Part shown: one piece after another, positions 1 through 64,000 of the stretch | Position numbering within the stretch: the stretch's first letter is position 1 | How the letters are laid out: each line of letters starts with the position of its first letter | Position numbers and translations under genes: made by a program | The notes under the pieces: generated by a model | Databases searched by the model: none | What the model saw: only the letters and a program-made list of their open reading frames with translations | What the model was told of the DNA's origin: nothing | Assembly (NCBI RefSeq): GCF_000283515.1 | Contig: NC_015976.1 | Span: 1,426,001 to 1,490,000, forward strand | Direction: 5' to 3' | Length of the DNA stretch: 64,000 bases | Source of the DNA: Sphingobium sp. SYK-6 | GTDB lineage: Bacteria; Pseudomonadota; Alphaproteobacteria; Sphingomonadales; Sphingomonadaceae

Positions 1-132
1 GAGCGCTCCAACGTGGACATCACCGAAGAGCTGGTCGCGCTCATTTCCGCCCAGCGCAATTTCCAGGCGAACTCGAAGGCGATCGAAACTGCGAACAACA
101 TGACGCAGACGATCATCGCCCTGCGCGCCTGA
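1..132 (+). CDS. flgE: Flagellar hook protein FlgE, C-terminal end (partial)
   Basis: The window opens inside a reading frame that ends with TGA at 130-132. Its last 43 residues, including SNVDITEELVALISAQRNFQ and NNMTQTIIALR, form the C-terminal heptad region shared by hook and rod proteins. That helix packs in the inner tube of the axial structure. FlgE, FlgF and FlgG share this end, so identity rests partly on position: flgF follows 28 bp later, and flgE normally precedes flgF. The start lies outside the window. Confidence 0.85.
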   Translation, partial: ERSNVDITEELVALISAQRNFQANSKAIETANNMTQTIIALRA

Positions 133-160
133 CGCCGAAGGCCGATCGGAGCTCTAGTCC

Positions 161-904
161 ATGGATCGTCTCATCAATGTGGCCCGCACGGCGATGCGCG
201 GCTCGATGGCCCGGCAGACGGCGATTGCGAACAATCTCGCAAACGCCAACACCACGGGCTTTCGCGCCGAGATCGCCAACGCCTCCACGCGGTGGATCGG
301 CGGCGGCACCTTCCAGAGCCGCGCCGAGCAGGTGGGGCAGGTCATCGCCGCGGACCTGAAACCGGGGACCGTCGTCCAGACCGGCAATCCGCTGGACATC
401 GCGGTCGACGGCGAAGGCTTGATCGCCGTCCAGGCGAGCGACGGTTCGGAAGGCTATACGCGGCGGGGCGACCTCAAGCTCAACGAAAGCGGCCTTCTCA
501 CCACCGGGGACGGCCATCCCGTCATCGGTGGCGCGGGGCCGATCACCCTGCCGCCGGCCGACAGCATCAAGATCGCGCAGGATGGCGGCGTATGGATCGT
601 GCCCCAGGGCGGGCAGATCGACCAGCCCCAGCTCGTCGACACGATCAAGATCGCCAATGCCAATGGCTCCGTCATCGCCAAGGGCACGGACAATCTGTTC
701 CGCGAAGTGAATGGCGGCGCGCTGCCCGAAGATCCGGCGGCCTCCGTCACCTCGGGAGCGCTGGAGGGCTCCAATGTCGATGCGACGCTGGCGCTCGTGC
801 AGATGATCGAGGCCAGCCGCGCCTGGGAAACCCAGATCAAGATGATCGATACCGCCAAGGACATCGACAATGGCGGCTCCAGCCTGATGCGGCTCGACGC
901 GTAA
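161..904 (+). CDS. flgF: Flagellar basal-body proximal rod protein FlgF
   Basis: A 247-residue protein of normal length for FlgF, a component of the proximal rod that crosses the periplasm. The N-terminus (MDRLINVARTAMRGSMARQ, then IANNLANANTTGFRAE) is the rod-protein signature ANNLAN.NTTGF. The C-terminus (SNVDATLALVQMIEASRAWE) is the paired axial helix. It is exported unprocessed by the flagellar type III apparatus. A GGAG lies about 9 bases before the ATG. It sits between flgE and flgG in the usual operon order. The N-terminus differs from flgG in lacking the long central FlgG insertion. Confidence 0.95.
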   Translation: MDRLINVARTAMRGSMARQTAIANNLANANTTGFRAEIANASTRWIGGGTFQSRAEQVGQVIAADLKPGTVVQTGNPLDIAVDGEGLIAVQASDGSEGYTRRGDLKLNESGLLTTGDGHPVIGGAGPITLPPADSIKIAQDGGVWIVPQGGQIDQPQLVDTIKIANANGSVIAKGTDNLFREVNGGALPEDPAASVTSGALEGSNVDATLALVQMIEASRAWETQIKMIDTAKDIDNGGSSLMRLDA

Positions 905-926
905 TCAACGGAAGAGGACCAGACTC

Positions 927-1715
927 ATGACCACCAGCGCCCTTCATGTGGCCCGGACCGGGCTTGATGCCCAGGACGTCAAGATGCGGGTCATCGCCAA
1001 CAATCTGGCGAATGTGAACACCGTGGGCTTCAAGCGCGACCGCGCGAATTTCGAAGCGCTGGCCTATCAGCAGGTCATCGCGGCGGGCAGCCAGGCCGAC
1101 AGCCAGAACAAGCTCGCCATCGGCCTCAATCTCGGCACCGGCGTGCAGCTCACCGGTACGGAGCGGATCGATACGCAGGGCACGCTGAACACGACGGACA
1201 ACTCGCTCGATCTCGCGATCGAGGGTAACGGCTTCTTCCAGGTGCAGCGGACGGACGGCACGATCGCCTATACCCGCGCAGGCAACTTCAAGACCAATGC
1301 GGAAGGCATCCTCGTGACGCCGGGCGGGCTGCCGCTCATCCCGCAGATCCAGCTCCCCGAGGGCGTTTCCTCCATCACGATCGGCAATGACGGCACGGTC
1401 TCGGCGACGGTGGACGGCCAGACCGAGCCGACCCAGCTCGGCCAGATCGAGACGGCGCGGTTCGTCAATCCCGCCGGCCTGCAGGCGGTCGGCAGCAACC
1501 TGCTGATCGAGACGGCCGCATCCGGCGCGCCGCAGACGGGCGCCGCCGGTCTCGAGGGACGCGGCACCATCCGGCAGGGCGCGCTCGAGCAATCGAACGT
1601 CAACACCGTGGAGGAGCTGGTCGACATGATCGAGACGCAGCGCGCCTACGAGATCGCCTCGAAGATGATCAAGGCGACCGACGAAATGCTCCAGTACGTC
1701 AACCAGCAGCTCTGA
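927..1715 (+). CDS. flgG: Flagellar basal-body distal rod protein FlgG
   Basis: A 262-residue protein matching the usual FlgG length (about 260). It builds the distal rod that joins the proximal rod to the hook inside the P and L rings. Near the N-terminus it has VIANNLANVNTVGFKRDRA, and at the C-terminus QSNVNTVEELVDMIETQRAY, both typical of FlgG. An AGAGGA Shine-Dalgarno precedes the ATG. The stop codon is separated from the flgH start by only two bases, so translation of the two is probably coupled. Confidence 0.97.
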   Translation: MTTSALHVARTGLDAQDVKMRVIANNLANVNTVGFKRDRANFEALAYQQVIAAGSQADSQNKLAIGLNLGTGVQLTGTERIDTQGTLNTTDNSLDLAIEGNGFFQVQRTDGTIAYTRAGNFKTNAEGILVTPGGLPLIPQIQLPEGVSSITIGNDGTVSATVDGQTEPTQLGQIETARFVNPAGLQAVGSNLLIETAASGAPQTGAAGLEGRGTIRQGALEQSNVNTVEELVDMIETQRAYEIASKMIKATDEMLQYVNQQL

Positions 1716-1717
1716 TC

Positions 1718-2410
1718 ATGAAGCCTCATCTCATCGCAGCGTCCGCCATCGCGGCCATCGCCTTCGCCGCGCCGGCATCGGCGGGCCTGTTCGGCAAGAA
1801 GGCCGACCCGATGGCCGATCCCGCCTTCCAGGCGACGCTGGCCCCGGCGGAAATGACCGCGCCGGAGCGACCAAACGGCGCCATCTTCCAGGCCAGCGCA
1901 GGCTATTCACCGCTCGTCAACGGCGCGCGCGCCGCGAATGTGGGCGACATCATCACCATCCTGCTCGTGGAGCGCACCCAGGCGAGCAAGAGCAACAGCG
2001 CCAATACCGACCGCTCGGGCAGCATCGGCCTGAACCCGCCCACAACCGGGCCGTTCAGCAAGATCTTCAGCGCGAGCGACGTCGGTGCCAGCGGCACGCA
2101 GGGCTTCAAGGGCAAGGGCGATGCCGCGCAATCCAATGCGCTGTCCGGCGAAATCACCGTCACGGTTTCAAAGGTCTACAGCAATGGAACCATGCTGGTT
2201 CGCGGACAGAAGCAGCTCACGCTCAACCGGGGAGACGAATATGTCCAGGTCTCCGGCCTCGTTCGTCAGGCCGATGTGGGCCCCGACAATCGCGTCCTCT
2301 CCACCCGCGTCGCCGACGCGCGGATCACTTACAGCGGCAAGGGCGAGATCGCACGGGCCAGCCGGCAGGGCTGGCTGCAGCGCTTCTTCTCCATGGTCAG
2401 CCCTTTCTGA
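1718..2410 (+). CDS. flgH: Flagellar L-ring protein FlgH, apparently without lipobox
   Basis: A 230-residue protein forming the outer-membrane L ring around the distal rod. The core has the FlgH features ANVGDIITILLVERTQASKS, a glycine/serine-rich middle, and the C-terminal GKGEIARASRQGWLQRFF. Residues 1-22 form a signal peptide ending PASA|G. In most species FlgH is a lipoprotein with Cys after signal cleavage. Here no Cys is present at the cleavage site (ASAGLFGKK), so signal peptidase I processing is predicted. The start is fixed by the two-base gap from flgG. Confidence 0.95.
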   Translation: MKPHLIAASAIAAIAFAAPASAGLFGKKADPMADPAFQATLAPAEMTAPERPNGAIFQASAGYSPLVNGARAANVGDIITILLVERTQASKSNSANTDRSGSIGLNPPTTGPFSKIFSASDVGASGTQGFKGKGDAAQSNALSGEITVTVSKVYSNGTMLVRGQKQLTLNRGDEYVQVSGLVRQADVGPDNRVLSTRVADARITYSGKGEIARASRQGWLQRFFSMVSPF

Positions 2411-2426
2411 CGGAGCATTCCTCAGC

Positions 2427-3563
2427 ATGATTTCCCGGATTACGCCTGTGCTCGGCCGTCTCGCCGGCTGGATCGTCGCCATCGCCGTCGTCGCCGGCCT
2501 GCAGCTTGTCGCGCCGCAGGCCCATGCCGAGCGCATCAAGGATCTGGGGGCCTTCGAGGGCCTGCGGTCCAACCAGCTCGTCGGCTATGGCGTCGTCGTC
2601 GGCCTTGCCGGCACGGGCGACGATAGCCTCGATTATGCCACGCAGGGCATGAAGGGGGTGATCTCGCGGTTCGGCCTCACCTTGCCGCCGGGGATCAATC
2701 CCGCCCTCAAGAACGCCGCCGCCGTGATGGTGACGGCCGAGCTTCCCGCCTTCGCGAAGCCCGGCCAGCGGCTGGACGTCACCGTCTCCGCACTCGGCAA
2801 GGCGAAGTCGCTTCGCGGCGGCACGCTGGTGCTGACCCCGCTGCGGGGTGCCGATGGCGAGATCTATGGCATGGCACAGGGCAATCTGGCCGTCGGCGGC
2901 CTTGGCGTTTCCGGCGCGGATGGCTCGCAGCTTTCGGTCAACGTGCCCTCGGCCGGCCGTATTCCGAGCGGCGCGTCGGTGGAGCGTGCCGTCGAGACGG
3001 GCTTCGATACCAGTCCGGCGCTGACCTTCAATCTGGCCGACGCCGACCTCACCACGGCGCTGCGGGTGGCGGACGCGATCAACCTCGCCTTCGGCGACCA
3101 GCGCGCCAAGGCGCTCGACGGCGTGTCGATCGCGGTCGCTGCGCCGCAGGGCGCCGAGAGCCGCATCATGATGATGGGCCTCATCGAGAATATCGAGGTT
3201 CGCCCCGCCGATCCGCCGGCCCGCGTGATCGTCAATGCGCGTTCGGGCACGGTCGTCATCAACGGCAGCGTGCGGATCAGTCCCGCCGCCGTCAGCCACG
3301 GCAAGCTCACCGTCTCGGTCAACGAAGCGCCGCGCGTCGTGCAGCCGGCACCCTTCTCGCGAGGGGAGACCGCGGTCGAGCAATCCAGCGCGATCAGCGC
3401 GGCGGAAGAGCGCAATCCCATGTTCCTTTTTAAAGGTGGCGCCTCTCTGGCCGATATTGTGAAGGCGGTGAACGCAGTCGGCGCTTCACCTTCGGACCTG
3501 GTGGAAATCCTCGGGGCCCTCAAACAGGCCGGGGCAATGAAGGCGGAGCTGGAAGTGATATGA
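2427..3563 (+). CDS. flgI: Flagellar P-ring protein FlgI
   Basis: A 378-residue periplasmic protein that polymerises into the P ring in the peptidoglycan layer. The start chosen is the ATG at 2427, which gives a classical signal peptide (hydrophobic residues about 11-28, cleavage after QAHA). The same frame is open further upstream inside flgH, but that stretch is shadow. Mature FlgI signatures are visible: RIKDLGAFEGLRSNQLVGYG, VVGLAGTGDD and the C-terminal NAVGASPSDLVEILGALKQ. The stop overlaps the flgJ start (ATGA). Confidence 0.97.
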   Translation: MISRITPVLGRLAGWIVAIAVVAGLQLVAPQAHAERIKDLGAFEGLRSNQLVGYGVVVGLAGTGDDSLDYATQGMKGVISRFGLTLPPGINPALKNAAAVMVTAELPAFAKPGQRLDVTVSALGKAKSLRGGTLVLTPLRGADGEIYGMAQGNLAVGGLGVSGADGSQLSVNVPSAGRIPSGASVERAVETGFDTSPALTFNLADADLTTALRVADAINLAFGDQRAKALDGVSIAVAAPQGAESRIMMMGLIENIEVRPADPPARVIVNARSGTVVINGSVRISPAAVSHGKLTVSVNEAPRVVQPAPFSRGETAVEQSSAISAAEERNPMFLFKGGASLADIVKAVNAVGASPSDLVEILGALKQAGAMKAELEVI

Positions 3564-3847
3564 CGCAGATTGCCGCCCTTTCCGCCGCCAGCCGGCCGGC
3601 CGCCGCCGCACCGGCGAGCAGTGAACGCGAGCAACTCGCACAGGCCGCCCGCGCGTTCGAGGCGGTCTTCATGCGGCAGCTGCTGGGGACGATGCGCTCC
3701 GCCAGCCTGGGCGAGGACGTCGCCGGGAGCGCGGCGGTCGACCAGTTCCGGGAACTTGCCGACGCCAGATTGTCGGACAGCATGTCCCAGCAGGGTAATC
3801 TCGGCATTGCCGAGCTCATCCTCCAGCAACTGGACAAGAAGCCATGA
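3560..3847 (+). CDS. flgJ: Rod-binding protein, FlgJ N-terminal domain only
   Basis: A 95-residue protein that corresponds to the rod-binding (rod scaffold) domain of FlgJ. AARAFEAVFMRQLLGTMRSA and the ending GIAELILQQL are the family signatures. The C-terminal muramidase domain of enterobacterial FlgJ is absent, which is common in alphaproteobacteria; a separate peptidoglycan hydrolase must open the wall for the rod. The gene overlaps flgI at its start and flgK at its end by ATGA on both sides, so the three are translationally coupled. Confidence 0.88.
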   Translation: MTQIAALSAASRPAAAAPASSEREQLAQAARAFEAVFMRQLLGTMRSASLGEDVAGSAAVDQFRELADARLSDSMSQQGNLGIAELILQQLDKKP

Positions 3848-5196
3848 CGGTCAGCGATCTTTTTCAGATCGGCGTGTCCGGCGCGCGCTCCTATCAGGCG
3901 GCGATGGGCGCGGTGTCCAACAACATCGCCAACACCGACACCCCCGGCTACAGCCGCCGCACGATCGAGGTCAAGGAATCCCCCTCCGGCGCGGGGACGA
4001 CCATCTGGTACCGCTCCGGCATCGCTTATGGCGGCGCCATGATCGGGCAGGTGATGCGCGCCAGCGATCCCTATCTGGATTCCGCAGCACGCCACACCGG
4101 CAACGCGCTGGGCAGCGTGGACCAGCGCGCGCGCTGGATGAACGACATCCAGACCGCGCTCAACGACGGAACGCTCGGCGTGGGCCAGCGCATGACGGCG
4201 ATGTTCTCGGCCGTCGAGCGGCTGGCGTCGAACCCCACCGACACGACGCTGCGCGCCGACGTGCTCTTCTCCTTCGAGCAGATCAACACGGCCTTCAAGC
4301 AGAGCCATGGCGATCTGGTCGCGATCCGGGATTCGATCGGACAGGCGGCGACGAGCGACGTTGCCGCGCTCAACGATGCGCTCCAGCAACTCGCCACGGC
4401 CAATGAAGGCCTGCGGCGATCGCAGGAAGGGACGTCCGCGCATGTGAGCCTGCTCGATTCGCGGGACCAGGCGCTGTTCGAGATCACGAAGCGGCTCAAC
4501 GTGACGATCGAATTCGGCGCCAATGACGTCGCCAACGTCAAATATGGCTCGGAGACGCTCGTCGAGAATGTCAGCGCCACGCAGATCTTCGTCAGCCAGG
4601 ACGCGGACGGGCTGCTGCATTTCCAGGCCGGGGATGCCGGTCCGACGGGCACGGCGATCGCGGACCCGGCCGGCGGCTCGCTGGGCGGGCTCACCAGCAG
4701 CGCGAAGATCACCAAGGAGCGGATCGAGGCGGTCAACGATCTCGCCGCCGAATATGTCGAGGTCATCAATGACTGGCACATGCAGGGCCAGACCGCCGAC
4801 GGGACGCCCGGTGCCGCGATGCTCTCGATCGGCGCCGATGCGGCCTCGCTCGAGGTTCTGATCACCGATCCCGCCGGGGTCGCCGGCGCTTCCGCATCGG
4901 GTGCGATCAACGGCAATCTGCTTGCGATCACGGCCATCCGGGGCTCGGGTTCGGTCGAGGACAAGTGGCTTTCGCTCATCTCGACGCATGGCAATCTGGT
5001 CAGCGCCACATTCGCCGAGCAGACGGCGGCATCCAATCGCGACCAGATGGCGCAGGCGGCGCGCGCCGACGTCAGCGGCGTCAATCTCGACCGGGAAGCG
5101 GCCGATCTCCTCCGGCTGCAACAGGCCTATCAGGCCTGCGCCCGCGTCATCCAGGTGGCGCGGGAGATCACCGACTCCCTCTTCGCAATCTTCTGA
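3844..5196 (+). CDS. flgK: Flagellar hook-associated protein 1 FlgK
   Basis: A 450-residue hook-filament junction protein. The N-terminus has VSNNIANTDTPGYSRRTIEV, the signature shared by FlgK and rod/hook proteins but with the FlgK form TPGYSR. The C-terminus (GVNLDREAADLLRLQQAYQA, then ARVIQVAREITDSLF) is the terminal helical pair seen in FlgK. The length is at the short end for the family, meaning smaller surface domains. The start overlaps the flgJ stop; flgL follows after 25 bp. Export is by the flagellar type III system. Confidence 0.95.
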   Translation: MTVSDLFQIGVSGARSYQAAMGAVSNNIANTDTPGYSRRTIEVKESPSGAGTTIWYRSGIAYGGAMIGQVMRASDPYLDSAARHTGNALGSVDQRARWMNDIQTALNDGTLGVGQRMTAMFSAVERLASNPTDTTLRADVLFSFEQINTAFKQSHGDLVAIRDSIGQAATSDVAALNDALQQLATANEGLRRSQEGTSAHVSLLDSRDQALFEITKRLNVTIEFGANDVANVKYGSETLVENVSATQIFVSQDADGLLHFQAGDAGPTGTAIADPAGGSLGGLTSSAKITKERIEAVNDLAAEYVEVINDWHMQGQTADGTPGAAMLSIGADAASLEVLITDPAGVAGASASGAINGNLLAITAIRGSGSVEDKWLSLISTHGNLVSATFAEQTAASNRDQMAQAARADVSGVNLDREAADLLRLQQAYQACARVIQVAREITDSLFAIF

Positions 5197-5221
5197 TCCC
5201 CGTCGAAAAAGGCGCGCCCCC

Positions 5222-6058
5222 ATGGTCTTCATCACGACACAGTCCATCAACGCCGAGATCCTGCGTCAGCAGAGGATGGCCAAGGAAATCGCCAACGAGC
5301 AGGCCAAGGTTTCGAGCGGCCAGAAGATCAACCAGCCTTCAGACAATCCGCAGGACTGGGTGCAGATCTCGCTGGTGGGCCGCCAGCAGTCCATCAATCA
5401 GGCATGGCAGAGCAACCTGACCTTCGCCGAATCCCGCGCGACCAAGGCCAGCACCAACCTGAACGACATCAACAACCTGATGACTCGCGTGACCGACCTG
5501 CTGGTGACCTCCACCTCGACCGGAGATGGTTCGCCCGGGCGAGAGGCCGTTGCGCAGGAGTTGGAGGGGATCCGGGCGACGATCAACGAACTGCTCAACC
5601 AGAAGGATTATCAGGGGCAGCCGGTGTTCGACGAGACGACCACGGTGAACGTTCCGGTCGGCATGGGCATCTCGGTGGAATCGGTGCCGACGCGCCAGAG
5701 CGTCGCGGAGAACGCGGTGGGCACCAAATCCCTCGACGATGTGCTCGCCGATGCGATCGCCGCCGTGAAGACAGGCACGGCGGACGACCGGTCCGCGGCG
5801 CTGAACGATGCGCGCACCGCGCTCGACCATGTCATCGTCGCCCAGTCCCTGCAGGGCGTCCGCTCGCAGCGCCTCGAGAATATCGGCGATCGCCTTTCGA
5901 GCCAGTCGCTCGCGCTCACCGAGCGGCGCTCGGGCTTGGCGGACACCGACCTGACCGAGACGATCACGACGCTTCAGAACAAGCTCATCACGCTTGAGGC
6001 GGCGCAGGCCGCTTTCGCGCGGATCAACCGCCAGTCGCTGTTCGACCTCATCTCCTGA
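5222..6058 (+). CDS. flgL: Flagellar hook-associated protein 3 FlgL (flagellin-like)
   Basis: A 278-residue junction protein of the flagellin family. The N-terminal coiled coil (QQRMAKEIANEQAKVSSGQK followed by INQPSDNP) and the C-terminal helix (TLQNKLITLEAAQAAFARIN) are the D0/D1 elements of FlgL and flagellin. Position right after flgK makes FlgL the sensible call; a true flagellin would usually be elsewhere. The frame is open upstream inside flgK, but ATG 5222 gives the correct flagellin-type N-terminus. It is the last gene before a 169-bp gap. Confidence 0.9.
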   Translation: MVFITTQSINAEILRQQRMAKEIANEQAKVSSGQKINQPSDNPQDWVQISLVGRQQSINQAWQSNLTFAESRATKASTNLNDINNLMTRVTDLLVTSTSTGDGSPGREAVAQELEGIRATINELLNQKDYQGQPVFDETTTVNVPVGMGISVESVPTRQSVAENAVGTKSLDDVLADAIAAVKTGTADDRSAALNDARTALDHVIVAQSLQGVRSQRLENIGDRLSSQSLALTERRSGLADTDLTETITTLQNKLITLEAAQAAFARINRQSLFDLIS

Positions 6059-6065
6059 CGGACCG

Positions 6066-6096
6066 GCCCGGCGCGCAGGGCGGTCGCTGCCCGGGC
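6066..6096 (+). terminator. Possible terminator of the flagellar operon
   Basis: Just after flgL there is a G+C-rich stem, GCCCGG (6066-6071) pairing with CCGGGC (6091-6096), with an inner CAG/CTG pair. A weak pyrimidine stretch (ACTTCTTT) follows. The T-tract is poor, so this may be a weak or Rho-assisted terminator. Confidence 0.3.
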
Positions 6097-6227
6097 ACTT
6101 CTTTCACGAACTTAAGCCGGCGCTAACTCTGAGGCTAAACCCTGTTTCAGTGGAGCCGTTCTAAGCAGTGAATATGTGAGCGGCAGCCATCCGCCGCTCG
6201 CCAATCACAAAGCGCGCGGGGATCAGA

Positions 6228-7091
6228 ATGTTCGCAGGTGTCGGTCTCGTTGTTCTCCTGGTCATGGTGTTCGGTGGCTTCATGCTCACCGGCGGCAATA
6301 TCGGACCGGTGCTGCATGCACTCCCGCATGAAATGCTCATCATCGGCGGCGCCGCGGTCGGCGCGCTTATCATCGGCAACTCCGGCGCGGACCTGAAGGC
6401 GCTGCTCGGCGGGCTGATGAAGGTCTTCAAGGGCCCGAAATACAAGAAGCAGGACTATCTCGACTGCATCTTCCTCGTCAGCAAGCTGATGAAGACCCTG
6501 CGCGTGGAGGGCCCGGTGGCGCTCGAGCCGCATATCGAGGACCCCAAGAACTCCGCCATTTTCGCCGAATATCCCCGCCTGCTGACGGATTCGGCGCTGA
6601 TCCACCTGATCTGCGACACGCTGCGTCTGGTCGTGGTGTCCTCGGGCACGCTCGATCCCCATGCGGTCGAGGACGTGATGGACAATGCGCTCAAGACCCA
6701 CCATCACGAAGCGATCCGGCCGGCCGACAATCTGCAGGGCCTTGCCGACGCGCTGCCGGCACTGGGCATCGTCGCGGCCGTGCTCGGCGTGGTCAAGACG
6801 ATGGGCTCCATCGACAAACCGCCGGAAATCCTGGGCGCGATGATCGGCTCGGCGCTCGTCGGTACCTTCCTGGGCGTGCTGCTCGCTTATGGCATGGTCG
6901 GCCCCTTCGCGAGCCGCTGCCGCCAGGTGATCGAGGCCGACGCGTCGATTTACCAGGTGGTCAAGCAGATCATCATCGCCTCGCTCCACGGCCACCCGCA
7001 GCCGCTCGTCATCGAGGCTGCGCGCTCGAACCTCAGCCATGCGAACCAGCCGGCCTTCGCCGAAGTGTTCGACGGCATGCGCGGCCGCTAA
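6228..7091 (+). CDS. motA: Flagellar motor stator protein MotA
   Basis: A 287-residue inner-membrane protein that with MotB forms the proton-conducting stator. Hydrophobic segments are visible at residues 1-20, about 32-50, about 178-200 and about 205-228. The large cytoplasmic loop between the second and third carries KLMKTLRVEGPVALEPHIED and EDVMD, the region that contacts FliG. The MotA motif LADALPALGIVAAVLGVVKT precedes TM3. A GGGGATCAGA Shine-Dalgarno precedes the ATG. motB follows 18 bp later. The separate leader (6059-6227) suggests a promoter of its own. Confidence 0.96.
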   Translation: MFAGVGLVVLLVMVFGGFMLTGGNIGPVLHALPHEMLIIGGAAVGALIIGNSGADLKALLGGLMKVFKGPKYKKQDYLDCIFLVSKLMKTLRVEGPVALEPHIEDPKNSAIFAEYPRLLTDSALIHLICDTLRLVVVSSGTLDPHAVEDVMDNALKTHHHEAIRPADNLQGLADALPALGIVAAVLGVVKTMGSIDKPPEILGAMIGSALVGTFLGVLLAYGMVGPFASRCRQVIEADASIYQVVKQIIIASLHGHPQPLVIEAARSNLSHANQPAFAEVFDGMRGR

Positions 7092-7109
7092 GCGCCGGAT
7101 AGGACAGAC

Positions 7110-8243
7110 ATGGCCCAGCCCGCCAAGAAGCCCGCGAACGAGCCTGAGCCCAGGCCCATCATCGTCAAGAAGATCATCGCCGATGGCCATGGCGGGCATC
7201 ATGGCGGCGCGTGGAAAGTCGCTTATGCCGACTTCGTGACGGCGATGATGGCCTTCTTCCTCCTGATGTGGCTGCTCGGCGCGACCACTGAGAAGCAGCG
7301 CAAGGGGCTGGCCGATTATTTCACGCCCACGCTCGTCCAGATGAAGATGGACAGCACCGGCTCCAACGGCCTGTTCGGTGGCGACAGCCTCGTGGCCAAG
7401 GAGAACCATCCCACCACGGGCGGGCAGGGCAATCTGGCGATCACCATCCCGCGCGACGCGACCGGCGTGCGCGACGTGGGCGGCGACGACCTCAAGGACC
7501 GCGACCGGCAGAAGTTCGAGCAGCTCAAGCGGGTGATCGAGAAGAAGATCGCGGAAGCGAAAGCGCTCCAGCACCTCAAGCGGCACGTCAAGTTCACCGA
7601 GACCCGGGAAGGGTTGCGGATCGACCTGATCGACGAGGCCGATTTCGCGATGTTCGCCATGGGCACCGACAAGCTGGTCCCGCAGGCGCGCGAACTGCTT
7701 GCGCAGGTGGCCCGGGTGGTGGCGGGCGTGCCCAACGGCGTCATCGTGCGCGGCCATACCGACAGCCTGCCTTATGCATCGGGCCGGAACATGAACAACT
7801 GGCTGCTCTCATCCTCGCGGGCCGAGGCGACCAGGGCCGTGCTGGCGCAGAACGGCATCGACAACGATCGCTTCCAGCGCATCGAGGGCGTCGCCGACCG
7901 GGAGCCCTTCGTGTCCGACGACCGCTATGATCCGCGCAACCGGCGGATGTCGGTGGTCCTGGCATGGAGCCAGAGCGATTCCGGCAGGAAAGCGGCGGCG
8001 GCTGCGCAGGGCGATTATCCCGTCGATCCGGTTCAGGCGCAGCGTCGGGGCCTGTTGCGGGACGACCGGGTGGCGCGCGCCGAGGCGGAAGTGCGCCGCA
8101 TGGACCTGGGTGGTACGGCCCTGCCGAAGGGCGCGCTGGTCATGAACGAGGAGGCACTGCCCAAGCGCAGCGCCACGACCCCGCCCGGCATGAGTGACGT
8201 GACCGCCAGACAGAAAGCGGCATCGGGAGGTTCGGCGGAATGA
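7110..8243 (+). CDS. motB: Flagellar motor stator protein MotB
   Basis: A 377-residue partner of MotA. The single N-terminal membrane helix carries WKVAYADFVTAMMAFFLLMW, with Asp41 as the expected proton-binding residue, which points to a proton-driven motor. Residues about 165-290 are an OmpA-like peptidoglycan-binding domain (VIVRGHTDSLPY, then LSSSRAEATRAVL and RNRRMSVVL). The C-terminal 80 residues are a charged, probably disordered tail. The gene is convergent with the histidine kinase at 8293. Confidence 0.96.
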   Translation: MAQPAKKPANEPEPRPIIVKKIIADGHGGHHGGAWKVAYADFVTAMMAFFLLMWLLGATTEKQRKGLADYFTPTLVQMKMDSTGSNGLFGGDSLVAKENHPTTGGQGNLAITIPRDATGVRDVGGDDLKDRDRQKFEQLKRVIEKKIAEAKALQHLKRHVKFTETREGLRIDLIDEADFAMFAMGTDKLVPQARELLAQVARVVAGVPNGVIVRGHTDSLPYASGRNMNNWLLSSSRAEATRAVLAQNGIDNDRFQRIEGVADREPFVSDDRYDPRNRRMSVVLAWSQSDSGRKAAAAAQGDYPVDPVQAQRRGLLRDDRVARAEAEVRRMDLGGTALPKGALVMNEEALPKRSATTPPGMSDVTARQKAASGGSAE

Positions 8244-8292
8244 TCCTCCGCGCCTGAAACGCTGCGCTTCATCGCGGCGAGGCGGGAAATGC

Positions 8293-9660
8293 TCAGCGGG
8301 TCAGTGGCAGGATCAGTTCGGCGCGCAGCCCGCCTTCCGGACGGTTCGTCAGGTTCAGGCGACCTCCTTCGGCGGACGCGACCGCGCGGACGATCGCGAG
8401 GCCAAGACCAGTGCCTCCGGTGTCCCGGCTGCGCGATTCCTCCATGCGCGTGAAGGGCTGCAGCATTTCCTGGATCCGCTCCTCGGGGATGCCCGGTCCT
8501 TCGTCCGTGACGGCGAGAACGGCCCGGCCGCGCTCGACATGGACAGAAACATGCGCTCGCGCGCCATATTTGACGGCATTCTCGATCAGGTTGGTCAGGG
8601 CGCGGCGGATCGCGCGCGGATGGACCGTGGCGACGGCGCGCGACATCTCCCCGCGCGTGACAGGCGCGCCGGTATCCTCGAAATCATCAAGCGCGGCATC
8701 CGCCAGCGCCGCCAGATCGACGCGCTGAGGCGGCTCCCGATCCCGGCCGACCCGTGCCAGCGACAGGATGTCGTCCAGCATCTTCTGCATTTCCTCGATG
8801 GTCGCGATCATGCGGTCGCGGTCCGGCCCCTCGGCGGCGGTCTCCACCCGCACGCGCAGGGCGGTGAGGGGCGTGCGCAGATCATGGCCGATCGCGCCCA
8901 GCATGTGATCCTTCTCCTCCAGCATGGAGCGGATGCGATCCTGCATCGCGTTGAAGGACGCCGCGAGGCCACGGACATCGTCCGGTCCGATTTCCGGGAC
9001 CGGCGGCGCTCCTTCCGGCGTGCCCACGCGCGCCGTCGCCGAGGTGAGCGCCCGCAGCGGGGCGGCTAGCCGGCGCGTGAACCACACCAGCGGAATGAGG
9101 ACGATGCCGTAGACGAAGAGGGTCTGCACGACGATCCGCTGAAGAATCGGCTGATCGATGGGCGCCGCGCGCGTGAAGACGGTGACCCAGCGATTGGGCT
9201 GGAGCTGGACGCTGAGCTGCACCTGCAGCCGGGCACGGCCGCCGCGCCGGTCTCCCGGCAGGATCTCGGCGAGGCGATTGCGCCGCCGCGGTTCATCGAT
9301 GGCGGCGCGCACTTCCAGCGGCGCGAGGCCGGCGGAGCGGAACAGTTCGGAGGCGCGCTGCGCGACTTCAGGGGCATCCTCCCCCCGGCGCGGCGGCGGC
9401 TGGGCGCTGAGCAGCAGGCCGCGCGCGGCGCGAATGCGCTGCCAGGGCTCGGTCCGCTCGCTCGAATCCAGCGCTTCCAGAATGCGGATGACGCCGGGGG
9501 CCGCAGCAACCGTGATCCACTGATTGCGCTGCGTCGCATAATAAATGAGGAAACCGATGAGCTGCACCATGAACAGCGACGCGGCGACCACCAGGATCGT
9601 CTGGCCCGCGAGCGTGCGTGGTCGAAACCAGCCCAGGGAAAGGCGCTGCCTCCAGCTCAT
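8293..9660 (-). CDS. EnvZ/RstB-like sensor histidine kinase
   Basis: A 455-residue membrane kinase. The order is: TM1 (about residues 18-40), a periplasmic region of about 130 residues, TM2, HAMP, then the H-box AIGHDLRTPLTALRV, the N-box NLIENAVKYG, and the ATP-binding VTDEGPGIPEE and GGTGLGLAIV. The start at 9660 is preferred because its ATG overlaps the TGA of the upstream response regulator; an in-frame start 14 codons earlier would lie inside that gene. It autophosphorylates on His and passes phosphate to the adjacent regulator. The stimulus is unknown. Confidence 0.9.
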   Translation of the reverse strand: MSWRQRLSLGWFRPRTLAGQTILVVAASLFMVQLIGFLIYYATQRNQWITVAAAPGVIRILEALDSSERTEPWQRIRAARGLLLSAQPPPRRGEDAPEVAQRASELFRSAGLAPLEVRAAIDEPRRRNRLAEILPGDRRGGRARLQVQLSVQLQPNRWVTVFTRAAPIDQPILQRIVVQTLFVYGIVLIPLVWFTRRLAAPLRALTSATARVGTPEGAPPVPEIGPDDVRGLAASFNAMQDRIRSMLEEKDHMLGAIGHDLRTPLTALRVRVETAAEGPDRDRMIATIEEMQKMLDDILSLARVGRDREPPQRVDLAALADAALDDFEDTGAPVTRGEMSRAVATVHPRAIRRALTNLIENAVKYGARAHVSVHVERGRAVLAVTDEGPGIPEERIQEMLQPFTRMEESRSRDTGGTGLGLAIVRAVASAEGGRLNLTNRPEGGLRAELILPLTR

Positions 9661-10382
9661 TCGCGGATCACGTCCGCGCTGAACATATATCCGCCGCCCC
9701 ACACCGTCTTGATGAGCACGGGAGAGCGGGCGTCATCCTCCAGCTTCCGGCGCAGGCGGCTGATCTGGTTGTCGATCGAACGATCGAAGGCATGGGCTTC
9801 GCGGCCCTGTGTGAGATCGAGGAGCTGGTCGCGGCTCAGCACTTGCCGGGGATGCGTGACGAAGGCGTGCAGCAACCGGAAATCGGCGGTGCTGAGCGGA
9901 ATGACGACCTCGTCCGGCCCGGTCAGCGTCCAGTCGTCCGCGCGCAGGGTCCAGCCCTCGAAGCGATAGAGCGCGGCGCTGTTCTGGCTCTCCCGCGCGC
10001 TGGCGCCAGTGCCGGCCGCGCGGCGCAGGATCGTCTTGATGCGGGCCACCAGTTCACGGGGCGAGAAGGGCTTGAGCACATAGTCGTCCGCACCCATTTC
10101 CAGCCCGACGATGCGATCCGTCTCCTCGGTTCGCGCGGTCAGCAGGATGACCGGCAATTCGCCCTGCTCGCGGATGGACCGGCACAGGCTGAGGCCATCC
10201 TCGCCCGGCATCATGATGTCCAGCACGACAAGCTCGATGGCGCTGCTCGCGAGGATCCGGCGCGCCTCGGCGGCGTTCGGTGCTTCGGAAACGCGAAAGC
10301 CCGCGCGCTGGAGATAGGCGCCCAGCGGTTCGCGAATGGCGGTTTCGTCATCGACGAGAAGGAGATGGGGGCGGGGAGACAT
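9657..10382 (-). CDS. OmpR-family response regulator
   Basis: A 241-residue two-domain regulator. The receiver domain starts LLLVDDETAIREPLGAYL, with phosphoacceptor Asp in VVLDIMMPGEDGLSL and the conserved Lys in DDYVLKPFS. The C-terminal winged helix ends with LIKTVWGGGYMFSADV, the OmpR wing. ATG 10382 gives the correct receiver N-terminus; upstream in-frame sequence has no homology features. It overlaps the kinase by ATGA. The gap to the upstream EF-hand gene contains a strong hairpin, so co-transcription with it is uncertain. Confidence 0.92.
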   Translation of the reverse strand: MSPRPHLLLVDDETAIREPLGAYLQRAGFRVSEAPNAAEARRILASSAIELVVLDIMMPGEDGLSLCRSIREQGELPVILLTARTEETDRIVGLEMGADDYVLKPFSPRELVARIKTILRRAAGTGASARESQNSAALYRFEGWTLRADDWTLTGPDEVVIPLSTADFRLLHAFVTHPRQVLSRDQLLDLTQGREAHAFDRSIDNQISRLRRKLEDDARSPVLIKTVWGGGYMFSADVIRE

Positions 10383-10474
10383 GACGGACGGTCCTGCGCA
10401 ATGGATCGATCGGCTTGTGCCGCGATTGCGGAGCGGCGTCCATCCCGCAACGCGCGGCGGGAACAACGGAGGAC

Positions 10475-10501
10475 GGCGGGGAAGCCGAAGGCCTCCCCGC
10501 C
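10475..10501. other. Strong intergenic hairpin between EF-hand gene and response regulator
   Basis: Twelve-base arms (GGCGGGGAAGCC at 10475 and GGCCTCCCCGCC ending 10501) flank a three-base loop. On the minus strand the one mismatch becomes a G-U pair, so the stem is complete there. No T-tract follows, so it may be an RNA-processing or pause structure rather than a simple terminator. Confidence 0.45.
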
Positions 10502-10556
10502 GTGAGTGCGGCCGGTCCGACGAAAAAGTGGGACTTCGCCGGGCCGGTCGCGCGCC

Positions 10557-11135
10557 TCATTGTCCCGGGGGCGGGGACATGGGCTTCCGGGCCGCCGCGG
10601 GGCGGTCGCGCATTGCCTCGCGGGCGGCCTTGTGCTCGGCAGGAGAAATCTTGCCGTCGCGATCCGTGTCGACGCGGTCGAACATGCCGAGCCCCAGTTC
10701 CACGAACTGGCTCCGGGTGAGCGGCTTGTCCTTATAGGCGGCGAGCTGGTGGTGCATGGGCATGCCGGACATCGCGCCCGGATGGCGGCGCATCTTTCCG
10801 GCCTCGCCGGGGCCCTTGCGGTGCTGGCCCTTGGCAGCGGCGAATTCGTCCTTGCTGATGCTGCCATTCTTGTCCGCATCGAGGCGAGCGAACATGTGCG
10901 CCCGCATCGTCTCGCGCATCTGGGTGCGGCCGGCCTTGCGTTCCTCCGGCGTCACGGTGCCGTCCTTGTTGAGATCGAGCGCGTCGAAATGCTTTTCGAG
11001 CCGCGCCTGGACCTGACTGCGATCCATAGGCGCGGGGCGGGCGCCGGCACGATCGCCGGGCGGCTGGGCATTGGCGGCCGCGCCGAGCGAAAGCAGGCCG
11101 GCGCCGATGAGAAGAAGAGTGGGGCGAAGGGACAT
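10557..11135 (-). CDS. Exported EF-hand calcium-binding protein
   Basis: A 192-residue protein with a signal peptide (residues 1-23, cleavage after ANA) and three canonical EF-hand loops: DLNKDGTVTPEE (about 54-65), DADKNGSISKDE (about 86-97) and DTDRDGKISPAE (about 155-166). Each has acidic residues at loop positions 1, 3, 5 and 12, so calcium binding in the periplasm is expected. The spacer between loops two and three is rich in Met and His (HRKGPGEAGKMRRHPGAMSG), which could bind other metals. It lies upstream of the two-component genes on the same strand. No enzyme domain is visible. Confidence 0.85.
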   Translation of the reverse strand: MSLRPTLLLIGAGLLSLGAAANAQPPGDRAGARPAPMDRSQVQARLEKHFDALDLNKDGTVTPEERKAGRTQMRETMRAHMFARLDADKNGSISKDEFAAAKGQHRKGPGEAGKMRRHPGAMSGMPMHHQLAAYKDKPLTRSQFVELGLGMFDRVDTDRDGKISPAEHKAAREAMRDRPAAARKPMSPPPGQ

Positions 11136-11353
11136 GACGGTTTTCCTGACTTGGTGGCGCCGTGGGAGCGAGCGCCTTCCCCTGCCTTATAGGTGGAGGA
11201 TGTCAGGAGATTTTGTCGCAATCGCGCGACTTTGTATCAAATTGTCGGTTGGCCTTAGCTATGTGTCCGCTCCTCGGGCGTGCGGTGTGAATGGCCATGA
11301 TGCGAAGGGCATTGACCCGAAGCGCCGCGCTGTGGCAAGCGGCCGCTCTCGGC

Positions 11354-11427
11354 GCGGGTATAGCTCAATGGTAGAGCACTAGCCTTCCAAGCTTGTGATG
11401 CGGGTTCGATCCCCGCTACCCGCTCCA
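11354..11427 (+). tRNA. tRNA-Gly (TCC anticodon)
   Basis: A 74-nt cloverleaf including encoded CCA. The acceptor arm GCGGGTA (11354-11360) pairs with TACCCGC (11417-11423). The D-arm is GCTCAATGGTAGAGC. The anticodon stem CTAGC/GCTTG holds loop CTTCCAA with TCC at 11386-11388. The T-arm contains GGTTCGATCC. The discriminator is T and is followed by CCA. Confidence 0.97.
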
Positions 11428-11500
11428 GCCTTCCGACATCGCCGCGCGCCCCATTTCGTCGCATTGCCAAGATGGCGCATTTGCCATAGCTCTGCGGCGC

Positions 11501-13531
11501 ATGAGATCCATTCGCTTGCTGGCGTCCAGCCTCGCCGTCGCTTCCGTGCTCGCCTCCTCCGCCGCGCTTGCGGAGACCGAGAGCTTTTCCGTGATCTATG
11601 GCCAGAAACCCGTCGGGCACATGACGGCCGATGTAGAGAACGGCAAGACGAGCATCGTGTTCGACTACAAGAACAATGGTCGCGGCCCGACCATCGCCGA
11701 AACGCTGGCGACCGATGCCAGCGGTCTTCCGACGAGCTGGACAGTGACCGGCAGCACCACCTTCGGCAGCAAGGTCGATGAGCGCTTCTCGATCCGGGGC
11801 CGCAAGGCGACGTGGACGGACTCGACCGGCTCGGGCAGCGCGACCGTCAGCCAGCCCAGCCTGTACGTCCCGCAGAGCGGCAGCCCGTGGTCTCTTTGGG
11901 TGCAGGCCAGCCAGCTTCTCAGGGACGCGGACAATGCCATGCCGGCGCTGCCGGGCGGCACGCTGCGCCTCGCCAAGGGAGAGGCGTTCCAGGTCAAGGG
12001 GGAGGGCGGTGATCTGCAGGTCACTACGCTCACCATCTCCGGTGTCGATCTCAATCCCAGCTATCTCGCGGTCGATCCGGCGGGAAAGCTGTTCGCTTTC
12101 ATGACTCCCGAGTTCGTGGTCGTCCGGAAAGGCTATGAAGGGGAGGAAGCGCGGCTGCGCGGTATTGCCGAACGGCTTTCGACCCAGCGTTATGTCGACA
12201 TGCAGACGCGTTTTGGCCATCGCTATGGCAAGCCCGTGCGCATCACCAATGTGCGCCTGTTCGATCCCGCGGCGATGGCGCTGACGGCGCCCGTCTCGGT
12301 CGTCGTGTCCGGCGAGCGGATCTCCGCCGTGGAGCCGCTCGACAGCCCCGCCACGCCCGGCGAAGTCCGGATCGACGGCGGCGGCGGCACGCTCATTCCC
12401 GGCCTGACCGACATGCACGGCCATCTCGACCAGGACAGCGCGATGCTGAACATCCTGGCGGGCATCACGACCGTGCGCGACATGGGCAACGACAATGCGG
12501 TGCTGGACCAGCTCGTCGACCGCATGGACCGGGGCGAGATCGCCGGGCCGCGCGTGGTGCGCAGCGGCTTCATCGAAGGCAAGAGCCAGTTCAATGCCAA
12601 TAACGGCATTCTCGTCGGTAATCAGGCCGAGGCGCTGGACGCGGTGCGCTGGTATGCCGCGCGCGATTTCTGGCAGATCAAGGTCTACAACAGCATGAAC
12701 CCGGCCTGGGTGCCGGCGATGGTCGAGGAAGCGCACCGGCTGGGGCTGCGCGTCACGGGCCATGTGCCCGCCTTCACCAATGCGGATGCGATGATCGCCG
12801 CCGGCTATGACGAGCTGACCCATATCAACCAGGTCATCCTCGGCTGGGTGCTGGCGCCCGACGAGGACCCGCGCACCTTGCTGCGCATCACAGCGCTCAA
12901 GCGGCTGCCCGGCCTCGACCTTGGCAGTGCGCCCGTGCGGAAGACGCTGGACAGCATGGCCGCGAAGAAGATCGCGCTGGACCCGACGCTGGTGATCCAC
13001 GAGCAGGCTCTGCTCGGCCGCGACGGGACGGCGACGCCCAATATGGCGGATGTCTACGACTACATGCCGGTGAGCGTGCAGCGGAGCCTGAAGCAGCAGA
13101 TGCTCGACACCTCGGCGGCCGGTGATGACGCGGCTTACCGGGCCGCGTTCGACCAGATCGTCGCAACGATCAGGGCCATGCACGAGCGCGGGATATTCAT
13201 CGTGCCCGGCACCGATCTGGGCGGGGCGTTCAACCTGCATCGCGAGCTGGAGCTCTACCAGAAGATCGGCATGACGCCCGCGCAGATCCTCAAGCGGGCC
13301 ACGCTGGACGTGCAGGCCTATATTGGGCAGGACCAGTCGACGGGCTCGATCGCCAAAGGCAAGCTCGCCGACTTCTTCCTCATCCCGGGCGATCCCCTGC
13401 AGGACCTGAAGGCGACCAAGCGCATAGCCATGGTGATGAAGGGCGGCGTCGCTTATTTCCCGGCGGAAGCCTATCCGGAGTTCGGCATCAAGCCGCTGGC
13501 GCAGGCGCCCGAGGTGACCGGCGCGGAGTGA
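11501..13531 (+). CDS. Secreted metal-dependent amidohydrolase
   Basis: A 676-residue protein with a signal peptide (MRSIRLLASSLAVASVLAS, cleavage near ALA|E). Residues about 25-240 form an N-terminal domain without obvious relatives. Residues about 245 onward are an amidohydrolase-superfamily TIM barrel: LIPGLTDMHGHLDQ with the HxH metal pair, GITTVRDMGN, a later His in RVTGHVPAF and ELTHINQ, and Asp in VPGTDLGG. The C-terminal IAKGKLADFFLIPGDPL closes the fold. Homologues are often annotated as imidazolonepropionase-like or dipeptidase-like enzymes; the substrate cannot be read from sequence. It probably acts in the periplasm. Confidence 0.88.
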   Translation: MRSIRLLASSLAVASVLASSAALAETESFSVIYGQKPVGHMTADVENGKTSIVFDYKNNGRGPTIAETLATDASGLPTSWTVTGSTTFGSKVDERFSIRGRKATWTDSTGSGSATVSQPSLYVPQSGSPWSLWVQASQLLRDADNAMPALPGGTLRLAKGEAFQVKGEGGDLQVTTLTISGVDLNPSYLAVDPAGKLFAFMTPEFVVVRKGYEGEEARLRGIAERLSTQRYVDMQTRFGHRYGKPVRITNVRLFDPAAMALTAPVSVVVSGERISAVEPLDSPATPGEVRIDGGGGTLIPGLTDMHGHLDQDSAMLNILAGITTVRDMGNDNAVLDQLVDRMDRGEIAGPRVVRSGFIEGKSQFNANNGILVGNQAEALDAVRWYAARDFWQIKVYNSMNPAWVPAMVEEAHRLGLRVTGHVPAFTNADAMIAAGYDELTHINQVILGWVLAPDEDPRTLLRITALKRLPGLDLGSAPVRKTLDSMAAKKIALDPTLVIHEQALLGRDGTATPNMADVYDYMPVSVQRSLKQQMLDTSAAGDDAAYRAAFDQIVATIRAMHERGIFIVPGTDLGGAFNLHRELELYQKIGMTPAQILKRATLDVQAYIGQDQSTGSIAKGKLADFFLIPGDPLQDLKATKRIAMVMKGGVAYFPAEAYPEFGIKPLAQAPEVTGAE

Positions 13532-13689
13532 GGAGAGGGCGGGGCAGCGCGGCCTCGCCCCGAAATTGCACTCGCCGCCGCCATCGTCTATCAGGTCGGC
13601 CCACAGCCCCCGGCGTTCGCTGATCCTTGCCGATTCGCGTCGCCGGGGTCTTGGTTTTTCGTTCACCGCTTGCGAGTAGGCACCCCATC

Positions 13690-14469
13690 ATGTCCCGTCG
13701 CCGCCAAATCTACGAGGGCAAGGCGAAGATCCTTTATGAAGGACCCGAACCCGGCACGCTGATCCAGTATTTCAAGGATGATGCAACGGCCTTCAATGCC
13801 CAGAAGAAGGGCACGATCTCGGGCAAGGGCGTGCTCAACAACCGGATTTCCGAGCATATCTTCACGCTGCTCGCCAATATCGGCGTGCCGACGCATTTCA
13901 TTAAGCGGCTCAACATGCGCGAGCAGCTCATCCGCCAGGTCGAGATCGTGCCGATCGAAGTGGTGGTGCGCAATGTGGCGGCGGGCTCGCTCTCGACGCG
14001 CCTGGGCATCGAGGAAGGCGCGCAGCTGCCCCGCACGCTGATCGAATATTACTACAAGGACGATGCCCTCGGCGATCCCATGATCACCGAAGAGCATATC
14101 GCCTGCTTCGGCTGGGCGAGCCAGGAGGAAATGCACGATATCGCCGACATGGCGATCCGCGTGAACGACTTCATGAGCGGCCTGTTCGCCGGCATCGGCA
14201 TTCGCCTGATCGACTTCAAGCTGGAGTTCGGCCGCATCTGGGACGGGGACTTCTCGCGCATCATCCTGGCTGACGAGATCAGCCCGGACGGCTGCCGCCT
14301 GTGGGACATGACGACCAACGAGAAGCTCGACAAGGACCGGTTCCGTCGGGATCTCGGTGGCGAGGTGGAAGCCTATCAGGAAGTCGCGCGGCGCCTTGGC
14401 CTGCTGCCGGAGGGATCGGACACCGACGTGCTCGACCTTGACAGCCACCGCAAGAAGCGCGGCAAGTAA
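13690..14469 (+). CDS. purC: Phosphoribosylaminoimidazole-succinocarboxamide synthase
   Basis: A 259-residue enzyme that joins CAIR and aspartate with ATP to form SAICAR in purine synthesis. [17 protein letters not shown] is the N-terminal ATP-binding signature, and [18 protein letters not shown] and [10 protein letters not shown] are the family motifs. ATG 13690 matches the usual N-terminus; the frame extends 21 codons upstream without homology. Length is normal. No other pur gene is in view; the downstream gene is on the opposite strand. Confidence 0.97.
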
Positions 14470-14539
14470 AAGCAACGGGGAGGGATGCGGTCGGGTGGCG
14501 ATCGCATCCGATCCTCCGCCGAGACGCCCTGAAGGCGCC

Positions 14540-15298
14540 TTACATCATCCCTGCCATTATCCAGAGCGCCATGGCGCTCATCAATATATCCTCCATCAGC
14601 GAGACGAAGCCCAACGGCACATTGCTGCCGCCGCCCACGCAGGCGCATTTGAGGCTGCGCTTCTCGATATAGACGGCCTTGAAGACCGAGACGGTGCCGA
14701 TGCCGCCGATCAGCAGGGCGATGGGCGCAGCGAGCCAGGGCAGGGCGCCCGCCAGCATCAGCACGCCCGCGCCGAGCTGCGCGAAGGGATAGAGATAGGC
14801 GTAAGGCACCCAGCGCCGCGCGAGCAGGTCATAGCCCAGGAACATGGTCGCGAACCGGTCGACATCCTGCAGCTTGAGCATGGCGAGCAGGATCATCGCG
14901 GTGGAAATGAAGCGCTCCACTGTCGCGATCGACAACCAGGGCGTCGCTGTCAGCCAGTCGATGACGAGCGCGATCAGCGCCGCGACGGCGAACAGGGCGA
15001 GGACGGGGACGTAGCTGGTCGCCTGCGGATCATGGACCTTGAGCCCGAGATGGCGGCGCAGGTCGTCATGCCCGCCGATCCGATCGCCATCGATGAAGAT
15101 CTGGGGCGTCGTGCGCACGTCCTGCTCGGCCTTGAATGCATCGGTCTGCGCGCGGCTGGTGAGCCAGCGATCGTCCACCGAAAAGCCCTTGCTGCGCAGG
15201 AGATGCAACGCCTTGAGTCCATAAGGACAGATATGGCCGGGCATGACCATGCGATAGAGAATGGCCTCGCGGCCCACCGGTGCAGCAGAGACAGCCAT
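14540..15298 (-). CDS. Glutaredoxin-MauE/DoxX membrane fusion protein
   Basis: A 252-residue fusion. Residues about 12-85 are a glutaredoxin-like domain with GHICPYGLKAL (single active Cys24, CPYG instead of CPYC), the cis-Pro motif TTPQIFIDG and the terminal RIGGHDDL. Residues about 95-252 are a MauE/DoxX-type bundle of four membrane helices ending with a CAC motif (SLKCACVGGGSNVPLGFVSL). MauE proteins help disulfide formation in methylamine dehydrogenase; here the fusion suggests thiol-redox work at the membrane. ATG 15298 has an AAGGAAGG Shine-Dalgarno and lies downstream of the MerR-type promoter at 15333-15363; an upstream in-frame start would lie before the transcription start. Induction by the divergent MerR regulator is expected. 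Confidence 0.85.
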   Translation of the reverse strand: MAVSAAPVGREAILYRMVMPGHICPYGLKALHLLRSKGFSVDDRWLTSRAQTDAFKAEQDVRTTPQIFIDGDRIGGHDDLRRHLGLKVHDPQATSYVPVLALFAVAALIALVIDWLTATPWLSIATVERFISTAMILLAMLKLQDVDRFATMFLGYDLLARRWVPYAYLYPFAQLGAGVLMLAGALPWLAAPIALLIGGIGTVSVFKAVYIEKRSLKCACVGGGSNVPLGFVSLMEDILMSAMALWIMAGMM

Positions 15299-15332
15299 GC
15301 CGTCCTTCCTTGTTCTGATCGTGCTGCGTCCC

Positions 15333-15363
15333 ATATAGGGTCCGTACCATGGTACGGAGTCAA
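15333..15363 (-). promoter_or_regulatory. MerR-type promoter-operator with 19-bp spacer and mer-like dyad
   Basis: On the minus strand the -35 box is TTGACT (15363-15358) and the -10 box CTATAT (15338-15333), separated by exactly 19 bp. That overlong spacer is the hallmark of promoters untwisted by MerR-family activators. The spacer holds the perfect palindrome TCCGTACCATGGTACGGA (15341-15358). Its half-sites TCCGTAC and GTACGGA with a 4-bp gap match the classical mer operator. It drives the glutaredoxin-MauE gene. The right arm also supplies the GGAG Shine-Dalgarno of the divergent regulator. Confidence 0.85.
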
Positions 15364-15365
15364 GC

Positions 15366-15812
15366 ATGGCAGGCATGACGATATCGAAACTTGCGCAAGC
15401 GGGCGGCGTTGGCGTCGAGACGGTGCGTTATTATCAGCGCCGCGGGCTCCTGGCGCTGCCTGAGCGGGGCGGGGGGCGCGCGCTATCCGGGGGCGTGCGG
15501 CGTTATGATGACGAGGATGTGCGCCGCCTGCGCTTCATCCGCTCGGCCCAGTTGGCTGGCTTCACTCTGGATGCGATCGGAGAGCTGCTCTCGCTGGACG
15601 CGGGGGAAGACCGGGTACGCGCGCGCCAGCTCGCCGCCGAGAGGTTGACGGCGCTGGATGCCAAAATCGCCGAGCTTCAGCGTGCCCGGGCGGTGTTGCA
15701 AAAACTCGCGCTGGAATGCGAATCCTCGGGGATGGGGCCATGCCCGATCCTCTCTTCGTTCGATGACGCCGCCGAGTCGCGCCCGCAAACGGGTGGGGTG
15801 ACTGCGCTATAG
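15366..15812 (+). CDS. MerR-family metal/thiol-responsive regulator
   Basis: A 148-residue activator. Residues 4-70 are the winged helix (TISKLAQAGGVGVETVRYYQ, then RRYDDEDVRRLRFI), close to mercury MerR except for a Gly-rich insertion near residue 35. A dimerisation helix follows. The C-terminal loop has Cys118 and Cys126 in LECESSGMGPCPIL, a CX7C motif as in CueR. The first Hg-binding cysteine of MerR (in GTHC) is replaced here (GEDR). The inducer is therefore probably a soft metal such as Cu(I), Ag(I) or Hg(II), or a thiol stress. GGAG at 15356-15359 supports the start at 15366. Confidence 0.9.
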   Translation: MAGMTISKLAQAGGVGVETVRYYQRRGLLALPERGGGRALSGGVRRYDDEDVRRLRFIRSAQLAGFTLDAIGELLSLDAGEDRVRARQLAAERLTALDAKIAELQRARAVLQKLALECESSGMGPCPILSSFDDAAESRPQTGGVTAL

Positions 15813-15853
15813 ATTGAAAATATTCACGATAGAATTCGCGTGAATGTTTCAAT
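15813..15853. repeat. AT-rich imperfect palindrome after the MerR gene
   Basis: Directly after the regulator's stop, ATTGAAA (15813-15819) and ATTCACG (15822-15828) pair with CGTGAAT (15839-15845) and TTTCAAT (15847-15853), leaving one or two unpaired bases per side. The sequence is much richer in A+T than its surroundings. It could end the merR transcript or bind a regulator; there is no T-tract. Confidence 0.5.
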
Positions 15854-15957
15854 GTGATCCAGAAGCAGGCGATTATCAGGGGATAAATATCGTTAAATGG
15901 TTAATATTAATCGCAATATAGTTAACTGTATTTGTCCTTTCTCTCATGTTTGAGAAG

Positions 15958-15984
15958 CTTTCCTCCGGTTAAGTGGGAGGAAAG
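15958..15984 (+). promoter_or_regulatory. Hairpin burying the Shine-Dalgarno of the PEP-CTERM gene
   Basis: CTTTCCTCC (15958-15966) and GGAGGAAAG (15976-15984) are perfect nine-base complements around a nine-base loop. The right arm holds the GGAGG ribosome-binding site six bases from the ATG at 15990. In mRNA the fold would block translation until opened by heat, a ligand, a protein or an sRNA. Confidence 0.6.
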
Positions 15985-15989
15985 TTGTC

Positions 15990-16817
15990 ATGTTGAAGTT
16001 CAATGTTCTTACGACTGCGGCGATGGCCGCACTTGCGGCCGGCATCGTGATCGCGCAGCCTGCGGTCGCCGCGACGCAGACCGTCACCAGCCTTGGGCTG
16101 CCGGTGCCGGCTGGCACGGCGTGGGGATCGCTTCCCGGCGAGAATACCGGCGGCGGTGACGCTTATATCTCGAGTGCCGCGCCGCGCTCGGGCAATGGTT
16201 CGCTCGAACTGGTCGGCGATCGCACACGCGTTCAGACCGGCTATCAATATGGTGGCCCCGGCGTCGCCACCAATCTCGGCTTGCTTTCGGACGTTCTGAG
16301 CCTGGTCTTCGACTGGCAGGTGGCGGCGGACAGTGCCCGCCAGACTTACACGCCCGCCCTTCGCCTGATGGTGCAGGACGGCGCCCAGCGCAGCGAGCTG
16401 ATCTGGGAAGGCGCGTATAATCCCGGCGTGGGCGGCCTGGCGAGCGCCAATCCGACCGGTGCCTGGTACCGCACCAACAGCACCGATGTCTTCTGGCAGT
16501 TTGCCACGGGTCTGGGCCCCAATGAAGATGGCGGCATGCTGCAGCTCCACACGATCACCGACTGGGCAGCGAGCAACTATTATTCGGACGCTGCCTATGT
16601 GACGGCGATCAGCGTCGGCGCCGGCAGCGGCGCCACGCTCGGCTATCATGCGTTCGTCGACAATGTGACGTTCACCACGACCGGTGGCTCCACCACCTAT
16701 AATTTCGAGATGCAGGCGCCTGTTCCCGAACCGGCGACCTGGGCCATGATGATCGGTGGCCTCGGGCTGGTCGGCGCGAGCATGCGTCGCCGCTCGACCA
16801 AGGTCCAGTTCGCCTGA
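15990..16817 (+). CDS. PEP-CTERM sorting-domain exported protein
   Basis: A 275-residue protein with signal peptide (residues 1-28, cleavage after AVA) and a C-terminal PEP-CTERM signal: PVPEPATWAMMIGGLGLVG followed by SMRRR, that is PEP motif, membrane helix and basic tail. Such tails are cut by an exosortase, and substrates are usually tied to extracellular polysaccharide or biofilm. The middle is a beta-rich domain with many Gly, Ser, Thr and aromatic residues and no catalytic motif I recognise. The promoter region 15854-15957 is AT-rich, and the ribosome site is in a hairpin. A strong terminator follows, so this is a single-gene unit. The exosortase is not in this window. Confidence 0.88.
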   Translation: MLKFNVLTTAAMAALAAGIVIAQPAVAATQTVTSLGLPVPAGTAWGSLPGENTGGGDAYISSAAPRSGNGSLELVGDRTRVQTGYQYGGPGVATNLGLLSDVLSLVFDWQVAADSARQTYTPALRLMVQDGAQRSELIWEGAYNPGVGGLASANPTGAWYRTNSTDVFWQFATGLGPNEDGGMLQLHTITDWAASNYYSDAAYVTAISVGAGSGATLGYHAFVDNVTFTTTGGSTTYNFEMQAPVPEPATWAMMIGGLGLVGASMRRRSTKVQFA

Positions 16818-16845
16818 GCCTGTCTCACACGTTCCACATGCTGGG

Positions 16846-16879
16846 AGGGTCCGGACAGTCGTCCGGGCCCTCTTTTTTT
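16846..16879 (+). terminator. Rho-independent terminator of the PEP-CTERM gene
   Basis: AGGGTCCGGAC (16846-16856) pairs with GTCCGGGCCCT (16861-16871), with one G-U pair and loop AGTC, followed by CTTTTTTT. It lies between two convergent genes and is oriented for the plus strand. Confidence 0.92.
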
Positions 16880-16885
16880 GGCCGA

Positions 16886-18160
16886 TCAGCCGGCCGGCAG
16901 GCGCAGGCGGACGAGCAGCCCGCCAAGGTCCTCGCTTTCATCGAGCTCGACGGTGCCGCCGTAGATTTCCGCAACGTCGCGCACGATGGCGAGGCCGAGG
17001 CCCGTGCCGGGCTTGCCGCTGTCCAGCCGCACGCCCCGATCGAAAATGCGCTCGCGCTCGTTCTCGGGAATGCCTGCCCCGTCATCCTCGACGAGGATGT
17101 CAATCGACTGGCCTTGCGGGGAGACTGTTACGAACACGCTGCCGCCGCCATATTTGGCCGCGTTCTCGATCAGGTTGCCGAGCAGTTCGTCGAGATCCTG
17201 CCGCTCCACGCGGACGACGGCATCATGCGCGCCGTCGCGATCGATGCGGACATCGGGATAGAGGCGCTCGACGGCGCGCTCGACCGCTTCCAGGCTGGGC
17301 CATACTTCCGTTCGGCTCTGGGCGGCGCCGCGCCGGCCAAGCGCCCGCGCCCGGGCGAGGTGATGATCGATCTGGCGGCGCATGGTGCCGGTCTCGCGAA
17401 TGACGATGCCCGAGAGGTCCGGGGCCTTCGCCGTCGCCGCGTTCATGACCACGGTGAGCGGCGTCTTGAGGGCGTGGGCGAGATTGCCGGCATGGCGCCG
17501 GGCTTCCTCAGCCTGCTGCTCGTTATGCGCGAGCAGGGCATTAAGTTCCTCGACCAGCGGCTGGACTTCGCGCGGCAGCGGCTCGGTCACCCGGCTCTTC
17601 TCGCCCGCGCGCATCCGGGCGATTTCCCGCCTGATGCGGCGCAGGGGGCGCAACCCGAAGAAGACCTGGAGCGCCGCGAGCAGGATCAGGCCGACGCCCA
17701 GCGCCAGGAAGCTGTTCACCAGCGTCTGCCGCAGTGAGCGGATCTGCGCGTCGAGGCCCTCGCGCGCCTGCGCGACGATGAAGATCCAGCGCGTGTCGCT
17801 TCCCGGCAGGATCACGGTGCGGGCCATCAGGCGCAGGGGTTCCTCTGGGAACTGGTGGCTATCGATGCCCTGGCCCGGCCGATCGCGCATGTCCGGCGTC
17901 ACCTGGATGGCCCGGTCCCAGAGGGATCGCGACCGCCAGTCCTCATGGCCCTCGCCGCTGATCTGGTAATAAAGGCCGCTGGCGGGTTCGAGAAAGCGCT
18001 GGTCGGCGAGAGGCCGGTTGAACAGCACTTCGCCTTCCGGCCCGACCTCGGCCGAGGAGATCATCGCCGTCAGGACATAGGAAAGCCCGTCGTCGAAATT
18101 GCGCGTGATGGCGCTGGTGAGCACGCGATCGAGCGCCAGTCCGCCGCCCAGCAGCAGCAC
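16886..18160 (-). CDS. PhoQ/QseC-like sensor histidine kinase (start uncertain)
   Basis: At least 424 residues. A first membrane helix at the N-terminus, a periplasmic region of about 120 residues, a second helix (LVNSFLALGVGLILLAALQV), HAMP, H-box NLAHALKTPLTVVMN (the HALKTPL form of PhoQ-like kinases), N-box NLIENAAKYGG, and DDGAGIPENERERIF plus GTGLGLAIV. The GTG start at 18160 falls inside the first helix, so the true N-terminus is probably upstream. The frame stays open to a CTG at 18268 inside the end of the response regulator, with no ATG, GTG or TTG between. Its partner is the regulator at 18261. Confidence 0.88.
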   Translation of the reverse strand: MLLLGGGLALDRVLTSAITRNFDDGLSYVLTAMISSAEVGPEGEVLFNRPLADQRFLEPASGLYYQISGEGHEDWRSRSLWDRAIQVTPDMRDRPGQGIDSHQFPEEPLRLMARTVILPGSDTRWIFIVAQAREGLDAQIRSLRQTLVNSFLALGVGLILLAALQVFFGLRPLRRIRREIARMRAGEKSRVTEPLPREVQPLVEELNALLAHNEQQAEEARRHAGNLAHALKTPLTVVMNAATAKAPDLSGIVIRETGTMRRQIDHHLARARALGRRGAAQSRTEVWPSLEAVERAVERLYPDVRIDRDGAHDAVVRVERQDLDELLGNLIENAAKYGGGSVFVTVSPQGQSIDILVEDDGAGIPENERERIFDRGVRLDSGKPGTGLGLAIVRDVAEIYGGTVELDESEDLGGLLVRLRLPAG

Positions 18161-18260
18161 ACCGATCCATATCGCGGAAATGCCGATGATGCGGCGGCTG
18201 AGCGAGCCGGTGCTGCGGGGTTTCGGCTGTTCCGCAATGGAGGACGCGGACGGGGCCTGA

Positions 18261-18926
18261 TCAGCCAGCGGGTTCGTCCAGGCTGTAGCCCAGCCCCCTG
18301 ATCGTCGAGATCACGTCGGCGCCGAGCTTCTTGCGGATCCGCGTCACGAAAACCTCTATGGTGTTGGAATCCCGGTCGAAATCCTGATCGTAGATATGCT
18401 CGATCAGCTCCGTGCGGCTGACCACCTTGCCCTTGTGATGCATGAGGTATGAGAGCAGCTTATATTCCTGAGCCGTCAGCTTCACCGGCTCGCCATTGAG
18501 CGTCACCTTGCCCGAGCGGGTGTCGAGGCGCACATCGCCGGCGATGAGTTCGCTCGAGGCATTGCCGGAAGAGCGACGGATGAGCGCGCGCAGGCGGGCG
18601 ATCAGTTCCTCGCTCTGGAATGGCTTGGCGAGATAGTCGTCGGCGCCCGCGTCCAGCCCGGCGACCTTGTCCGACCAGCTGTCACGCGCGGTCAGGACGA
18701 GCACGGGGACCTGCGAGCCTTCCTTGCGCCAGCGATCGAGAACGGTCAGGCCGTCGATTTCGGGCAGGCCAAGGTCGAGGACGATGGCGTCATAGCTCTC
18801 GGTGGACCCGAGGAAATGGCCATCTTCGCCATCCGTGGCGAGGTCGACCGCATAGCCGGCGCCTTCCAGCGTGGCCTTGAGCTGGGTGCCCAGTGTCGGT
18901 TCATCCTCAACGATCAGCAGGCGCAT
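18261..18926 (-). CDS. PhoP/QseB-like OmpR-family response regulator
   Basis: A 221-residue regulator. The receiver starts MRLLIVEDEPTLGTQLKATL, with phosphoacceptor Asp in AIVLDLGLPEIDGL and Lys in DDYLAKPFQ. The winged helix has LTAQEYKLLSYLMHHKGKVV and the terminal TIRGLGYSLDEPAG. It comes between the PepSY gene and the kinase on the same strand, so PepSY, regulator and kinase probably form one operon, an arrangement known for PhoP/PhoQ-like systems that sense envelope or metal stress. Confidence 0.93.
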   Translation of the reverse strand: MRLLIVEDEPTLGTQLKATLEGAGYAVDLATDGEDGHFLGSTESYDAIVLDLGLPEIDGLTVLDRWRKEGSQVPVLVLTARDSWSDKVAGLDAGADDYLAKPFQSEELIARLRALIRRSSGNASSELIAGDVRLDTRSGKVTLNGEPVKLTAQEYKLLSYLMHHKGKVVSRTELIEHIYDQDFDRDSNTIEVFVTRIRKKLGADVISTIRGLGYSLDEPAG

Positions 18927-18983
18927 GATATTCCTTTCAGACTGGTCCCGGTCGGGAAGAGCGGCATGCCAGGGCCGGCCCGG

Positions 18984-19319
18984 CTAGTCTCTCTGGCCCT
19001 TCTGGCGCTTGCGCGCGACGATGTCACCCGACTTGCCGTCCACATAGACCCATTCCACCACGCCATTGGCATGGAGGAACTGCATGAGATAGATTCCATC
19101 TCGCGGCGGGGGCGCCACGCCGAGCAGCGTGGCGTCGCCCATCGCGCGTTCCACGCGCCGCTTGATGATCGAAAAGGGCATCACTTCGCCATCGAGCATC
19201 GCTCGACGCGCCTGTTTCTGGTCGTCGCCATGCGCGAAGCTTTGCGCCGAGGCCGGCGCCGTCACCCCGCCCAGGGCCAGGAGACTGCAAAGGATCAGAA
19301 TCGGTCTGCGCACTGTCAT
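18984..19319 (-). CDS. Small periplasmic PepSY-domain protein
   Basis: A 111-residue protein from the start at 19319 (MTVRRPILILCSLLALGG), which gives a clean signal peptide; an in-frame ATG eight codons earlier is also possible. The mature part (MPFSIIKRRVERAMGDATLL, then IYLMQFLHANGVVEWVYVDG) fits a PepSY domain, a periplasmic fold thought to inhibit proteases or modulate sensor kinases. It precedes the PhoP/PhoQ-like genes by 57 bp on the same strand, suggesting a role in signal perception. Confidence 0.78.
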   Translation of the reverse strand: MTVRRPILILCSLLALGGVTAPASAQSFAHGDDQKQARRAMLDGEVMPFSIIKRRVERAMGDATLLGVAPPPRDGIYLMQFLHANGVVEWVYVDGKSGDIVARKRQKGQRD

Positions 19320-19377
19320 GGCGCCGCAATAGCGATCATGCATTGAACACGCGGTGAATGCCCCATTTCGTTCCCGT

Positions 19378-20112
19378 TCAGCGCTCCAGCATATATCGGA
19401 CGTTGAGCGAAATCGAGGTGCCGATTTCGCCCGGCTCGATCTTGGTCTGCGGCGCCGCTTCCATGGCCATGGAGCGCATCATCATCGGCATCGGCGGGCT
19501 GGATTCGCCGCCTTCGGAAATGCCCACCAGCCGGGCACTGCGATAGCCGGTCGCCCGGGCATAGAGGTCCGCCCGCGCCTGCGCGGTGCTGATCGCCTTG
19601 GTCCGCGCCTGATCGAGCAGCGCGGCGGGGTCGGCGATGCTGAAGGAGGGGCCATTGATGTTCGTGGCGCCTGCCGCGACCATCGCGTCGACCAGCTCGC
19701 CCGCGCCATCCAGCTTGCGCACCTTCACGGTGAGCTGGTTGCTCGCTTCATAGCCCATGAAACGGGGCGGCTTCCCGCCGGTGCGATCGGAATAGTCATA
19801 TTGCGGGTTGAGGTTGATGCCGCTGGTCTGGATGTCCTTGCGTTCGATACCCTTCTTCACCAGCATCGACACGAGCTTGTCCATCTGGGCGGCATTCTGC
19901 GTCATCGCATCCTGAGCGCTCATCGAGCGGGTCTGCACGCCGGTATTGATCGTCGCCATGTCCGGCGCCGACTGGATCGTTTCCGTCACCGCGAGACTGA
20001 GGATGGGCCCGCTCGCCGGAACCATCGGGCCGGCGCCCTGCGGCCCCTGGGCAGACACGGCCGCCGGGATCATGAGAGCTGCTGCTGCGAGCAGGAGGGG
20101 CGTTCGTAGCAT
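19378..20112 (-). CDS. Periplasmic SIMPL-domain (DUF541) protein
   Basis: A 244-residue exported protein with signal peptide (residues 1-21, ending VSA|Q). SIMPL features include LAVTETIQSAPDMATINTGV, MDKLVSMLVKKGIERKDIQT, LNPQYDYSD and a C-terminal ISLNVRYML. E. coli YggE belongs to this family and reduces oxidative damage, but the molecular role is not settled. It stands 59 bp upstream of the PepSY gene on the same strand and may be part of the same envelope-stress unit. Confidence 0.85.
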   Translation of the reverse strand: MLRTPLLLAAAALMIPAAVSAQGPQGAGPMVPASGPILSLAVTETIQSAPDMATINTGVQTRSMSAQDAMTQNAAQMDKLVSMLVKKGIERKDIQTSGINLNPQYDYSDRTGGKPPRFMGYEASNQLTVKVRKLDGAGELVDAMVAAGATNINGPSFSIADPAALLDQARTKAISTAQARADLYARATGYRSARLVGISEGGESSPPMPMMMRSMAMEAAPQTKIEPGEIGTSISLNVRYMLER

Positions 20113-20232
20113 GGGAGCATCCTTCCACTTTTGATCATGGGGGCGTCTTGATCGAGCAACGATGAACGATCGCTGACCTGCAGGACGCTCTGCCCTTGCC
20201 CGGACCGCCCAGTTCTGTTTTAGCGCCCCGTC

Positions 20233-22023
20233 ATGGCAGCGCCACTTCTTTCATACGAAAATCTCGGTCTGATCCAGGGCAGCGGCTGGCTGTTCCGGGG
20301 GCTCAACATCTTTGTCGGGGAGCGGGACCGGCTCGCCCTGATCGGCCGCAACGGCGCGGGCAAGACGACGCTCCTCAAGCTCATCGCCGGTCACATCGAG
20401 GCGGACGAGGGCAAGCGCTCGATCGTGCCGGGCACGAATGTCGTGATGCTGGACCAGGACCCGGATCTGGCGCCTTTCGCGACGCTGCGCGACTTTACTG
20501 TTGCCGGCGACAATCCACCGGCCCTGCACGAGATCGAGGCGATTGCCGATCAGATCGGCATCGATCTTTCCCGCGAGGCGGCCACCGCGTCGGGCGGCGA
20601 GCGGCGCCGGGCGGCTCTCTGCCGGGCGCTGGCGAGCGAGCCGGACATTCTCCTCCTCGACGAGCCCACCAACCATCTCGACATCTCCGCGATCGACTGG
20701 CTGGAAAGCTGGCTCTCGCGATACAGCGGCGCCTTCATCACGATCAGTCATGATCGGACCTTCCTCACGCGCCTGACGCGCTCGACGCTCTGGCTGGATC
20801 GCGGCGACCTGCGCCGCAACGAGGTGGGCTTCGGCGGGTTCGAGGCATGGATGGAGAAAGTCTATGCCGACGAGGCCCGCGCTGCGGAAAAGCTCGACGC
20901 CAAGCTGAAGATCGAGGCGCACTGGCTGGAGCGGGGCGTTACGGCCCGGCGCAAGCGCAATCAGGGCCGCCTCGCCAAGCTGGTCGAGATGCGCGCCACC
21001 CGTGCCGCCATGATCGGGCCGCAGGGCGCCGCGAAAATGTCCGTCGTCGCGGATGATGTGAAGACCAAGAGCGTCATCGTGGCCGATCAGGTCACCAAGG
21101 CCTATGGCGAGCGGACGATCATCCGGGACTTCACGCTGCGCATCCAGCGTGGCGACCGCATCGGCATCGTGGGCGGCAATGGCGCCGGCAAGACGACGCT
21201 CCTGCGCATGCTCACCGGCGAACTGGCGCCCGACAGCGGCACGATCACACGCGCGAAGACCCTGGACGGCATCGTCATCGACCAGCAGCGCAAGTTGCTC
21301 CAGCCCGAAAAGCGGGTGCGCGACATCCTCGCGGATGGCGGCGACTGGGTGACCGTGCGGGGTGCCAAGAAGCATATCCAGGGCTATCTCAAGGAGTTCC
21401 TGTTCGACCCCGGGCTGGTCGAGGCGCGGATCGGCACATTGTCCGGCGGTGAGCGCTCGCGCCTGCTGCTGGCGCGCGAGTTCGCCCGGGAATCGAACCT
21501 GCTGGTGCTCGACGAACCGACCAACGATCTCGATCTCGAGACGCTCGATCTGCTTCAGGAAGTCATTGCCGATTATGAAGGTACGGTGCTGATCGTCAGC
21601 CACGACCGCGACTTCCTCGACCGCACGGTGACGGTGACGCTCGGCCTCGATGGCTCGGGCCGGGTGGACGTCATTGCGGGCGGCTATGCCGACTGGGAAG
21701 CCAGGCGACGGCAGCCGCTCGGGGGAGCGAAGAAGAGCGGGACGGCCAAGGGGAATACGCTGGATGCGCCGCCGCCGCCGAAAGCCGCGAAGCTGAGCTA
21801 CAAGGACCAGCGCGACTATGACCTTCTGCCGGCGCGGATCGAGGCGATCGAGGCCGCCATCGCGCGCGATGAGACGGCGCTGTCCGATCCCGATCTCTAT
21901 GCGAAGAATCCCGGGCGCTTCGCCGAACTGACCGCCGCGATCGACAAGGCATGTGCCGAGAAGGAAGCGGCCGAGGAGCGCTGGCTGGAACTGGCCGAGA
22001 TGGTCGAGGCGCTGGGCAGCTGA
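20233..22023 (+). CDS. ABC-F family ATPase (Uup-like)
   Basis: A 596-residue soluble protein with two ABC modules and no membrane segment. The first has Walker A GRNGAGKTTLLKL, signature SGGERRRAALCRAL and Walker B LLLDEPTNHLDI. The second has GGNGAGKTTLLRM, LSGGERSRLLLARE and LVLDEPTNDLDLETLD. A linker rich in charged residues lies between, and the C-terminal 90 residues are a coiled coil (YDLLPARIEAIEAAIARDET) as in Uup. ABC-F proteins act on the ribosome; Uup also binds DNA. It faces the divergent SIMPL gene and is convergent with the monooxygenase. Confidence 0.9.
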   Translation: MAAPLLSYENLGLIQGSGWLFRGLNIFVGERDRLALIGRNGAGKTTLLKLIAGHIEADEGKRSIVPGTNVVMLDQDPDLAPFATLRDFTVAGDNPPALHEIEAIADQIGIDLSREAATASGGERRRAALCRALASEPDILLLDEPTNHLDISAIDWLESWLSRYSGAFITISHDRTFLTRLTRSTLWLDRGDLRRNEVGFGGFEAWMEKVYADEARAAEKLDAKLKIEAHWLERGVTARRKRNQGRLAKLVEMRATRAAMIGPQGAAKMSVVADDVKTKSVIVADQVTKAYGERTIIRDFTLRIQRGDRIGIVGGNGAGKTTLLRMLTGELAPDSGTITRAKTLDGIVIDQQRKLLQPEKRVRDILADGGDWVTVRGAKKHIQGYLKEFLFDPGLVEARIGTLSGGERSRLLLAREFARESNLLVLDEPTNDLDLETLDLLQEVIADYEGTVLIVSHDRDFLDRTVTVTLGLDGSGRVDVIAGGYADWEARRRQPLGGAKKSGTAKGNTLDAPPPPKAAKLSYKDQRDYDLLPARIEAIEAAIARDETALSDPDLYAKNPGRFAELTAAIDKACAEKEAAEERWLELAEMVEALGS

Positions 22024-22040
22024 GGCGCGCGGAGCGAGGG

Positions 22041-22340
22041 TTAGCGCTCGCGAGCGGTAGCGACCTCATATTCGGTGATCGCGCGGTCGCCGATGCCAAG
22101 GGCCTCCCACGCCGCGCGAAACGCCGCCATATGGGCGCTGGTCGAGTGGGCCTGCTGCGCGGCGCGGCCTTCGAAGAGCTCGAAGATGCGGATCAGCCCC
22201 GGCTCCAGAAGATCCTCGGCGAAGCTGTAGGCGATGCAGCCCGGCTCGGCACGGCTGGCCTCGACCATCCGTGCCAGCACCGGCCGGGCCTCGTCGAGAC
22301 GTTCGGGCGGGAGCCGGATCGATCCCGCGAGAACGATCAC
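22041..22340 (-). CDS. Putative quinol monooxygenase (ABM domain)
   Basis: A 99-residue dimeric-ferredoxin-fold protein. VLAGSIRLPPERLDEARPVL, EPGCIAYSFAEDLLEPGLIR and IFELFEGRAAQQAHSTSAHM match the antibiotic biosynthesis monooxygenase (YgiN-like) family, which acts on quinols or similar small aromatics without a cofactor. It overlaps the upstream hydrolase by ATGA, so the two are co-translated. Its substrate is not evident. Confidence 0.85.
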   Translation of the reverse strand: MIVLAGSIRLPPERLDEARPVLARMVEASRAEPGCIAYSFAEDLLEPGLIRIFELFEGRAAQQAHSTSAHMAAFRAAWEALGIGDRAITEYEVATARER

Positions 22341-22993
22341 CGGATCGGCGAATCCGGCGCGAGACGCATGTCGAGATAATTGTCGACGCTCATCATCAGC
22401 TGGTCGAGTTCATGCTCGAAGAAGTGATTGGCGTTGCGGATCTCGTCATGATGGATGGTGATGCCCTTCTGGGTACGCAGCTTGTCGACAAGCTTCTGCA
22501 CCGAACCGGCGGAGACGACCTCGTCGTTCACGCCCTGCACGATGATCCCGGAAGCGGGGCAGGGGGCGAGGAACGAGAAGTCATACATGTTCGCGGGTGG
22601 CGCGACCGAGATGAAGCCGCGCACTTCCGGCCGGCGCATGAGGAGCTGCATCGCGATCCAGGCGCCGAAGGAGAAGCCGGCGATCCATGTCGTCTGCGCC
22701 TCGGGGTGGAAGCTCTGCACCCAGTCGAGCGCGGCCGCAGCATCCGACAGTTCCCCGATGCCGTTGTCGAACACGCCCTGGCTGCGGCCCACGCCCCGGA
22801 AGTTGAAGCGCAGGGTTGCGAAGCCCCGCTTCACGAAGGTCTTGTAGAGCGCCTGCGTGATGCGATCGTTCATCGTGCCGCCGCCCTGCGGATGGGGATG
22901 AAGGATCAGCGCGACGGGCGCGCGAGGACGGGGCGGAGGGCTGAAACGGCCCTCGAGACGGCCTTCGGGACCGGGAAAGATGACGTCTGGCAT
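22337..22993 (-). CDS. Alpha/beta-hydrolase
   Basis: A 218-residue hydrolase of the short dienelactone-hydrolase-like type. LILHPHPQGGGTMNDRI is the oxyanion region, FNFRGVGRSQG follows, and the nucleophile elbow is AGFSFGAW (Ser in GFSFG). A late Asp lies in GVNDEVVS, and His in NANHFFEHELD completes the triad. ATG 22993 gives the family N-terminus (MPDVIFPGPEGRLEG); upstream in-frame codons show nothing. In alphaproteobacteria this gene often sits beside iron-sulfur genes, as it does here, divergently from the cysteine desulfurase. Confidence 0.9.
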   Translation of the reverse strand: MPDVIFPGPEGRLEGRFSPPPRPRAPVALILHPHPQGGGTMNDRITQALYKTFVKRGFATLRFNFRGVGRSQGVFDNGIGELSDAAAALDWVQSFHPEAQTTWIAGFSFGAWIAMQLLMRRPEVRGFISVAPPANMYDFSFLAPCPASGIIVQGVNDEVVSAGSVQKLVDKLRTQKGITIHHDEIRNANHFFEHELDQLMMSVDNYLDMRLAPDSPIR

Positions 22994-23150
22994 GGCACCT
23001 GGAGCTAGATAAGGAATTCGGCATCTGCCGGGTGGCTGACGCGCGAGGATTGCGGGCTTATATAGGTGAGCGCCGCCATTTCGCAATCTTATTGGATGGT
23101 GATCCTCGATACCCCTCCTGGCGGCAACGCTCCTTTCTGCACGAGTTGTC

Positions 23151-24203
23151 ATGACCAGCCGTATCTATCTCGACCATGCCGCCACGACGCCACTCCTGCC
23201 TCAGGCGCGGGCGGCGATGCTGGAAGGCTTTGCGGCCTGGGCCAATCCCTCCTCGCCGCATGCCGCCGGACGCCGTGCGCGCGCGCTGCTGGAGGACGCG
23301 CGGGCGCGCATCGCCCGGGCGCTCGGCTGGGATGGGCATGTGATCTTCACCTCGGGAGCAAGCGAAGCCATCGCCATCGCCCTGCAGGGCGCGAAGCGGG
23401 CGCGGCTGCTTGCCGGCGCAAGCGAGCATGATGCGGTGCTTCGCCAGGTGCCCGTGGAGAGCCGCCTGCCTATTGATCGCGGCGGCCTCGTGTCCCTGCC
23501 CGATGACATCGGGCCGGACGCCCTGATCGCCATTCAGCAGGTCAACAGCGAGACAGGCGTCATCCAGCCGCTCGACGCGCTGGCGGCGCGCATCCATGCG
23601 GCAGGCGGGCTACTTTTCGCCGATTGCAGCCAGAGCGCGGGCAAGATCGCCTTGCCGCAGCAGGCCGATCTGATCGCGGTCAGTGCGCACAAGCTCGGCG
23701 GGCCGATCGGCATCGGTGCGCTGCTGGTGCGCGATCTCGCCGCGCTCGATCCCCGGGGCGGGCAGGAGCAGGGCTATCGGGCGGGGACGGAAGCGATGCC
23801 GCTCACGCTCGGTTTCGCGGCCGCGCTGGAGGCGCCGCGCGACTGGCTCGCCGATGCCGCGCTCTGGCGCGAGCAACTCGATGCCGCGATCCTTGCAGCC
23901 GGGGGCGAGATTGTGGCGCAGGCATCGCCGCGATTGCCCACGATCGCCAGCTACCGCATGCCCGGCGTATCGGCGCAGGCGCAGCTCATTCGCTTCGATC
24001 TGGCGGGGATCGCGGTCTCAGCCGGCAGCGCCTGTTCCTCGGGCAGCCTGCGGACCAGCCATGTGCTCGCGGCGATGGGGTGGGACGATACAGCCGCCAG
24101 TCAGGTTATCCGTGTCACTATGGGGCATGATACGCAGGCCAGCGAGATTGACGCCTTTCTTGCTCAGTGGCAGGCCATTTGCCACGGGAACGCAAAAAAA
24201 TGA
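23151..24203 (+). CDS. Cysteine desulfurase (first of a tandem pair)
   Basis: A 350-residue PLP enzyme that takes sulfur from cysteine. YLDHAATTPL is the N-terminal signature, ASEHDAVL gives the active-site His, Lys181 in SAHKLGGPIG binds PLP, and the persulfide Cys295 is in GSACSSGSLRTSHVL. It is shorter than IscS (about 400). Its stop overlaps the next desulfurase by ATGA. Two desulfurases and a ferredoxin in a row suggest an assembly pathway with divided sulfur-donor roles. Confidence 0.93.
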   Translation: MTSRIYLDHAATTPLLPQARAAMLEGFAAWANPSSPHAAGRRARALLEDARARIARALGWDGHVIFTSGASEAIAIALQGAKRARLLAGASEHDAVLRQVPVESRLPIDRGGLVSLPDDIGPDALIAIQQVNSETGVIQPLDALAARIHAAGGLLFADCSQSAGKIALPQQADLIAVSAHKLGGPIGIGALLVRDLAALDPRGGQEQGYRAGTEAMPLTLGFAAALEAPRDWLADAALWREQLDAAILAAGGEIVAQASPRLPTIASYRMPGVSAQAQLIRFDLAGIAVSAGSACSSGSLRTSHVLAAMGWDDTAASQVIRVTMGHDTQASEIDAFLAQWQAICHGNAKK

Positions 24204-25306
24204 TCTATCTGGACTATCAGGCGACGACGCCCCTCGCGCCGGAGGTCGCTGCGGCGATGACCGAGGCGATGGCGCATTATGGCAACCCCAACAGCGCGCA
24301 CCGCATCGGGCGCGTGGCGGCGGCCGACGTGGGGCTGGCCCGCGAGCGGATCATGATGGCTCTGGGAAAGACGGACGGCCGGCTGATCTTCACCAGTGGC
24401 GCGACCGAGGCCCTGAACATCGCGATCGTCGGCGCGGCGCGCGCGTCCGCGCCCGGGCGTCGGCGCGTGATCACGCTCGCCACGGAGCATGCCGCCGTCC
24501 TCGACACGGTGATGGCGCTGCGGCACGAGGGCTTCGAGCCGGTGATCCTGCCGGTGGGCCGCGACGGTCTGGTGGACCTCGACATTGCCGAGGCGGCGAT
24601 CGACGAGAGGGCGGCGCTCCTCGCGGTGATGCAGGTCAACAATGAGATCGGCGTGATCCAACCCATCGAAGCGCTGATCGCTATCGCCCGCGCGCATGGC
24701 GTGCCGACGCTGTGCGATGCTGTGCAGGGCTTCGGCCGGCTGGACACGCCCTCGGCCGACATGATCGCCGTCACCGCGCACAAGATCCACGGGCCCAAGG
24801 GCGTCGGGGCGCTGTGGCTGCGGGACGGGCTGCAACTGCCACCGCTGATGCACGGTGGCGGTCAGGAGCAGGGGCTGCGGCCCGGGACGCTCTCGCCGAT
24901 GCTGTGCGCCGGCTTCGGCGTCGCGGCGCAGCTCGCGGCCGCGCGGCGGGCGGAGGATCTCGGCCTCGTCGAGACGCTCTGGCGCGAGGCGCTTGCATTC
25001 TTCACAGGCTGGCGCGTCAATGGCGCTCTCGATGCGCGCTATCATGGCAATCTCAATCTCTGCCGGCCGGGCATCGATGCCGCGCGACTGGTGTCGGACG
25101 TGCGCGGGGTGGCTTTCTCGCTCGGTTCTGCCTGCGCCAGCGGATCGGGCCGGCCGAGCCATGTGCTGAGGGCCATTGGCCTGAATGACCGCGAGGCGCG
25201 CAGTTCGCTGCGGCTGGGCTTCGGGCGCTACTCGACCTTCGAGGAGCTTGCGAACGCGGCCACGCTCATCAATGAGGCGGCGGCGATGCAGAAGGCGGCG
25301 GCATGA
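24200..25306 (+). CDS. Cysteine desulfurase (second of the pair)
   Basis: A 368-residue PLP enzyme from ATG 24200, which overlaps the previous stop (ATGA). The frame continues 11 codons upstream inside the first gene without homology. MIYLDYQATTPLAPEV, TEHAAVLDTV, Lys195 in TAHKIHGPKGVG and Cys312 in LGSACASGSGRPSHVL are the active-site elements, all intact. It is more IscS/NifS-like than the first copy. It overlaps the ferredoxin gene by ATGA. No IscU or IscA scaffold lies in view. Confidence 0.94.
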   Translation: MIYLDYQATTPLAPEVAAAMTEAMAHYGNPNSAHRIGRVAAADVGLARERIMMALGKTDGRLIFTSGATEALNIAIVGAARASAPGRRRVITLATEHAAVLDTVMALRHEGFEPVILPVGRDGLVDLDIAEAAIDERAALLAVMQVNNEIGVIQPIEALIAIARAHGVPTLCDAVQGFGRLDTPSADMIAVTAHKIHGPKGVGALWLRDGLQLPPLMHGGGQEQGLRPGTLSPMLCAGFGVAAQLAAARRAEDLGLVETLWREALAFFTGWRVNGALDARYHGNLNLCRPGIDAARLVSDVRGVAFSLGSACASGSGRPSHVLRAIGLNDREARSSLRLGFGRYSTFEELANAATLINEAAAMQKAAA

Positions 25307-25638
25307 CACGGATCACGTTCATCAGCGCGAACGGCGCGGACGTCATGGAAGTGGAGGCCGCGCCGGGCGACACTCTGCTCGACATCGCGCAGGCGGCCGG
25401 GCAGCCTCTGGAAGGGACTTGCGAGGGGCAGATGGCGTGCTCGACCTGCCACGTCATCATCGATCCGGCGGATTTCCCGAAGCTGCCCCGGGCGAGCGAG
25501 GAGGAAGAGGACATGCTGGATCTGGCGGCGGCGACCACCCGCACCAGCCGGCTTGCCTGCCAGATCGTCCTGTCCGAGGCGATGGAATCGCTGACCGTGC
25601 GGATCCCGCCGGAAAGCCGCAACATGCAGGGGTTGTGA
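25303..25638 (+). CDS. [2Fe-2S] ferredoxin, adrenodoxin type
   Basis: A 111-residue electron carrier. The cluster ligands are C-x5-C-x2-C in GTCEGQMACSTCHV plus a distant Cys in RLACQIVL, the vertebrate/ISC ferredoxin pattern. The acidic EEEEDMLDLA region is the partner-binding face. Overlap with the desulfurase upstream suggests it supplies electrons for iron-sulfur cluster assembly, as ISC Fdx does. Confidence 0.93.
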   Translation: MTRITFISANGADVMEVEAAPGDTLLDIAQAAGQPLEGTCEGQMACSTCHVIIDPADFPKLPRASEEEEDMLDLAAATTRTSRLACQIVLSEAMESLTVRIPPESRNMQGL

Positions 25639-25738
25639 AGGCCTGAGCGCGGAACCGCCGGCCGGCATGCCATGTCAGGCCCGCCGCCAGTGCCTTCCTG
25701 CCTTGCATTTCGGCGACAGCCCCGCCATATGCCCGCTC

Positions 25739-25827
25739 GGAAGCCGGGCGGACGTAGTCTTCGCCAACCTGGTCAGGTCCTGACGGAAGCAGCCACAACG
25801 AATTCGCTGCGGGTCGTTCCGGCTTCC
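25739..25827 (+). ncRNA. ffs: Signal recognition particle RNA (4.5S)
   Basis: The conserved helix-8 core is present: GGTCAGGTCC, a TGAC loop, then GGAAGCAGCC (25771-25794). The ends close by GGAAGCCGG (25739-25747) with CCGGCTTCC (25819-25827). The RNA binds Ffh for targeting of membrane proteins. It lies in an intergenic space and upstream of dnaX, as in many alphaproteobacteria. Exact ends may differ by a few bases. Confidence 0.93.
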
Positions 25828-25843
25828 ACCGCCTCGCCGCCGC

Positions 25844-27253
25844 TCAGGCGTCCACGGGCAGCGGCGCGTGCATCAGCCGCTTCGAAAGCAGCAGCTTGAA
25901 GATCAGGAAGATGCCGCCCGCCGAGGCCGCGAACCCGGCGTGCATCAGCCAGAAGACCGGCGTCGCCATCGTCTCGTAATAGCCGCCGACCCAGCCGACG
26001 AGCGAGTTGCCGCCGAAGAACGCCAGATAGTAAAGGCCGATCACGGTCGCATTGAGCGCCTTGGGCGCGAGGCGCGCGAACAAAGCGAGGCTGACCGGGA
26101 GCAGGTTCGCGAAGCCGATCGAATTCACGACATGGAAAAGCACGGGCCAGAGGAGGCCGATGCGGCCATCGCTGCCGTCGGTCGAGGCGGCCATGAACAG
26201 GCAAAGCATGCCGCCGGTGGAGAAGAGCGAGCCGATGACCATCTTGCTCAGCTCGTCCGGTTCCTGCCAGTGCCGGCCATACCAGCGCCAGAACAACGCG
26301 ACGATGGCGAGGAAGCTGACCGACACGATCGCATCCAGCGTGACCAGAAAGGATGTCGGCAGGCGCGTGCCGAAGAAATCGAGATCGAAGGTCTGGTCGC
26401 CCCAGATCAGATAGGCATTGAAGATCTGATTGTTGGGGACGATCGCGATGGCCATCACCGGGATCAGCAGCAGCACGGCGATCAGCGCCAGCCAGTCCTG
26501 CCGCGACATGGGCGGGCGCGGCGAAGCGGCGATGGCGCCGGCCCGGCTGCGCGGCTCGAACTGCTCGGACGGGAGATATTTCTGGCCCGAGACATAGATG
26601 GCGAGGCCGATGAGCATGCCGACGCCCGCGGCGCCGAAACCCCAGTGCCATCCGACCTTCTCGCCCAGCGCGCCGACGATCAGCGGCGCGCCGATCACGC
26701 CGGCATTGATGCCGAGATAGAAGATCTGGAAGGCATCGGCCCGGCGCAGGTCGTCCGGCTTGTAGAGCGCGCCGACCTGGCTGGCGATATTGCCTTTGAA
26801 CATGCCCGCGCCGAGTACCATGCATAGCAGGGCGAGGAGGAAGCTGGCCTCGAACGCCATGAGGAAATGGCCGATCGCCATGGTAATGGCGCCGAGCAGC
26901 ACCGTGCGCCGCTTGCCGAGAAAACGGTCGGCAAGGAAGCCGCCCAGGATCGGCGTGAGATAGACGCTCGCGGCATAAGTGCCGAAGATCGCCGAGGCGA
27001 GCGGCTGGCCATCCAGCCCGCGATAAAGCGGGAGCTGGCGAAAGGCGTCCAGCATCCAGACATTCTCGATCTGCCCCGGCAGGAGCAGATATTTGACCAT
27101 GTAGAGGACCAGGAGGGTCTGCATGCCATAATAAGAGAAGCGCTCCCACGCCTCGGCAAAGGCGAGATAAGCCAGGCCCTTGGGATGACCCAGAAAAGCA
27201 CGGTCGGCATGGTCGATCATGGTAAGAGAGGGCGTGGCCTCGGCAGTGGTCAT
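25844..27253 (-). CDS. POT-family proton-dependent oligopeptide transporter
   Basis: A 469-residue inner-membrane protein with about 14 hydrophobic segments. The POT signature ExxER is in EAWERFSYYGMQ (helix 1), and FQIFYLGINAGVIGAPLI is the helix-5 motif. GNIASQVGALY and PLILGGFLADRF-like segments follow the DtpT pattern. It imports di- and tripeptides with protons. ATG 27253 is preferred; the frame runs about 60 codons upstream over sequence without membrane or family features. Confidence 0.92.
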   Translation of the reverse strand: MTTAEATPSLTMIDHADRAFLGHPKGLAYLAFAEAWERFSYYGMQTLLVLYMVKYLLLPGQIENVWMLDAFRQLPLYRGLDGQPLASAIFGTYAASVYLTPILGGFLADRFLGKRRTVLLGAITMAIGHFLMAFEASFLLALLCMVLGAGMFKGNIASQVGALYKPDDLRRADAFQIFYLGINAGVIGAPLIVGALGEKVGWHWGFGAAGVGMLIGLAIYVSGQKYLPSEQFEPRSRAGAIAASPRPPMSRQDWLALIAVLLLIPVMAIAIVPNNQIFNAYLIWGDQTFDLDFFGTRLPTSFLVTLDAIVSVSFLAIVALFWRWYGRHWQEPDELSKMVIGSLFSTGGMLCLFMAASTDGSDGRIGLLWPVLFHVVNSIGFANLLPVSLALFARLAPKALNATVIGLYYLAFFGGNSLVGWVGGYYETMATPVFWLMHAGFAASAGGIFLIFKLLLSKRLMHAPLPVDA

Positions 27254-27436
27254 GGCTGCATGTGCCTTACAGGTCCGTTGTTGGCGCAAGGTTAGAGGCG
27301 CGATCGCCGCCGAATGCAAGATGGGGGCGGCGCGCGGCTCCGACGGCGCCGAACCTTTACGGGTGCCGCACTGCTTCGCTTGCGAAGGGCCGGCGGCGAC
27401 GTCATAGGCGCGGATGTCCAGAGAAAGGCTCGTCAT

Positions 27437-28348
27437 TTGCTGACCGGATCACGCCGCGGCGTCTACTTCATGCTGGTTCTCGTGATGCTGCTCTGGTCCG
27501 GCAACAGCATCGTGGCGCGCGCCATCCACGAGGAGGTGCCGCCGTTCACGCTGGCTTTCTGGCGCTGGGCCGGCGCTTCGCTGCTCGTGCTCCCGGCGAC
27601 CTGGCGCTACATCGCGGCCGACCGTGACATCATCCGGCGCGGCTGGCCGCGCATCCTCCTGCTCGGCATATTGGGCGTGGGTTCGTTCAATGCCTTCTTC
27701 TATTCCGGTCTGCAGTTCACGACCGCCTCCAACAGCCTGCTGATCCAGGCGGCGGTTCCCGCGCTGGTGCTGGCGCTGAATTTCTTCATCTTCCACATCA
27801 GGCCGCGACCGGTGCAGGTCGCCGGTTGCCTCGTCGCGGCCGCCGGGGTCCTGGCGATTATCTTCCGGGGCGATCCCGCCGCCCTGCGCGCCATGCAGTT
27901 CAATATCGGGGATCTGCTCATTCTGGGCGCGGTGGTGGTCTGGTCGCTTTACACGGTGCTGCTGCGCCTGCGGCCGCCGGTGAATGCCCTGACGTTTCTG
28001 GGTCTCACGATCCTCATCGGGGCGCTCGCGATGCTGCCCTTCTCGCTTATCGAGCTGCAGAGCCGGGCCGTGCATCTGACGCCGGGGGTGCTCGCCGGCG
28101 TGGCCTATATCATCGCGCTGCCCTCGATCGTGGCCTATTTCATGTACAATCGGGCGGTGGAAGAGATCGGCGCGGCGGATGCCGGACAGGTCGTCAATCT
28201 GCAGCCGCTGTTCGGCGCGCTGCTCGCGATCCTGATCCTCGGCGAGCCGCTTCATGCCTATCATGTCCTGGGCATGGCGCTGATCCTGCTGGGAATCGGC
28301 GCCACGATGTTTGCGCGAGCCACCCGTAGCGCCACGTTGCAGGGTTGA
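27437..28348 (+). CDS. EamA/DMT-family transporter
   Basis: A 303-residue membrane protein with ten hydrophobic segments in two EamA repeats. GVYFMLVLVMLLWSGNSIVA and VPPFTLAFWRW are typical of repeat one; FLGLTILIGALAMLPFSLIE and the end QPLFGALLAILILGE of repeat two. I chose the TTG at 27437, which has a GAGAAAGG Shine-Dalgarno; an internal ATG at 27470 would cut into helix one. Substrates of this family are small metabolites and cannot be predicted. It diverges from the POT gene. Confidence 0.87.
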   Translation: MLTGSRRGVYFMLVLVMLLWSGNSIVARAIHEEVPPFTLAFWRWAGASLLVLPATWRYIAADRDIIRRGWPRILLLGILGVGSFNAFFYSGLQFTTASNSLLIQAAVPALVLALNFFIFHIRPRPVQVAGCLVAAAGVLAIIFRGDPAALRAMQFNIGDLLILGAVVVWSLYTVLLRLRPPVNALTFLGLTILIGALAMLPFSLIELQSRAVHLTPGVLAGVAYIIALPSIVAYFMYNRAVEEIGAADAGQVVNLQPLFGALLAILILGEPLHAYHVLGMALILLGIGATMFARATRSATLQG

Positions 28349-28412
28349 TGAGGACGCCCGCTTTGGAAACGGATGCTAAACAAGTCGGGCGGCAAGCGCT
28401 AAGGTCGTCGCA

Positions 28413-30122
28413 ATGACCGATTCACCAGAAGATCACGGGTCCGGGCCGGGCCTCGACCTCGGCGTGCCTGCACAGCCGCAGCCGCCAGCGCCCAAGAGCT
28501 ATCGGGTGCTGGCCCGCGCCTATCGCCCGCAGACGTTCGCCGAGCTGATCGGGCAGGAAGCCATGGTGCGCACGCTGGCCAACGCCATCCGGCGGGACCG
28601 GCTGCCGCATGCCTTCCTGATGACGGGCGTGCGCGGCGTGGGCAAGACATCGACGGCCCGGCTGATCGCGAAGGCCCTCAATTGCGTGGGGCCGGACGGG
28701 CAGGGCGGGCCGACGATCGATCCCTGCGGCGTGTGCGAACCCTGCAACGCTATCGCCGAGGGGCGGCATATCGACGTGGTGGAGATGGACGCCGCCAGCC
28801 ACACCGGCGTGGACGACGTGCGCGAGATCATCGAGGCCGTGCGCTATGCCAGCGTTTCGGCGCGCTTCAAGATCTACATCATCGACGAAGTCCACATGCT
28901 TTCACGTAATGCTTTCAATGCATTGCTGAAAACACTTGAGGAGCCGCCGGAGCATGTGAAGTTCCTGTTCGCCACCACCGAGGTGAACAAGGTGCCGATC
29001 ACCGTGCTGTCCCGCTGCCAGCGCTTCGACTTGCGGCGGATCCCGGTCGATCTGCTGGTCGACAATTTCCGGATGATCTGCGGCAAGGAAGGCGTGGATG
29101 CGGAAGAGGATGCGCTGCGGCTGATCGCCACGGCGGCGGAAGGCTCGGCGCGTGACGGGCAATCCATCCTCGATCAGGCGATCGCCCATGCCGGCATGGT
29201 GGATGGGCGGGCCTTCGTTCAGGTGGAGCAGGTGCGCGAGATGTTGGGGCTCTCCGACCGTGGCGCGACCCGGCGGCTGTTCGACCAGATTCTCGATGGC
29301 GACGCGACGGCCCTGCTGGCGACGCTGGCCGAACAGGAAACGCTCGGCGTGGAGCCGGTGGCCACGATCAACGCGCTGCTCGAACTGATCCATGCCGTCA
29401 CCATGGCCAAGGCCGGGCGCGGCGCGGGACTGGAGCGGCATCCCGAGGCGGAACGCGCGGCCATCGCCGGCTGGGCGGAGGAGCTGAGCTTTCCGGTGCT
29501 GCACCGGCTCTGGCAGCTCCTGCTCAAGGGACATGCCGAGGTGATCGCCGCGGCGCGCCCACAGGCAGCCTCCGAGATGGCGCTGCTTCGGCTGATCCAT
29601 GCCGCGACGATGCCCGATCCGCTCGAGTTGGCGCGGATGATCCGCGAGGGTGGGCAGGGCGGCACGCCCGCCGTCGATGGGCCCTCTGCTGCTCCGGCCG
29701 CGTCGCCGACCGCCGCGGCCGCCGCGCCGCTTCCGGCTCCCGAGGAGGCCGCGCGCCCTGTCTTCCCGCCCGACTTCGCGGCGATGGTCGCCGCACTGCT
29801 CGACCGTTTCCCTCGCCTCGGCGCGGAAATGCATGATTATGTCAGTCTCGTGCGTTATGAACCGCCGGTGCTCGATTTTCGCATTCTCCAGCCGCTCGAT
29901 GCCGATTTCCCCCGGCAAGTGGCGGCGGCGCTGAAGGATCTCACCGGCCAGTCCTGGACGGTCGGATCCACGGATGCGCCGGGAGAGCCGAGCCTGCGGG
30001 AGCAGCAGGTGCTCGCTCGCGAGGCGCGCATCGCACATGCCAGTGCCCAGCCGGTGATTGCCGCGGCGCTGGACGCATTTCCCGGTGCCGTGGTCATGGA
30101 CCCGGCTTCGGGCCAAAGCTGA
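28413..30122 (+). CDS. dnaX: DNA polymerase III subunits gamma/tau
   Basis: A 569-residue clamp-loader ATPase. Walker A is GVRGVGKTST (about residues 73-82), the zinc ligands are Cys91, Cys105, Cys108 and Cys111 (DPCGVCEPC), Walker B is YIIDEVHML, and the arginine/sensor region is LSRNAFNALLKTLEEPPEH. Domains I-III occupy about 1-370; a Pro/Ala linker and a C-terminal tau domain follow. No A-rich frameshift site for a short gamma form was seen. Codons 162-176 are unusually AT-rich (see findings). ybaB follows 13 bp later. Confidence 0.96.
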   Translation: MTDSPEDHGSGPGLDLGVPAQPQPPAPKSYRVLARAYRPQTFAELIGQEAMVRTLANAIRRDRLPHAFLMTGVRGVGKTSTARLIAKALNCVGPDGQGGPTIDPCGVCEPCNAIAEGRHIDVVEMDAASHTGVDDVREIIEAVRYASVSARFKIYIIDEVHMLSRNAFNALLKTLEEPPEHVKFLFATTEVNKVPITVLSRCQRFDLRRIPVDLLVDNFRMICGKEGVDAEEDALRLIATAAEGSARDGQSILDQAIAHAGMVDGRAFVQVEQVREMLGLSDRGATRRLFDQILDGDATALLATLAEQETLGVEPVATINALLELIHAVTMAKAGRGAGLERHPEAERAAIAGWAEELSFPVLHRLWQLLLKGHAEVIAAARPQAASEMALLRLIHAATMPDPLELARMIREGGQGGTPAVDGPSAAPAASPTAAAAAPLPAPEEAARPVFPPDFAAMVAALLDRFPRLGAEMHDYVSLVRYEPPVLDFRILQPLDADFPRQVAAALKDLTGQSWTVGSTDAPGEPSLREQQVLAREARIAHASAQPVIAAALDAFPGAVVMDPASGQS

Positions 30123-30135
30123 AGGAAGACGTGAA

Positions 30136-30459
30136 ATGAAGGATCTGAACGATATTCTGGGCATGGCGAGCCGTGTGCAGGAGGAAATGCAGAAGGCGCA
30201 GGCCGAGCTCGACAATCTTCAAGTCGAGGGAATTGCCGGCGGCGGGCTCGTCAAGGTCCGCGCCAGCGCCAAGGGGCGTATCCTGGGTCTCTCGATCGAC
30301 CAGAGCCTGATCGACCCCAATGACAAGGGCATGCTGGAGGACCTGATCGTCGCTGCGTTCAACGACGCGCGCGCCAAGGCCGATGAGGTGGCCAGTGACC
30401 AGATGAGCAAGATGACCGCGGGGCTGCCTCTTCCTCCGGGGTTCAAGCTGCCTTTCTGA
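30136..30459 (+). CDS. ybaB: YbaB/EbfC nucleoid-associated protein
   Basis: A 107-residue DNA-binding protein of normal length. MKDLNDILGMASRVQEEMQK opens the N-terminal helix and VKVRASAKGRILGLSIDQSL and MSKMTAGLPLPPGFKLPF are conserved. It is typically found between dnaX and recR. ATG 30136 gives the family N-terminus; upstream in-frame codons belong to the end of dnaX. recR is not adjacent here, as lon follows. Confidence 0.95.
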   Translation: MKDLNDILGMASRVQEEMQKAQAELDNLQVEGIAGGGLVKVRASAKGRILGLSIDQSLIDPNDKGMLEDLIVAAFNDARAKADEVASDQMSKMTAGLPLPPGFKLPF

Positions 30460-30468
30460 GGCGGTGCG

Positions 30469-30557
30469 CCCGGCAGGGGGCGACCGGTCCCCTGAGCCCT
30501 GCCGGGAGACGGCATTCGTCAAGCCCCCGCCTGACTCACCTGATGCAGGCGGGGGGC
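30469..30557. other. Double hairpin between ybaB and lon
   Basis: Two perfect or near-perfect hairpins stand in tandem. CCCGGCAGGG (30469-30478) pairs with CCCTGCCGGG (30497-30506), and GCCCCCGCCTG (30523-30533) pairs with CAGGCGGGGGGC (30546-30557) with one extra G. There is no T-tract. They may stabilise or end the dnaX-ybaB transcript. Confidence 0.5.
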
Positions 30558-30619
30558 ATCCACGATTTCCCGTATCGAAACGTCGGCGGGTAGGCGGCTG
30601 CGTTTGCGGCGACGCAGCA

Positions 30620-30647
30620 TTGAAAAGTTCCGGCCGGTCGCCGATAT
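30620..30647 (+). promoter_or_regulatory. Candidate heat-shock (RpoH) promoter of lon
   Basis: TTGAAA (30620-30625) and CGATAT (30642-30647) are 16 bp apart, close to the alphaproteobacterial RpoH pattern (TTGAAA and a C-rich ATAT box). The start would be about 30654, giving a leader of about 50 nt before lon. lon is a classical heat-shock gene. Confidence 0.5.
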
Positions 30648-30703
30648 TGTGATCAGGTCAGCGGGCCGCAGTTGTGAACGCCCGCACAGGATTTGGAGTT
30701 GTC

Positions 30704-33097
<2,394 letters not shown>

Positions 33098-33234
33098 GCG
33101 GATTTGCCGGGGACGAGGCACGGCCTGCCTGCCTGCGTCGTTCCCGGAAATCGGGCTTGTTTCCCCCAGAGGTCGTTGCGCGCGGAAAATCCGACCAAAA
33201 CGGCCGAATCATCGGCAAATCGGCCGAAAATTCT

Positions 33235-33264
33235 TTGACTCATGCGGCGAACCGCGCCTTTATG
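33235..33264 (+). promoter_or_regulatory. Candidate sigma-70 promoter of the HU gene
   Basis: TTGACT (33235-33240) and TTTATG (33259-33264) with 18-bp spacing precede the HU start by about 60 bp. Just upstream the octamer CGGCCGAA occurs twice about 20 bp apart. Confidence 0.35.
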
Positions 33265-33321
33265 CGCGCCTTCGTCGCTCGATTCCCACACAAGCACATC
33301 CATGAAGGGGGTTCCTTAGGC

Positions 33322-33594
33322 ATGAACAAGCAGGATCTCATCAGTTCGGTCGCAGACCAGGGCGGTCTCACCAAGGCAGACGCCGGCAAGGCTGTTGAGG
33401 CTGTTTTCGACGCGATCACCGCCGCTCTGAAGAAGGGCGATGAGGTGCGTCTCGTCGGGTTCGGCACTTTCTCCGTCTCCAAGCGCAAGGCCTCGACCGG
33501 CCGCAATCCGCGCACCGGCGAGACGATGGCGATCAAGGCTTCCAGCCAGCCTAAGTTCAAGGCCGGCAAGGGCCTCAAGGACGCGGTGAACTAA
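33322..33594 (+). CDS. hup: DNA-binding protein HU
   Basis: A 90-residue histone-like protein. MNKQDLISSVADQGGLTKAD, VRLVGFGTFSVSKRKASTGR and the beta-arm NPRTGETMAIKASSQPKFKA are the HU/IHF fold, with the proline-free HU form NP at the arm tip. It bends and compacts DNA as a dimer. ATG 33322 matches the family start; the longer in-frame extension is not part of HU. Placement after lon is common in proteobacteria. A strong terminator follows. Confidence 0.96.
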   Translation: MNKQDLISSVADQGGLTKADAGKAVEAVFDAITAALKKGDEVRLVGFGTFSVSKRKASTGRNPRTGETMAIKASSQPKFKAGKGLKDAVN

Positions 33595-33689
33595 GACATT
33601 CGTCTTTTCCGGCGCTCCGGCTTCCCGTCGGGGCGCCCCGCTTTCCCTGAAGCATCGGCACATGTCGCGACGGCACGTGTTTTTTTGAA

Positions 33690-33718
33690 GGTCGGGCCTT
33701 GCCCGGCCTTTTGTTTTT
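33690..33718 (+). terminator. Rho-independent terminator after HU
   Basis: GGTCGGGC (33690-33697) pairs with GCCCGGCC (33701-33708), one G-U pair, loop CTT, then TTTTGTTTTT. A second, weaker hairpin followed by seven Ts (ending about 33686) stands just upstream. Confidence 0.9.
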
Positions 33719-33808
33719 CCATGCGCGTCCGTGAGGTCATCTCCGCGCTTGACGCTGGCACCGCGCGCGCATTATGGCGCCCCTCTCGATTGCGCCGTTC
33801 GGCGCTGT

Positions 33809-33886
33809 GGCGATCGTAGCTCAGTCGGTTAGAGCGCTGGTTTGTGGTACCAGAGGTCGTGGGTTCGGATCCCATCGGTCGCCCCA
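33809..33886 (+). tRNA. tRNA-His (GTG anticodon)
   Basis: A 78-nt tRNA with the extra G-1 typical of tRNA-His at 33809. The acceptor GCGATCG (33810-33816) pairs with CGGTCGC (33876-33882); C73 at 33883 pairs with G-1, and CCA is encoded. The anticodon stem CTGGT/ACCAG holds loop TTGTGGT with GTG at 33844-33846. The T-arm has GGTTCGGATCC. Confidence 0.97.
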
Positions 33887-33947
33887 TTTCCCTCCCTGAG
33901 ACGCTCAGGAGCAGCGGGCAGCGCTGCCGGCAAAGGACGATCATTGC

Positions 33948-34988
33948 ATGATGTGGTCCCATCAGGACTTCGATGACCATGAGGCGATCCATTATTTCAC
34001 GGATCGGCAGAGCGGCCTGAAGGCCATCATTGCCATCCACTCGACGCATCGCGGGCCGGCCAGTGGCGGCGTGCGCTTCTGGCATTATGCGCGGGAGGAA
34101 GACGCGCTGACCGACGCGCTGCGCCTGTCACGCGGCATGAGCTACAAGAATGCCATGGCGGGATTGCCGATTGGCGGGGGCAAAGGTGTCATCCTGTCCG
34201 ACGGCACGCCCAAGACGGCGGAGCAACTCGCCGCGTTCGGCGCCGCGATCGATTCGCTCGGCGGTCGCTATGTGACGGCGGAAGATGTTGGCATGAGCGA
34301 GGCGGATATGACCGCCATCGCCCGGCGCACGCGCCATGTCTCGGGCCTTCCGGTGGCCAGCGGGCAGGCCGGCGGCGATCCGGGCCCGGTGACCGCGCGC
34401 GGAGTCTATCTGGGCGTCAGGGCGGCCATTGCCGAGGGTCTGGGCCGGGAGGATGTCGCCGGCGTCCATGTCGCGATTCAGGGCGTGGGCAGTGTCGGCG
34501 GCGGTCTGGCCCGCCGTCTCGCGGCCGATGGCGCGCGGCTGACGCTCGCCGATATGGACCGGCGCAAGGCGGAAGCACTGGCGGGCGAGATCGGCGCTGC
34601 GGTGACGGACGCGAGCGAGATCATGACGATCGAGGCCGATGTATTCAGCCCCAATGCGCTGGGTGCCATCCTCGACGAACGATCAATCCCGCTGTTGCAG
34701 GCGGGCATCGTCGCGGGCGGGGCCAATAATCAGCTCGCCACCCATGCGGATGCGCAGCGGCTGCACGAGCGCGGTGTCCTCTATGCGCCGGATTATGTGA
34801 TCAACGCAGGCGGCATCATCAATGTCGCGTCCGAATATCTGGGCCTGGGCGACAGGGCAGCGGTGGACGCGCGCGTGGATGAGATTCCCGACCGGCTCCG
34901 CGCCATCTGGGCGGAAAGCAAGGCGACGGGCATGCCGGCCGCCGACGTGGCGGATGCCATGGCCCGCAGGCTCATCGGACGCGATTGA
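33948..34988 (+). CDS. Glu/Leu/Phe/Val (ELFV) dehydrogenase
   Basis: A 346-residue NAD-dependent amino-acid dehydrogenase, the size of leucine or phenylalanine dehydrogenases and shorter than glutamate dehydrogenase. GMSYKNAMAGLPIGGGKG carries the substrate-binding and catalytic lysines; the Rossmann motif is VAIQGVGSVGGGLARRL; NPDVF-like EADVFSPNALGAILD and AGGANNQLA follow. It deaminates branched or aromatic amino acids to 2-oxo acids. The nearby LiuR-like regulator and acyl-CoA dehydrogenase fit branched-chain amino-acid breakdown, but substrate choice is inferred. Confidence 0.9.
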   Translation: MMWSHQDFDDHEAIHYFTDRQSGLKAIIAIHSTHRGPASGGVRFWHYAREEDALTDALRLSRGMSYKNAMAGLPIGGGKGVILSDGTPKTAEQLAAFGAAIDSLGGRYVTAEDVGMSEADMTAIARRTRHVSGLPVASGQAGGDPGPVTARGVYLGVRAAIAEGLGREDVAGVHVAIQGVGSVGGGLARRLAADGARLTLADMDRRKAEALAGEIGAAVTDASEIMTIEADVFSPNALGAILDERSIPLLQAGIVAGGANNQLATHADAQRLHERGVLYAPDYVINAGGIINVASEYLGLGDRAAVDARVDEIPDRLRAIWAESKATGMPAADVADAMARRLIGRD

Positions 34989-35036
34989 CGCGGGGCGGGG
35001 CTGACAGATGGCCAGCGTCTGCCTATAGGGCGGCGC

Positions 35037-35408
35037 ATGTCAGATGAACGCGAAACGGGCAGCAGGCTCGACCCGAAATTCGACGCCGACGGCCTCATCA
35101 CCGCCGTCGCCAGCCATGTCGACACTGGCGAAGTGCTCATGCTCGCGCATATGAACCGCGAAGCCCTCGATGCCACGATCGAGACGGATCGTGCGCACTT
35201 CTGGTCGCGCAGTCGCCGGAAGCTCTGGCGCAAGGGCGAGGAGTCCGGCAACGAGCTTCACGTCGTGGACATGCGGATCGATTGCGATCAGGATGCCGTC
35301 TGGCTGCTGGTCCGGCCGATGGGGCCGACCTGCCATACCGGCGCGCGAAGCTGCTTCTATCGCCGCGTGACTGCCAACGGGCTGGAACGGATTGACGGGC
35401 AGAGCTGA
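35037..35408 (+). CDS. hisI: Phosphoribosyl-AMP cyclohydrolase
   Basis: A 123-residue enzyme of histidine synthesis that opens the adenine ring of phosphoribosyl-AMP. [37 protein letters not shown] and [12 protein letters not shown] followed by [13 protein letters not shown] carry the zinc and magnesium ligands. It is the cyclohydrolase alone, without the HisE pyrophosphohydrolase domain, as usual in alphaproteobacteria. The stop overlaps the next start by one base. Confidence 0.96.
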
Positions 35409-35968
35409 TGGCTCTTCGCGTCCGTCAGGCAGGGCTGATGGCTTGCGCCGCGCTCATGCTTGTCCAGTGCAGCGATGCAGACGACATGCGCGCGCCGGAG
35501 GCCGCATCGCGTGACATGAGCCCGGCCGCCGAGGAGCTCGATGCGCTGGCGCTGGAAAGCGGCGCATTGCCTGACAGTGCCGCTCTCGATCCCGCAGGCC
35601 GTTACGGCCGGCGCTATGAGGGCGGTTCGGACAGCCTGTGCCTTGTCCCGGAAGAAGCCGCGCGCGGACGTTATCGCTTCGGCGTCGAGAGCCGGATCGG
35701 CGCCGACGAATATTGCCGGGGCGCCGGGCGGGCCCGCCTCTCGGCCGGCAAGCTGCTGCTGCGCTTCGAGGGGGCCGGCAGGGATTGCCTGATCGTCGCG
35801 CGCTATGAAGGCGACAGGGTGGAGATGCCGGGCGGACTGGACCTGCGCTGTGCGGCGCTCTGTTCGAGCCGCGGCTCGTTCGCCGGGGTCAGTTTCCCAC
35901 GCGTGGATCGCAGTGCCGAAGCGGCGCGCGCGATGCAGGACTCGCGCGGACGTCCATTGTGCCGTTGA
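35408..35968 (+). CDS. Putative lipoprotein of unknown function
   Basis: A 186-residue protein with an N-terminal hydrophobic stretch ending in a lipobox-like LVQC (MACAALMLVQCSD), so it is probably anchored to a membrane by lipid. The mature part has paired cysteines (DSLCLVPEEA, ADEYCRGAG, GRDCLIVARYEG, LRCAALCSSRG) that could form disulfides in the periplasm. No known family was recognised. It overlaps hisI by one base. The stop codon sits within the operator of the next gene. Confidence 0.7.
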   Translation: MALRVRQAGLMACAALMLVQCSDADDMRAPEAASRDMSPAAEELDALALESGALPDSAALDPAGRYGRRYEGGSDSLCLVPEEAARGRYRFGVESRIGADEYCRGAGRARLSAGKLLLRFEGAGRDCLIVARYEGDRVEMPGGLDLRCAALCSSRGSFAGVSFPRVDRSAEAARAMQDSRGRPLCR

Positions 35969-35993
35969 CGTAAACGTAAGGCTCAGTTAGCAT
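35965..35993 (+). promoter_or_regulatory. LiuR-like operator overlapping the promoter of the MerR gene
   Basis: TTGACGTAAACGTAAG (35965-35980) is a near-palindrome around ACGTAAACGT, resembling sites reported for LiuR-type MerR regulators of branched-chain amino-acid catabolism. It coincides with a -35 box TTGACG; TAGCAT (35988-35993) lies 17 bp downstream as -10. Autoregulation is likely. Confidence 0.6.
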
Positions 35994-35999
35994 GTCGTC

Positions 36000-36428
36000 A
36001 TGTCCAAGCCCATGATGATCGCCGGCATCCCGCAGCCCGAGCAGGACGGGCGCGCGGAATTCACCATTACCGATCTTTGCCAGGAGTTCGGCGTCACGCC
36101 GCGGGCGCTGCGTTTTTACGAGGACGAGCGGCTCATCGCGCCGCGTCGCCAGGGACTTGCGCGGGTTTACAGCCAACGCGACCGTGCCCGGCTTGCCTGG
36201 ATTTTGCGGGGCAAGCGCGTCGGCTTCAGCCTCGCCGAAATTCGCGAGATGATCGACCTTTACGATGCTGGCGATGGACGCAGGAGCCAGCGCGAGGTGA
36301 CCATCGACAAATGCCGCGACCGGATCGCGTTGCTCCAGCGCCAGCGCCAGGACATCGACGAGGCGATTGCGGAGCTGAAGGGCTTCATCACACTAGTCGA
36401 AGAGAGTCAGCTTGGCCCCGGGGGCTGA
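36000..36428 (+). CDS. LiuR-like MerR-family regulator
   Basis: A 142-residue regulator. The winged helix spans about residues 20-85 (FTITDLCQEFGVTPRALRFY, then EDERLIAPRRQGLARVYSQR), followed by a dimerisation coiled coil (LLQRQRQDIDEAIAELKGFI). It has no metal-binding cysteine pair, unlike the MerR protein at 15366. Such proteins control branched-chain amino-acid and fatty-acid breakdown, which suits the acyl-CoA dehydrogenase 141 bp downstream. No Shine-Dalgarno precedes the ATG, and the predicted transcription start is at or next to the A of ATG. Confidence 0.88.
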   Translation: MSKPMMIAGIPQPEQDGRAEFTITDLCQEFGVTPRALRFYEDERLIAPRRQGLARVYSQRDRARLAWILRGKRVGFSLAEIREMIDLYDAGDGRRSQREVTIDKCRDRIALLQRQRQDIDEAIAELKGFITLVEESQLGPGG

Positions 36429-36569
36429 ATGACGTCCAGGGAGTTCGTCCTGCTTGTGAGAGACGCGCTCTAAATTGCTGTTTCATGGCTTTTTCGGATC
36501 ATCAGGCGTTTTCCTTCGATCTGAAAAGGCTCTAGTCGTTGATCCACCGCGCCGTTCCAGGAGAGAGAG

Positions 36570-38375
36570 ATGCCCAGCTATACCGCGCCCGTTGCCGATA
36601 CGCTTTTCGTGCTGGATGAAATCGTCGGGCTGGACAGGCTGGCCAATGTCCCGGGCTTCGCGGCGGCATCGTCGGATATCGTCCAGGCTGTTCTGGAGGA
36701 AGGCGGCAAGTTCGCGGCCGAAGTGCTCTATCCGCTGAATGCGGTGGGGGACCAGATCGGCTGCACGCGCAACGAGGATGGCACGGTCACCGTGCCACCG
36801 GGCTTCAAGGAAGCCTTCGACCAGTTCGTGGCGGGCGGTTGGACGACGCTGCATGCGCCGGAAGCCTTTGGCGGGCAGGATCTGCCGATGGTGCTCGCGA
36901 TCGCGGTCGAGGAATTCTTCACTGCGGCGAACCATGCCTTCAACATGTATCACGGGCTGACCGGGGCGGCGGTTTCGGCGATCCTCGCCAAGGGCAGCGA
37001 GGAGCTGCAGCAGAAATATGTGCCGAACATGGTCGCCGGGACATGGTGCGGCACGATGAACCTGACCGAGCCCCATTGCGGGACGGACCTTGGCCTCATC
37101 AAGTCGCGTGCCGAGCCGCAGGCGGATGGCAGCTACCGGATCACCGGCACCAAGATCTTCATTTCCGGCGGCGAGCATTCGATGGCGGAGAACATCATCC
37201 ACCTCGTGCTCGCCAAGACGCCGGGGGCGCCGGCGGGCAGCAAGGGCATCTCGCTGTTCCTCGTGCCCAAGGTCATGGTCGGCGAGGACGGTGCGCTCGG
37301 CGCGCACAATGCCGTGTCCTGCGGTTCGATCGAGCACAAGATGGGCATCCACGGCAATGCCACCTGCGTCATGAACTATGACGGCGCGATCGGCTGGATG
37401 ATCGGCGAGGAGAATAAGGGGCTCGCTGCCATGTTCATCATGATGAATCAGGCGAGGCTGGGCGTGGGCGTGCAGGGACTGGCGCAGGCGGAAGTCGCTT
37501 ACCAGCAGGCCGTCCGCTATGCCATGGATCGCCGGCAGGGGCGCGCGCTCACCGGCCCGGCCGAGCCGGACCAGCCCGCGGATACGCTGTTCGTCCACCC
37601 CGATGTTCGCCGCATGCTCATGGAAGGCAAGGCCCTGACGGAAGGTCTGCGCGCGCTGCTGCTCTGGGGGGCGTTGCAGGTCGATCTCGCCAAGCTCGCG
37701 CCGACCGAGGAGGAGCGCCAGGCGGCGGATGACTTGATCTCGCTGCTCACGCCCGTCATCAAGGGCTACGGCACGGACAAAGGCTTCGATGTCGCCGTGC
37801 TTGCGCAGCAGGTTTTCGGCGGGCACGGCTATATTCAGGAATGGGGCGTGGAGCAGAATGTGCGCGATGCGCGCATCGCCATGATCTACGAAGGCACCAA
37901 CGGGGTGCAGGCGATGGACCTCGTCGGGCGCAAGCTGCCGAAGGACGGCGGGCGCGCCATCCAGGCATTCTTCCGCATCGTGGGCGAGGATGTCGCGGCG
38001 GGCAAGGCCGTGCCGGAGACCGCCGCGATCGCCGAGGCGCTGGAGAAGGCCAATCAGCAGCTTCAGGCGGCGACCATGTGGCTCATGCAGAATGCCATGA
38101 CCAACCCGAACAACGCGGGCGCCGCGGCTTATGCCTATATGCACATCATGGGTATCGTCTCGGTCGGCCTGATGTGGCTGCGCATGGCGCGGGCGGCGCA
38201 GGCGAAGATCGCGGCCGGCGCGGAGAATGGCGACTATCTCAATGCCAAGCTGGTGACAGCGCGTTATTTCGCCGAGCGCATCATGCCTGAGGCGGGCGCC
38301 CTGCGCCGCAAGATCGAGGGTGGTGCCGAGGCGCTGATGGCGCTGCCGCCCGAGGCTTTCCTCACCGCGGCCTGA
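36570..38375 (+). CDS. Acyl-CoA dehydrogenase, FadE/DmdC-like long form
   Basis: A 601-residue FAD enzyme of the long acyl-CoA dehydrogenase subgroup with an extra C-terminal domain. MNLTEPHCGTDLGLIKSRA and TGTKIFISGGEH are the FAD and substrate motifs, and the catalytic base is Glu in MIYEGTNGVQAMDLVGR. The N-terminal helical domain has MYHGLTGAAVSAIL. Relatives include 3-methylmercaptopropionyl-CoA dehydrogenases (DmdC) and fatty acyl-CoA dehydrogenases; the exact substrate is unclear. The AGGAGAGAGA stretch before the ATG is a strong ribosome site. Confidence 0.93.
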   Translation: MPSYTAPVADTLFVLDEIVGLDRLANVPGFAAASSDIVQAVLEEGGKFAAEVLYPLNAVGDQIGCTRNEDGTVTVPPGFKEAFDQFVAGGWTTLHAPEAFGGQDLPMVLAIAVEEFFTAANHAFNMYHGLTGAAVSAILAKGSEELQQKYVPNMVAGTWCGTMNLTEPHCGTDLGLIKSRAEPQADGSYRITGTKIFISGGEHSMAENIIHLVLAKTPGAPAGSKGISLFLVPKVMVGEDGALGAHNAVSCGSIEHKMGIHGNATCVMNYDGAIGWMIGEENKGLAAMFIMMNQARLGVGVQGLAQAEVAYQQAVRYAMDRRQGRALTGPAEPDQPADTLFVHPDVRRMLMEGKALTEGLRALLLWGALQVDLAKLAPTEEERQAADDLISLLTPVIKGYGTDKGFDVAVLAQQVFGGHGYIQEWGVEQNVRDARIAMIYEGTNGVQAMDLVGRKLPKDGGRAIQAFFRIVGEDVAAGKAVPETAAIAEALEKANQQLQAATMWLMQNAMTNPNNAGAAAYAYMHIMGIVSVGLMWLRMARAAQAKIAAGAENGDYLNAKLVTARYFAERIMPEAGALRRKIEGGAEALMALPPEAFLTAA

Positions 38376-38560
38376 CGAAGGGCTGCTCTTCCTGCTCCCG
38401 GCGGGCCGGCTTATCATGGTCGGCCCCCGTCCTCCTTTTTCGCCGAAATCCAACAAGCGTCTTGCATTGTTCGCGCTTGCCGGCATGATCGTATATTATC
38501 GACGATCTGGGCGATTGTTCCCGCGGGGTGGGGCGGTGGTCCTGCATGAGGAGGCGGACC

Positions 38561-40069
38561 ATGGACGTGACACGCAAGGGATTTCTGGGGCTGGCGGCCG
38601 GCAGCCTGGCGGCAGGCGCGATGGCGGGCCGGTCCGTCACGGCGACGGCCGCGACCGCGAAGCCGGCCGATGCGGTTCGGCCCGCGCACCGAACGCTCAT
38701 CAAGGGCGCGGACATCATCACCATGGACCCCGCCCATGGCGAGATACTGGGGGGCGATGTCCTCCTCGACGGTGGGAAGATCGTGGCGGTGGGCAAGGGG
38801 CTGACCGCTGACGGCGCGGAAATCATCGATGCACGCGGCATGATCCTGATGCCGGGCATGATCGACAGCCACCGGCATGTCTGGGAAGGCATGGACAACG
38901 GCGTCGTCGCCAAGATTTCCAAGACCGTCAATTACTACAATGAATACAAGCTGCGCACGATGGTCTCATACACGCCGGAAGACGCCTGGCTGGCCCAATA
39001 TGCCAGCGCCATCCAGGCCATCGATTCCGGCGTCACGTCGCTCATCGACTATTGCCATATCTTCCATACTTCGGAGCTGGCCGAGCAGGCGGCGCGCGGA
39101 CTGATCGACTCCGGCATCGCCGGGACCTTCTGCTACCAGGTGTCCCACTCGCCGACTTACAAGCCGGGCGACACGGTCAAATGGGATGACGCCAATGCCA
39201 TGCGCAACGCCCCGGCGGACGAGCAGCACTGGCAGACCGTGCGACTCCTGCAGGAGCGCGTCTTCACCGGCAAGGACGGGCTCGTGCGGTTCGGTCTGTG
39301 CGCCAGCCCCGGCTTTTCCGACCGGCCCATGACGGAAATTCGCGACGAGCTCGCGAAGATGAGGACATTCGAGCCGCACATCATCGCGCAGCACCATCGC
39401 CGGTCCCATGTCCAGCGGCCCCCGGAAGTGTTCAACCAGTTCAGCCAGCTCGGCGAATGGGGGCTGCTCGGCCCGGACTATCATGTCTCCCATGGCACCG
39501 GCTTCATCGACGAGGAACTCGACATGTGCCGCGACACCGGCACGATGATCTGCGCGACCACCATGGGCGAGCACAGCTATCCCGATCCCTCGGTCCATGG
39601 CCGCGCGCGCCAGAGGGGCGTGGCGGTCGGCATCGGCGTCGACGGGGCGCTGGCCTTCACGCACGACTATTTCCAGCATGTGCGCGGGGCCTTCTACAAT
39701 CTGTTCCGCACCGATATCGGCAAGGAAATCGCCTCGGCCTATCAAGGCGAGGACGTGCTGGATTTCGTGACGCGGCTCGGCGCCCGCTCGATCCGGGAGG
39801 ATGGCGTGACCGGGACGATCAGCGCGGGCAAGCGGGCGGACCTGCTGCTGCTGAAGACGGACCGGATCAATTTTCCGATCACCGGCCTGCTCGCCGACCG
39901 CGTCGTGAATTATTCGAACCAGCCGGACATCGACACGGTGTGGATTGCCGGCGTGGTGCGCAAGCGCGGCGGGCGCATGGTCGGCGTGGACATGGCGGCG
40001 CTCAAGGCGAAGATCAACGAGGCGTCCACCCGCATTAACAGGGACGGCGCGACCATCCGCTTCGTTTGA
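38561..40069 (+). CDS. Exported amidohydrolase
   Basis: A 502-residue amidohydrolase-superfamily enzyme. The N-terminus MDVTRKGFLGLAAGSLAAGA resembles a twin-arginine signal with RK in place of RR, so export of a folded metalloprotein is possible. IDARGMILMPGMIDSHRHVW contains the HxH metal motif; HIIAQHHRRSH and HGTGFIDEELDM bring later ligands, with Asp in GIGVDGALAF. The ending SAGKRADLLLLKTDRINF closes the barrel. Substrate unknown; related enzymes deaminate or hydrolyse cyclic amides. A GAGGAGG Shine-Dalgarno supports ATG 38561. Confidence 0.87.
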   Translation: MDVTRKGFLGLAAGSLAAGAMAGRSVTATAATAKPADAVRPAHRTLIKGADIITMDPAHGEILGGDVLLDGGKIVAVGKGLTADGAEIIDARGMILMPGMIDSHRHVWEGMDNGVVAKISKTVNYYNEYKLRTMVSYTPEDAWLAQYASAIQAIDSGVTSLIDYCHIFHTSELAEQAARGLIDSGIAGTFCYQVSHSPTYKPGDTVKWDDANAMRNAPADEQHWQTVRLLQERVFTGKDGLVRFGLCASPGFSDRPMTEIRDELAKMRTFEPHIIAQHHRRSHVQRPPEVFNQFSQLGEWGLLGPDYHVSHGTGFIDEELDMCRDTGTMICATTMGEHSYPDPSVHGRARQRGVAVGIGVDGALAFTHDYFQHVRGAFYNLFRTDIGKEIASAYQGEDVLDFVTRLGARSIREDGVTGTISAGKRADLLLLKTDRINFPITGLLADRVVNYSNQPDIDTVWIAGVVRKRGGRMVGVDMAALKAKINEASTRINRDGATIRFV

Positions 40070-40100
40070 GGAAGGAAGCGGGAGGCGGTGGCAGGCTGGC

Positions 40101-41510
40101 CTATCGGCCCCCGATCGCGGCCGGAGCGGGCTCTGCCGTTCCAGCGCCTTTCGGCAGGAAGCGCCTGGCGTCGGCGCGAGGCAGGGGCGCGAGTTCGCCG
40201 CTCTGCATGTCCGCGACCGGCCGTGCGCTTTCGGGCAGGCGACTATTGCTCTTGCCGGCGCGGTCATCGGCCAGCAGGCGCGGAGCCTGCGGGATGGGGA
40301 CACGCCGCGTCATGCACTTGATGCGCGGCGTATCGGGAAACTCGTCGCAATTGTAGAGCATCCGCTCGATCCCGCTGTCCTTCATGCGCAGATAGGAGAA
40401 GGACATGGATGTCAGGTTGTTCTCCGCGACCGGGAAGCTGCGCGGCGTGGCGCGCGGATCGGTCCAGGCGAGCAAGCGGCACTGATCGCGCCCGGCGCAC
40501 AGCTGGGACGCTGCCTGGGCATAACGTGCGGGGTCGCCGCCCTTGTCGATCGTCATGGCGAAGCCATTGCCGTCCGGGTCCATCGCGACGAGCCGGCCCG
40601 GGCCGATCCGCTGGCCGATATGTTCCGGCCCGATCGCGAGGGGGCGGGCCGTGTCGTCGATCAACGTGCCGGGCAGCCCGGTGAGGGCGAAGGGGTCCTC
40701 CTCGCCACGATGCGCCGGGGAAAGCGCGGCGAGCCGCGCGATCACCGGTTCTGCAGCGATGGCCAGCGCGCGGGCGAAGGCACCGGGCGTTCCCCACCAG
40801 CCTTTCCAGCGGAAGAAGAGATGCGTGTCGACGGCGGTGACCTTGTCGAGCGACTTGCTCCAGTAGGGCATCACCCAGTCCGTATGATAATGGGTGCTGT
40901 GGCCGACGGGGGCATAGACGTCGCCGGCCAGCATGGCGCCGGCCAGTGCCCGGGCGCGCGTCCAGGCCGCGACCGCGGGCGCTCGCCCCATGGCTCCGTC
41001 GCAGGTGAAAGTGAACTGGCAGCCGGTGCTGCGCTCCTGCCCCTGAAAGACGACGCCGCAGACGGTCTTGGGAAAGGCGGGATGGCGCAGGCGATTGAGC
41101 ACGACCTGTCCCACTGCCCGCTCGCCCGTCGGATCGTCTCCCGCTTCGTAGATCATCGCTGCGGCGAGGCAGTCCACAGCCCGCTCGCGGGCGACCGTGT
41201 CCCCGCTGAAATGAAAGGGGCGGGCGGCGGGATTGGGATCGGTGGAGAAGGGGATGGCGGCATTGAGCTTGCGCGCCTCATCCGGTTTCGAGGCATCGAG
41301 CACCAGCGGCTCGACGACGGGAACGGGGCTATCGGCGCGGGGCGTGCCGGGGATAGGCGCGCTGACCGCATCCTGCGACCGGCGCGTGCCCGTTCCATTG
41401 AAGCCGAACAGGCCGATCGCCATCGCCCCGACAAAGGCAAGGACAAGCGCGGCGGCGAGCCACCGCCGGCCCATTTCAGGCCGCTCAGCAATCATGCCCT
41501 GGCTCGTCAT
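40101..41510 (-). CDS. SleB-type cell-wall hydrolase
   Basis: A 469-residue protein with one N-terminal membrane helix (WLAAALVLAFVGAMAIGLFG) that anchors it facing the periplasm. Residues about 108-230 are the Hydrolase_2 (SleB) domain: CLAAAMIYEAGDDPTGERAV, VLNRLRHPAFPKTVCGVVFQ and CQFTFTCDG, then HSTHYHTDWVMPYW. The C-terminal 230 residues lack a recognised domain. It probably cuts peptidoglycan, perhaps in growth or division. Three Met codons are possible at the N-terminus. Regulation is not visible. Confidence 0.88.
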   Translation of the reverse strand: MTSQGMIAERPEMGRRWLAAALVLAFVGAMAIGLFGFNGTGTRRSQDAVSAPIPGTPRADSPVPVVEPLVLDASKPDEARKLNAAIPFSTDPNPAARPFHFSGDTVARERAVDCLAAAMIYEAGDDPTGERAVGQVVLNRLRHPAFPKTVCGVVFQGQERSTGCQFTFTCDGAMGRAPAVAAWTRARALAGAMLAGDVYAPVGHSTHYHTDWVMPYWSKSLDKVTAVDTHLFFRWKGWWGTPGAFARALAIAAEPVIARLAALSPAHRGEEDPFALTGLPGTLIDDTARPLAIGPEHIGQRIGPGRLVAMDPDGNGFAMTIDKGGDPARYAQAASQLCAGRDQCRLLAWTDPRATPRSFPVAENNLTSMSFSYLRMKDSGIERMLYNCDEFPDTPRIKCMTRRVPIPQAPRLLADDRAGKSNSRLPESARPVADMQSGELAPLPRADARRFLPKGAGTAEPAPAAIGGR

Positions 41511-41960
41511 GTTTCTTTCCCACGTCAGAGTGGCGCTATCTGTGCCTCCTGCCGCAGTTTGACAAGATGCAAGCGGCGGAGCGAGGCCGGCGCGGGAGCG
41601 ACAGTCTCATTTCGAGAAACTCCGAGGGCCGGGGGTAAACATCTCCTGCCGGCCCGGTAGTGGCGGGGAGGGAGCGCCGGAGACTCGGCGCTTTCGGAGC
41701 GGAACCTCTCCACCTGGCCGGTCTGCTGAACGGTCCCACGCGGCGTGGACAAATCCGAGGCGGCGGCGGCCCAGCATATCTCGTCATGAACGACGTCATC
41801 CCGGACTCGATCCGGGATCCAGCTGCCTTGAAGATCGCCGGTCCAGCCGGTTTGAAAAAAGGAGCAGCGGGATCCCGGAGCAAGTCCGGGACGACGAACG
41901 AAAATCGCTGAAAACCTCGCTTCTGGTTCCCTCAAAGTCCGGGGAACTGGTCCGCGCCGC
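41511..41960. other. 450-bp intergenic region with one inverted-repeat element
   Basis: No gene is supported here. Both flanking genes are on the minus strand, so this holds the promoter of the SleB-type gene and the downstream end of cysK. The only clear structure is the repeat at 41794-41896; open frames in the remainder have no family features. Confidence 0.6.
41794..41896. repeat. 103-bp intergenic element with 27-bp inverted ends
   Basis: The left arm (41794-41820, begins CGTCATCCCGGACTCGATCC) and the right arm (41870-41896, ends CAAGTCCGGGACGACG) are reverse complements with about three mismatches, around a 49-bp centre. Each arm also contains a smaller palindrome (CCCGGA...TCCGGG). 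It resembles REP or MITE-like intergenic repeats of sphingomonads. No target-site duplication was evident. Confidence 0.75.
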
Positions 41961-42881
41961 CTAGGCCTCCGGGAGGAAATCCGGCACCGAGAGATAGCGC
42001 TCGCCGGTATCGTAATTGAAGCCGAGCACTCTGGCGCCGGTCGGGAGCTCCGGCAGCTTCTGGGCGATGGCGGCGAGGGTCGCGCCGGACGAAATGCCGA
42101 CCAGCAGCCCTTCCTCGCGGGCAGCGCGGCGAGCATAATCCTTGGCATCGTCCGGTGTCACCTGGATGACGCCATCAAGCAGGGCGGTGTGCAGATTGGT
42201 GGGGATGAACCCCGCGCCGATGCCCTGAATGGGGTGCGGGCCCGGCGCGCCACCGCTGATGACCGGCGAGAGGGTGGGTTCCACGGCGAAGACCTTCAGT
42301 CCCGGCCAGGCCTGCTTGAGCACCTGCGCGCAGCCGGTGATATGGCCGCCGGTGCCGACGCCGGTCACCAGCGCGTCGAGCGGCTCGTCCGCGAAATCGG
42401 CAAGGATTTCCTGCGCGGTCGTGTGGACGTGCACGTCGATATTGGCGGGATTCTCGAACTGCTGGGGCATCCAGGCATCCGGCGTTTCCTCGACGATCTG
42501 GAGTGCGCGCTCGATCGCGCCCTTCATGCCCTTCTCGCGCGGGGTCAGGTCGAAAGAGGCGCCGTAGGCCAGCATCAGCCGGCGGCGCTCGATGCTCATG
42601 CTCTCGGGCATGACGAGGATCAGCTTGTAACCCTTCACCGCCGCCACCATCGCGAGGCCGATGCCGGTGTTGCCGGAGGTGGGCTCCACGATCGTGCCGC
42701 CCGGCTTGAGGCTGCCGTCCTTCTCGGCCGCCTCGATCATCGAGAGCGCGATGCGATCCTTGATCGATCCGCCGGGATTGGAGCGTTCCGACTTCACCCA
42801 GACCGGCGCGTCGCCGAAAAGCCTGTTGATGCGGATATGAGGTGTGCCGCCGATCGTATCGAGGATGGATGAGACTTTCAT
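41961..42881 (-). CDS. cysK: Cysteine synthase A
   Basis: A 306-residue PLP enzyme that makes cysteine from O-acetylserine and sulfide. The PLP lysine is in [30 protein letters not shown] binds substrate; [10 protein letters not shown] and [10 protein letters not shown] hold the phosphate and cofactor. ATG 42881 gives the family N-terminus ([19 protein letters not shown]); upstream in-frame sequence is shadow. It supplies cysteine, the substrate of the two desulfurases elsewhere in this window. It follows the MFS gene on the minus strand by about 90 bp. Confidence 0.96.
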
Positions 42882-42968
42882 GGCCGGTCTCCTGTCAATT
42901 TTTCTGCCGAACGAAAATCGGGAAAAGGTTGAGGCTTTGCAAGAGCGCAATGCCGGGTTGTTCCTGCA

Positions 42969-44327
42969 TCATGCCGTTCTTTCGGGGCGTCGGCGGGCCG
43001 CGTCGTGCGACGGACGCAGATGTTCTTCCGGTGGATCGAAGGTGCGGGCCCGGCGCAACTCGGGGAAAAGGCGTGACCACCAGAGGGTGATGACGAGAGC
43101 GCCCGCGCCGCCGACCAGGACGGCGGCGACCGGGCCGATCAGGGCCGCGAGGAAGCCCGATTCCGCTTCGCCCAGTTCGTTGGAGGCCGAGATGGTCATC
43201 AGCGAAACGCTGGAGACCCGGCCGCGCATCTCGTCGGGCGTGTGAAGCTGGATGAGCGACTGGCGCACATAGACCGAGAACATGTCCGCGCTGCCCCATG
43301 CCGCCATGGCGAGCAGCGCGACGAGGATCGCGATCTGCTGCGGCATGAAGGCGGTGAGGCCGAAGACGATGGTGGCGATGCCGAAGACGCCCACGGAGAT
43401 CAGCATCTTCAGGCCGACATTGTGCCGCAGCGGCCGGAAGGAAAAGATCAGTGCCGTGATGCCCGCGCCGACGCCGGGCGCTGCCGCGAGATGGCCGAGG
43501 CCCGCCGAGCCGACATGCAGGATATCGCGGGCATAGACGGGCAGCAGCGCCGTTGTGCCGGCCAGCAGGACGGCGAAGAGATCGAGCGTGATGGCACCCA
43601 GCACGAGCCGGTTGGTGCGCACATAGACGAGGCCATCCAGCACCTGCCGGAGCGGGTGGCGGTCTCTTTGTGGGGGCGCCTGCGGGACATGGCCGACGAT
43701 CATCATGCCCACCACCGCGCACAGGAAAAGGCCGGCGCTGGCAAGATAGGCATAATGCGGCTTCATGGCATAGGCATAGCCCGCGACGGCGGGGCCAATG
43801 ATGCTGGCCGCCTGCCAGGCCATGCTGCTGAAGGCGATGGCGCGGGGCAGCAGATGCTTGGGCACGATATTGGGCGCGAGCGAGCCGATCGCCGGGCCCT
43901 GAAAGGCGCGCGCGAAGCCGAGCACCGCGGCAAGGCAGAAGATGAGCGGCAGGCTTATCCAGCCTTCATAGCTGGACAGCGCGAGCACGCCTGCGCAGCA
44001 GAGCAGGATGCTGAGCGTCACCATGGCGATGCGGGTGCGCCGGAAATTATCGGCGACGAGGCCGGCAAAGGGCGTCATCACGAAGACGACGCCGAACTGG
44101 ATGAGGCCGATCAGCCCGAGTTGCGCCGCGGACTGGCCGGGGCTCATGGTCTCCCGCGCGATGTTATAGGCTTGCCAGGCGATGATGAGCGCCATGCCCG
44201 TCGCGCCCAGGATGGTGCAGAGCCGCACGACGAGATAGGCCCGGAAGGCAGGGATCTGCAGGGGATGAGACGGTTCGGCCGATCCCCCGGCTGCCTCTGG
44301 CTCGCTGCTGGAAGAGGGACTCGCCAT
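42969..44327 (-). CDS. MFS transporter, EntS-like (MFS_3)
   Basis: A 452-residue membrane protein with about 12 hydrophobic helices. An N-terminal Ser/Glu-rich tail precedes FRAYLVVRLCTILGATGMAL. The MFS loop motif is GLVADNFRRTRIAM after helix two, and RNLVPKHLLPRA-like residues NIVPKHLLPRAIAFSS lie near the middle. Members such as EntS export siderophores or drugs. There is no siderophore cluster nearby, so substrate is open. Confidence 0.88.
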   Translation of the reverse strand: MASPSSSSEPEAAGGSAEPSHPLQIPAFRAYLVVRLCTILGATGMALIIAWQAYNIARETMSPGQSAAQLGLIGLIQFGVVFVMTPFAGLVADNFRRTRIAMVTLSILLCCAGVLALSSYEGWISLPLIFCLAAVLGFARAFQGPAIGSLAPNIVPKHLLPRAIAFSSMAWQAASIIGPAVAGYAYAMKPHYAYLASAGLFLCAVVGMMIVGHVPQAPPQRDRHPLRQVLDGLVYVRTNRLVLGAITLDLFAVLLAGTTALLPVYARDILHVGSAGLGHLAAAPGVGAGITALIFSFRPLRHNVGLKMLISVGVFGIATIVFGLTAFMPQQIAILVALLAMAAWGSADMFSVYVRQSLIQLHTPDEMRGRVSSVSLMTISASNELGEAESGFLAALIGPVAAVLVGGAGALVITLWWSRLFPELRRARTFDPPEEHLRPSHDAARRRPERTA

Positions 44328-44517
44328 GACCGGTTCCTTGGCTCAAGCGATGACCGCGCGCAACGGCGCAAAGCTTGGTGGCGCTAAAGTTTTTGCCTGC
44401 TCGACGGATAAGCCGCGGGCCCGGGTACCGGGGCGATGCAGGCCGCCGCGGCATGGAGCCCGGAGACGGGGGAAAGTGATCCCGTCACCTCCCCCGCCGC
44501 CAGCGCAGTCCTTCAGG

Positions 44518-46269
44518 TCAGAAGGCGGCTTTCGCAGCGCCGCCCATCATCTGCTGCCGCACCAGCGGGATCGGCGGTCCGCCAAAGCTCAGGAACTCGT
44601 CATGGAAGGCTTTCCACGCCGCACTGCCGCCGCGCGATGCCGTCCAGTCCGCGCGCAGCTTGCGGATCAGCAGCTTGCCCATCGTGTAGTTGAGATAGGC
44701 CGGATCATAAGTGCCGCGCGCCGCCTGCTGGCGGGCATTGCCTTCATCCTGATAGCATTCCTCCCGGAACATCTGCTCGGACTGTTCCTGCGTCATGCGG
44801 CCCGAATGCAGCCGAATGGCCGACAGATAGCGGCAATTGCGCAGCAGCGCATTGGAGAGCTGGCCGATCTGGGTTTCCGGATCCCCTTCGTTGAGGCCGG
44901 CTTCCCACATCATTTCCTCGGTATAATGGGCCCAGCCCTCGGCGAAGGCATAGCCCACGAACACGCGCCCGAAGAGCGACGGTGAGCGGTTGGCATGCAG
45001 GAACTGGAGGAAGTGGCCCGGCATCACTTCGTGGATCGAGGTGAAGAGCAGGTCCTTCTTTCCGGGAATGAACGCCTCCTGCACGGCCTTGGGCCATGAG
45101 GGATCGGGCGGCGAGATATAGTAGATGGAGGGGATGCCCTTCTCGTACGGCCCCGGGGGATCGATATAGGCGGAGTTCTGCCGGTTATAGGGAGGACTTT
45201 CCTCGACCAGCGCCTGCTCCGTCCCCGGGATGCTGACGAGATCATGCTTCTGGACGAAGGCGCGCAGCACCGGGATCTGGCGCCGGGCCTCGGCGACCGG
45301 ACCGTCGGCCGGCTTGTCCTCGTTCATTTTCTCCATGCAGTCGGCAATGCCCTTGCCAGGTGCGAAGCGGGCGCAGGCGGCTTTCAGCGCATCCTGATTG
45401 CGCTTGAGGTCGGCAACGCCGATGGCCTCCAGCTCGGCGAGTGGCGTGTCCACCATCTCGGTCGCTGCCAGCATGCGCGAGAAGCGATCGGCGCCCAAGG
45501 CAAAATCCTGCGTGGCAGTGGCGCGGTTGCTTTCCAGCCAGTCGGCCAGCTCCTTCATGGCGCGGGAGGCAGCGCCGGCGGCGGCATCGAACTCCGCCTG
45601 CAGGGCGGGGTCATTCACGCTGGCGAAGGCGGCCTTGGCATCGCCCGCATAATAGTCCGCGAAGCCCTGAAAGCCGGCCTTGCCATAATTGATGAAACTC
45701 ACCGGCATCGGCGTCTTCAGATTGGCGCGGATCTGGGCGGCGGCCGTGGGCACGCGCCGGAAGAAGGCGATCATGGCCTTCATCCGCGTCGGCGCATCGG
45801 CATAGTTGCGGGCGATGTAGACATTGGGATCGAGCCCGCCGCCGACATAATAAGCCGGGTTGCGATACGGTTCGCCCGCATCGGTGAGCCAGAACAGCCG
45901 GGCACGGGCGACGGCGACCAGATAATCCCGCTCGAACGCCTCCTCCTTGCTCAGCGTGCCGGGCTTGAACGCCTGTGCCTGCGCGATTGACTGTGTCAGG
46001 AATGTCTCCTGCCCCTTGAGGCCGGCGGGGCTCCAGTCGGGCAGTTGCCCGTCGAAATCGTGGCGCCCCTGATAGATGGCGAAGGACGGATCATGCTGGA
46101 ACAGGCTTTCCAGAAACGAATCCCGGAAGCTCGCCCAGTCCGCCGGAGCGGAAACATCGGTCGCAGTGGAAGGCGGCCCGCCGTCGGCAAGCGTGGGTGC
46201 GCATGCGCCCAGCGTCAGCGCGGCAAGAGCCGGCGCGAGCATCAGCGCAAGTCTGCGGGTGTGGATCAT
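44518..46269 (-). CDS. DUF885 family lipoprotein, probable metallopeptidase-like
   Basis: A 583-residue protein with signal peptide and lipobox LGAC (residues 1-23), so it is likely a periplasmic membrane-anchored lipoprotein. The DUF885 family motif is TSIHEVMPGHFLQFLHANR, with HExxH-like spacing that could hold zinc, and GWAHYTEEMMWEAGL later supplies an acidic residue. Length matches the family (about 580-600). Biochemical function is not established. Its 5' end faces a strong terminator of the next unit. Confidence 0.85.
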   Translation of the reverse strand: MIHTRRLALMLAPALAALTLGACAPTLADGGPPSTATDVSAPADWASFRDSFLESLFQHDPSFAIYQGRHDFDGQLPDWSPAGLKGQETFLTQSIAQAQAFKPGTLSKEEAFERDYLVAVARARLFWLTDAGEPYRNPAYYVGGGLDPNVYIARNYADAPTRMKAMIAFFRRVPTAAAQIRANLKTPMPVSFINYGKAGFQGFADYYAGDAKAAFASVNDPALQAEFDAAAGAASRAMKELADWLESNRATATQDFALGADRFSRMLAATEMVDTPLAELEAIGVADLKRNQDALKAACARFAPGKGIADCMEKMNEDKPADGPVAEARRQIPVLRAFVQKHDLVSIPGTEQALVEESPPYNRQNSAYIDPPGPYEKGIPSIYYISPPDPSWPKAVQEAFIPGKKDLLFTSIHEVMPGHFLQFLHANRSPSLFGRVFVGYAFAEGWAHYTEEMMWEAGLNEGDPETQIGQLSNALLRNCRYLSAIRLHSGRMTQEQSEQMFREECYQDEGNARQQAARGTYDPAYLNYTMGKLLIRKLRADWTASRGGSAAWKAFHDEFLSFGGPPIPLVRQQMMGGAAKAAF

Positions 46270-46401
46270 GAAAACGCCTCCCGTGAGTCTGCCGCCCTGA
46301 ACGGCGCCGGCAGACTGGCTCGGCGCCCCGGCCTTGTCCAGTGCGCGAGAGAGCGGGAGCGATAAATGCGGAGCGGGGAGGGGAAGGCGGGTGCGGCAGG
46401 C

Positions 46402-46439
46402 AAAAAAAGGCCCGGCGGGAACCCACGCTCCGCCGGGCC
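46402..46439 (-). terminator. Strong minus-strand terminator
   Basis: GGCCCGGCGG (46409-46418) and CCGCCGGGCC (46430-46439) are perfect ten-base arms; on the minus strand the stem is followed by seven Ts (46408-46402). It ends the upstream minus-strand transcript, about 170 bp after the hydroxylase stop. Confidence 0.95.
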
Positions 46440-46560
46440 TAGTATGAGCACTGGGTTTGGCCAGCGCCCTTCGGGTCGCCAGCCGTGACTAGGAGAAGAA
46501 GGTTAACAAGACGCAAAGAAATGTAATCTTTTGCATCGTGAAACAGATTATGCGGGCACG
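46402..46560 (-). ncRNA. Candidate small RNA or long structured 3' UTR
   Basis: Between the hydroxylase stop and the strong terminator the minus strand holds an AT-rich stretch (about 46490-46560) and a hairpin whose stem GGCTGGCGACC pairs with GGGCGCTGGCC around a short loop, then the terminator. No coding sense was found. This layout suits an sRNA released from or transcribed in the 3' region. No convincing promoter was seen. Confidence 0.4.
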
Positions 46561-46611
46561 AAAGTGACTCGGCGCGGGCTTGCGAGACTTCGCGGTGGCA
46601 ATGCGTGTTCC

Positions 46612-47733
46612 TCAGCCCTGCGAGAGATCCAGCCCCTCGATCGCCGACAGGATGACGGAGACGGCGGCGCGCTCTTCCGCGCTGAGTTCCGGCCGCCAGA
46701 TGTCGAACAGCAGGACGACGCGCAGGGCGCTGCCCCGGTTCCACGCTTCATGCTCCACGCTGTCGTCGAAGATCAGGAGCTTGCCTTCCTCCCATGCGCG
46801 CTGCTCCGAGCCGCAGCGGAAGCCGCAGCCGGGCGGCACGATCAGCGGCAAATGGCAGATGAGCCGCGTGTTGAGCAGGCCGGTATGCGGTTCGATATGC
46901 GTGCCCGGCCGCAGCAGCGACCAGATGGCGAGCGGACCGCGTCCGGGAACGCGGGCGAGATCGGGCAGGGTCAGCGCGTCCATGGTGGCCGGGCAGCGTG
47001 CGGCATGCTCCGCTACCGGCTCGCCATCGCGCAGGAAATAGAAGGAGCTCCAGCGCGGATCGTCCCGCAGGGGATTGTTCGCCGGGGGGCGCGCGGCACT
47101 GGTCTGCACATAAGGCGTGAAGCCCACATCGTCGGCAAGCGCGGCTTCCAGCTCCGCGCGGAGCGCCGGCGTGCGGCTTTCCATCTCCGCCGCCCAGTCG
47201 AATTCCTCCCGCTCGTAGAAATAACGCTGCGGCAGACCGGGGAAGTAGAACATGTTGGGCTGCTGGAGATACAGCGTCACCCGGCCGAGCACGAGATCGA
47301 CGGCATGGCGCACGCGCGGTGAGGCGCTGGCGACGTCCCCGATCCGCGCCTCGAGATGCGTGGAGAAATGATCGCTGTTCTCGGCCACATGGGTGCGTGC
47401 GCGCTCAAGCAGGGGATGGAGCGCCGACGGCACAGCGCTGACGCCCGCCTGCGCGAGCGCGGTGCGGAAATAGCTGGTGGCGGCGCGCCGGTCGCCGGCC
47501 TTCTGCTGGGCCTCGCCCATGGCGAGCAGGGCCTGCAGCTGACGCGGCTCGCGCGCGAGGATGGACGCCAGCGCCGCGATCTCGCCTTCCACATCGCCCG
47601 CACGCGCGCAGGCATGGGCCAGCAGCATCGGCGGGGGATCGGCCATGTCGGCAAGCATGGCGCGCGCTTCCGCCACGCGCCCGGCCCGCAAGGCCTCGAC
47701 GACGGCGCGCTCGCCCGGCTGCGCCGTTGCCAT
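46612..47733 (-). CDS. TPR-containing aspartyl/asparaginyl beta-hydroxylase-domain protein
   Basis: A 373-residue protein. Residues about 1-130 form helical TPR-like repeats (RAGRVAEARAMLADMADPPP, EPRQLQALLAMGEAQQKAGD). Residues about 210-350 are an Asp/Asn beta-hydroxylase (2-oxoglutarate/iron) domain with HIEPHTGLLNTRLICHLPL, RAWEEGKLLIFDDSVEHEAW and RVVLLFDIWRPEL; the two His in PHTG and VEHE and a conserved Arg fit iron and 2-oxoglutarate binding. It may hydroxylate a protein side chain or an amino acid. Its ATG overlaps the stop of the helicase gene upstream (TGATG). Confidence 0.85.
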   Translation of the reverse strand: MATAQPGERAVVEALRAGRVAEARAMLADMADPPPMLLAHACARAGDVEGEIAALASILAREPRQLQALLAMGEAQQKAGDRRAATSYFRTALAQAGVSAVPSALHPLLERARTHVAENSDHFSTHLEARIGDVASASPRVRHAVDLVLGRVTLYLQQPNMFYFPGLPQRYFYEREEFDWAAEMESRTPALRAELEAALADDVGFTPYVQTSAARPPANNPLRDDPRWSSFYFLRDGEPVAEHAARCPATMDALTLPDLARVPGRGPLAIWSLLRPGTHIEPHTGLLNTRLICHLPLIVPPGCGFRCGSEQRAWEEGKLLIFDDSVEHEAWNRGSALRVVLLFDIWRPELSAEERAAVSVILSAIEGLDLSQG

Positions 47734-50003
47734 CAGGCGAGGCTCACGAAGCTGTCGAGCACGCGCTTGGCGCCGGCCTGCTCGAAATCGATCTCCAGCT
47801 TGTTGCCCTCGATGGCAGTGACGCGGCCATAGCCGAACTTCTGGTGGAAGATGCGCATGCCCACGCTGATATCATCCCGCCCCTTGTTGCCAAGGCTGAC
47901 GGCGCTCTGCCGCGCTTCCACGATGCGGGTGGGCTCGCGCGTGAACTGGCCCTGCGCGCGCTGCCAGCCGGGGCCCCGGCCCGAGCCGCGCGCGACATTC
48001 GCGAAGGGATCGTCCCGCTCGGACCAGTTGGCGCGCCACAGGCTCGCGCCGCCGCTCATGGTGGTTTCCACGTCCGTCGTCTCCTTCGGCAGCTCGCCGA
48101 TGAAGCGGGAGGGAATGGAACTGGTCCACTGGCCATAGACGCGCCGGTTGGCGGCATGGAGGATATAGCAGCGCCGCCGGGCCCGCGTGATCGCCACATA
48201 GGCAAGGCGCCGCTCTTCCTCCAGCGCCGAGAGCCCGCCCTCGTCCAGCGACCGCTGGGAGGGGAACAGGCCGTCTTCCCATCCGGCCAGGAACACGGTG
48301 TCGAATTCGAGCCCCTTGGCGGCATGGATGGTCATGATGGTGACCTTCGCTTCCTCCTGCGCCCCCTCATTGTCCATGACGAGGCTGACATGCTCGAGGA
48401 AGGCGCCGAGCGTCTCATAATCCTCCATGGCGCGCGCCAGCTCCTGGAGGTTCTCGAGCCGGCCGGACGCCTCGGTGGAGCGCTCCGCCTGGAGCACCGC
48501 GGTATAGCCGCTCTCATCCAGAATCTGCCGGGCGAGGTCGGCATGGTTCATGGTGGTGGCGAGATCGCGCCAGCGGGCAAGATCACCGATGAAGCGGCCG
48601 AGCGCCCGGCGCGCCTGCGGCGTCAGCTCGTCGCTATCCACGATCCGCGCCGCGGCGAGGCTCAGCGGCACGCCCTCGGCGCGGGCCAGACGATGGACTT
48701 TCTCCACCGCCTTGTCGCCCAGGCCACGCTTGGGCACGTTGACGATCCGCTCGAAAGCGAGATCGTCCGCAGGCTGGTTGACGAGGCGCAGATAAGCGAG
48801 CGCATCCCGGATCTCGGCTCGCTCGTAGAAGCGGTAGCCGCCCACGATGCGATAGGGCATGCCGATCTGGATGAACCGATCCTCGAACTCGCGGGTCTGG
48901 AACTGCGCGCGCACGAGGATGGCGATGTCATCCGCCCGCACGCCCTGCCGCTCCAGCCCCTCGATCTCGTCGCCGACCCGGCGCGCTTCCTCGGGCCCGT
49001 CCCACACGCCGATGACGCGCAGCTTCTCGCCCTCGTCGGCCTGCGTCCACAAGGTCTTGCCGAGCCGGCCGCCATTCTGCGCGATGACCCCGGACGCGGC
49101 GGCCAGGATATGCGGTGTCGAGCGGTAATTCTGCTCCAGCCGGATGATCGCCGCGCCGGGGAAATCCCGCTCGAACCGCAGGATGTTCGCCACTTCCGCG
49201 CCGCGCCAGCTGTAGATGCTCTGGTCATCGTCGCCCACGCAGCAGATGTTCTTGCGGGTCTGCGCGAGGAGCCGCAGCCAGAGATACTGGCTGGTGTTGG
49301 TATCCTGATACTCGTCCACCATGATGTAGCGGAAGCGCTGCTGATACTGCTCCAGCACTTCCCGGTCCGTGCGGAACAGGGTCAGCATGTGCAGCAGCAG
49401 ATCGCCGAAATCGCAGGCATTGAGCGCGCGCAGCCGATCCTGATAGGCGGCATAGATTTCCGCGCCCTTGCCATTGGCGAAGGCCTCGCTCTCGCCGGCA
49501 TCGACATCCTTCGGCGTGAAGCCCTTGTTCTTCCACCGGTCGATGAGCGCGGCGAGCGCGCGGGCGGTCCAGCGCTTCTCGTCGATGCCGGCGGCCTGGA
49601 TGATCTGCTTCATCAGGCGCAGCTGGTCGTCCGTGTCGAGGATGGTGAAATTGCTTTGCAGGCCCACCAGCTCGGCATGGCGGCGAAGCATGCGCGCGCC
49701 GATGCTGTGGAAGGTGCCGAGCCAGGGCATGCCCTCCACCGCAGGGCCGATCATCCGCCCGACGCGCTCGCGCATCTCGCGCGCGGCCTTGTTGGTGAAG
49801 GTGACGGCGAGGATCTCGGACGGGAAGGCGCGCCGCGTCGCCACCAGATGCGCGAGGCGCGCGGTGAGCGCGGCCGTCTTGCCCGTGCCGGCGCCGGCAA
49901 GCACCAGCACCGGACCCTCGGTCGTGAGCACGGCCTCGCGCTGGGGCTCATTGAGCCCTTGCAGATAAGGCGGGTCGGCCGGGGAGGGGGAGGGAACTGT
50001 CAT
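47733..50003 (-). CDS. uvrD: UvrD/PcrA superfamily I DNA helicase
   Basis: A 756-residue 3'-5' helicase. Motif I is LAGAGTGKTAALTARLA, motif Ia TFTNKAAREM, motif II DEYQDTNTSQ, motif III GDDDQSIYSWRGA, motif IV region LEQNYRST, motif V VMTIHAAKGLEF-like MTIHAAKGLEFDTVF, motif VI YVAITRARRRCY. ATG 50003 starts MTVPSPSPADPPYLQGLNEP, the normal N-terminus; the frame runs upstream over non-coding DNA. It serves nucleotide excision and mismatch repair and removal of stalled complexes. The C-terminal tail is typical of PcrA/UvrD with a Tudor-like RNA polymerase-binding end (FGYGRVTAIEGNKLEIDF). Confidence 0.95.
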   Translation of the reverse strand: MTVPSPSPADPPYLQGLNEPQREAVLTTEGPVLVLAGAGTGKTAALTARLAHLVATRRAFPSEILAVTFTNKAAREMRERVGRMIGPAVEGMPWLGTFHSIGARMLRRHAELVGLQSNFTILDTDDQLRLMKQIIQAAGIDEKRWTARALAALIDRWKNKGFTPKDVDAGESEAFANGKGAEIYAAYQDRLRALNACDFGDLLLHMLTLFRTDREVLEQYQQRFRYIMVDEYQDTNTSQYLWLRLLAQTRKNICCVGDDDQSIYSWRGAEVANILRFERDFPGAAIIRLEQNYRSTPHILAAASGVIAQNGGRLGKTLWTQADEGEKLRVIGVWDGPEEARRVGDEIEGLERQGVRADDIAILVRAQFQTREFEDRFIQIGMPYRIVGGYRFYERAEIRDALAYLRLVNQPADDLAFERIVNVPKRGLGDKAVEKVHRLARAEGVPLSLAAARIVDSDELTPQARRALGRFIGDLARWRDLATTMNHADLARQILDESGYTAVLQAERSTEASGRLENLQELARAMEDYETLGAFLEHVSLVMDNEGAQEEAKVTIMTIHAAKGLEFDTVFLAGWEDGLFPSQRSLDEGGLSALEEERRLAYVAITRARRRCYILHAANRRVYGQWTSSIPSRFIGELPKETTDVETTMSGGASLWRANWSERDDPFANVARGSGRGPGWQRAQGQFTREPTRIVEARQSAVSLGNKGRDDISVGMRIFHQKFGYGRVTAIEGNKLEIDFEQAGAKRVLDSFVSLA

Positions 50004-50205
50004 CTCAGGTGAACAGCTAGGGAACGAAATGAGTCGGAGCAAGGCTTTCCCCGCATTCCGGGCTCTCCCCAAGCCCCATGTCGCGCCGACGCGACATGCC
50101 GCCGCGCGGGCAAGGCGGATGGTGGAACCCCTTGTCTCCACGCGGATTGTCAGGGGTACCCGCATGTCGACCATGAAAAGACATCAATCTGGAAAGGATG
50201 CCACC

Positions 50206-50598
50206 ATGCGTTTTCTGACTCTGCTTGCCGGCCTCGGCGCCGCCTCGACGATGGCTCTTGCTGTCCATGCGCAGGATATGCAGTCGGCGCAACCCTCCAC
50301 CGAGCCGATGACCCAGCAGCCCATGCCTCCGGGCCAGACGCCGCCGCCGCCCGCGGACGGGACGGCACCCATGCCGCCGGCCACCACGCCCACGCCCGAC
50401 AGCGCCACGCCGCCGCCGCCCCCGCCGCCGCCTTCAGCCTATAATGCGACGCCCAACACGCCCCCGCCGGGCCGGATCGAGATGGCGCCGCCCCAGCCGG
50501 TGGAGCAGGCCGCGCCCCAGCCGCCGCAGGAGTATCCCGTCTGCTCGCGCACAGTGAAGGACGGCTGCCGCAATCCGGGCGAGCGCAACCCCGGCTGA
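50206..50598 (+). CDS. Exported proline-rich small protein
   Basis: A 130-residue protein with a signal peptide (MRFLTLLAGLGAASTMALA, cleavage near VHAQ). The mature chain is Pro/Thr/Ala-rich with an octaproline run and ends with two cysteines in EYPVCSRTVKDGCRNPGE that may pair. No family recognised. It could be a disordered periplasmic linker or wall-associated protein. GGAAAGGA precedes the ATG; upstream in-frame codons lack the signal peptide logic. Confidence 0.7.
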   Translation: MRFLTLLAGLGAASTMALAVHAQDMQSAQPSTEPMTQQPMPPGQTPPPPADGTAPMPPATTPTPDSATPPPPPPPPSAYNATPNTPPPGRIEMAPPQPVEQAAPQPPQEYPVCSRTVKDGCRNPGERNPG

Positions 50599-50919
50599 GC
50601 CGGCGCGAACGACCCGAGCGAACCGCCCGAGCCAACCGATAGCCCGCGGCCGCCGTCCCTTGAGGCGGTCGCGGGTTTTCGCGTAGGCCGGGGGAATTTC
50701 CGGACATTCTAGGACAGATAAAAGCGATGCTCGCGCGGGGGAGTAATAGCGGCCGGCGCCTGATCCTGCCTTATTCGTAGCTCCACATAAAATCATTTAA
50801 ATTCAAAAAGTTAAATAGTAATTTGCAGATGAGGTTGGCATGCGGCAGGAGCGGTCGCGTTGGCCGCCGCTCGCGCTGCGCACCTGACAGCTTGCCGCTC
50901 CGCCACAAACGAGGCGCCC
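50599..50919. other. Intergenic region downstream of the restriction gene
   Basis: About 320 bp between two convergent genes. It holds a notable AT-rich patch (about 50785-50830: ATAAAATCATTTAAATTC and AAAGTTAAATAGTAATTTGC) in an otherwise G+C-rich genome. No gene, terminator with T-tract, or repeat was seen. The patch may mark the edge of acquired DNA. Confidence 0.5.
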
Positions 50920-53799
50920 TCAGCGCGATTGGGCGGCGGCCCGCTCCTGATTCAGCCGGAACAGCCGGGCGAGTATTTCGTCATCAGTCAGCAGCCCCGC
51001 GCGCCAGTCATCACCCCAGCCATAGGCTTCCGCCACTGCCTCATCGAGCGCGGCATGGGCATTGGCCAGCCAGTGCGGGCGGGCATTGTAGAGATTGGTG
51101 AGCGTGCGCTTCTTCAGCTCCTTCGCCGCATCCTCATCCCTGGGCACGATGCGGTCGGGATAACCCGGCACCACTTCCGGCACCCGCACGACCAGATCGG
51201 CGTGGTTGAGCCAGTTCTCCCGCAGCTCGTTGAGCCGCGCGGCCGCGACGGCGATTTTCTGCGCGCGCGGATCGTCGGCATAGTCGGCGGCGGGAATGTC
51301 GGGGGTCAGGCCTTCGGGGAAGGGGAAGGTCTCGAAGGTGGTCGAGGGGGTGTAGCGAGGGCGGTCTTCCAAGGAAGTGCCCATGCGCAGCGACCAGAGT
51401 TCGTGAAAGCGCGAGTGGAGGATGCCGAAGCTGGTGTCGTCTTCACGCGTGATGACCACTAAGTTTTTGTCCAACACAACCGTGGTGGGGAGGAATGCAA
51501 ATACGCGATGCTTCGCGACCTCGGGAGTGACTATGCAGCGCGAAAGACCTAGCAGGCGCATTTTTAGCGTCGGCGCGCGCCTTGCCAATCGCCACCAATC
51601 TCGACGCTCGGTTGGGTTGCGACTTTCCTGGCGGGTCGGAAAGACGTGCTGATGAACCCAGTTGAAAGGGGCCTCATAACAGCTTGCATCGATCTCCGAC
51701 ATTTCCCCGAAATTGACGATCCAGCGGTCGTCCCACCGGCGCGTTACATGAAGACCGTTGAACCATGGCGCGACAACGTCCGCATTAGGCTGCCCGTTAG
51801 GATTGCCTCGTTCACTGATCCAAGCCCGCGCAATCGCTCCCGGGACATCGAACGCACCTTTTTTGGAGATGCCGTTCGATGCTACCTGCGAGTTTTCGAT
51901 TAACGAAGTTGCCTCATGTATCGGCGTGTCCGCGGTTAAATCTGCCCTGATCGCAGCTGACGCCATTCCGTTAAGCTTTGGAGCTGCCGTCTTAATAGAT
52001 TCAAAGCACACCATCGAAACTCGAACCGCCGCTCCTTCAACAGTCCACTCTTCATCGCTCCAAGCATTGAAAATTGCACCATGTTCGACAATAGGTTTCA
52101 GAACTTCACGGTTCGCGCCGCCGCGTATAGAGTTGGTCGAAACTAAACCCGCACGTTCCAACTGACCGGCAACAATTTTTGACCAGGCTTTGGCAAACCA
52201 ATAGCAGACCAGATCGACTCCACCCGGCACTTCGGGCCATGCCTTGCGCAGCGCCCGCGTGTAATCCTCACCAAGCTCGGCGATCATCTTTTTGTTCCCA
52301 AGAAACGGCGGATTCCCAATCACCGCGTCCGCCGCCGGCCATTCCGCCCGCGTGCCATCTGCGTTCAGCACCGCATCCCGGCACTCGATCGTCTCCAGCG
52401 GACGCAGGATCGGGTTCTTCGCCGCGTCGAAGCCATTGCGGCGCATCCACTGGATTTCGCCGATCCACACCGAGACGCGCGCCAGCTCGGCGGCATAGGG
52501 ATTGAGCTCGATGCCCAGCACGCATTCCGGCCCGACGCGGGGGAAGCCGCGCGGAAGGCCAAGCGCCTCGGCGTCCAGATTGGCGCGGTGCTCGATATCC
52601 TTGATGGCTTTCAGCGCGACATAGAGGAAATTGCCGGACCCGCAGGCGGGATCGAGCACGCGGAAATTGGCCAGTCGCTCGATGAAGGCACTGTGGATCG
52701 TCGCTGCCTCATCGAGCAGCTTCTGCGCCCGGCGTTTCTCGGCAGGGGTCAGCAGGCGCTCCGCCGTCCGTTTGGGCGCCTTGTCGATCAGGGCGGTGAT
52801 CTTCGCTTTGGCCTCGGCCCATTCGGCTTCCAGCGGATCGATGATGACCGGCTTCACGATCATCATGATCTTGTCCCGGTCCGTATAATGCGCGCCGAGC
52901 TGGCTGCGCTTGGCCGGGTCCAGCCCGCGCTCGAAGAGAGTGCCGAGGATGGAGGGATCGATCTGGCTCCAGTCGCGCGCCGCCGCGCGCAGCAATTGCT
53001 CGATGTCATCCTCGTCCACGGGCAGGACATGATCGTCCGCGAACAGGCCGCCATTGAACCAGTCGATGGACGTGAAGCCCACCTTGCCGCCCTTGTGCGC
53101 CATGGCGCCGAACAGGGTCCGGCAATTCTCCGTGAACTCGGCCGGGGCGCGCCGGCTGACCTCCAGCATCTTCGTGAAGAGGAAGTCCGGCAGCAGCGCG
53201 GCATCCTCGGCGAACATGCAGAAGACGAGCTGATTGACGAAATGGGCGACCTCATGCGGTTCGTGGCCCCGATCGCGCAGGCGCTGGGCAATGCCGGCAA
53301 ACTCGCGGGCGGTCTCCTCGGTCAGTTCCTGCCGGGATTTTTCGGGCTTGAAGCTTTCCGGATCGAGGAACACCGCCTTCAGTCGCTCGCGCACCGTGCC
53401 GTCGACCAGATCTTCCAGCGCGAACTCGTGGCGCTCCTGCACGCTGTTGGTCCAGTTCGTGCGGATGACGATCCGGCTCATGTCCGAGACGATCAGCAGG
53501 GGCGGATTTTCCAGCGCGACCGCATATTGGAGGAGCTGGTTGTAGGCCTTGTCCAAATTGGCGTGGAGGCCCTTATACTCCCAGGCGAAACACCCCTTGC
53601 GCCACACGTCTGCCCAGCCTTCGCCGCCGCTCGTCTTGCTCGCGCCCTTCTCGAAGGTGAACCATTCGCCTTTAGGATCGGCAGAGGCCGGATCGGGGAT
53701 GCCCAGCAAGGCGCACAGATCATTGAAGTGGCTCTGCGACCCGGAGCGCTCCTTCAATTCGGACTGGCGCCATTTCTTGAGGAATTCGTGCGGTGTCAT
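50920..53799 (-). CDS. MmeI-like Type IIL restriction-modification enzyme
   Basis: A 959-residue single-chain enzyme. Near the N-terminus D64-x9-E74-x-K76 (ADVWRKGCFAWEYKG) matches the MmeI nuclease motif D-x9-ExK. The gamma-class adenine methyltransferase has SAM motif LDPACGSGNFLYVAL (Asp383) and catalytic NPPF (496-499). The C-terminal third includes the recognition domain. The size is close to MmeI (about 920). In this family one protein methylates one strand of its site and cuts at a distance, with no separate specificity subunit. ATG 53799 gives MTPHEFLKKWRQSELKERSG. The central region (about 51440-52320) is lower in G+C. All catalytic residues look intact. Confidence 0.87.
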   Translation of the reverse strand: MTPHEFLKKWRQSELKERSGSQSHFNDLCALLGIPDPASADPKGEWFTFEKGASKTSGGEGWADVWRKGCFAWEYKGLHANLDKAYNQLLQYAVALENPPLLIVSDMSRIVIRTNWTNSVQERHEFALEDLVDGTVRERLKAVFLDPESFKPEKSRQELTEETAREFAGIAQRLRDRGHEPHEVAHFVNQLVFCMFAEDAALLPDFLFTKMLEVSRRAPAEFTENCRTLFGAMAHKGGKVGFTSIDWFNGGLFADDHVLPVDEDDIEQLLRAAARDWSQIDPSILGTLFERGLDPAKRSQLGAHYTDRDKIMMIVKPVIIDPLEAEWAEAKAKITALIDKAPKRTAERLLTPAEKRRAQKLLDEAATIHSAFIERLANFRVLDPACGSGNFLYVALKAIKDIEHRANLDAEALGLPRGFPRVGPECVLGIELNPYAAELARVSVWIGEIQWMRRNGFDAAKNPILRPLETIECRDAVLNADGTRAEWPAADAVIGNPPFLGNKKMIAELGEDYTRALRKAWPEVPGGVDLVCYWFAKAWSKIVAGQLERAGLVSTNSIRGGANREVLKPIVEHGAIFNAWSDEEWTVEGAAVRVSMVCFESIKTAAPKLNGMASAAIRADLTADTPIHEATSLIENSQVASNGISKKGAFDVPGAIARAWISERGNPNGQPNADVVAPWFNGLHVTRRWDDRWIVNFGEMSEIDASCYEAPFNWVHQHVFPTRQESRNPTERRDWWRLARRAPTLKMRLLGLSRCIVTPEVAKHRVFAFLPTTVVLDKNLVVITREDDTSFGILHSRFHELWSLRMGTSLEDRPRYTPSTTFETFPFPEGLTPDIPAADYADDPRAQKIAVAAARLNELRENWLNHADLVVRVPEVVPGYPDRIVPRDEDAAKELKKRTLTNLYNARPHWLANAHAALDEAVAEAYGWGDDWRAGLLTDDEILARLFRLNQERAAAQSR

Positions 53800-53931
53800 G
53801 CTGCCCCGGAGCCGAAAGATGCGGAGCCGCACCCGATAGCGAGCCGCCCCCTTCGGTCTTACTAGCCGATCGGCACGGCAGGGCAATCATGGCGCTGCCT
53901 GTCCTGAATGCCGGACAGGCTCACGCTCCCC

Positions 53932-54471
53932 TCACGCCGCCCGCAGCAGGTGCAGCTTTGCCTTGCCGACGACGCGTTCGGCGTCGATGTCGAAGCCTTT
54001 GACGTCGAGCGTTTCGTCGCGGGCGGTTTCGATGCTGATCCAGGTGCCGGGGCCGGTCCAGCCGAAGCGGGAGAGCTTGTCGAGCGCGACGGCGCCGGCG
54101 CCGGTGCCGTAGGGCGGGTCCATGAAGATGACGTCCAGCGGCGCGGGGGCGGGGCCGAGGGCGAGGACGTCGCCCTGGCGGATATCCGGCCGGGGGAGGC
54201 CGAGCTTCGCCGCGTTGGCACGGATCGCGTCGATCGCCGCGCGGTCCCGCTCCACGAACAGGCAGGCGGCGGCGCCGCGCGAGAGCGCTTCCAGCCCGAG
54301 CGCGCCGGAGCCGGCGAAGAAATCCCCCACGCGCAGCTCCTCGAAACTGCCGAGGCGGCTGGTGAGCATGGAGAATAATGTCTCGCGGGTGCGGTCCGCG
54401 GTGGGGCGCGTGGCCTCGCCGGCGGGGGCGACGAGCGGCCGCCCGCGCCATTGCCCGGAAATGATCCTCAT
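53932..54471 (-). CDS. rsmD: 16S rRNA (guanine(966)-N2)-methyltransferase
   Basis: A 179-residue methyltransferase that modifies G966 of 16S rRNA. MRIISGQWRGRPLVAP and RPTADRTRETLFSML are RsmD signatures; the SAM motif is VGDFFAGSGALGLEAL and the catalytic motif is IFMDPPYGTG. Length is normal. It lies 16 bp downstream of the pseudouridine synthase gene on the same strand, so the two rRNA-modifying enzymes form one unit. Confidence 0.95.
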   Translation of the reverse strand: MRIISGQWRGRPLVAPAGEATRPTADRTRETLFSMLTSRLGSFEELRVGDFFAGSGALGLEALSRGAAACLFVERDRAAIDAIRANAAKLGLPRPDIRQGDVLALGPAPAPLDVIFMDPPYGTGAGAVALDKLSRFGWTGPGTWISIETARDETLDVKGFDIDAERVVGKAKLHLLRAA

Positions 54472-54487
54472 GTGCGGGGCTCCCTGC

Positions 54488-55627
54488 TCAGTCCAGTGTC
54501 TTGCGGAACTTGACGAGATCGACCCGCCGCACTTCCACCACCTCGCCCGGCTGGGAATCGCCGAGGACGAAGGGGCCGTAGCGCGTGCGGATGAGGCGGC
54601 TGACGCGCAGCCCGAGATGCTCCAGCACGCGGCGCACCTCGCGGTTCTTGCCCTCGGTCAGCGTCATCTCGACCCACTGGTTGCGGCCGGTGCGCCGCTC
54701 CAGATTGGCATCGATGCGCCCGTAGCGCATGCCTTCGATCTCCACGCCCTCGATGAGATCCTCAAGCTGCGCCTGGCTGACCTCGCCGAAGACGCGGGCG
54801 CGATAGGTGCGCTCGACGCCGGTGGCGGGCAGCTCCAGCTGGCGCTTGAGCTCGCCATCGGTGGTGAGGAGCAGCAGCCCCTCCGTGTTAAGATCGAGCC
54901 GGCCGACGGGCATGACGCGCGGCAGATCCTTCGGCAGCCGGTCGTAGATGGTCGGGCGGCCTGCCGGGTCCTTCGCAGTGGTGAGCAGGCCGGTGGGCTT
55001 GTGGAACAGGAAGAGGCGGGCGGGAGTCGGCTCCTGCACCGGATTGCCGTCCACGGTGACGCCGCGCAGCGAGGTGAGGATGGTGGCGGGCGTGGTGAGC
55101 ACCGCGCCATCGAGCGCGATGCGGCCCTCGCCGATCATGCGCTCGATATCCCGGCGGCTGGCGATGCCGGCGCGGGCAAGCAGCTTGGCGATGCGATCGC
55201 CCTTGTGATCGGCCTTGTGATCGCCGGCGCGAGTCTCGGCGCGATCCCCTTCCGGAGCGCCGTCGCGGGGCTTGCGCGCCCCCGGCTTGCCTGCGGGCCG
55301 GGCAGCGCCGCGCGGCGGGCGCGCGGGGCGGGACGAGGAGAAAGCAGGCTTGTCGGTCGCGGGACGTGCGCCCGGCTTGCGAGTGGCGGGGCGCTGGCCG
55401 GGCTTTCCGGTGGCGGGGCGCGCGTCAGCCTTTCCGGCCGGTGAGCGCGTGTCCGGTCCGGCAGGCGGACGGGCGCCGGAGCGGGCGTCCGAGCGGGGCT
55501 TGTCCGACCGGGCGGGCTTGCGCGCGTCCGGGCCATCGGCGGATGGGCGGCGCCGTCCCCCTGCGGGTCCGGTCGCGCCATTGCGCGGCGGGCGCCGGGG
55601 CCCTCTTGGTCCAGTGGCGTTGGCCAT
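54488..55627 (-). CDS. RluB-like pseudouridine synthase with long basic N-terminal tail
   Basis: A 379-residue enzyme. The first about 130 residues are a low-complexity tail of Arg, Pro, Ala and Gly with repeated RPATGKPG-like units, probably disordered and RNA-binding. An S4 domain follows (DRIAKLLARAGIASRRDIER), then the RsuA/RluB catalytic domain with VGRLDLNTEGLLLLTTDG (catalytic Asp in GRLDLNTEG) and TLTEGKNREVRRVLEHLG. It converts uridines in 23S rRNA (RluB site) or 16S. Exact target is inferred. rsmD is co-transcribed. Confidence 0.9.
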   Translation of the reverse strand: MANATGPRGPRRPPRNGATGPAGGRRRPSADGPDARKPARSDKPRSDARSGARPPAGPDTRSPAGKADARPATGKPGQRPATRKPGARPATDKPAFSSSRPARPPRGAARPAGKPGARKPRDGAPEGDRAETRAGDHKADHKGDRIAKLLARAGIASRRDIERMIGEGRIALDGAVLTTPATILTSLRGVTVDGNPVQEPTPARLFLFHKPTGLLTTAKDPAGRPTIYDRLPKDLPRVMPVGRLDLNTEGLLLLTTDGELKRQLELPATGVERTYRARVFGEVSQAQLEDLIEGVEIEGMRYGRIDANLERRTGRNQWVEMTLTEGKNREVRRVLEHLGLRVSRLIRTRYGPFVLGDSQPGEVVEVRRVDLVKFRKTLD

Positions 55628-55758
55628 GCCTTGTCCTTTTTCGATCTGCTGTGTCGCTCTTGCACTGGCGAATCGCGGGGCGCCATCCTAGCGCCGAAAG
55701 GCGCCGGCGATCCTGTGCGGGTCGGCCTGGGTAGTGGCGCAACCGGGATGAGGCGGCA

Positions 55759-56196
55759 ATGTTTTTCTCGAAGAGCGCGCAGCAGATACGCCGCATCCTC
55801 CTCGTCGAGGATGAGCCGCTGCTGGCCTTCGATGCCGAGCATGCGCTGCAGCAGGCGGGCTATGAGGTCGTCGCCACGGTGGACCGTTTCCGCGACGCGA
55901 CAAAGGTCATCCTGGGCCAGGGCGGCATCGATCTGGTGATTACCGACATTCGCCTGCGCGGCGTGCGCTCCGGGGTGGAGCTGGCCCGGCATGCGCGCGA
56001 GCTGGGCATCGCGGTGCTCTTCGCTACCGCCACCTGCCCGGAGGAAGCGGCGGGGCAGGGCATCGCGTTCGGCTGCCTCGCCAAGCCCTTCCAGCCGCAG
56101 GATCTGGTGCGCGCCATCGCGGTCTGCGAGCGGCTGGTCGGCGGCCTGCCGCCGGGACGCCTGCCGCCGGGGCTGCGGCTTTTCCCGCGCGATTGA
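55759..56196 (+). CDS. Stand-alone receiver-domain response regulator
   Basis: A 145-residue CheY-like protein: RILLVEDEPLLAFDAEHALQ has the acidic pocket, phosphoacceptor Asp is in LVITDIRLRGVRSG, and conserved Lys is in CLAKPFQPQ. There is no output domain, so it acts by protein binding or as a phosphate sink. The N-terminus carries MFFSKSAQQIR before the fold. A cognate kinase is not adjacent. It is divergent from the pseudouridine synthase gene. Confidence 0.88.
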   Translation: MFFSKSAQQIRRILLVEDEPLLAFDAEHALQQAGYEVVATVDRFRDATKVILGQGGIDLVITDIRLRGVRSGVELARHARELGIAVLFATATCPEEAAGQGIAFGCLAKPFQPQDLVRAIAVCERLVGGLPPGRLPPGLRLFPRD

Positions 56197-56314
56197 ACGC
56201 GCGATCGCGCCGGTCCGGGCCGTCCGTGCGGATCATCGCCCGGCAACGGGGGCTGGCGAAACCCGCGCGGGGCGCTAAGCAGGACGGCCGGATCGCACAA
56301 AGGGGCAGGCAAGC

Positions 56315-57673
56315 ATGTCGCAGACGCTGATTTTCGCACTCATCGTGGGTGCCGTGATTGCCGTGGGCTTCGTGGTGCCCGCCTTCCGGCCCTATCTGCG
56401 GCCGATGCCGTTCGTCGCCTTCCTGCTCGGCATTTCCAGCGGCTTCCCGCTCACCCTGCTGCTCGCGACGATGACCTTCTGGCTCTCGAAAGTGGGCATC
56501 GACAAGTCGACCATCGGCTTCGCGATCGGCCTCACCACGCCCTATACGCTCAAGTTCCTGTGGGCGCCGCTGGTCGACAAGCTGCCGCTGCCGGTGCTTT
56601 CCCGACTGTTCGGGCAGCGGCGGGCATGGCTGTTCTTCATCCAGGCGCTGCTCTTCGTCGCGATCTGGCAGCTCGGCGCGAGCGACCCCGCCAACGACCT
56701 CGCGCGGTTCGCGATCTGCGCCATCGCCGTCGCGTTCCTCTCGGCGACGCAGGACATCGTGATCGATGCCTATCGCATCGAGATCCTGAGCGAGGAGGAA
56801 TTGCCGCACGGCACCGCGATGAACCAGTTCGGCTATCGCACGGGCAATCTGCTGGCGGGCGCGGGCACCATCTTCCTTGCCTCGAGCGAAGGCGCGGGGC
56901 TCGGCTGGGCCGTGGCCTATGGCATCACGGCCTTCTGCGTGCTCCCCGCCGCGATCGGTGCGCTGATCGCGGGGCCGGGGCGCTATGTGGCGCATGCGGC
57001 CGTGCGGCGGGGCGGCTCGATCGGCAACTGGATGACCGAGACGATCGTCAATCCCTTCCGCGAATTCCTCACGCGTCACGGCGCCTTTCTCGTCCTGGGC
57101 TTCGTGCTGACCTACAAGATCGGCGATGCCATGGGGCAGACGATGCTCGCCCCGATGATCGTGGAGCTGGGCTTCACCGACACGGAATATGTCACGGTGA
57201 ACAAGTTCGTCGGCTTCGCGGCGCTCATCGCCGGCTCGGCGCTGGGTGCGCCCTTCATCGCCTGGCTCGGCATGGGGCGCGCGCTGTTCGTCTCGGGCCT
57301 CCTGATGATGTTCTCCAACCTGCTCTTCTGCCTGCTGGCGCTCGCCGGCCATTCCACGCCCATGCTCGCGCTGGCGGTGGGGACCGAGAATTTCACCAGC
57401 GGTATCGGGCTCACGGTGTTCGTGACCTATCTCTCCGGCCTTTCGAGCCTCGCCTACACAGCCACGCAGTTCGCGCTGCTTTCCTCCTTCGCGGCGGTCG
57501 GGCGGACATGGCTCTCGACACCCTCGGGCTATCTCGCCGAGGCCTTCGGCTGGGTCGGCTTCTGGGCCTTCACGGTGGTGGTGGCGGTACCCGGCATGCT
57601 GCTGCTCTGGATCATGTGGGCGAAGGGCTTCGTCGTGGAATCGGTGCGACAATCCAGCACCACGGACGACTGA
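56315..57673 (+). CDS. AmpG-like muropeptide permease (MFS)
   Basis: A 452-residue membrane protein of about 14 hydrophobic segments. LLGISSGFPLTLLLATMTFW, YTLKFLWAPLVDKLPLP and FLSATQDIVIDAYRIEILSE are AmpG signatures. AmpG imports anhydromuropeptides for cell-wall recycling, which can feed beta-lactamase control. A serine beta-lactamase-fold hydrolase lies next to it, but convergent. The start is supported by GGGGCAGGC before ATG. Confidence 0.9.
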   Translation: MSQTLIFALIVGAVIAVGFVVPAFRPYLRPMPFVAFLLGISSGFPLTLLLATMTFWLSKVGIDKSTIGFAIGLTTPYTLKFLWAPLVDKLPLPVLSRLFGQRRAWLFFIQALLFVAIWQLGASDPANDLARFAICAIAVAFLSATQDIVIDAYRIEILSEEELPHGTAMNQFGYRTGNLLAGAGTIFLASSEGAGLGWAVAYGITAFCVLPAAIGALIAGPGRYVAHAAVRRGGSIGNWMTETIVNPFREFLTRHGAFLVLGFVLTYKIGDAMGQTMLAPMIVELGFTDTEYVTVNKFVGFAALIAGSALGAPFIAWLGMGRALFVSGLLMMFSNLLFCLLALAGHSTPMLALAVGTENFTSGIGLTVFVTYLSGLSSLAYTATQFALLSSFAAVGRTWLSTPSGYLAEAFGWVGFWAFTVVVAVPGMLLLWIMWAKGFVVESVRQSSTTDD

Positions 57674-57706
57674 GGCGGTCGCTGCAGGGCGCGCCCGGTT
57701 TGAAGG

Positions 57707-59191
57707 CTAGGGCGCGGCCGATTTCATGCGGCGCAGTTTCGCGAGGCCCCTGACCGCATAGTCATTGGCTGGATCGAGCTTCAACGAATGTTCGAAAAAG
57801 CCGATCGCGGCGGGTCGATCGCCGCGTGCGCTGGCGCTGTCCGCCAGGCCGTCCCATGCGTAGACCAGGTCGGGAAAGCGCTGGAGGCCGGCCCGGAAGA
57901 TGGCATCGGCTTCCGCAAGTCGACGGCCATCGACCAGATCATAGCCGAGGTCCAGCAGCGTATCGCCATTTGCATCCGCCAATGGCGGGATCTGCTGCCG
58001 GGCCTGGTCGAAGCGGGCGAGGGCTGCAGGCACGCCGTCCTGAATCACGACGTCCCAGAGCGCATCGCGAAGCTGCGGTGCCGGCATCTTGTAGGGCGCG
58101 CCCAGAGTGATCGCCGAAAGGTTGACCGCCGCCTTTGCCGCCGACATCCTGTCGCCATTGCCGAGGACGATGACCGTCAACCGGTCGTCCGGAAAGCGCA
58201 GGATATAGGACGAGAAGCCCCCATCGCTGCCCGAATGGGCGACCGTCCTGCGGCCGAACCGCGTGCCGATCTCCCAGCCATAACCATAGCCGTTCCGGTA
58301 AGGCGTGAAGATCTCGTCCAGCGACTGGCGGGAAACGAGCTTTTCCGTATAGAGGGCCTGATCCCAGCGCAGCAGATCGCCGGTCGTCGACACGATGCCG
58401 GTGTCGCCCAGCCTCGTCGACGGATCGACGTAGGTCGCAGTGATGAAATCCGTGCCCCTGGAATAATAGCCTGTCGCGGCGCCCGGAATGACGGCCCGGT
58501 TGTCGTCATAGCCGCTGTGCGTCATGCCGAGCGGCGTGAAGATATTGGCCTTCAGGAATTGATCGAAGGCTGAACCCGATACGCGCTCGATGATGAGCCC
58601 GAGCAGGAAATAACCAGAGTTCGAATAGGAATATTTCTCTCCCGGCGTGAATTCCAGGGGGAGCGCGCGAAACAGATCGACGAATTCCGCCCTGGTGTAG
58701 CGCTTGAGGCTCAGCTCGTCGTCCCAGTCGGGGAGGCTGGACACATTCGGGATGCCCGAGCTGTGGGTCAGAAGATGGCGGATCGTGATGGGCTTCCAGG
58801 CCGCGGGGCAATCGGCGAGATAGGTGCAGATCGGATCGCCGACTTCCAGCTTTCCGCGATCGCGCAACTGGATGATCACCATGGCGGTGAACTGCTTGGT
58901 CAGGGAGGCGACGTGGTACACGGTCTCCGGCGTGTTCGGCACGCCCAGCTCATGGCTCGCCATGCCATAAGCGGTGTCGATGAGCGGCACGCCGTCCCGC
59001 GCGACGAGAACCGCGCCGGTGAACTGATCATGGGCAACCGCGGCGCGCATATAGCCATCGGCCCGGGCGCGCAGCTCATCCTGCGACGGCGCCGCCACGC
59101 TCGTCGGTGCCGGCGTTTGCGCCATGCCGGGCATCCCCATCATCAGGCCGCCGATCACGGCAGCCGCGCATGTCATTGAAACTCGCTGCAT
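57707..59191 (-). CDS. Serine hydrolase, beta-lactamase/class C PBP fold, with TPR-like tail
   Basis: A 494-residue exported protein: signal peptide in residues 1-24 (ending GMAQ). The serine nucleophile is in HVASLTKQFTAMVI (SxxK), the YxN motif is YSNSGYFLLG, and HSG is in VAHSGSDGGFSS. After about residue 400 the chain has helical repeats (EADAIFRAGLQRFPDLVYAW and IGFFEHSLKLDPANDYAVRG) like TPRs. Members are D-Ala peptidases, esterases or beta-lactamases; here substrate is unknown. ATG 59191 fits the signal peptide. Confidence 0.88.
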   Translation of the reverse strand: MQRVSMTCAAAVIGGLMMGMPGMAQTPAPTSVAAPSQDELRARADGYMRAAVAHDQFTGAVLVARDGVPLIDTAYGMASHELGVPNTPETVYHVASLTKQFTAMVIIQLRDRGKLEVGDPICTYLADCPAAWKPITIRHLLTHSSGIPNVSSLPDWDDELSLKRYTRAEFVDLFRALPLEFTPGEKYSYSNSGYFLLGLIIERVSGSAFDQFLKANIFTPLGMTHSGYDDNRAVIPGAATGYYSRGTDFITATYVDPSTRLGDTGIVSTTGDLLRWDQALYTEKLVSRQSLDEIFTPYRNGYGYGWEIGTRFGRRTVAHSGSDGGFSSYILRFPDDRLTVIVLGNGDRMSAAKAAVNLSAITLGAPYKMPAPQLRDALWDVVIQDGVPAALARFDQARQQIPPLADANGDTLLDLGYDLVDGRRLAEADAIFRAGLQRFPDLVYAWDGLADSASARGDRPAAIGFFEHSLKLDPANDYAVRGLAKLRRMKSAAP

Positions 59192-59328
59192 CGAAGGCCC
59201 TTTGCCTATCCGGTATCTCTGTCCGTGGAGGAAGCTATAGCGGGATTGAAGGCCTGCGGAATAGCCGCAGCGCGGCGCGTGGACCGGGCCCGAGGCCGGC
59301 ACCCGCATCGGGCGGCGAACCGATGCCG

Positions 59329-59688
59329 TCAGCTCTTGAGCGTGACCCAGACCTCCACGGGCGCGACGAACTTGCCCGGGGCGGGCTTGCCGACATGCAC
59401 GCGATCGGCCGTCACCAGCTCACCCGTGGCGAGATTGAAGCTGGTCCATGGCTTGGGCATACGGCCGAACGTCATTTTCTGGATGGGCTGGCCCGTGGCG
59501 GAATTCATGATGGTTGCGATGACACTCATGCGCGTGCCGATAGCCATCGGAGCATGGATCGGTCCAGAAGGAAAGAGGATGGCGCGCCGGTGTTTGTCGT
59601 GAGCCTGCCGATGCCCCGGCGGAGCGCTGCTGGTGTTGAGCGAGCGACGTGATTGAACGGAATGGCGGGAAATGGGTTTGGTGTTCAT
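59329..59688 (-). CDS. Small protein of unknown function
   Basis: A 119-residue frame whose second half (TRMSVIATIMNSATGQPIQK, then MPKPWTSFNLATGELVTADR) reads like a compact beta domain, and codon third positions are mostly G or C as in real genes here. The start at 59688 gives MNTKPISRHSVQSRRSLNTS, a basic leader. A shorter start is possible at MSVIAT. No family recognised. Its 5' end collides with the start of the divergent lipoprotein gene, so one of the starts may be wrong. Confidence 0.5.
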   Translation of the reverse strand: MNTKPISRHSVQSRRSLNTSSAPPGHRQAHDKHRRAILFPSGPIHAPMAIGTRMSVIATIMNSATGQPIQKMTFGRMPKPWTSFNLATGELVTADRVHVGKPAPGKFVAPVEVWVTLKS

Positions 59689-60274
59689 GAGGATGTTTTC
59701 GCCTTGCCTGATGGTCTTGTCCTGCCTTGCGCTGGCGGCCTGTGAGCAGAAGAATGGAGAGGGCGCGACAGGTGCGAGCGCGCCCGAGGCTGCATCTGCC
59801 CCGGAAACGGCGCGTCCTTTGCCCGAGGGCGATGTCGCGGGAGCGACGAACGATGCCGATGACGGAGCGCCGGACCTGCGGCCCCCTCCGCTGACGCCCG
59901 AGGCCGAACGCGGCGTGAAGGGCGCGCGCAATGTCCTTCTCTCCTTCGCGCGGGCGATAGAGCTCGGGGACTATGGACAGGCCTGGGCCATGCTGGGGCC
60001 CGCCGACCGGGAGAAATGGACGAAAGCGGCCTTCGCCGCGATCTTCAGCGATCTGGACGATATCGTCGTCGCGATGCCGGACGGCAGCATGGAAGGCGCC
60101 GCGGGCTCAAGCTATTACAGCGCGCCGATCAGCGTGACGGGCAAGGACGCTGAGGGTCGCCCCGTGCGCATCGAAGGGGAGGCCATCCTTCGCCGCGTCA
60201 ACGATATCGAGGGGGCAAGCCCCGAACAGCTGCGCTGGCATTTCGAGACGGTCACGCTTTCCGCGACGCATTGA
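59672..60274 (+). CDS. Putative lipoprotein of unknown function
   Basis: A 200-residue protein with lipobox LAAC after a hydrophobic stretch (SPCLMVLSCLALAACEQ). A Pro/Ala/Glu-rich linker follows, then a domain (VLLSFARAIELGDYGQAWAM, then EGEAILRRVNDIEGASPEQL) resembling the NTF2-like folds seen in lipoproteins, although identity is uncertain. ATG at 59672, 59687 or 59693 could start it; all keep the lipobox. No enzyme motif. It stands alone between convergent folC and the divergent small gene. Confidence 0.75.
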   Translation: MGLVFMRMFSPCLMVLSCLALAACEQKNGEGATGASAPEAASAPETARPLPEGDVAGATNDADDGAPDLRPPPLTPEAERGVKGARNVLLSFARAIELGDYGQAWAMLGPADREKWTKAAFAAIFSDLDDIVVAMPDGSMEGAAGSSYYSAPISVTGKDAEGRPVRIEGEAILRRVNDIEGASPEQLRWHFETVTLSATH

Positions 60275-60323
60275 GGACGGGCCGTGCGGCACCGATAATC
60301 CCGGGCCTTTCGCGGATCGCCGC

Positions 60324-61667
60324 TCAGGCCGGGACCTGATCGTTTGCCACCAGCACCTGGCCGGCGAGATAGAGCGTGCCGGCGATGAGCACCGTGCGGT
60401 GCCGGTCCGGCGCGGCGGCGATGTCCGCAAAGGCTTCGCGGATCGTGAGGAAGGCGCTGTGCGGCACATCCCAGTCGGCGGCGACGGCGGCGAAGACCTC
60501 CGGCCCGTGATGCTCATGGCCCGGCACGGGCAGCGAGCGGATGGAGCGGACGAGCGGCCGCAGGGGCTCCAGGAAGCCGCGCACATCCTTGTTGGACAGC
60601 ATGCCGGTGACGAGATCGATGCCATCCGGCGCGAGGCCGCCATCGCTCAGCGCCTTCGCCAGGGCCTGCCCGGCATCGGGATTGTGCCCGCCATCCAGGA
60701 TGAGCGTGCGATCGGGCAGCATGGCATTGAGCGGGCCGCCCTCCAGCCGCTGCATGCGCGCGGGCCATTGCGCCCAGAGCGGCGCGGCGCGCAGCGCGGC
60801 ATCGCTGACCGGCAGCACGTCCCGGCTGCGCAGCATGGCGATGGCGAGGCCGAGATTGGCGATCTGGTGCGCGCCGCCGAGGCGGGGCGGGGGCAGTTCC
60901 AGCCGCCCTTCCTGATCGCGATAATGGAGCTGGCCCTGATATTCCGCCACGTCCCAACTTTCGCCGCGCGGCATGAAGCGCGTGCCGGCATGGCCCGCGA
61001 CCCGGGCAATGGTAGCCATCATCGGGCCGGGATAACGCTGGGTGACGAGCGGGGCGCCGGGCTTGGCGATGCCCGCCTTCTCGAACGCGATGCGGCAGAG
61101 CGGATCGGCCGGCACGCCTTCTTCCGGCGCCAGCAGGAAGGATTCATGATCGATGGCGAGCGAGGCGATGCCGCAGGCCACGGGCGCCTGCAGCACGTTG
61201 GTCGCGTCCAGCCGCCCGCCAAGGCCGACCTCGATGATGCAGGCATCGGCGGGGATGGTGGCGAACAGCATGAAGGCGGCGGCGGTGGTGATCTCGAAGA
61301 AGCTCGCGTTCAGATCGCCGCCGATGTCCAGCACTTCCTCCAGCGCGCGGGCCAGCGTCGCATCGTCGATCAGCGTGCCGGCAAGGCGGATGCGCTCGTT
61401 GAAGCGCACCAGATGCGGCGACGTGAAGACATGGACGCTCCGCCCGTCCGCCTCCAGCGCGGCGCGCAGATAAGCGCAGGTCGATCCCTTGCCGTTCGTG
61501 CCCGCGACATGGAACACCGGCGGCAGCGCCAGATGCGGATCGCCGAGCCGCCGGACCAGCTCGCTGATCCGCTCCAGCCCGAGCACGTCGCGGCCCGGGG
61601 AAAGGGCCATGAGCCGATCGAGCTGGGTCTGCACGGCGGGGTCGTCTGAAACGGCGTGGTCAGCCAT
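60324..61667 (-). CDS. folC: Bifunctional folylpolyglutamate/dihydrofolate synthase
   Basis: A 447-residue ATP-dependent ligase that adds glutamate to folates. The P-loop is HVAGTNGKGSTCAYLRAALE, and TSPHLVRFNERIRLAG, SFFEITTAAAFMLFA and EVGLGGRLDATNVL are Mur-ligase-like family motifs. Pterin/ATP sites follow LAIDHESFL and LDGGHNPDAG. ATG 61667 with a GGAG is used rather than TTG 61682. It is downstream of accD, separated by a 150-bp repeat element, as in trpA-accD-folC clusters. Confidence 0.95.
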   Translation of the reverse strand: MADHAVSDDPAVQTQLDRLMALSPGRDVLGLERISELVRRLGDPHLALPPVFHVAGTNGKGSTCAYLRAALEADGRSVHVFTSPHLVRFNERIRLAGTLIDDATLARALEEVLDIGGDLNASFFEITTAAAFMLFATIPADACIIEVGLGGRLDATNVLQAPVACGIASLAIDHESFLLAPEEGVPADPLCRIAFEKAGIAKPGAPLVTQRYPGPMMATIARVAGHAGTRFMPRGESWDVAEYQGQLHYRDQEGRLELPPPRLGGAHQIANLGLAIAMLRSRDVLPVSDAALRAAPLWAQWPARMQRLEGGPLNAMLPDRTLILDGGHNPDAGQALAKALSDGGLAPDGIDLVTGMLSNKDVRGFLEPLRPLVRSIRSLPVPGHEHHGPEVFAAVAADWDVPHSAFLTIREAFADIAAAPDRHRTVLIAGTLYLAGQVLVANDQVPA

Positions 61668-61792
61668 TGAGGGCTCCGTCAATCCTCCTCCCGCCTGCGG
61701 AAGGGGTCAGGGTGGGCATTGCTGCGCAGCGAGGGCCGGCGCCGGATGTGCTTGCCCATCCCGAGGCTTCTCGCAAGCGGGAAAGGACAAGA

Positions 61793-61942
61793 CCTAGGGC
61801 GGATCGACATTCAGCGCTGGCGGCCTGCAAAAGGCGGTTTCCCGGGCTTCCGGTGCTCACGTACCTTGAGTACGCTGCGCTCCGGGTCCCGAGAAACCAC
61901 CATTTTCGCCACGCCATCATCTGAATGTCGATCAGCCCTAGG
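61793..61942. repeat. 150-bp palindromic intergenic element with 22-bp inverted ends
   Basis: CCTAGGGCGGATCGACATTC (22-bp end, 61793-61814) and the inverse of the end at 61921-61942 differ by one base. The interior has a second dyad around GTACCTTGAGTAC. The element stands between folC and accD and its right end overlaps the accD stop. It looks like a MITE-like repeat; I expect more copies elsewhere. Confidence 0.85.
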
Positions 61943-62792
61943 CGGCGCGCGCCGCCGTCAGATAGCCGATGGTCCTGGCCAGCGTGGCGCGCAGATCCTT
62001 GCGGTGCGTCACCATGTCGATCATGCCGTGATCCAGCAGATATTCGGCGCGCTGGAACCCCTCGGGCAGCTTCTCGCGGATCGTGTTCTCGATCACGCGC
62101 GCGCCGGCAAAGGCGATGAGCGCGCCGGGCTCGGCGATCTGGATATCGCCCAGCATGGCGTAGCTGGCCGTGACGCCGCCGGTGGTGGGGTCGGTCAGCA
62201 CCACGATATAGGGCTGGCCCGCCGCGCGGAGCTGCTGGATCGCCACGGTCGCGCGCGGCATCTGCATGAGCGAGAGAATGCCCTCCTGCATGCGGGCGCC
62301 GCCGGCGGCGGTGAAGATGACATAAGGGCAACGCCGCTTGACCGCTTCCCGGACGCCCGCGACGAAGGCCGCGCCGACCGCCGTGCCCATCGACCCGCCC
62401 ATGAAGGCGAAATCCTGCACGCCGACCACGGCCTGATGGCCCTCGATCGTGCCGCTGGCGTTTAGCAGCGCATCCTGCTCGCCGGTCTGCGCGCGAGCGG
62501 CCTTGATGCGATCCGTATAACGCTTGGAATCGCGGAATTTCAGCGGGTCTTCCCTGACCTGCGGCGCGGGCAGCAGCTTCATCGTGCCCTCGTCGAAGAC
62601 CTGGGCGAAGCGCAGCCTGGGGCCAATGCGGCCATGATGATCACAGCGCGGGCAGACGGAGAGATTCTCCTCCCATTCCTTCTGGAAGATCATCTGCCCG
62701 CAGCCGGTGCATTTGTGCCAGAGATTGTCCGGCGTATCCGCCTTCCGGGCAATGAAGGGAATGGCGTTGCGGACGCGGTTGAGCCAGCTCAT
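61938..62792 (-). CDS. accD: Acetyl-CoA carboxylase carboxyltransferase subunit beta
   Basis: A 284-residue enzyme subunit for malonyl-CoA synthesis in fatty acid production. The N-terminal zinc ribbon has CTGCGQ and CPRCDH, two C-x2-C pairs. The carboxyltransferase core is [39 protein letters not shown] and [17 protein letters not shown]. Length is normal. It overlaps trpA by ATGA, so they are co-translated. Its TAG stop lies inside the right end of the 150-bp element, so the last codons may have been changed by insertion. Confidence 0.96.
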
Positions 62793-63598
62793 GCGACCTG
62801 TTCCTTTGCGTTGAGAGCCGCGCGCAGCGACGCGACGAAATCGCGCACATGCGGCGCGGCCTGTGATCCATGGTTGCCGACGAGCTCGACAATGGCCGAG
62901 CCGACCACGACGCCATCGGCATGCGCGCCGAACGCGGCGGCCTGCTCTGGCGTGCGCACGCCGAAGCCGACAGCCACCGGCAGATCAGTCGCCGCCTTGA
63001 GCTTGGCAACGGCAGCGCCGACGCTGGCCTGCGCGGCCTGCTGGAGCCCGGTGATGCCGGCAACCGAGACATAATAAAGGAAGCCCGATGCGCCCGCGAG
63101 CACGGCCGGCAGGCGCGCCGCATCCGTGGTCGGCGTGGCGAGGCGGATGAGGCTGACGCCGGCCGCGCGCAGGGCAGGGCCAAGCTCGGCATCTTCCTCG
63201 GGCGGGATGTCGACGCAGATGACGCCATCGACACCGGCCCTGGCGCATTCGCTCGCGAACCAGTCCGCGCCGCGAATGGTCATGGGATTGGCATAGCCCA
63301 TCAGGACCAGCGGGACTTGCGGATGGCGGGCGCGGAAGGCGGCGGCGATCTCGAAGATCCTTGCCGTGCTGATCCCCGCAGCCATGGCGCGCAGGTTCGC
63401 GGCCTGGATGGCGGGGCCGTCCGCCATGGGATCGGTGAAGGGCATGCCCAGCTCGATGACGTCCGCGCCGCCCGCGACGAGGGCGTCGAGGATGGCGGGC
63501 GTGTCGGCCGGCGTGGGATCGCCGCCCGTCACGAAGGTGACGAGCGCGGCGCGGCCTTCTTCGCGGGCACGGGCGAAGGCGGAAGACAGTCTATTCAT
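62789..63598 (-). CDS. trpA: Tryptophan synthase alpha subunit
   Basis: A 269-residue enzyme that splits indole-3-glycerol phosphate for Trp[21 protein letters not shown] holds the catalytic Glu; [18 protein letters not shown] contains the catalytic Asp; [11 protein letters not shown] and [13 protein letters not shown] bind the phosphate. It overlaps accD downstream and the DUF559 gene upstream by ATGA. trpB, normally upstream, is not the immediate neighbour here. Confidence 0.96.
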
Positions 63599-63984
63599 GC
63601 GACACCTATAGCCCTCTCCCCTGCAGGGGAGAGGGTTGGGAGAGGGGGAAGGAGCCGCGTTTCAATCGCAGAAAGGCCCCCCTCCAGATTTCCAACCACA
63701 TCGGCATTTGCAAACCGGATCACATCATATCCTTGATGCCGCAGGAAGTCCGTTCGCTCGGCGTCATAGCCCGGCTGGAGCGCGTGGCCGTCTCCGTCGA
63801 CCTCTATAATCAGCGTCGGTTCGCGAGAGGCGAAGTCGACGATATAGGGGCCAACCACCTTCTGCCTGCGAAATTTGTGACCCGCGAAGCGCTTGGCCCG
63901 CAGCGCGAGCCAAAGGCGCGTTTCGGCCTCGGTGGCGTTGGTGCGCATCGTTTTGGCGTGCGCGGTCAGGCGAGGGTCACGCAT
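63595..63984 (-). CDS. DUF559 endonuclease-fold protein
   Basis: A 129-residue protein of the DUF559 family (PD-(D/E)XK/Vsr-like). RTNATEAETRLWLALRAKRF, FRRQKVVGPYIVDFAS, LIIEVDGDGHAL and FLRHQGYDVIRFANADVVGN are family motifs; Asp in YIVDF and Glu-x-Asp in IEVDGD suggest an intact catalytic centre. The tail [18 protein letters not shown] is encoded by a palindromic repeat, and the region just before the start is the same repeat inverted, which also gives a GGGAGAGGGG ribosome site. It overlaps trpA by ATGA. Function is unknown. Confidence 0.85.
   Translation of the reverse strand: MRDPRLTAHAKTMRTNATEAETRLWLALRAKRFAGHKFRRQKVVGPYIVDFASREPTLIIEVDGDGHALQPGYDAERTDFLRHQGYDVIRFANADVVGNLEGGLSAIETRLLPPLPTLSPAGERAIGVA
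63612..63647. repeat. Palindromic repeat at the 3' end of the DUF559 gene
   Basis: CCCTCTCCCCTGCAGGGGAG plus AGGG forms a perfect 24-bp palindrome (63612-63635), followed by GGTTGGGAGAGGGG (63634-63647). The repeat encodes the final residues of the DUF559 protein. Its inverted partner lies at 63986-63999. Confidence 0.85.
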
Positions 63985-63985
63985 G

Positions 63986-64000
63986 CCCCTCTCCCAACCT
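63986..64000. repeat. Inverted partner repeat upstream of the DUF559 gene (cut by window end)
   Basis: CCCCTCTCCCAACC (63986-63999) is the exact reverse complement of 63634-63647. Read on the minus strand it places GGGAGAGGGG one base before the DUF559 ATG. The repeat is cut by the window edge. Confidence 0.75.

Follow-up and report, generated by a model that had tools for sequence, protein, structure and literature searches.

A MerR-family regulator, a mer-type operator and the gene of a membrane glutaredoxin form a co-inherited unit in Sphingobium sp. SYK-6. The unit lies on contig C1 of the 4.35-Mb genome (a second contig, C2, is 148.8 kb), within the 64,000-nucleotide stretch of DNA that was analysed as a whole, hereafter the window. 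It is best read, with a probability of roughly 60%, as a one-target MerR switch that responds to a soft monovalent metal and drives a membrane monothiol glutaredoxin with a role in copper stress. The regulator, operator and target are inherited together, the regulator descends alongside mercury MerR proteins, and homologs of the target recur in copper operons.

The locus and its promoter

The initial annotation described a glutaredoxin-MauE fusion divergent from a merR gene, and both the Pfam domains and the location of the two coding sequences confirm this arrangement, with merR on the forward strand, the fusion on the reverse strand and a 67-bp intergenic region between them (Table 1). The start of the fusion is the ATG 3' of an AAGGA ribosome-binding site. 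The longest-ORF start at 15376 was rejected because that ORF would run through the promoter. For the regulator, an internal ATG at 15375 is the start in most homologs and provides an alternative start. The pair is flanked by purC and a PEP-CTERM protein gene and so does not belong to a mau operon; no mau genes were seen in the annotated plasmid regions around homologs. The PEPxxWA-CTERM sorting-domain protein, encoded at 15990-16817 directly 3' of merR, is probably unrelated. A distant MerR-family gene (34% identical) lies elsewhere in the window at 36054-36425. The genome's second match to the fusion, at C1:1958243, matches the glutaredoxin domain only and is not a second fusion.

Table 1. 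Features of the merR/fusion locus, in window positions, and of related plasmid promoters, in positions of the plasmid loci.
Feature	Position	Strand	Basis
Fusion CDS, 252 aa, glutaredoxin-MauE, SmGrx3 family	14540..15298	-	Pfam, homology, AF2 model
Pfam MauE match (PF07291), residues 126-248	14555..14923	-	E 2.5e-10; 41.2 bits, cut-off 27
CAC motif (C218, A219, C220), TM4-TM5 loop	14639..14647	-	invariant in 55/55 homologs
Glutaredoxin domain, residues 11-83	15050..15268	-	Pfam, model secondary structure, Foldseek
CPYG active site, residues 24-27	15218..15229	-	55-homolog alignment
Probable -10 TATATG	15332..15337	-	TATA columns 87-99% conserved
Operator, 18-bp perfect palindrome TCCGTACCATGGTACGGA	15341..15358	.	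mer-type arms (Tn21/Tn501), conservation
-35 TTGACT	15358..15363	-	TTG 100%, ACT 97-99% conserved
MerR-family regulator CDS, 148 aa	15366..15812	+	Pfam MerR_1 + MerR-DNA-bind; tree
Arg83, at position of Tn501 MerR Hg ligand Cys82	15612..15614	+	alignment
C118-X7-C126, predicted metal-binding loop	15717..15743	+	conservation
TTCCAGCGC dyad regions	L147 3975-4100; L153 3950-4090; L148 3945-4140		

Read towards the fusion, the intergenic region runs CTTGACTCCGTACCATGGTACGGACCCTATATGGG, followed by the ribosome-binding site and the ATG. The mercury-operator half-sites TCCGTAC-N4-GTACGGA that had been noticed in the spacer are indeed there; with CATG between the arms, the whole 18 bp is palindromic. 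The palindrome shares one base with the -35 element and fills most of the spacer. The spacer was originally given as 19 bp, which holds if the -10 is CTATAT (15333-15338) and becomes 20 bp with TATATG; the conserved TATA starts 20 bp after the -35. With either length the promoter has the over-long spacer of those controlled by mercury MerR, and its operator has the same arms, which match the mer promoter of a Citrobacter plasmid (TTGACTCCGTACATAACTACGGAAG). A search of the 4.35-Mb genome for the exact core CCGTACN4GTACGG found this site alone. A 7-bp arm with a loop of 3-8 bases appeared in ~1.2% of shuffles of the intergenic region (62/5000), so the palindrome by itself is suggestive and conservation decides. 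Across homologous loci, information reaches ~1.4-2 bits per base over the -35 and dyad and 1.4-1.9 bits over the TATA, and most flanking bases are poorly conserved at ~0-0.8 bits. This comparison of promoter sequences settles that the dyad is not accidental.

Co-inheritance of the unit and ancestry of the regulator

Homologs of the fusion were taken from GTDB genomes and relatives, giving 100 loci with the full fusion. At 80 of these a divergent MerR gene lies upstream, and every one of the 80 carries the promoter-dyad, matching 20-23 positions of a 23-bp consensus. The dyad stands without MerR at a single locus, where the contig ends before the regulator; the remaining 19 MerR-less loci have no such element. 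Conservation of the dyad at homologous loci had been named beforehand as the test on which the switch model could fail, and it held, the dyad accompanying MerR and MerR-less loci lacking both. The relatives recovered by the searches were Sphingobium and neighbouring genera. When 61 relative genomes were searched for the operator with at most one mismatch, all 22 matches lay, judged by their coordinates, directly upstream of a fusion gene, and a reversed-pattern control over the same genomes gave zero. This distribution points to a regulon with the glutaredoxin-MauE gene as its single target. Among the 61, an ortholog of the regulator with >60% identity is present in each of the 24 same-genus genomes with a fusion and absent from all others. 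The exact co-occurrence of regulator, operator and target, with no other operator site in these genomes, strongly supports the earlier proposal of a self-contained switch.

Some genomes carry the unit more than once. Genome G010 has two complete MerR-operator-fusion units, at C1:1196235 and C3:318939 (L083, L178), each with its own operator, and G024 has two fusions and two MerRs. An unannotated gap (4468-4968) on Agrobacterium plasmid pAtH25_79b (L154) encodes a MerR whose alignment covers only residues 4-82. It adjoins a perfect operator, lies within a copper island and may be a private regulator in decay.

As the fusion was found in 6 of 115 alphaproteobacterial genomes (drawn evenly), it is a patchy and probably mobile gene. 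Matches occur in 297 plasmid records, and in 284 of these the match covers most of the protein. Plasmid copies in Sinorhizobium, Shinella, Gemmobacter, Sphingomonas, Blastomonas and even Legionella have both MerR and dyad, and those in Sulfitobacter, Phaeobacter, Alteromonas and Paracoccus have neither this clade's MerR nor the dyad.

The regulator is closest to mercury MerR proteins. Its best family matches are the mercury MerR models of NCBIfam, although it scores 103.8 bits against the equivalog TIGR02051, 47 bits short of the 150.85 cut-off; the CueR equivalog gives 78.3 bits against a cut-off of 147.4. In a maximum-likelihood tree the fusion-linked MerRs are monophyletic (support 99/96) and sister to the Tn501/Tn21-type mercury MerRs (99/95), apart from CueR. 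The reading helix is nearly identical in the two sister clades (VETVRYYQRRGL vs VETIRFYQRKGL; VETxRxYQR), and the TCCGTAC arms sit on the same -35 in both.

The sensor site is where the sister clades differ. The initial annotation held that the CX7C cysteines were kept and the first Hg cysteine lost, and the alignment agrees: C118 and C126 are present in 64/64 full-length regulator homologs, and the Cys82 position is Arg in fusion-linked regulators, with one His (Gemmobacter) and Cys in none seen. The set of three Hg ligands of mercury MerR (C82, C117, C126) is therefore incomplete. A CX7C loop without the third cysteine is instead the layout of the CueR/HmrR Cu(I) regulators, which form a separate clade with a different operator (TTGACCTTCC...) but whose CueR genes adjoin the same target, the fusion, in Roseobacteraceae. 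The X7 spacing alone is not diagnostic, as the MerR on this genome's contig C2 combines X7 with a third cysteine. In metal-responsive MerR proteins, Cys at the residue equivalent to 82 is associated with the sensing of divalent metals, and its loss with the sensing of monovalent ones (Ser77 in CueR). Arg at this position is unlike Ser77, hence selectivity cannot be read off by analogy.

Because of its ancestry and of operator arms that match mer promoters, the regulator could be thought still to sense Hg(II), with the fusion as an accessory mercury-resistance gene. This is very unlikely, since C82 is absent in every fusion-linked regulator seen, the loop is CX7C and not the CX8C of mercury MerR, and the equivalog score falls below its cut-off. 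In place of merTPA the regulator has the one target, and neither MerP nor a true MerA was found beside the 100 fusion loci, only MerA-like paralogs of 30-33% identity at two. The initial remark that merA, merT and merP are missing is correct beside the locus; elsewhere in the genome it is not, as contig C2 carries a bona fide mer operon at 12874-15566 (L130, L138) that comprises MerA (529 bits, above the cut-off), its own MerR and a MerP-like gene. The dyad of that mer promoter, CTGTAG-TGG-CTACAG, differs from the window's operator, and the genome's own mercury switch thus looks insulated from it. A mercury role was accordingly set aside, as the Hg ligand is lost and mer genes are not nearby, and a soft monovalent metal remains the favoured signal.

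SYK-6 also has copper genes at a distance from the locus. Three copAB-type clusters lie at C1:3342215-3345755 and C2:68000-80237 (L139-L141), two of them with an apparent ECF-type sigma factor gene in front. A CueR-like gene is found at C2:85155. The window's operator is used by none of these three clusters, nor by the CueR-like gene.

Copper genes around homologs of the fusion

Copper markers within 5 kb accompany 9/20 loci without MerR versus 4/80 with it (Fisher p=4e-5), or 6/13 versus 3/45 when only full-flank loci are counted (p=0.0025), the loci being phylogenetically related and the counts and p-values thus not independent. The arrangements are diverse. MerR-less Hyphomonadaceae have copA-copB-DUF305-grx (L056, L057, L066; L075 has the same order without DUF305), Hoeflea and Roseobacteraceae plasmids have CopA ATPase-CueR-DUF305-grx (L076, L147, L153), and Alteromonas has DUF305-grx-copA-copB (L145). 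In Alteripontixanthobacter (L052) a CsoR-type repressor gene lies 5' of grx, divergent from copAB, and a further locus (L103) reads CsoR-grx-cytochrome c-CopC. MerR-type units also occur inside copper islands (L043, L031, L041, L120, L121), among them that of Sphingopyxis indica, where grx is followed by copA and copB, and those of Blastomonas pBSY18_2, S. yanoikuyae pSES220 and others. Most MerR-type loci, including that of SYK-6, have no copper gene nearby.

The fusion gene is thus under its private MerR or, where it has joined a copper operon, probably under that operon's control. Within copper operons the private MerR is usually absent, and CueR, CsoR or another regulator of the operon would probably take over. 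In Roseobacteraceae, dyads of the TTGACCTTCC type lie in the CopA promoter, and on three plasmids a looser, imperfect dyad around TTCCAGCGC is shared 5' of DUF305-grx (Table 1). The two dyads are unlike, and no CueR box is claimed 5' of DUF305-grx.

Taken together, the two contexts have copper, or a chemically similar soft metal, as their simplest common denominator. Of the metal-or-thiol switch first suggested, the self-contained part is the firmer, and the soft-metal signal is supported indirectly by the copper-operon context and the CueR-like two-cysteine sensor. The genome context may also reflect hitch-hiking, with the fusion a general redox gene on plasmids that happen to bear copper islands. 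The number of plasmid copies would fit this, but we regard it as quite unlikely given the repeated same-strand linkage with different copper modules in unrelated lineages (Alteromonas, Roseobacteraceae, Hyphomonadaceae, an Erythrobacteraceae-type lineage and the CsoR-CopC locus) and the near mutual exclusivity of private MerR and copper-operon residence.

The fusion protein and a proposed mechanism

The N-terminal half of the fusion matches Pfam Glutaredoxin (PF00462; E 1e-6, over cut-off) and has the one-cysteine CPYG active site that had been proposed, with C24, P25 and G27 invariant in 55 homologs. Also invariant are R16, M17, H22, TPQ, GG, M135, M181 and C218-A-C220, and M19, M240, M243 and M247 are conserved in ~90% or more. 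An AF2 model (mean pLDDT 91) consists of a glutaredoxin fold and five long helices. These are predicted to be membrane helices (97-116, 124-143, 164-183, 187-211, 231-251), in place of the four-helix membrane domain first described. The CAC motif is conserved as had been stated, but the model places it between TM4 and TM5, not at the end of the protein. Against solved structures, Foldseek matches only the glutaredoxin half convincingly. Positive charge is more abundant in the presumed inner loops, a pattern consistent with the glutaredoxin domain and the CAC loop both being cytoplasmic. Cu(I) would be a fitting ligand for the Met, His and Cys residues near the active site and within the membrane.

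The closest described protein is SmGrx3 (SMa0280) of Sinorhizobium meliloti, a CPYG glutaredoxin with a MauE domain. Its function is reported as unknown, its deglutathionylation activity as low and an Smgrx3 mutant as having no phenotype (PMC6315971). The window's fusion has the same architecture, with a CPYG glutaredoxin domain and a C-terminal MauE domain, and is ~61% identical to a homolog on S. meliloti pSymA, which, going by the description, would be SMa0280. The gene of this homolog also has a divergent merR beside it, and the same dyad (TTGACTCTGTACCATGCTACGGA), whereas the published account, in its available part, makes no mention of a regulator, an operator or copper (PMC6315971). A second parallel is GigT of the Cupriavidus gig operon, a DoxX-related protein linked to copper/gold resistance and glutathione (PMC10304878). 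The likeness to the MauE-like membrane domain is by description only, and no glutaredoxin domain is described for GigT (PMC10304878). A Burkholderia glumae plasmid (L152, 2400-6381) carries merR-merC beside genes for DUF692, a putative DNA-binding protein and a member of the DoxX family. These resemble the Cupriavidus gig (gold-induced) set, here placed next to a mercury regulator.

The activity of SmGrx3, which is also listed as heat-shock induced (PMC6315971), bears on a different reading. Disulfide or electrophile stress would then be sensed directly by C118 and C126, and the fusion would serve as a general enzyme of deglutathionylation at the membrane. The intact glutathione-binding motifs of the fusion, TTP and GG.DD, and the absence of copper genes near most MerR loci agree with such a thiol/redox switch. 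We nevertheless consider it unlikely, as metal MerR proteins have a metal-binding loop of just this layout, CX7C and then PI(L/I), and homologs of the fusion cluster with copper genes and copper regulators, not with oxidative-stress genes.

For the metal-responsive switch, we infer the inducer and biochemistry as follows. A regulator dimer would sit on the palindrome and keep the promoter off. Binding of a soft monovalent metal via C118 and C126, most likely of Cu(I) and perhaps of Ag or Au, would untwist the 19-20 bp spacer such that RNA polymerase can use the promoter. Hg(II) is not expected as natural inducer because its selective third ligand is replaced by Arg. The product would be a membrane-tethered monothiol glutaredoxin with both its glutaredoxin domain (M17/M19/H22/C24 and the glutathione-binding residues) and its CAC loop on the cytoplasmic side, and at the inner membrane it may handle thiols under Cu(I) stress or Cu(I)-glutathione. 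A bolder version is put forward tentatively: a mercury-type MerR may have kept its DNA site and swapped a three-Cys Hg(II) site for two Cys and a charge-balancing Arg, becoming a private Cu(I)/Ag/Au switch, with glutaredoxin-MauE as a new membrane class handling Cu(I)/glutathione via M17/H22/C24, the membrane methionines and the CAC loop.

The SmGrx3 fusion family and the MerR mechanism are already known. Beyond PMC6315971, searches of open-access literature gave nothing relevant on the fusion family with copper or MerR: no report was found there of a mer-type private switch of glutaredoxin-MauE, of Hg-ligand loss with the operator retained, or of a copper link of the family.

The locus offers a natural experiment in metal selectivity, in which sister clades share one operator and differ in the residue at the position that separates Hg(II) from monovalent sensing. 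Because the operator is common to both, the fusion gene could also be subject to cross-talk from a Tn501/Tn21 mercury regulator that enters the cell. For a widespread glutaredoxin fusion of unknown function, these results give a concrete, testable role in copper or soft-metal stress, and the switch promoter is a ready-made means of testing it.
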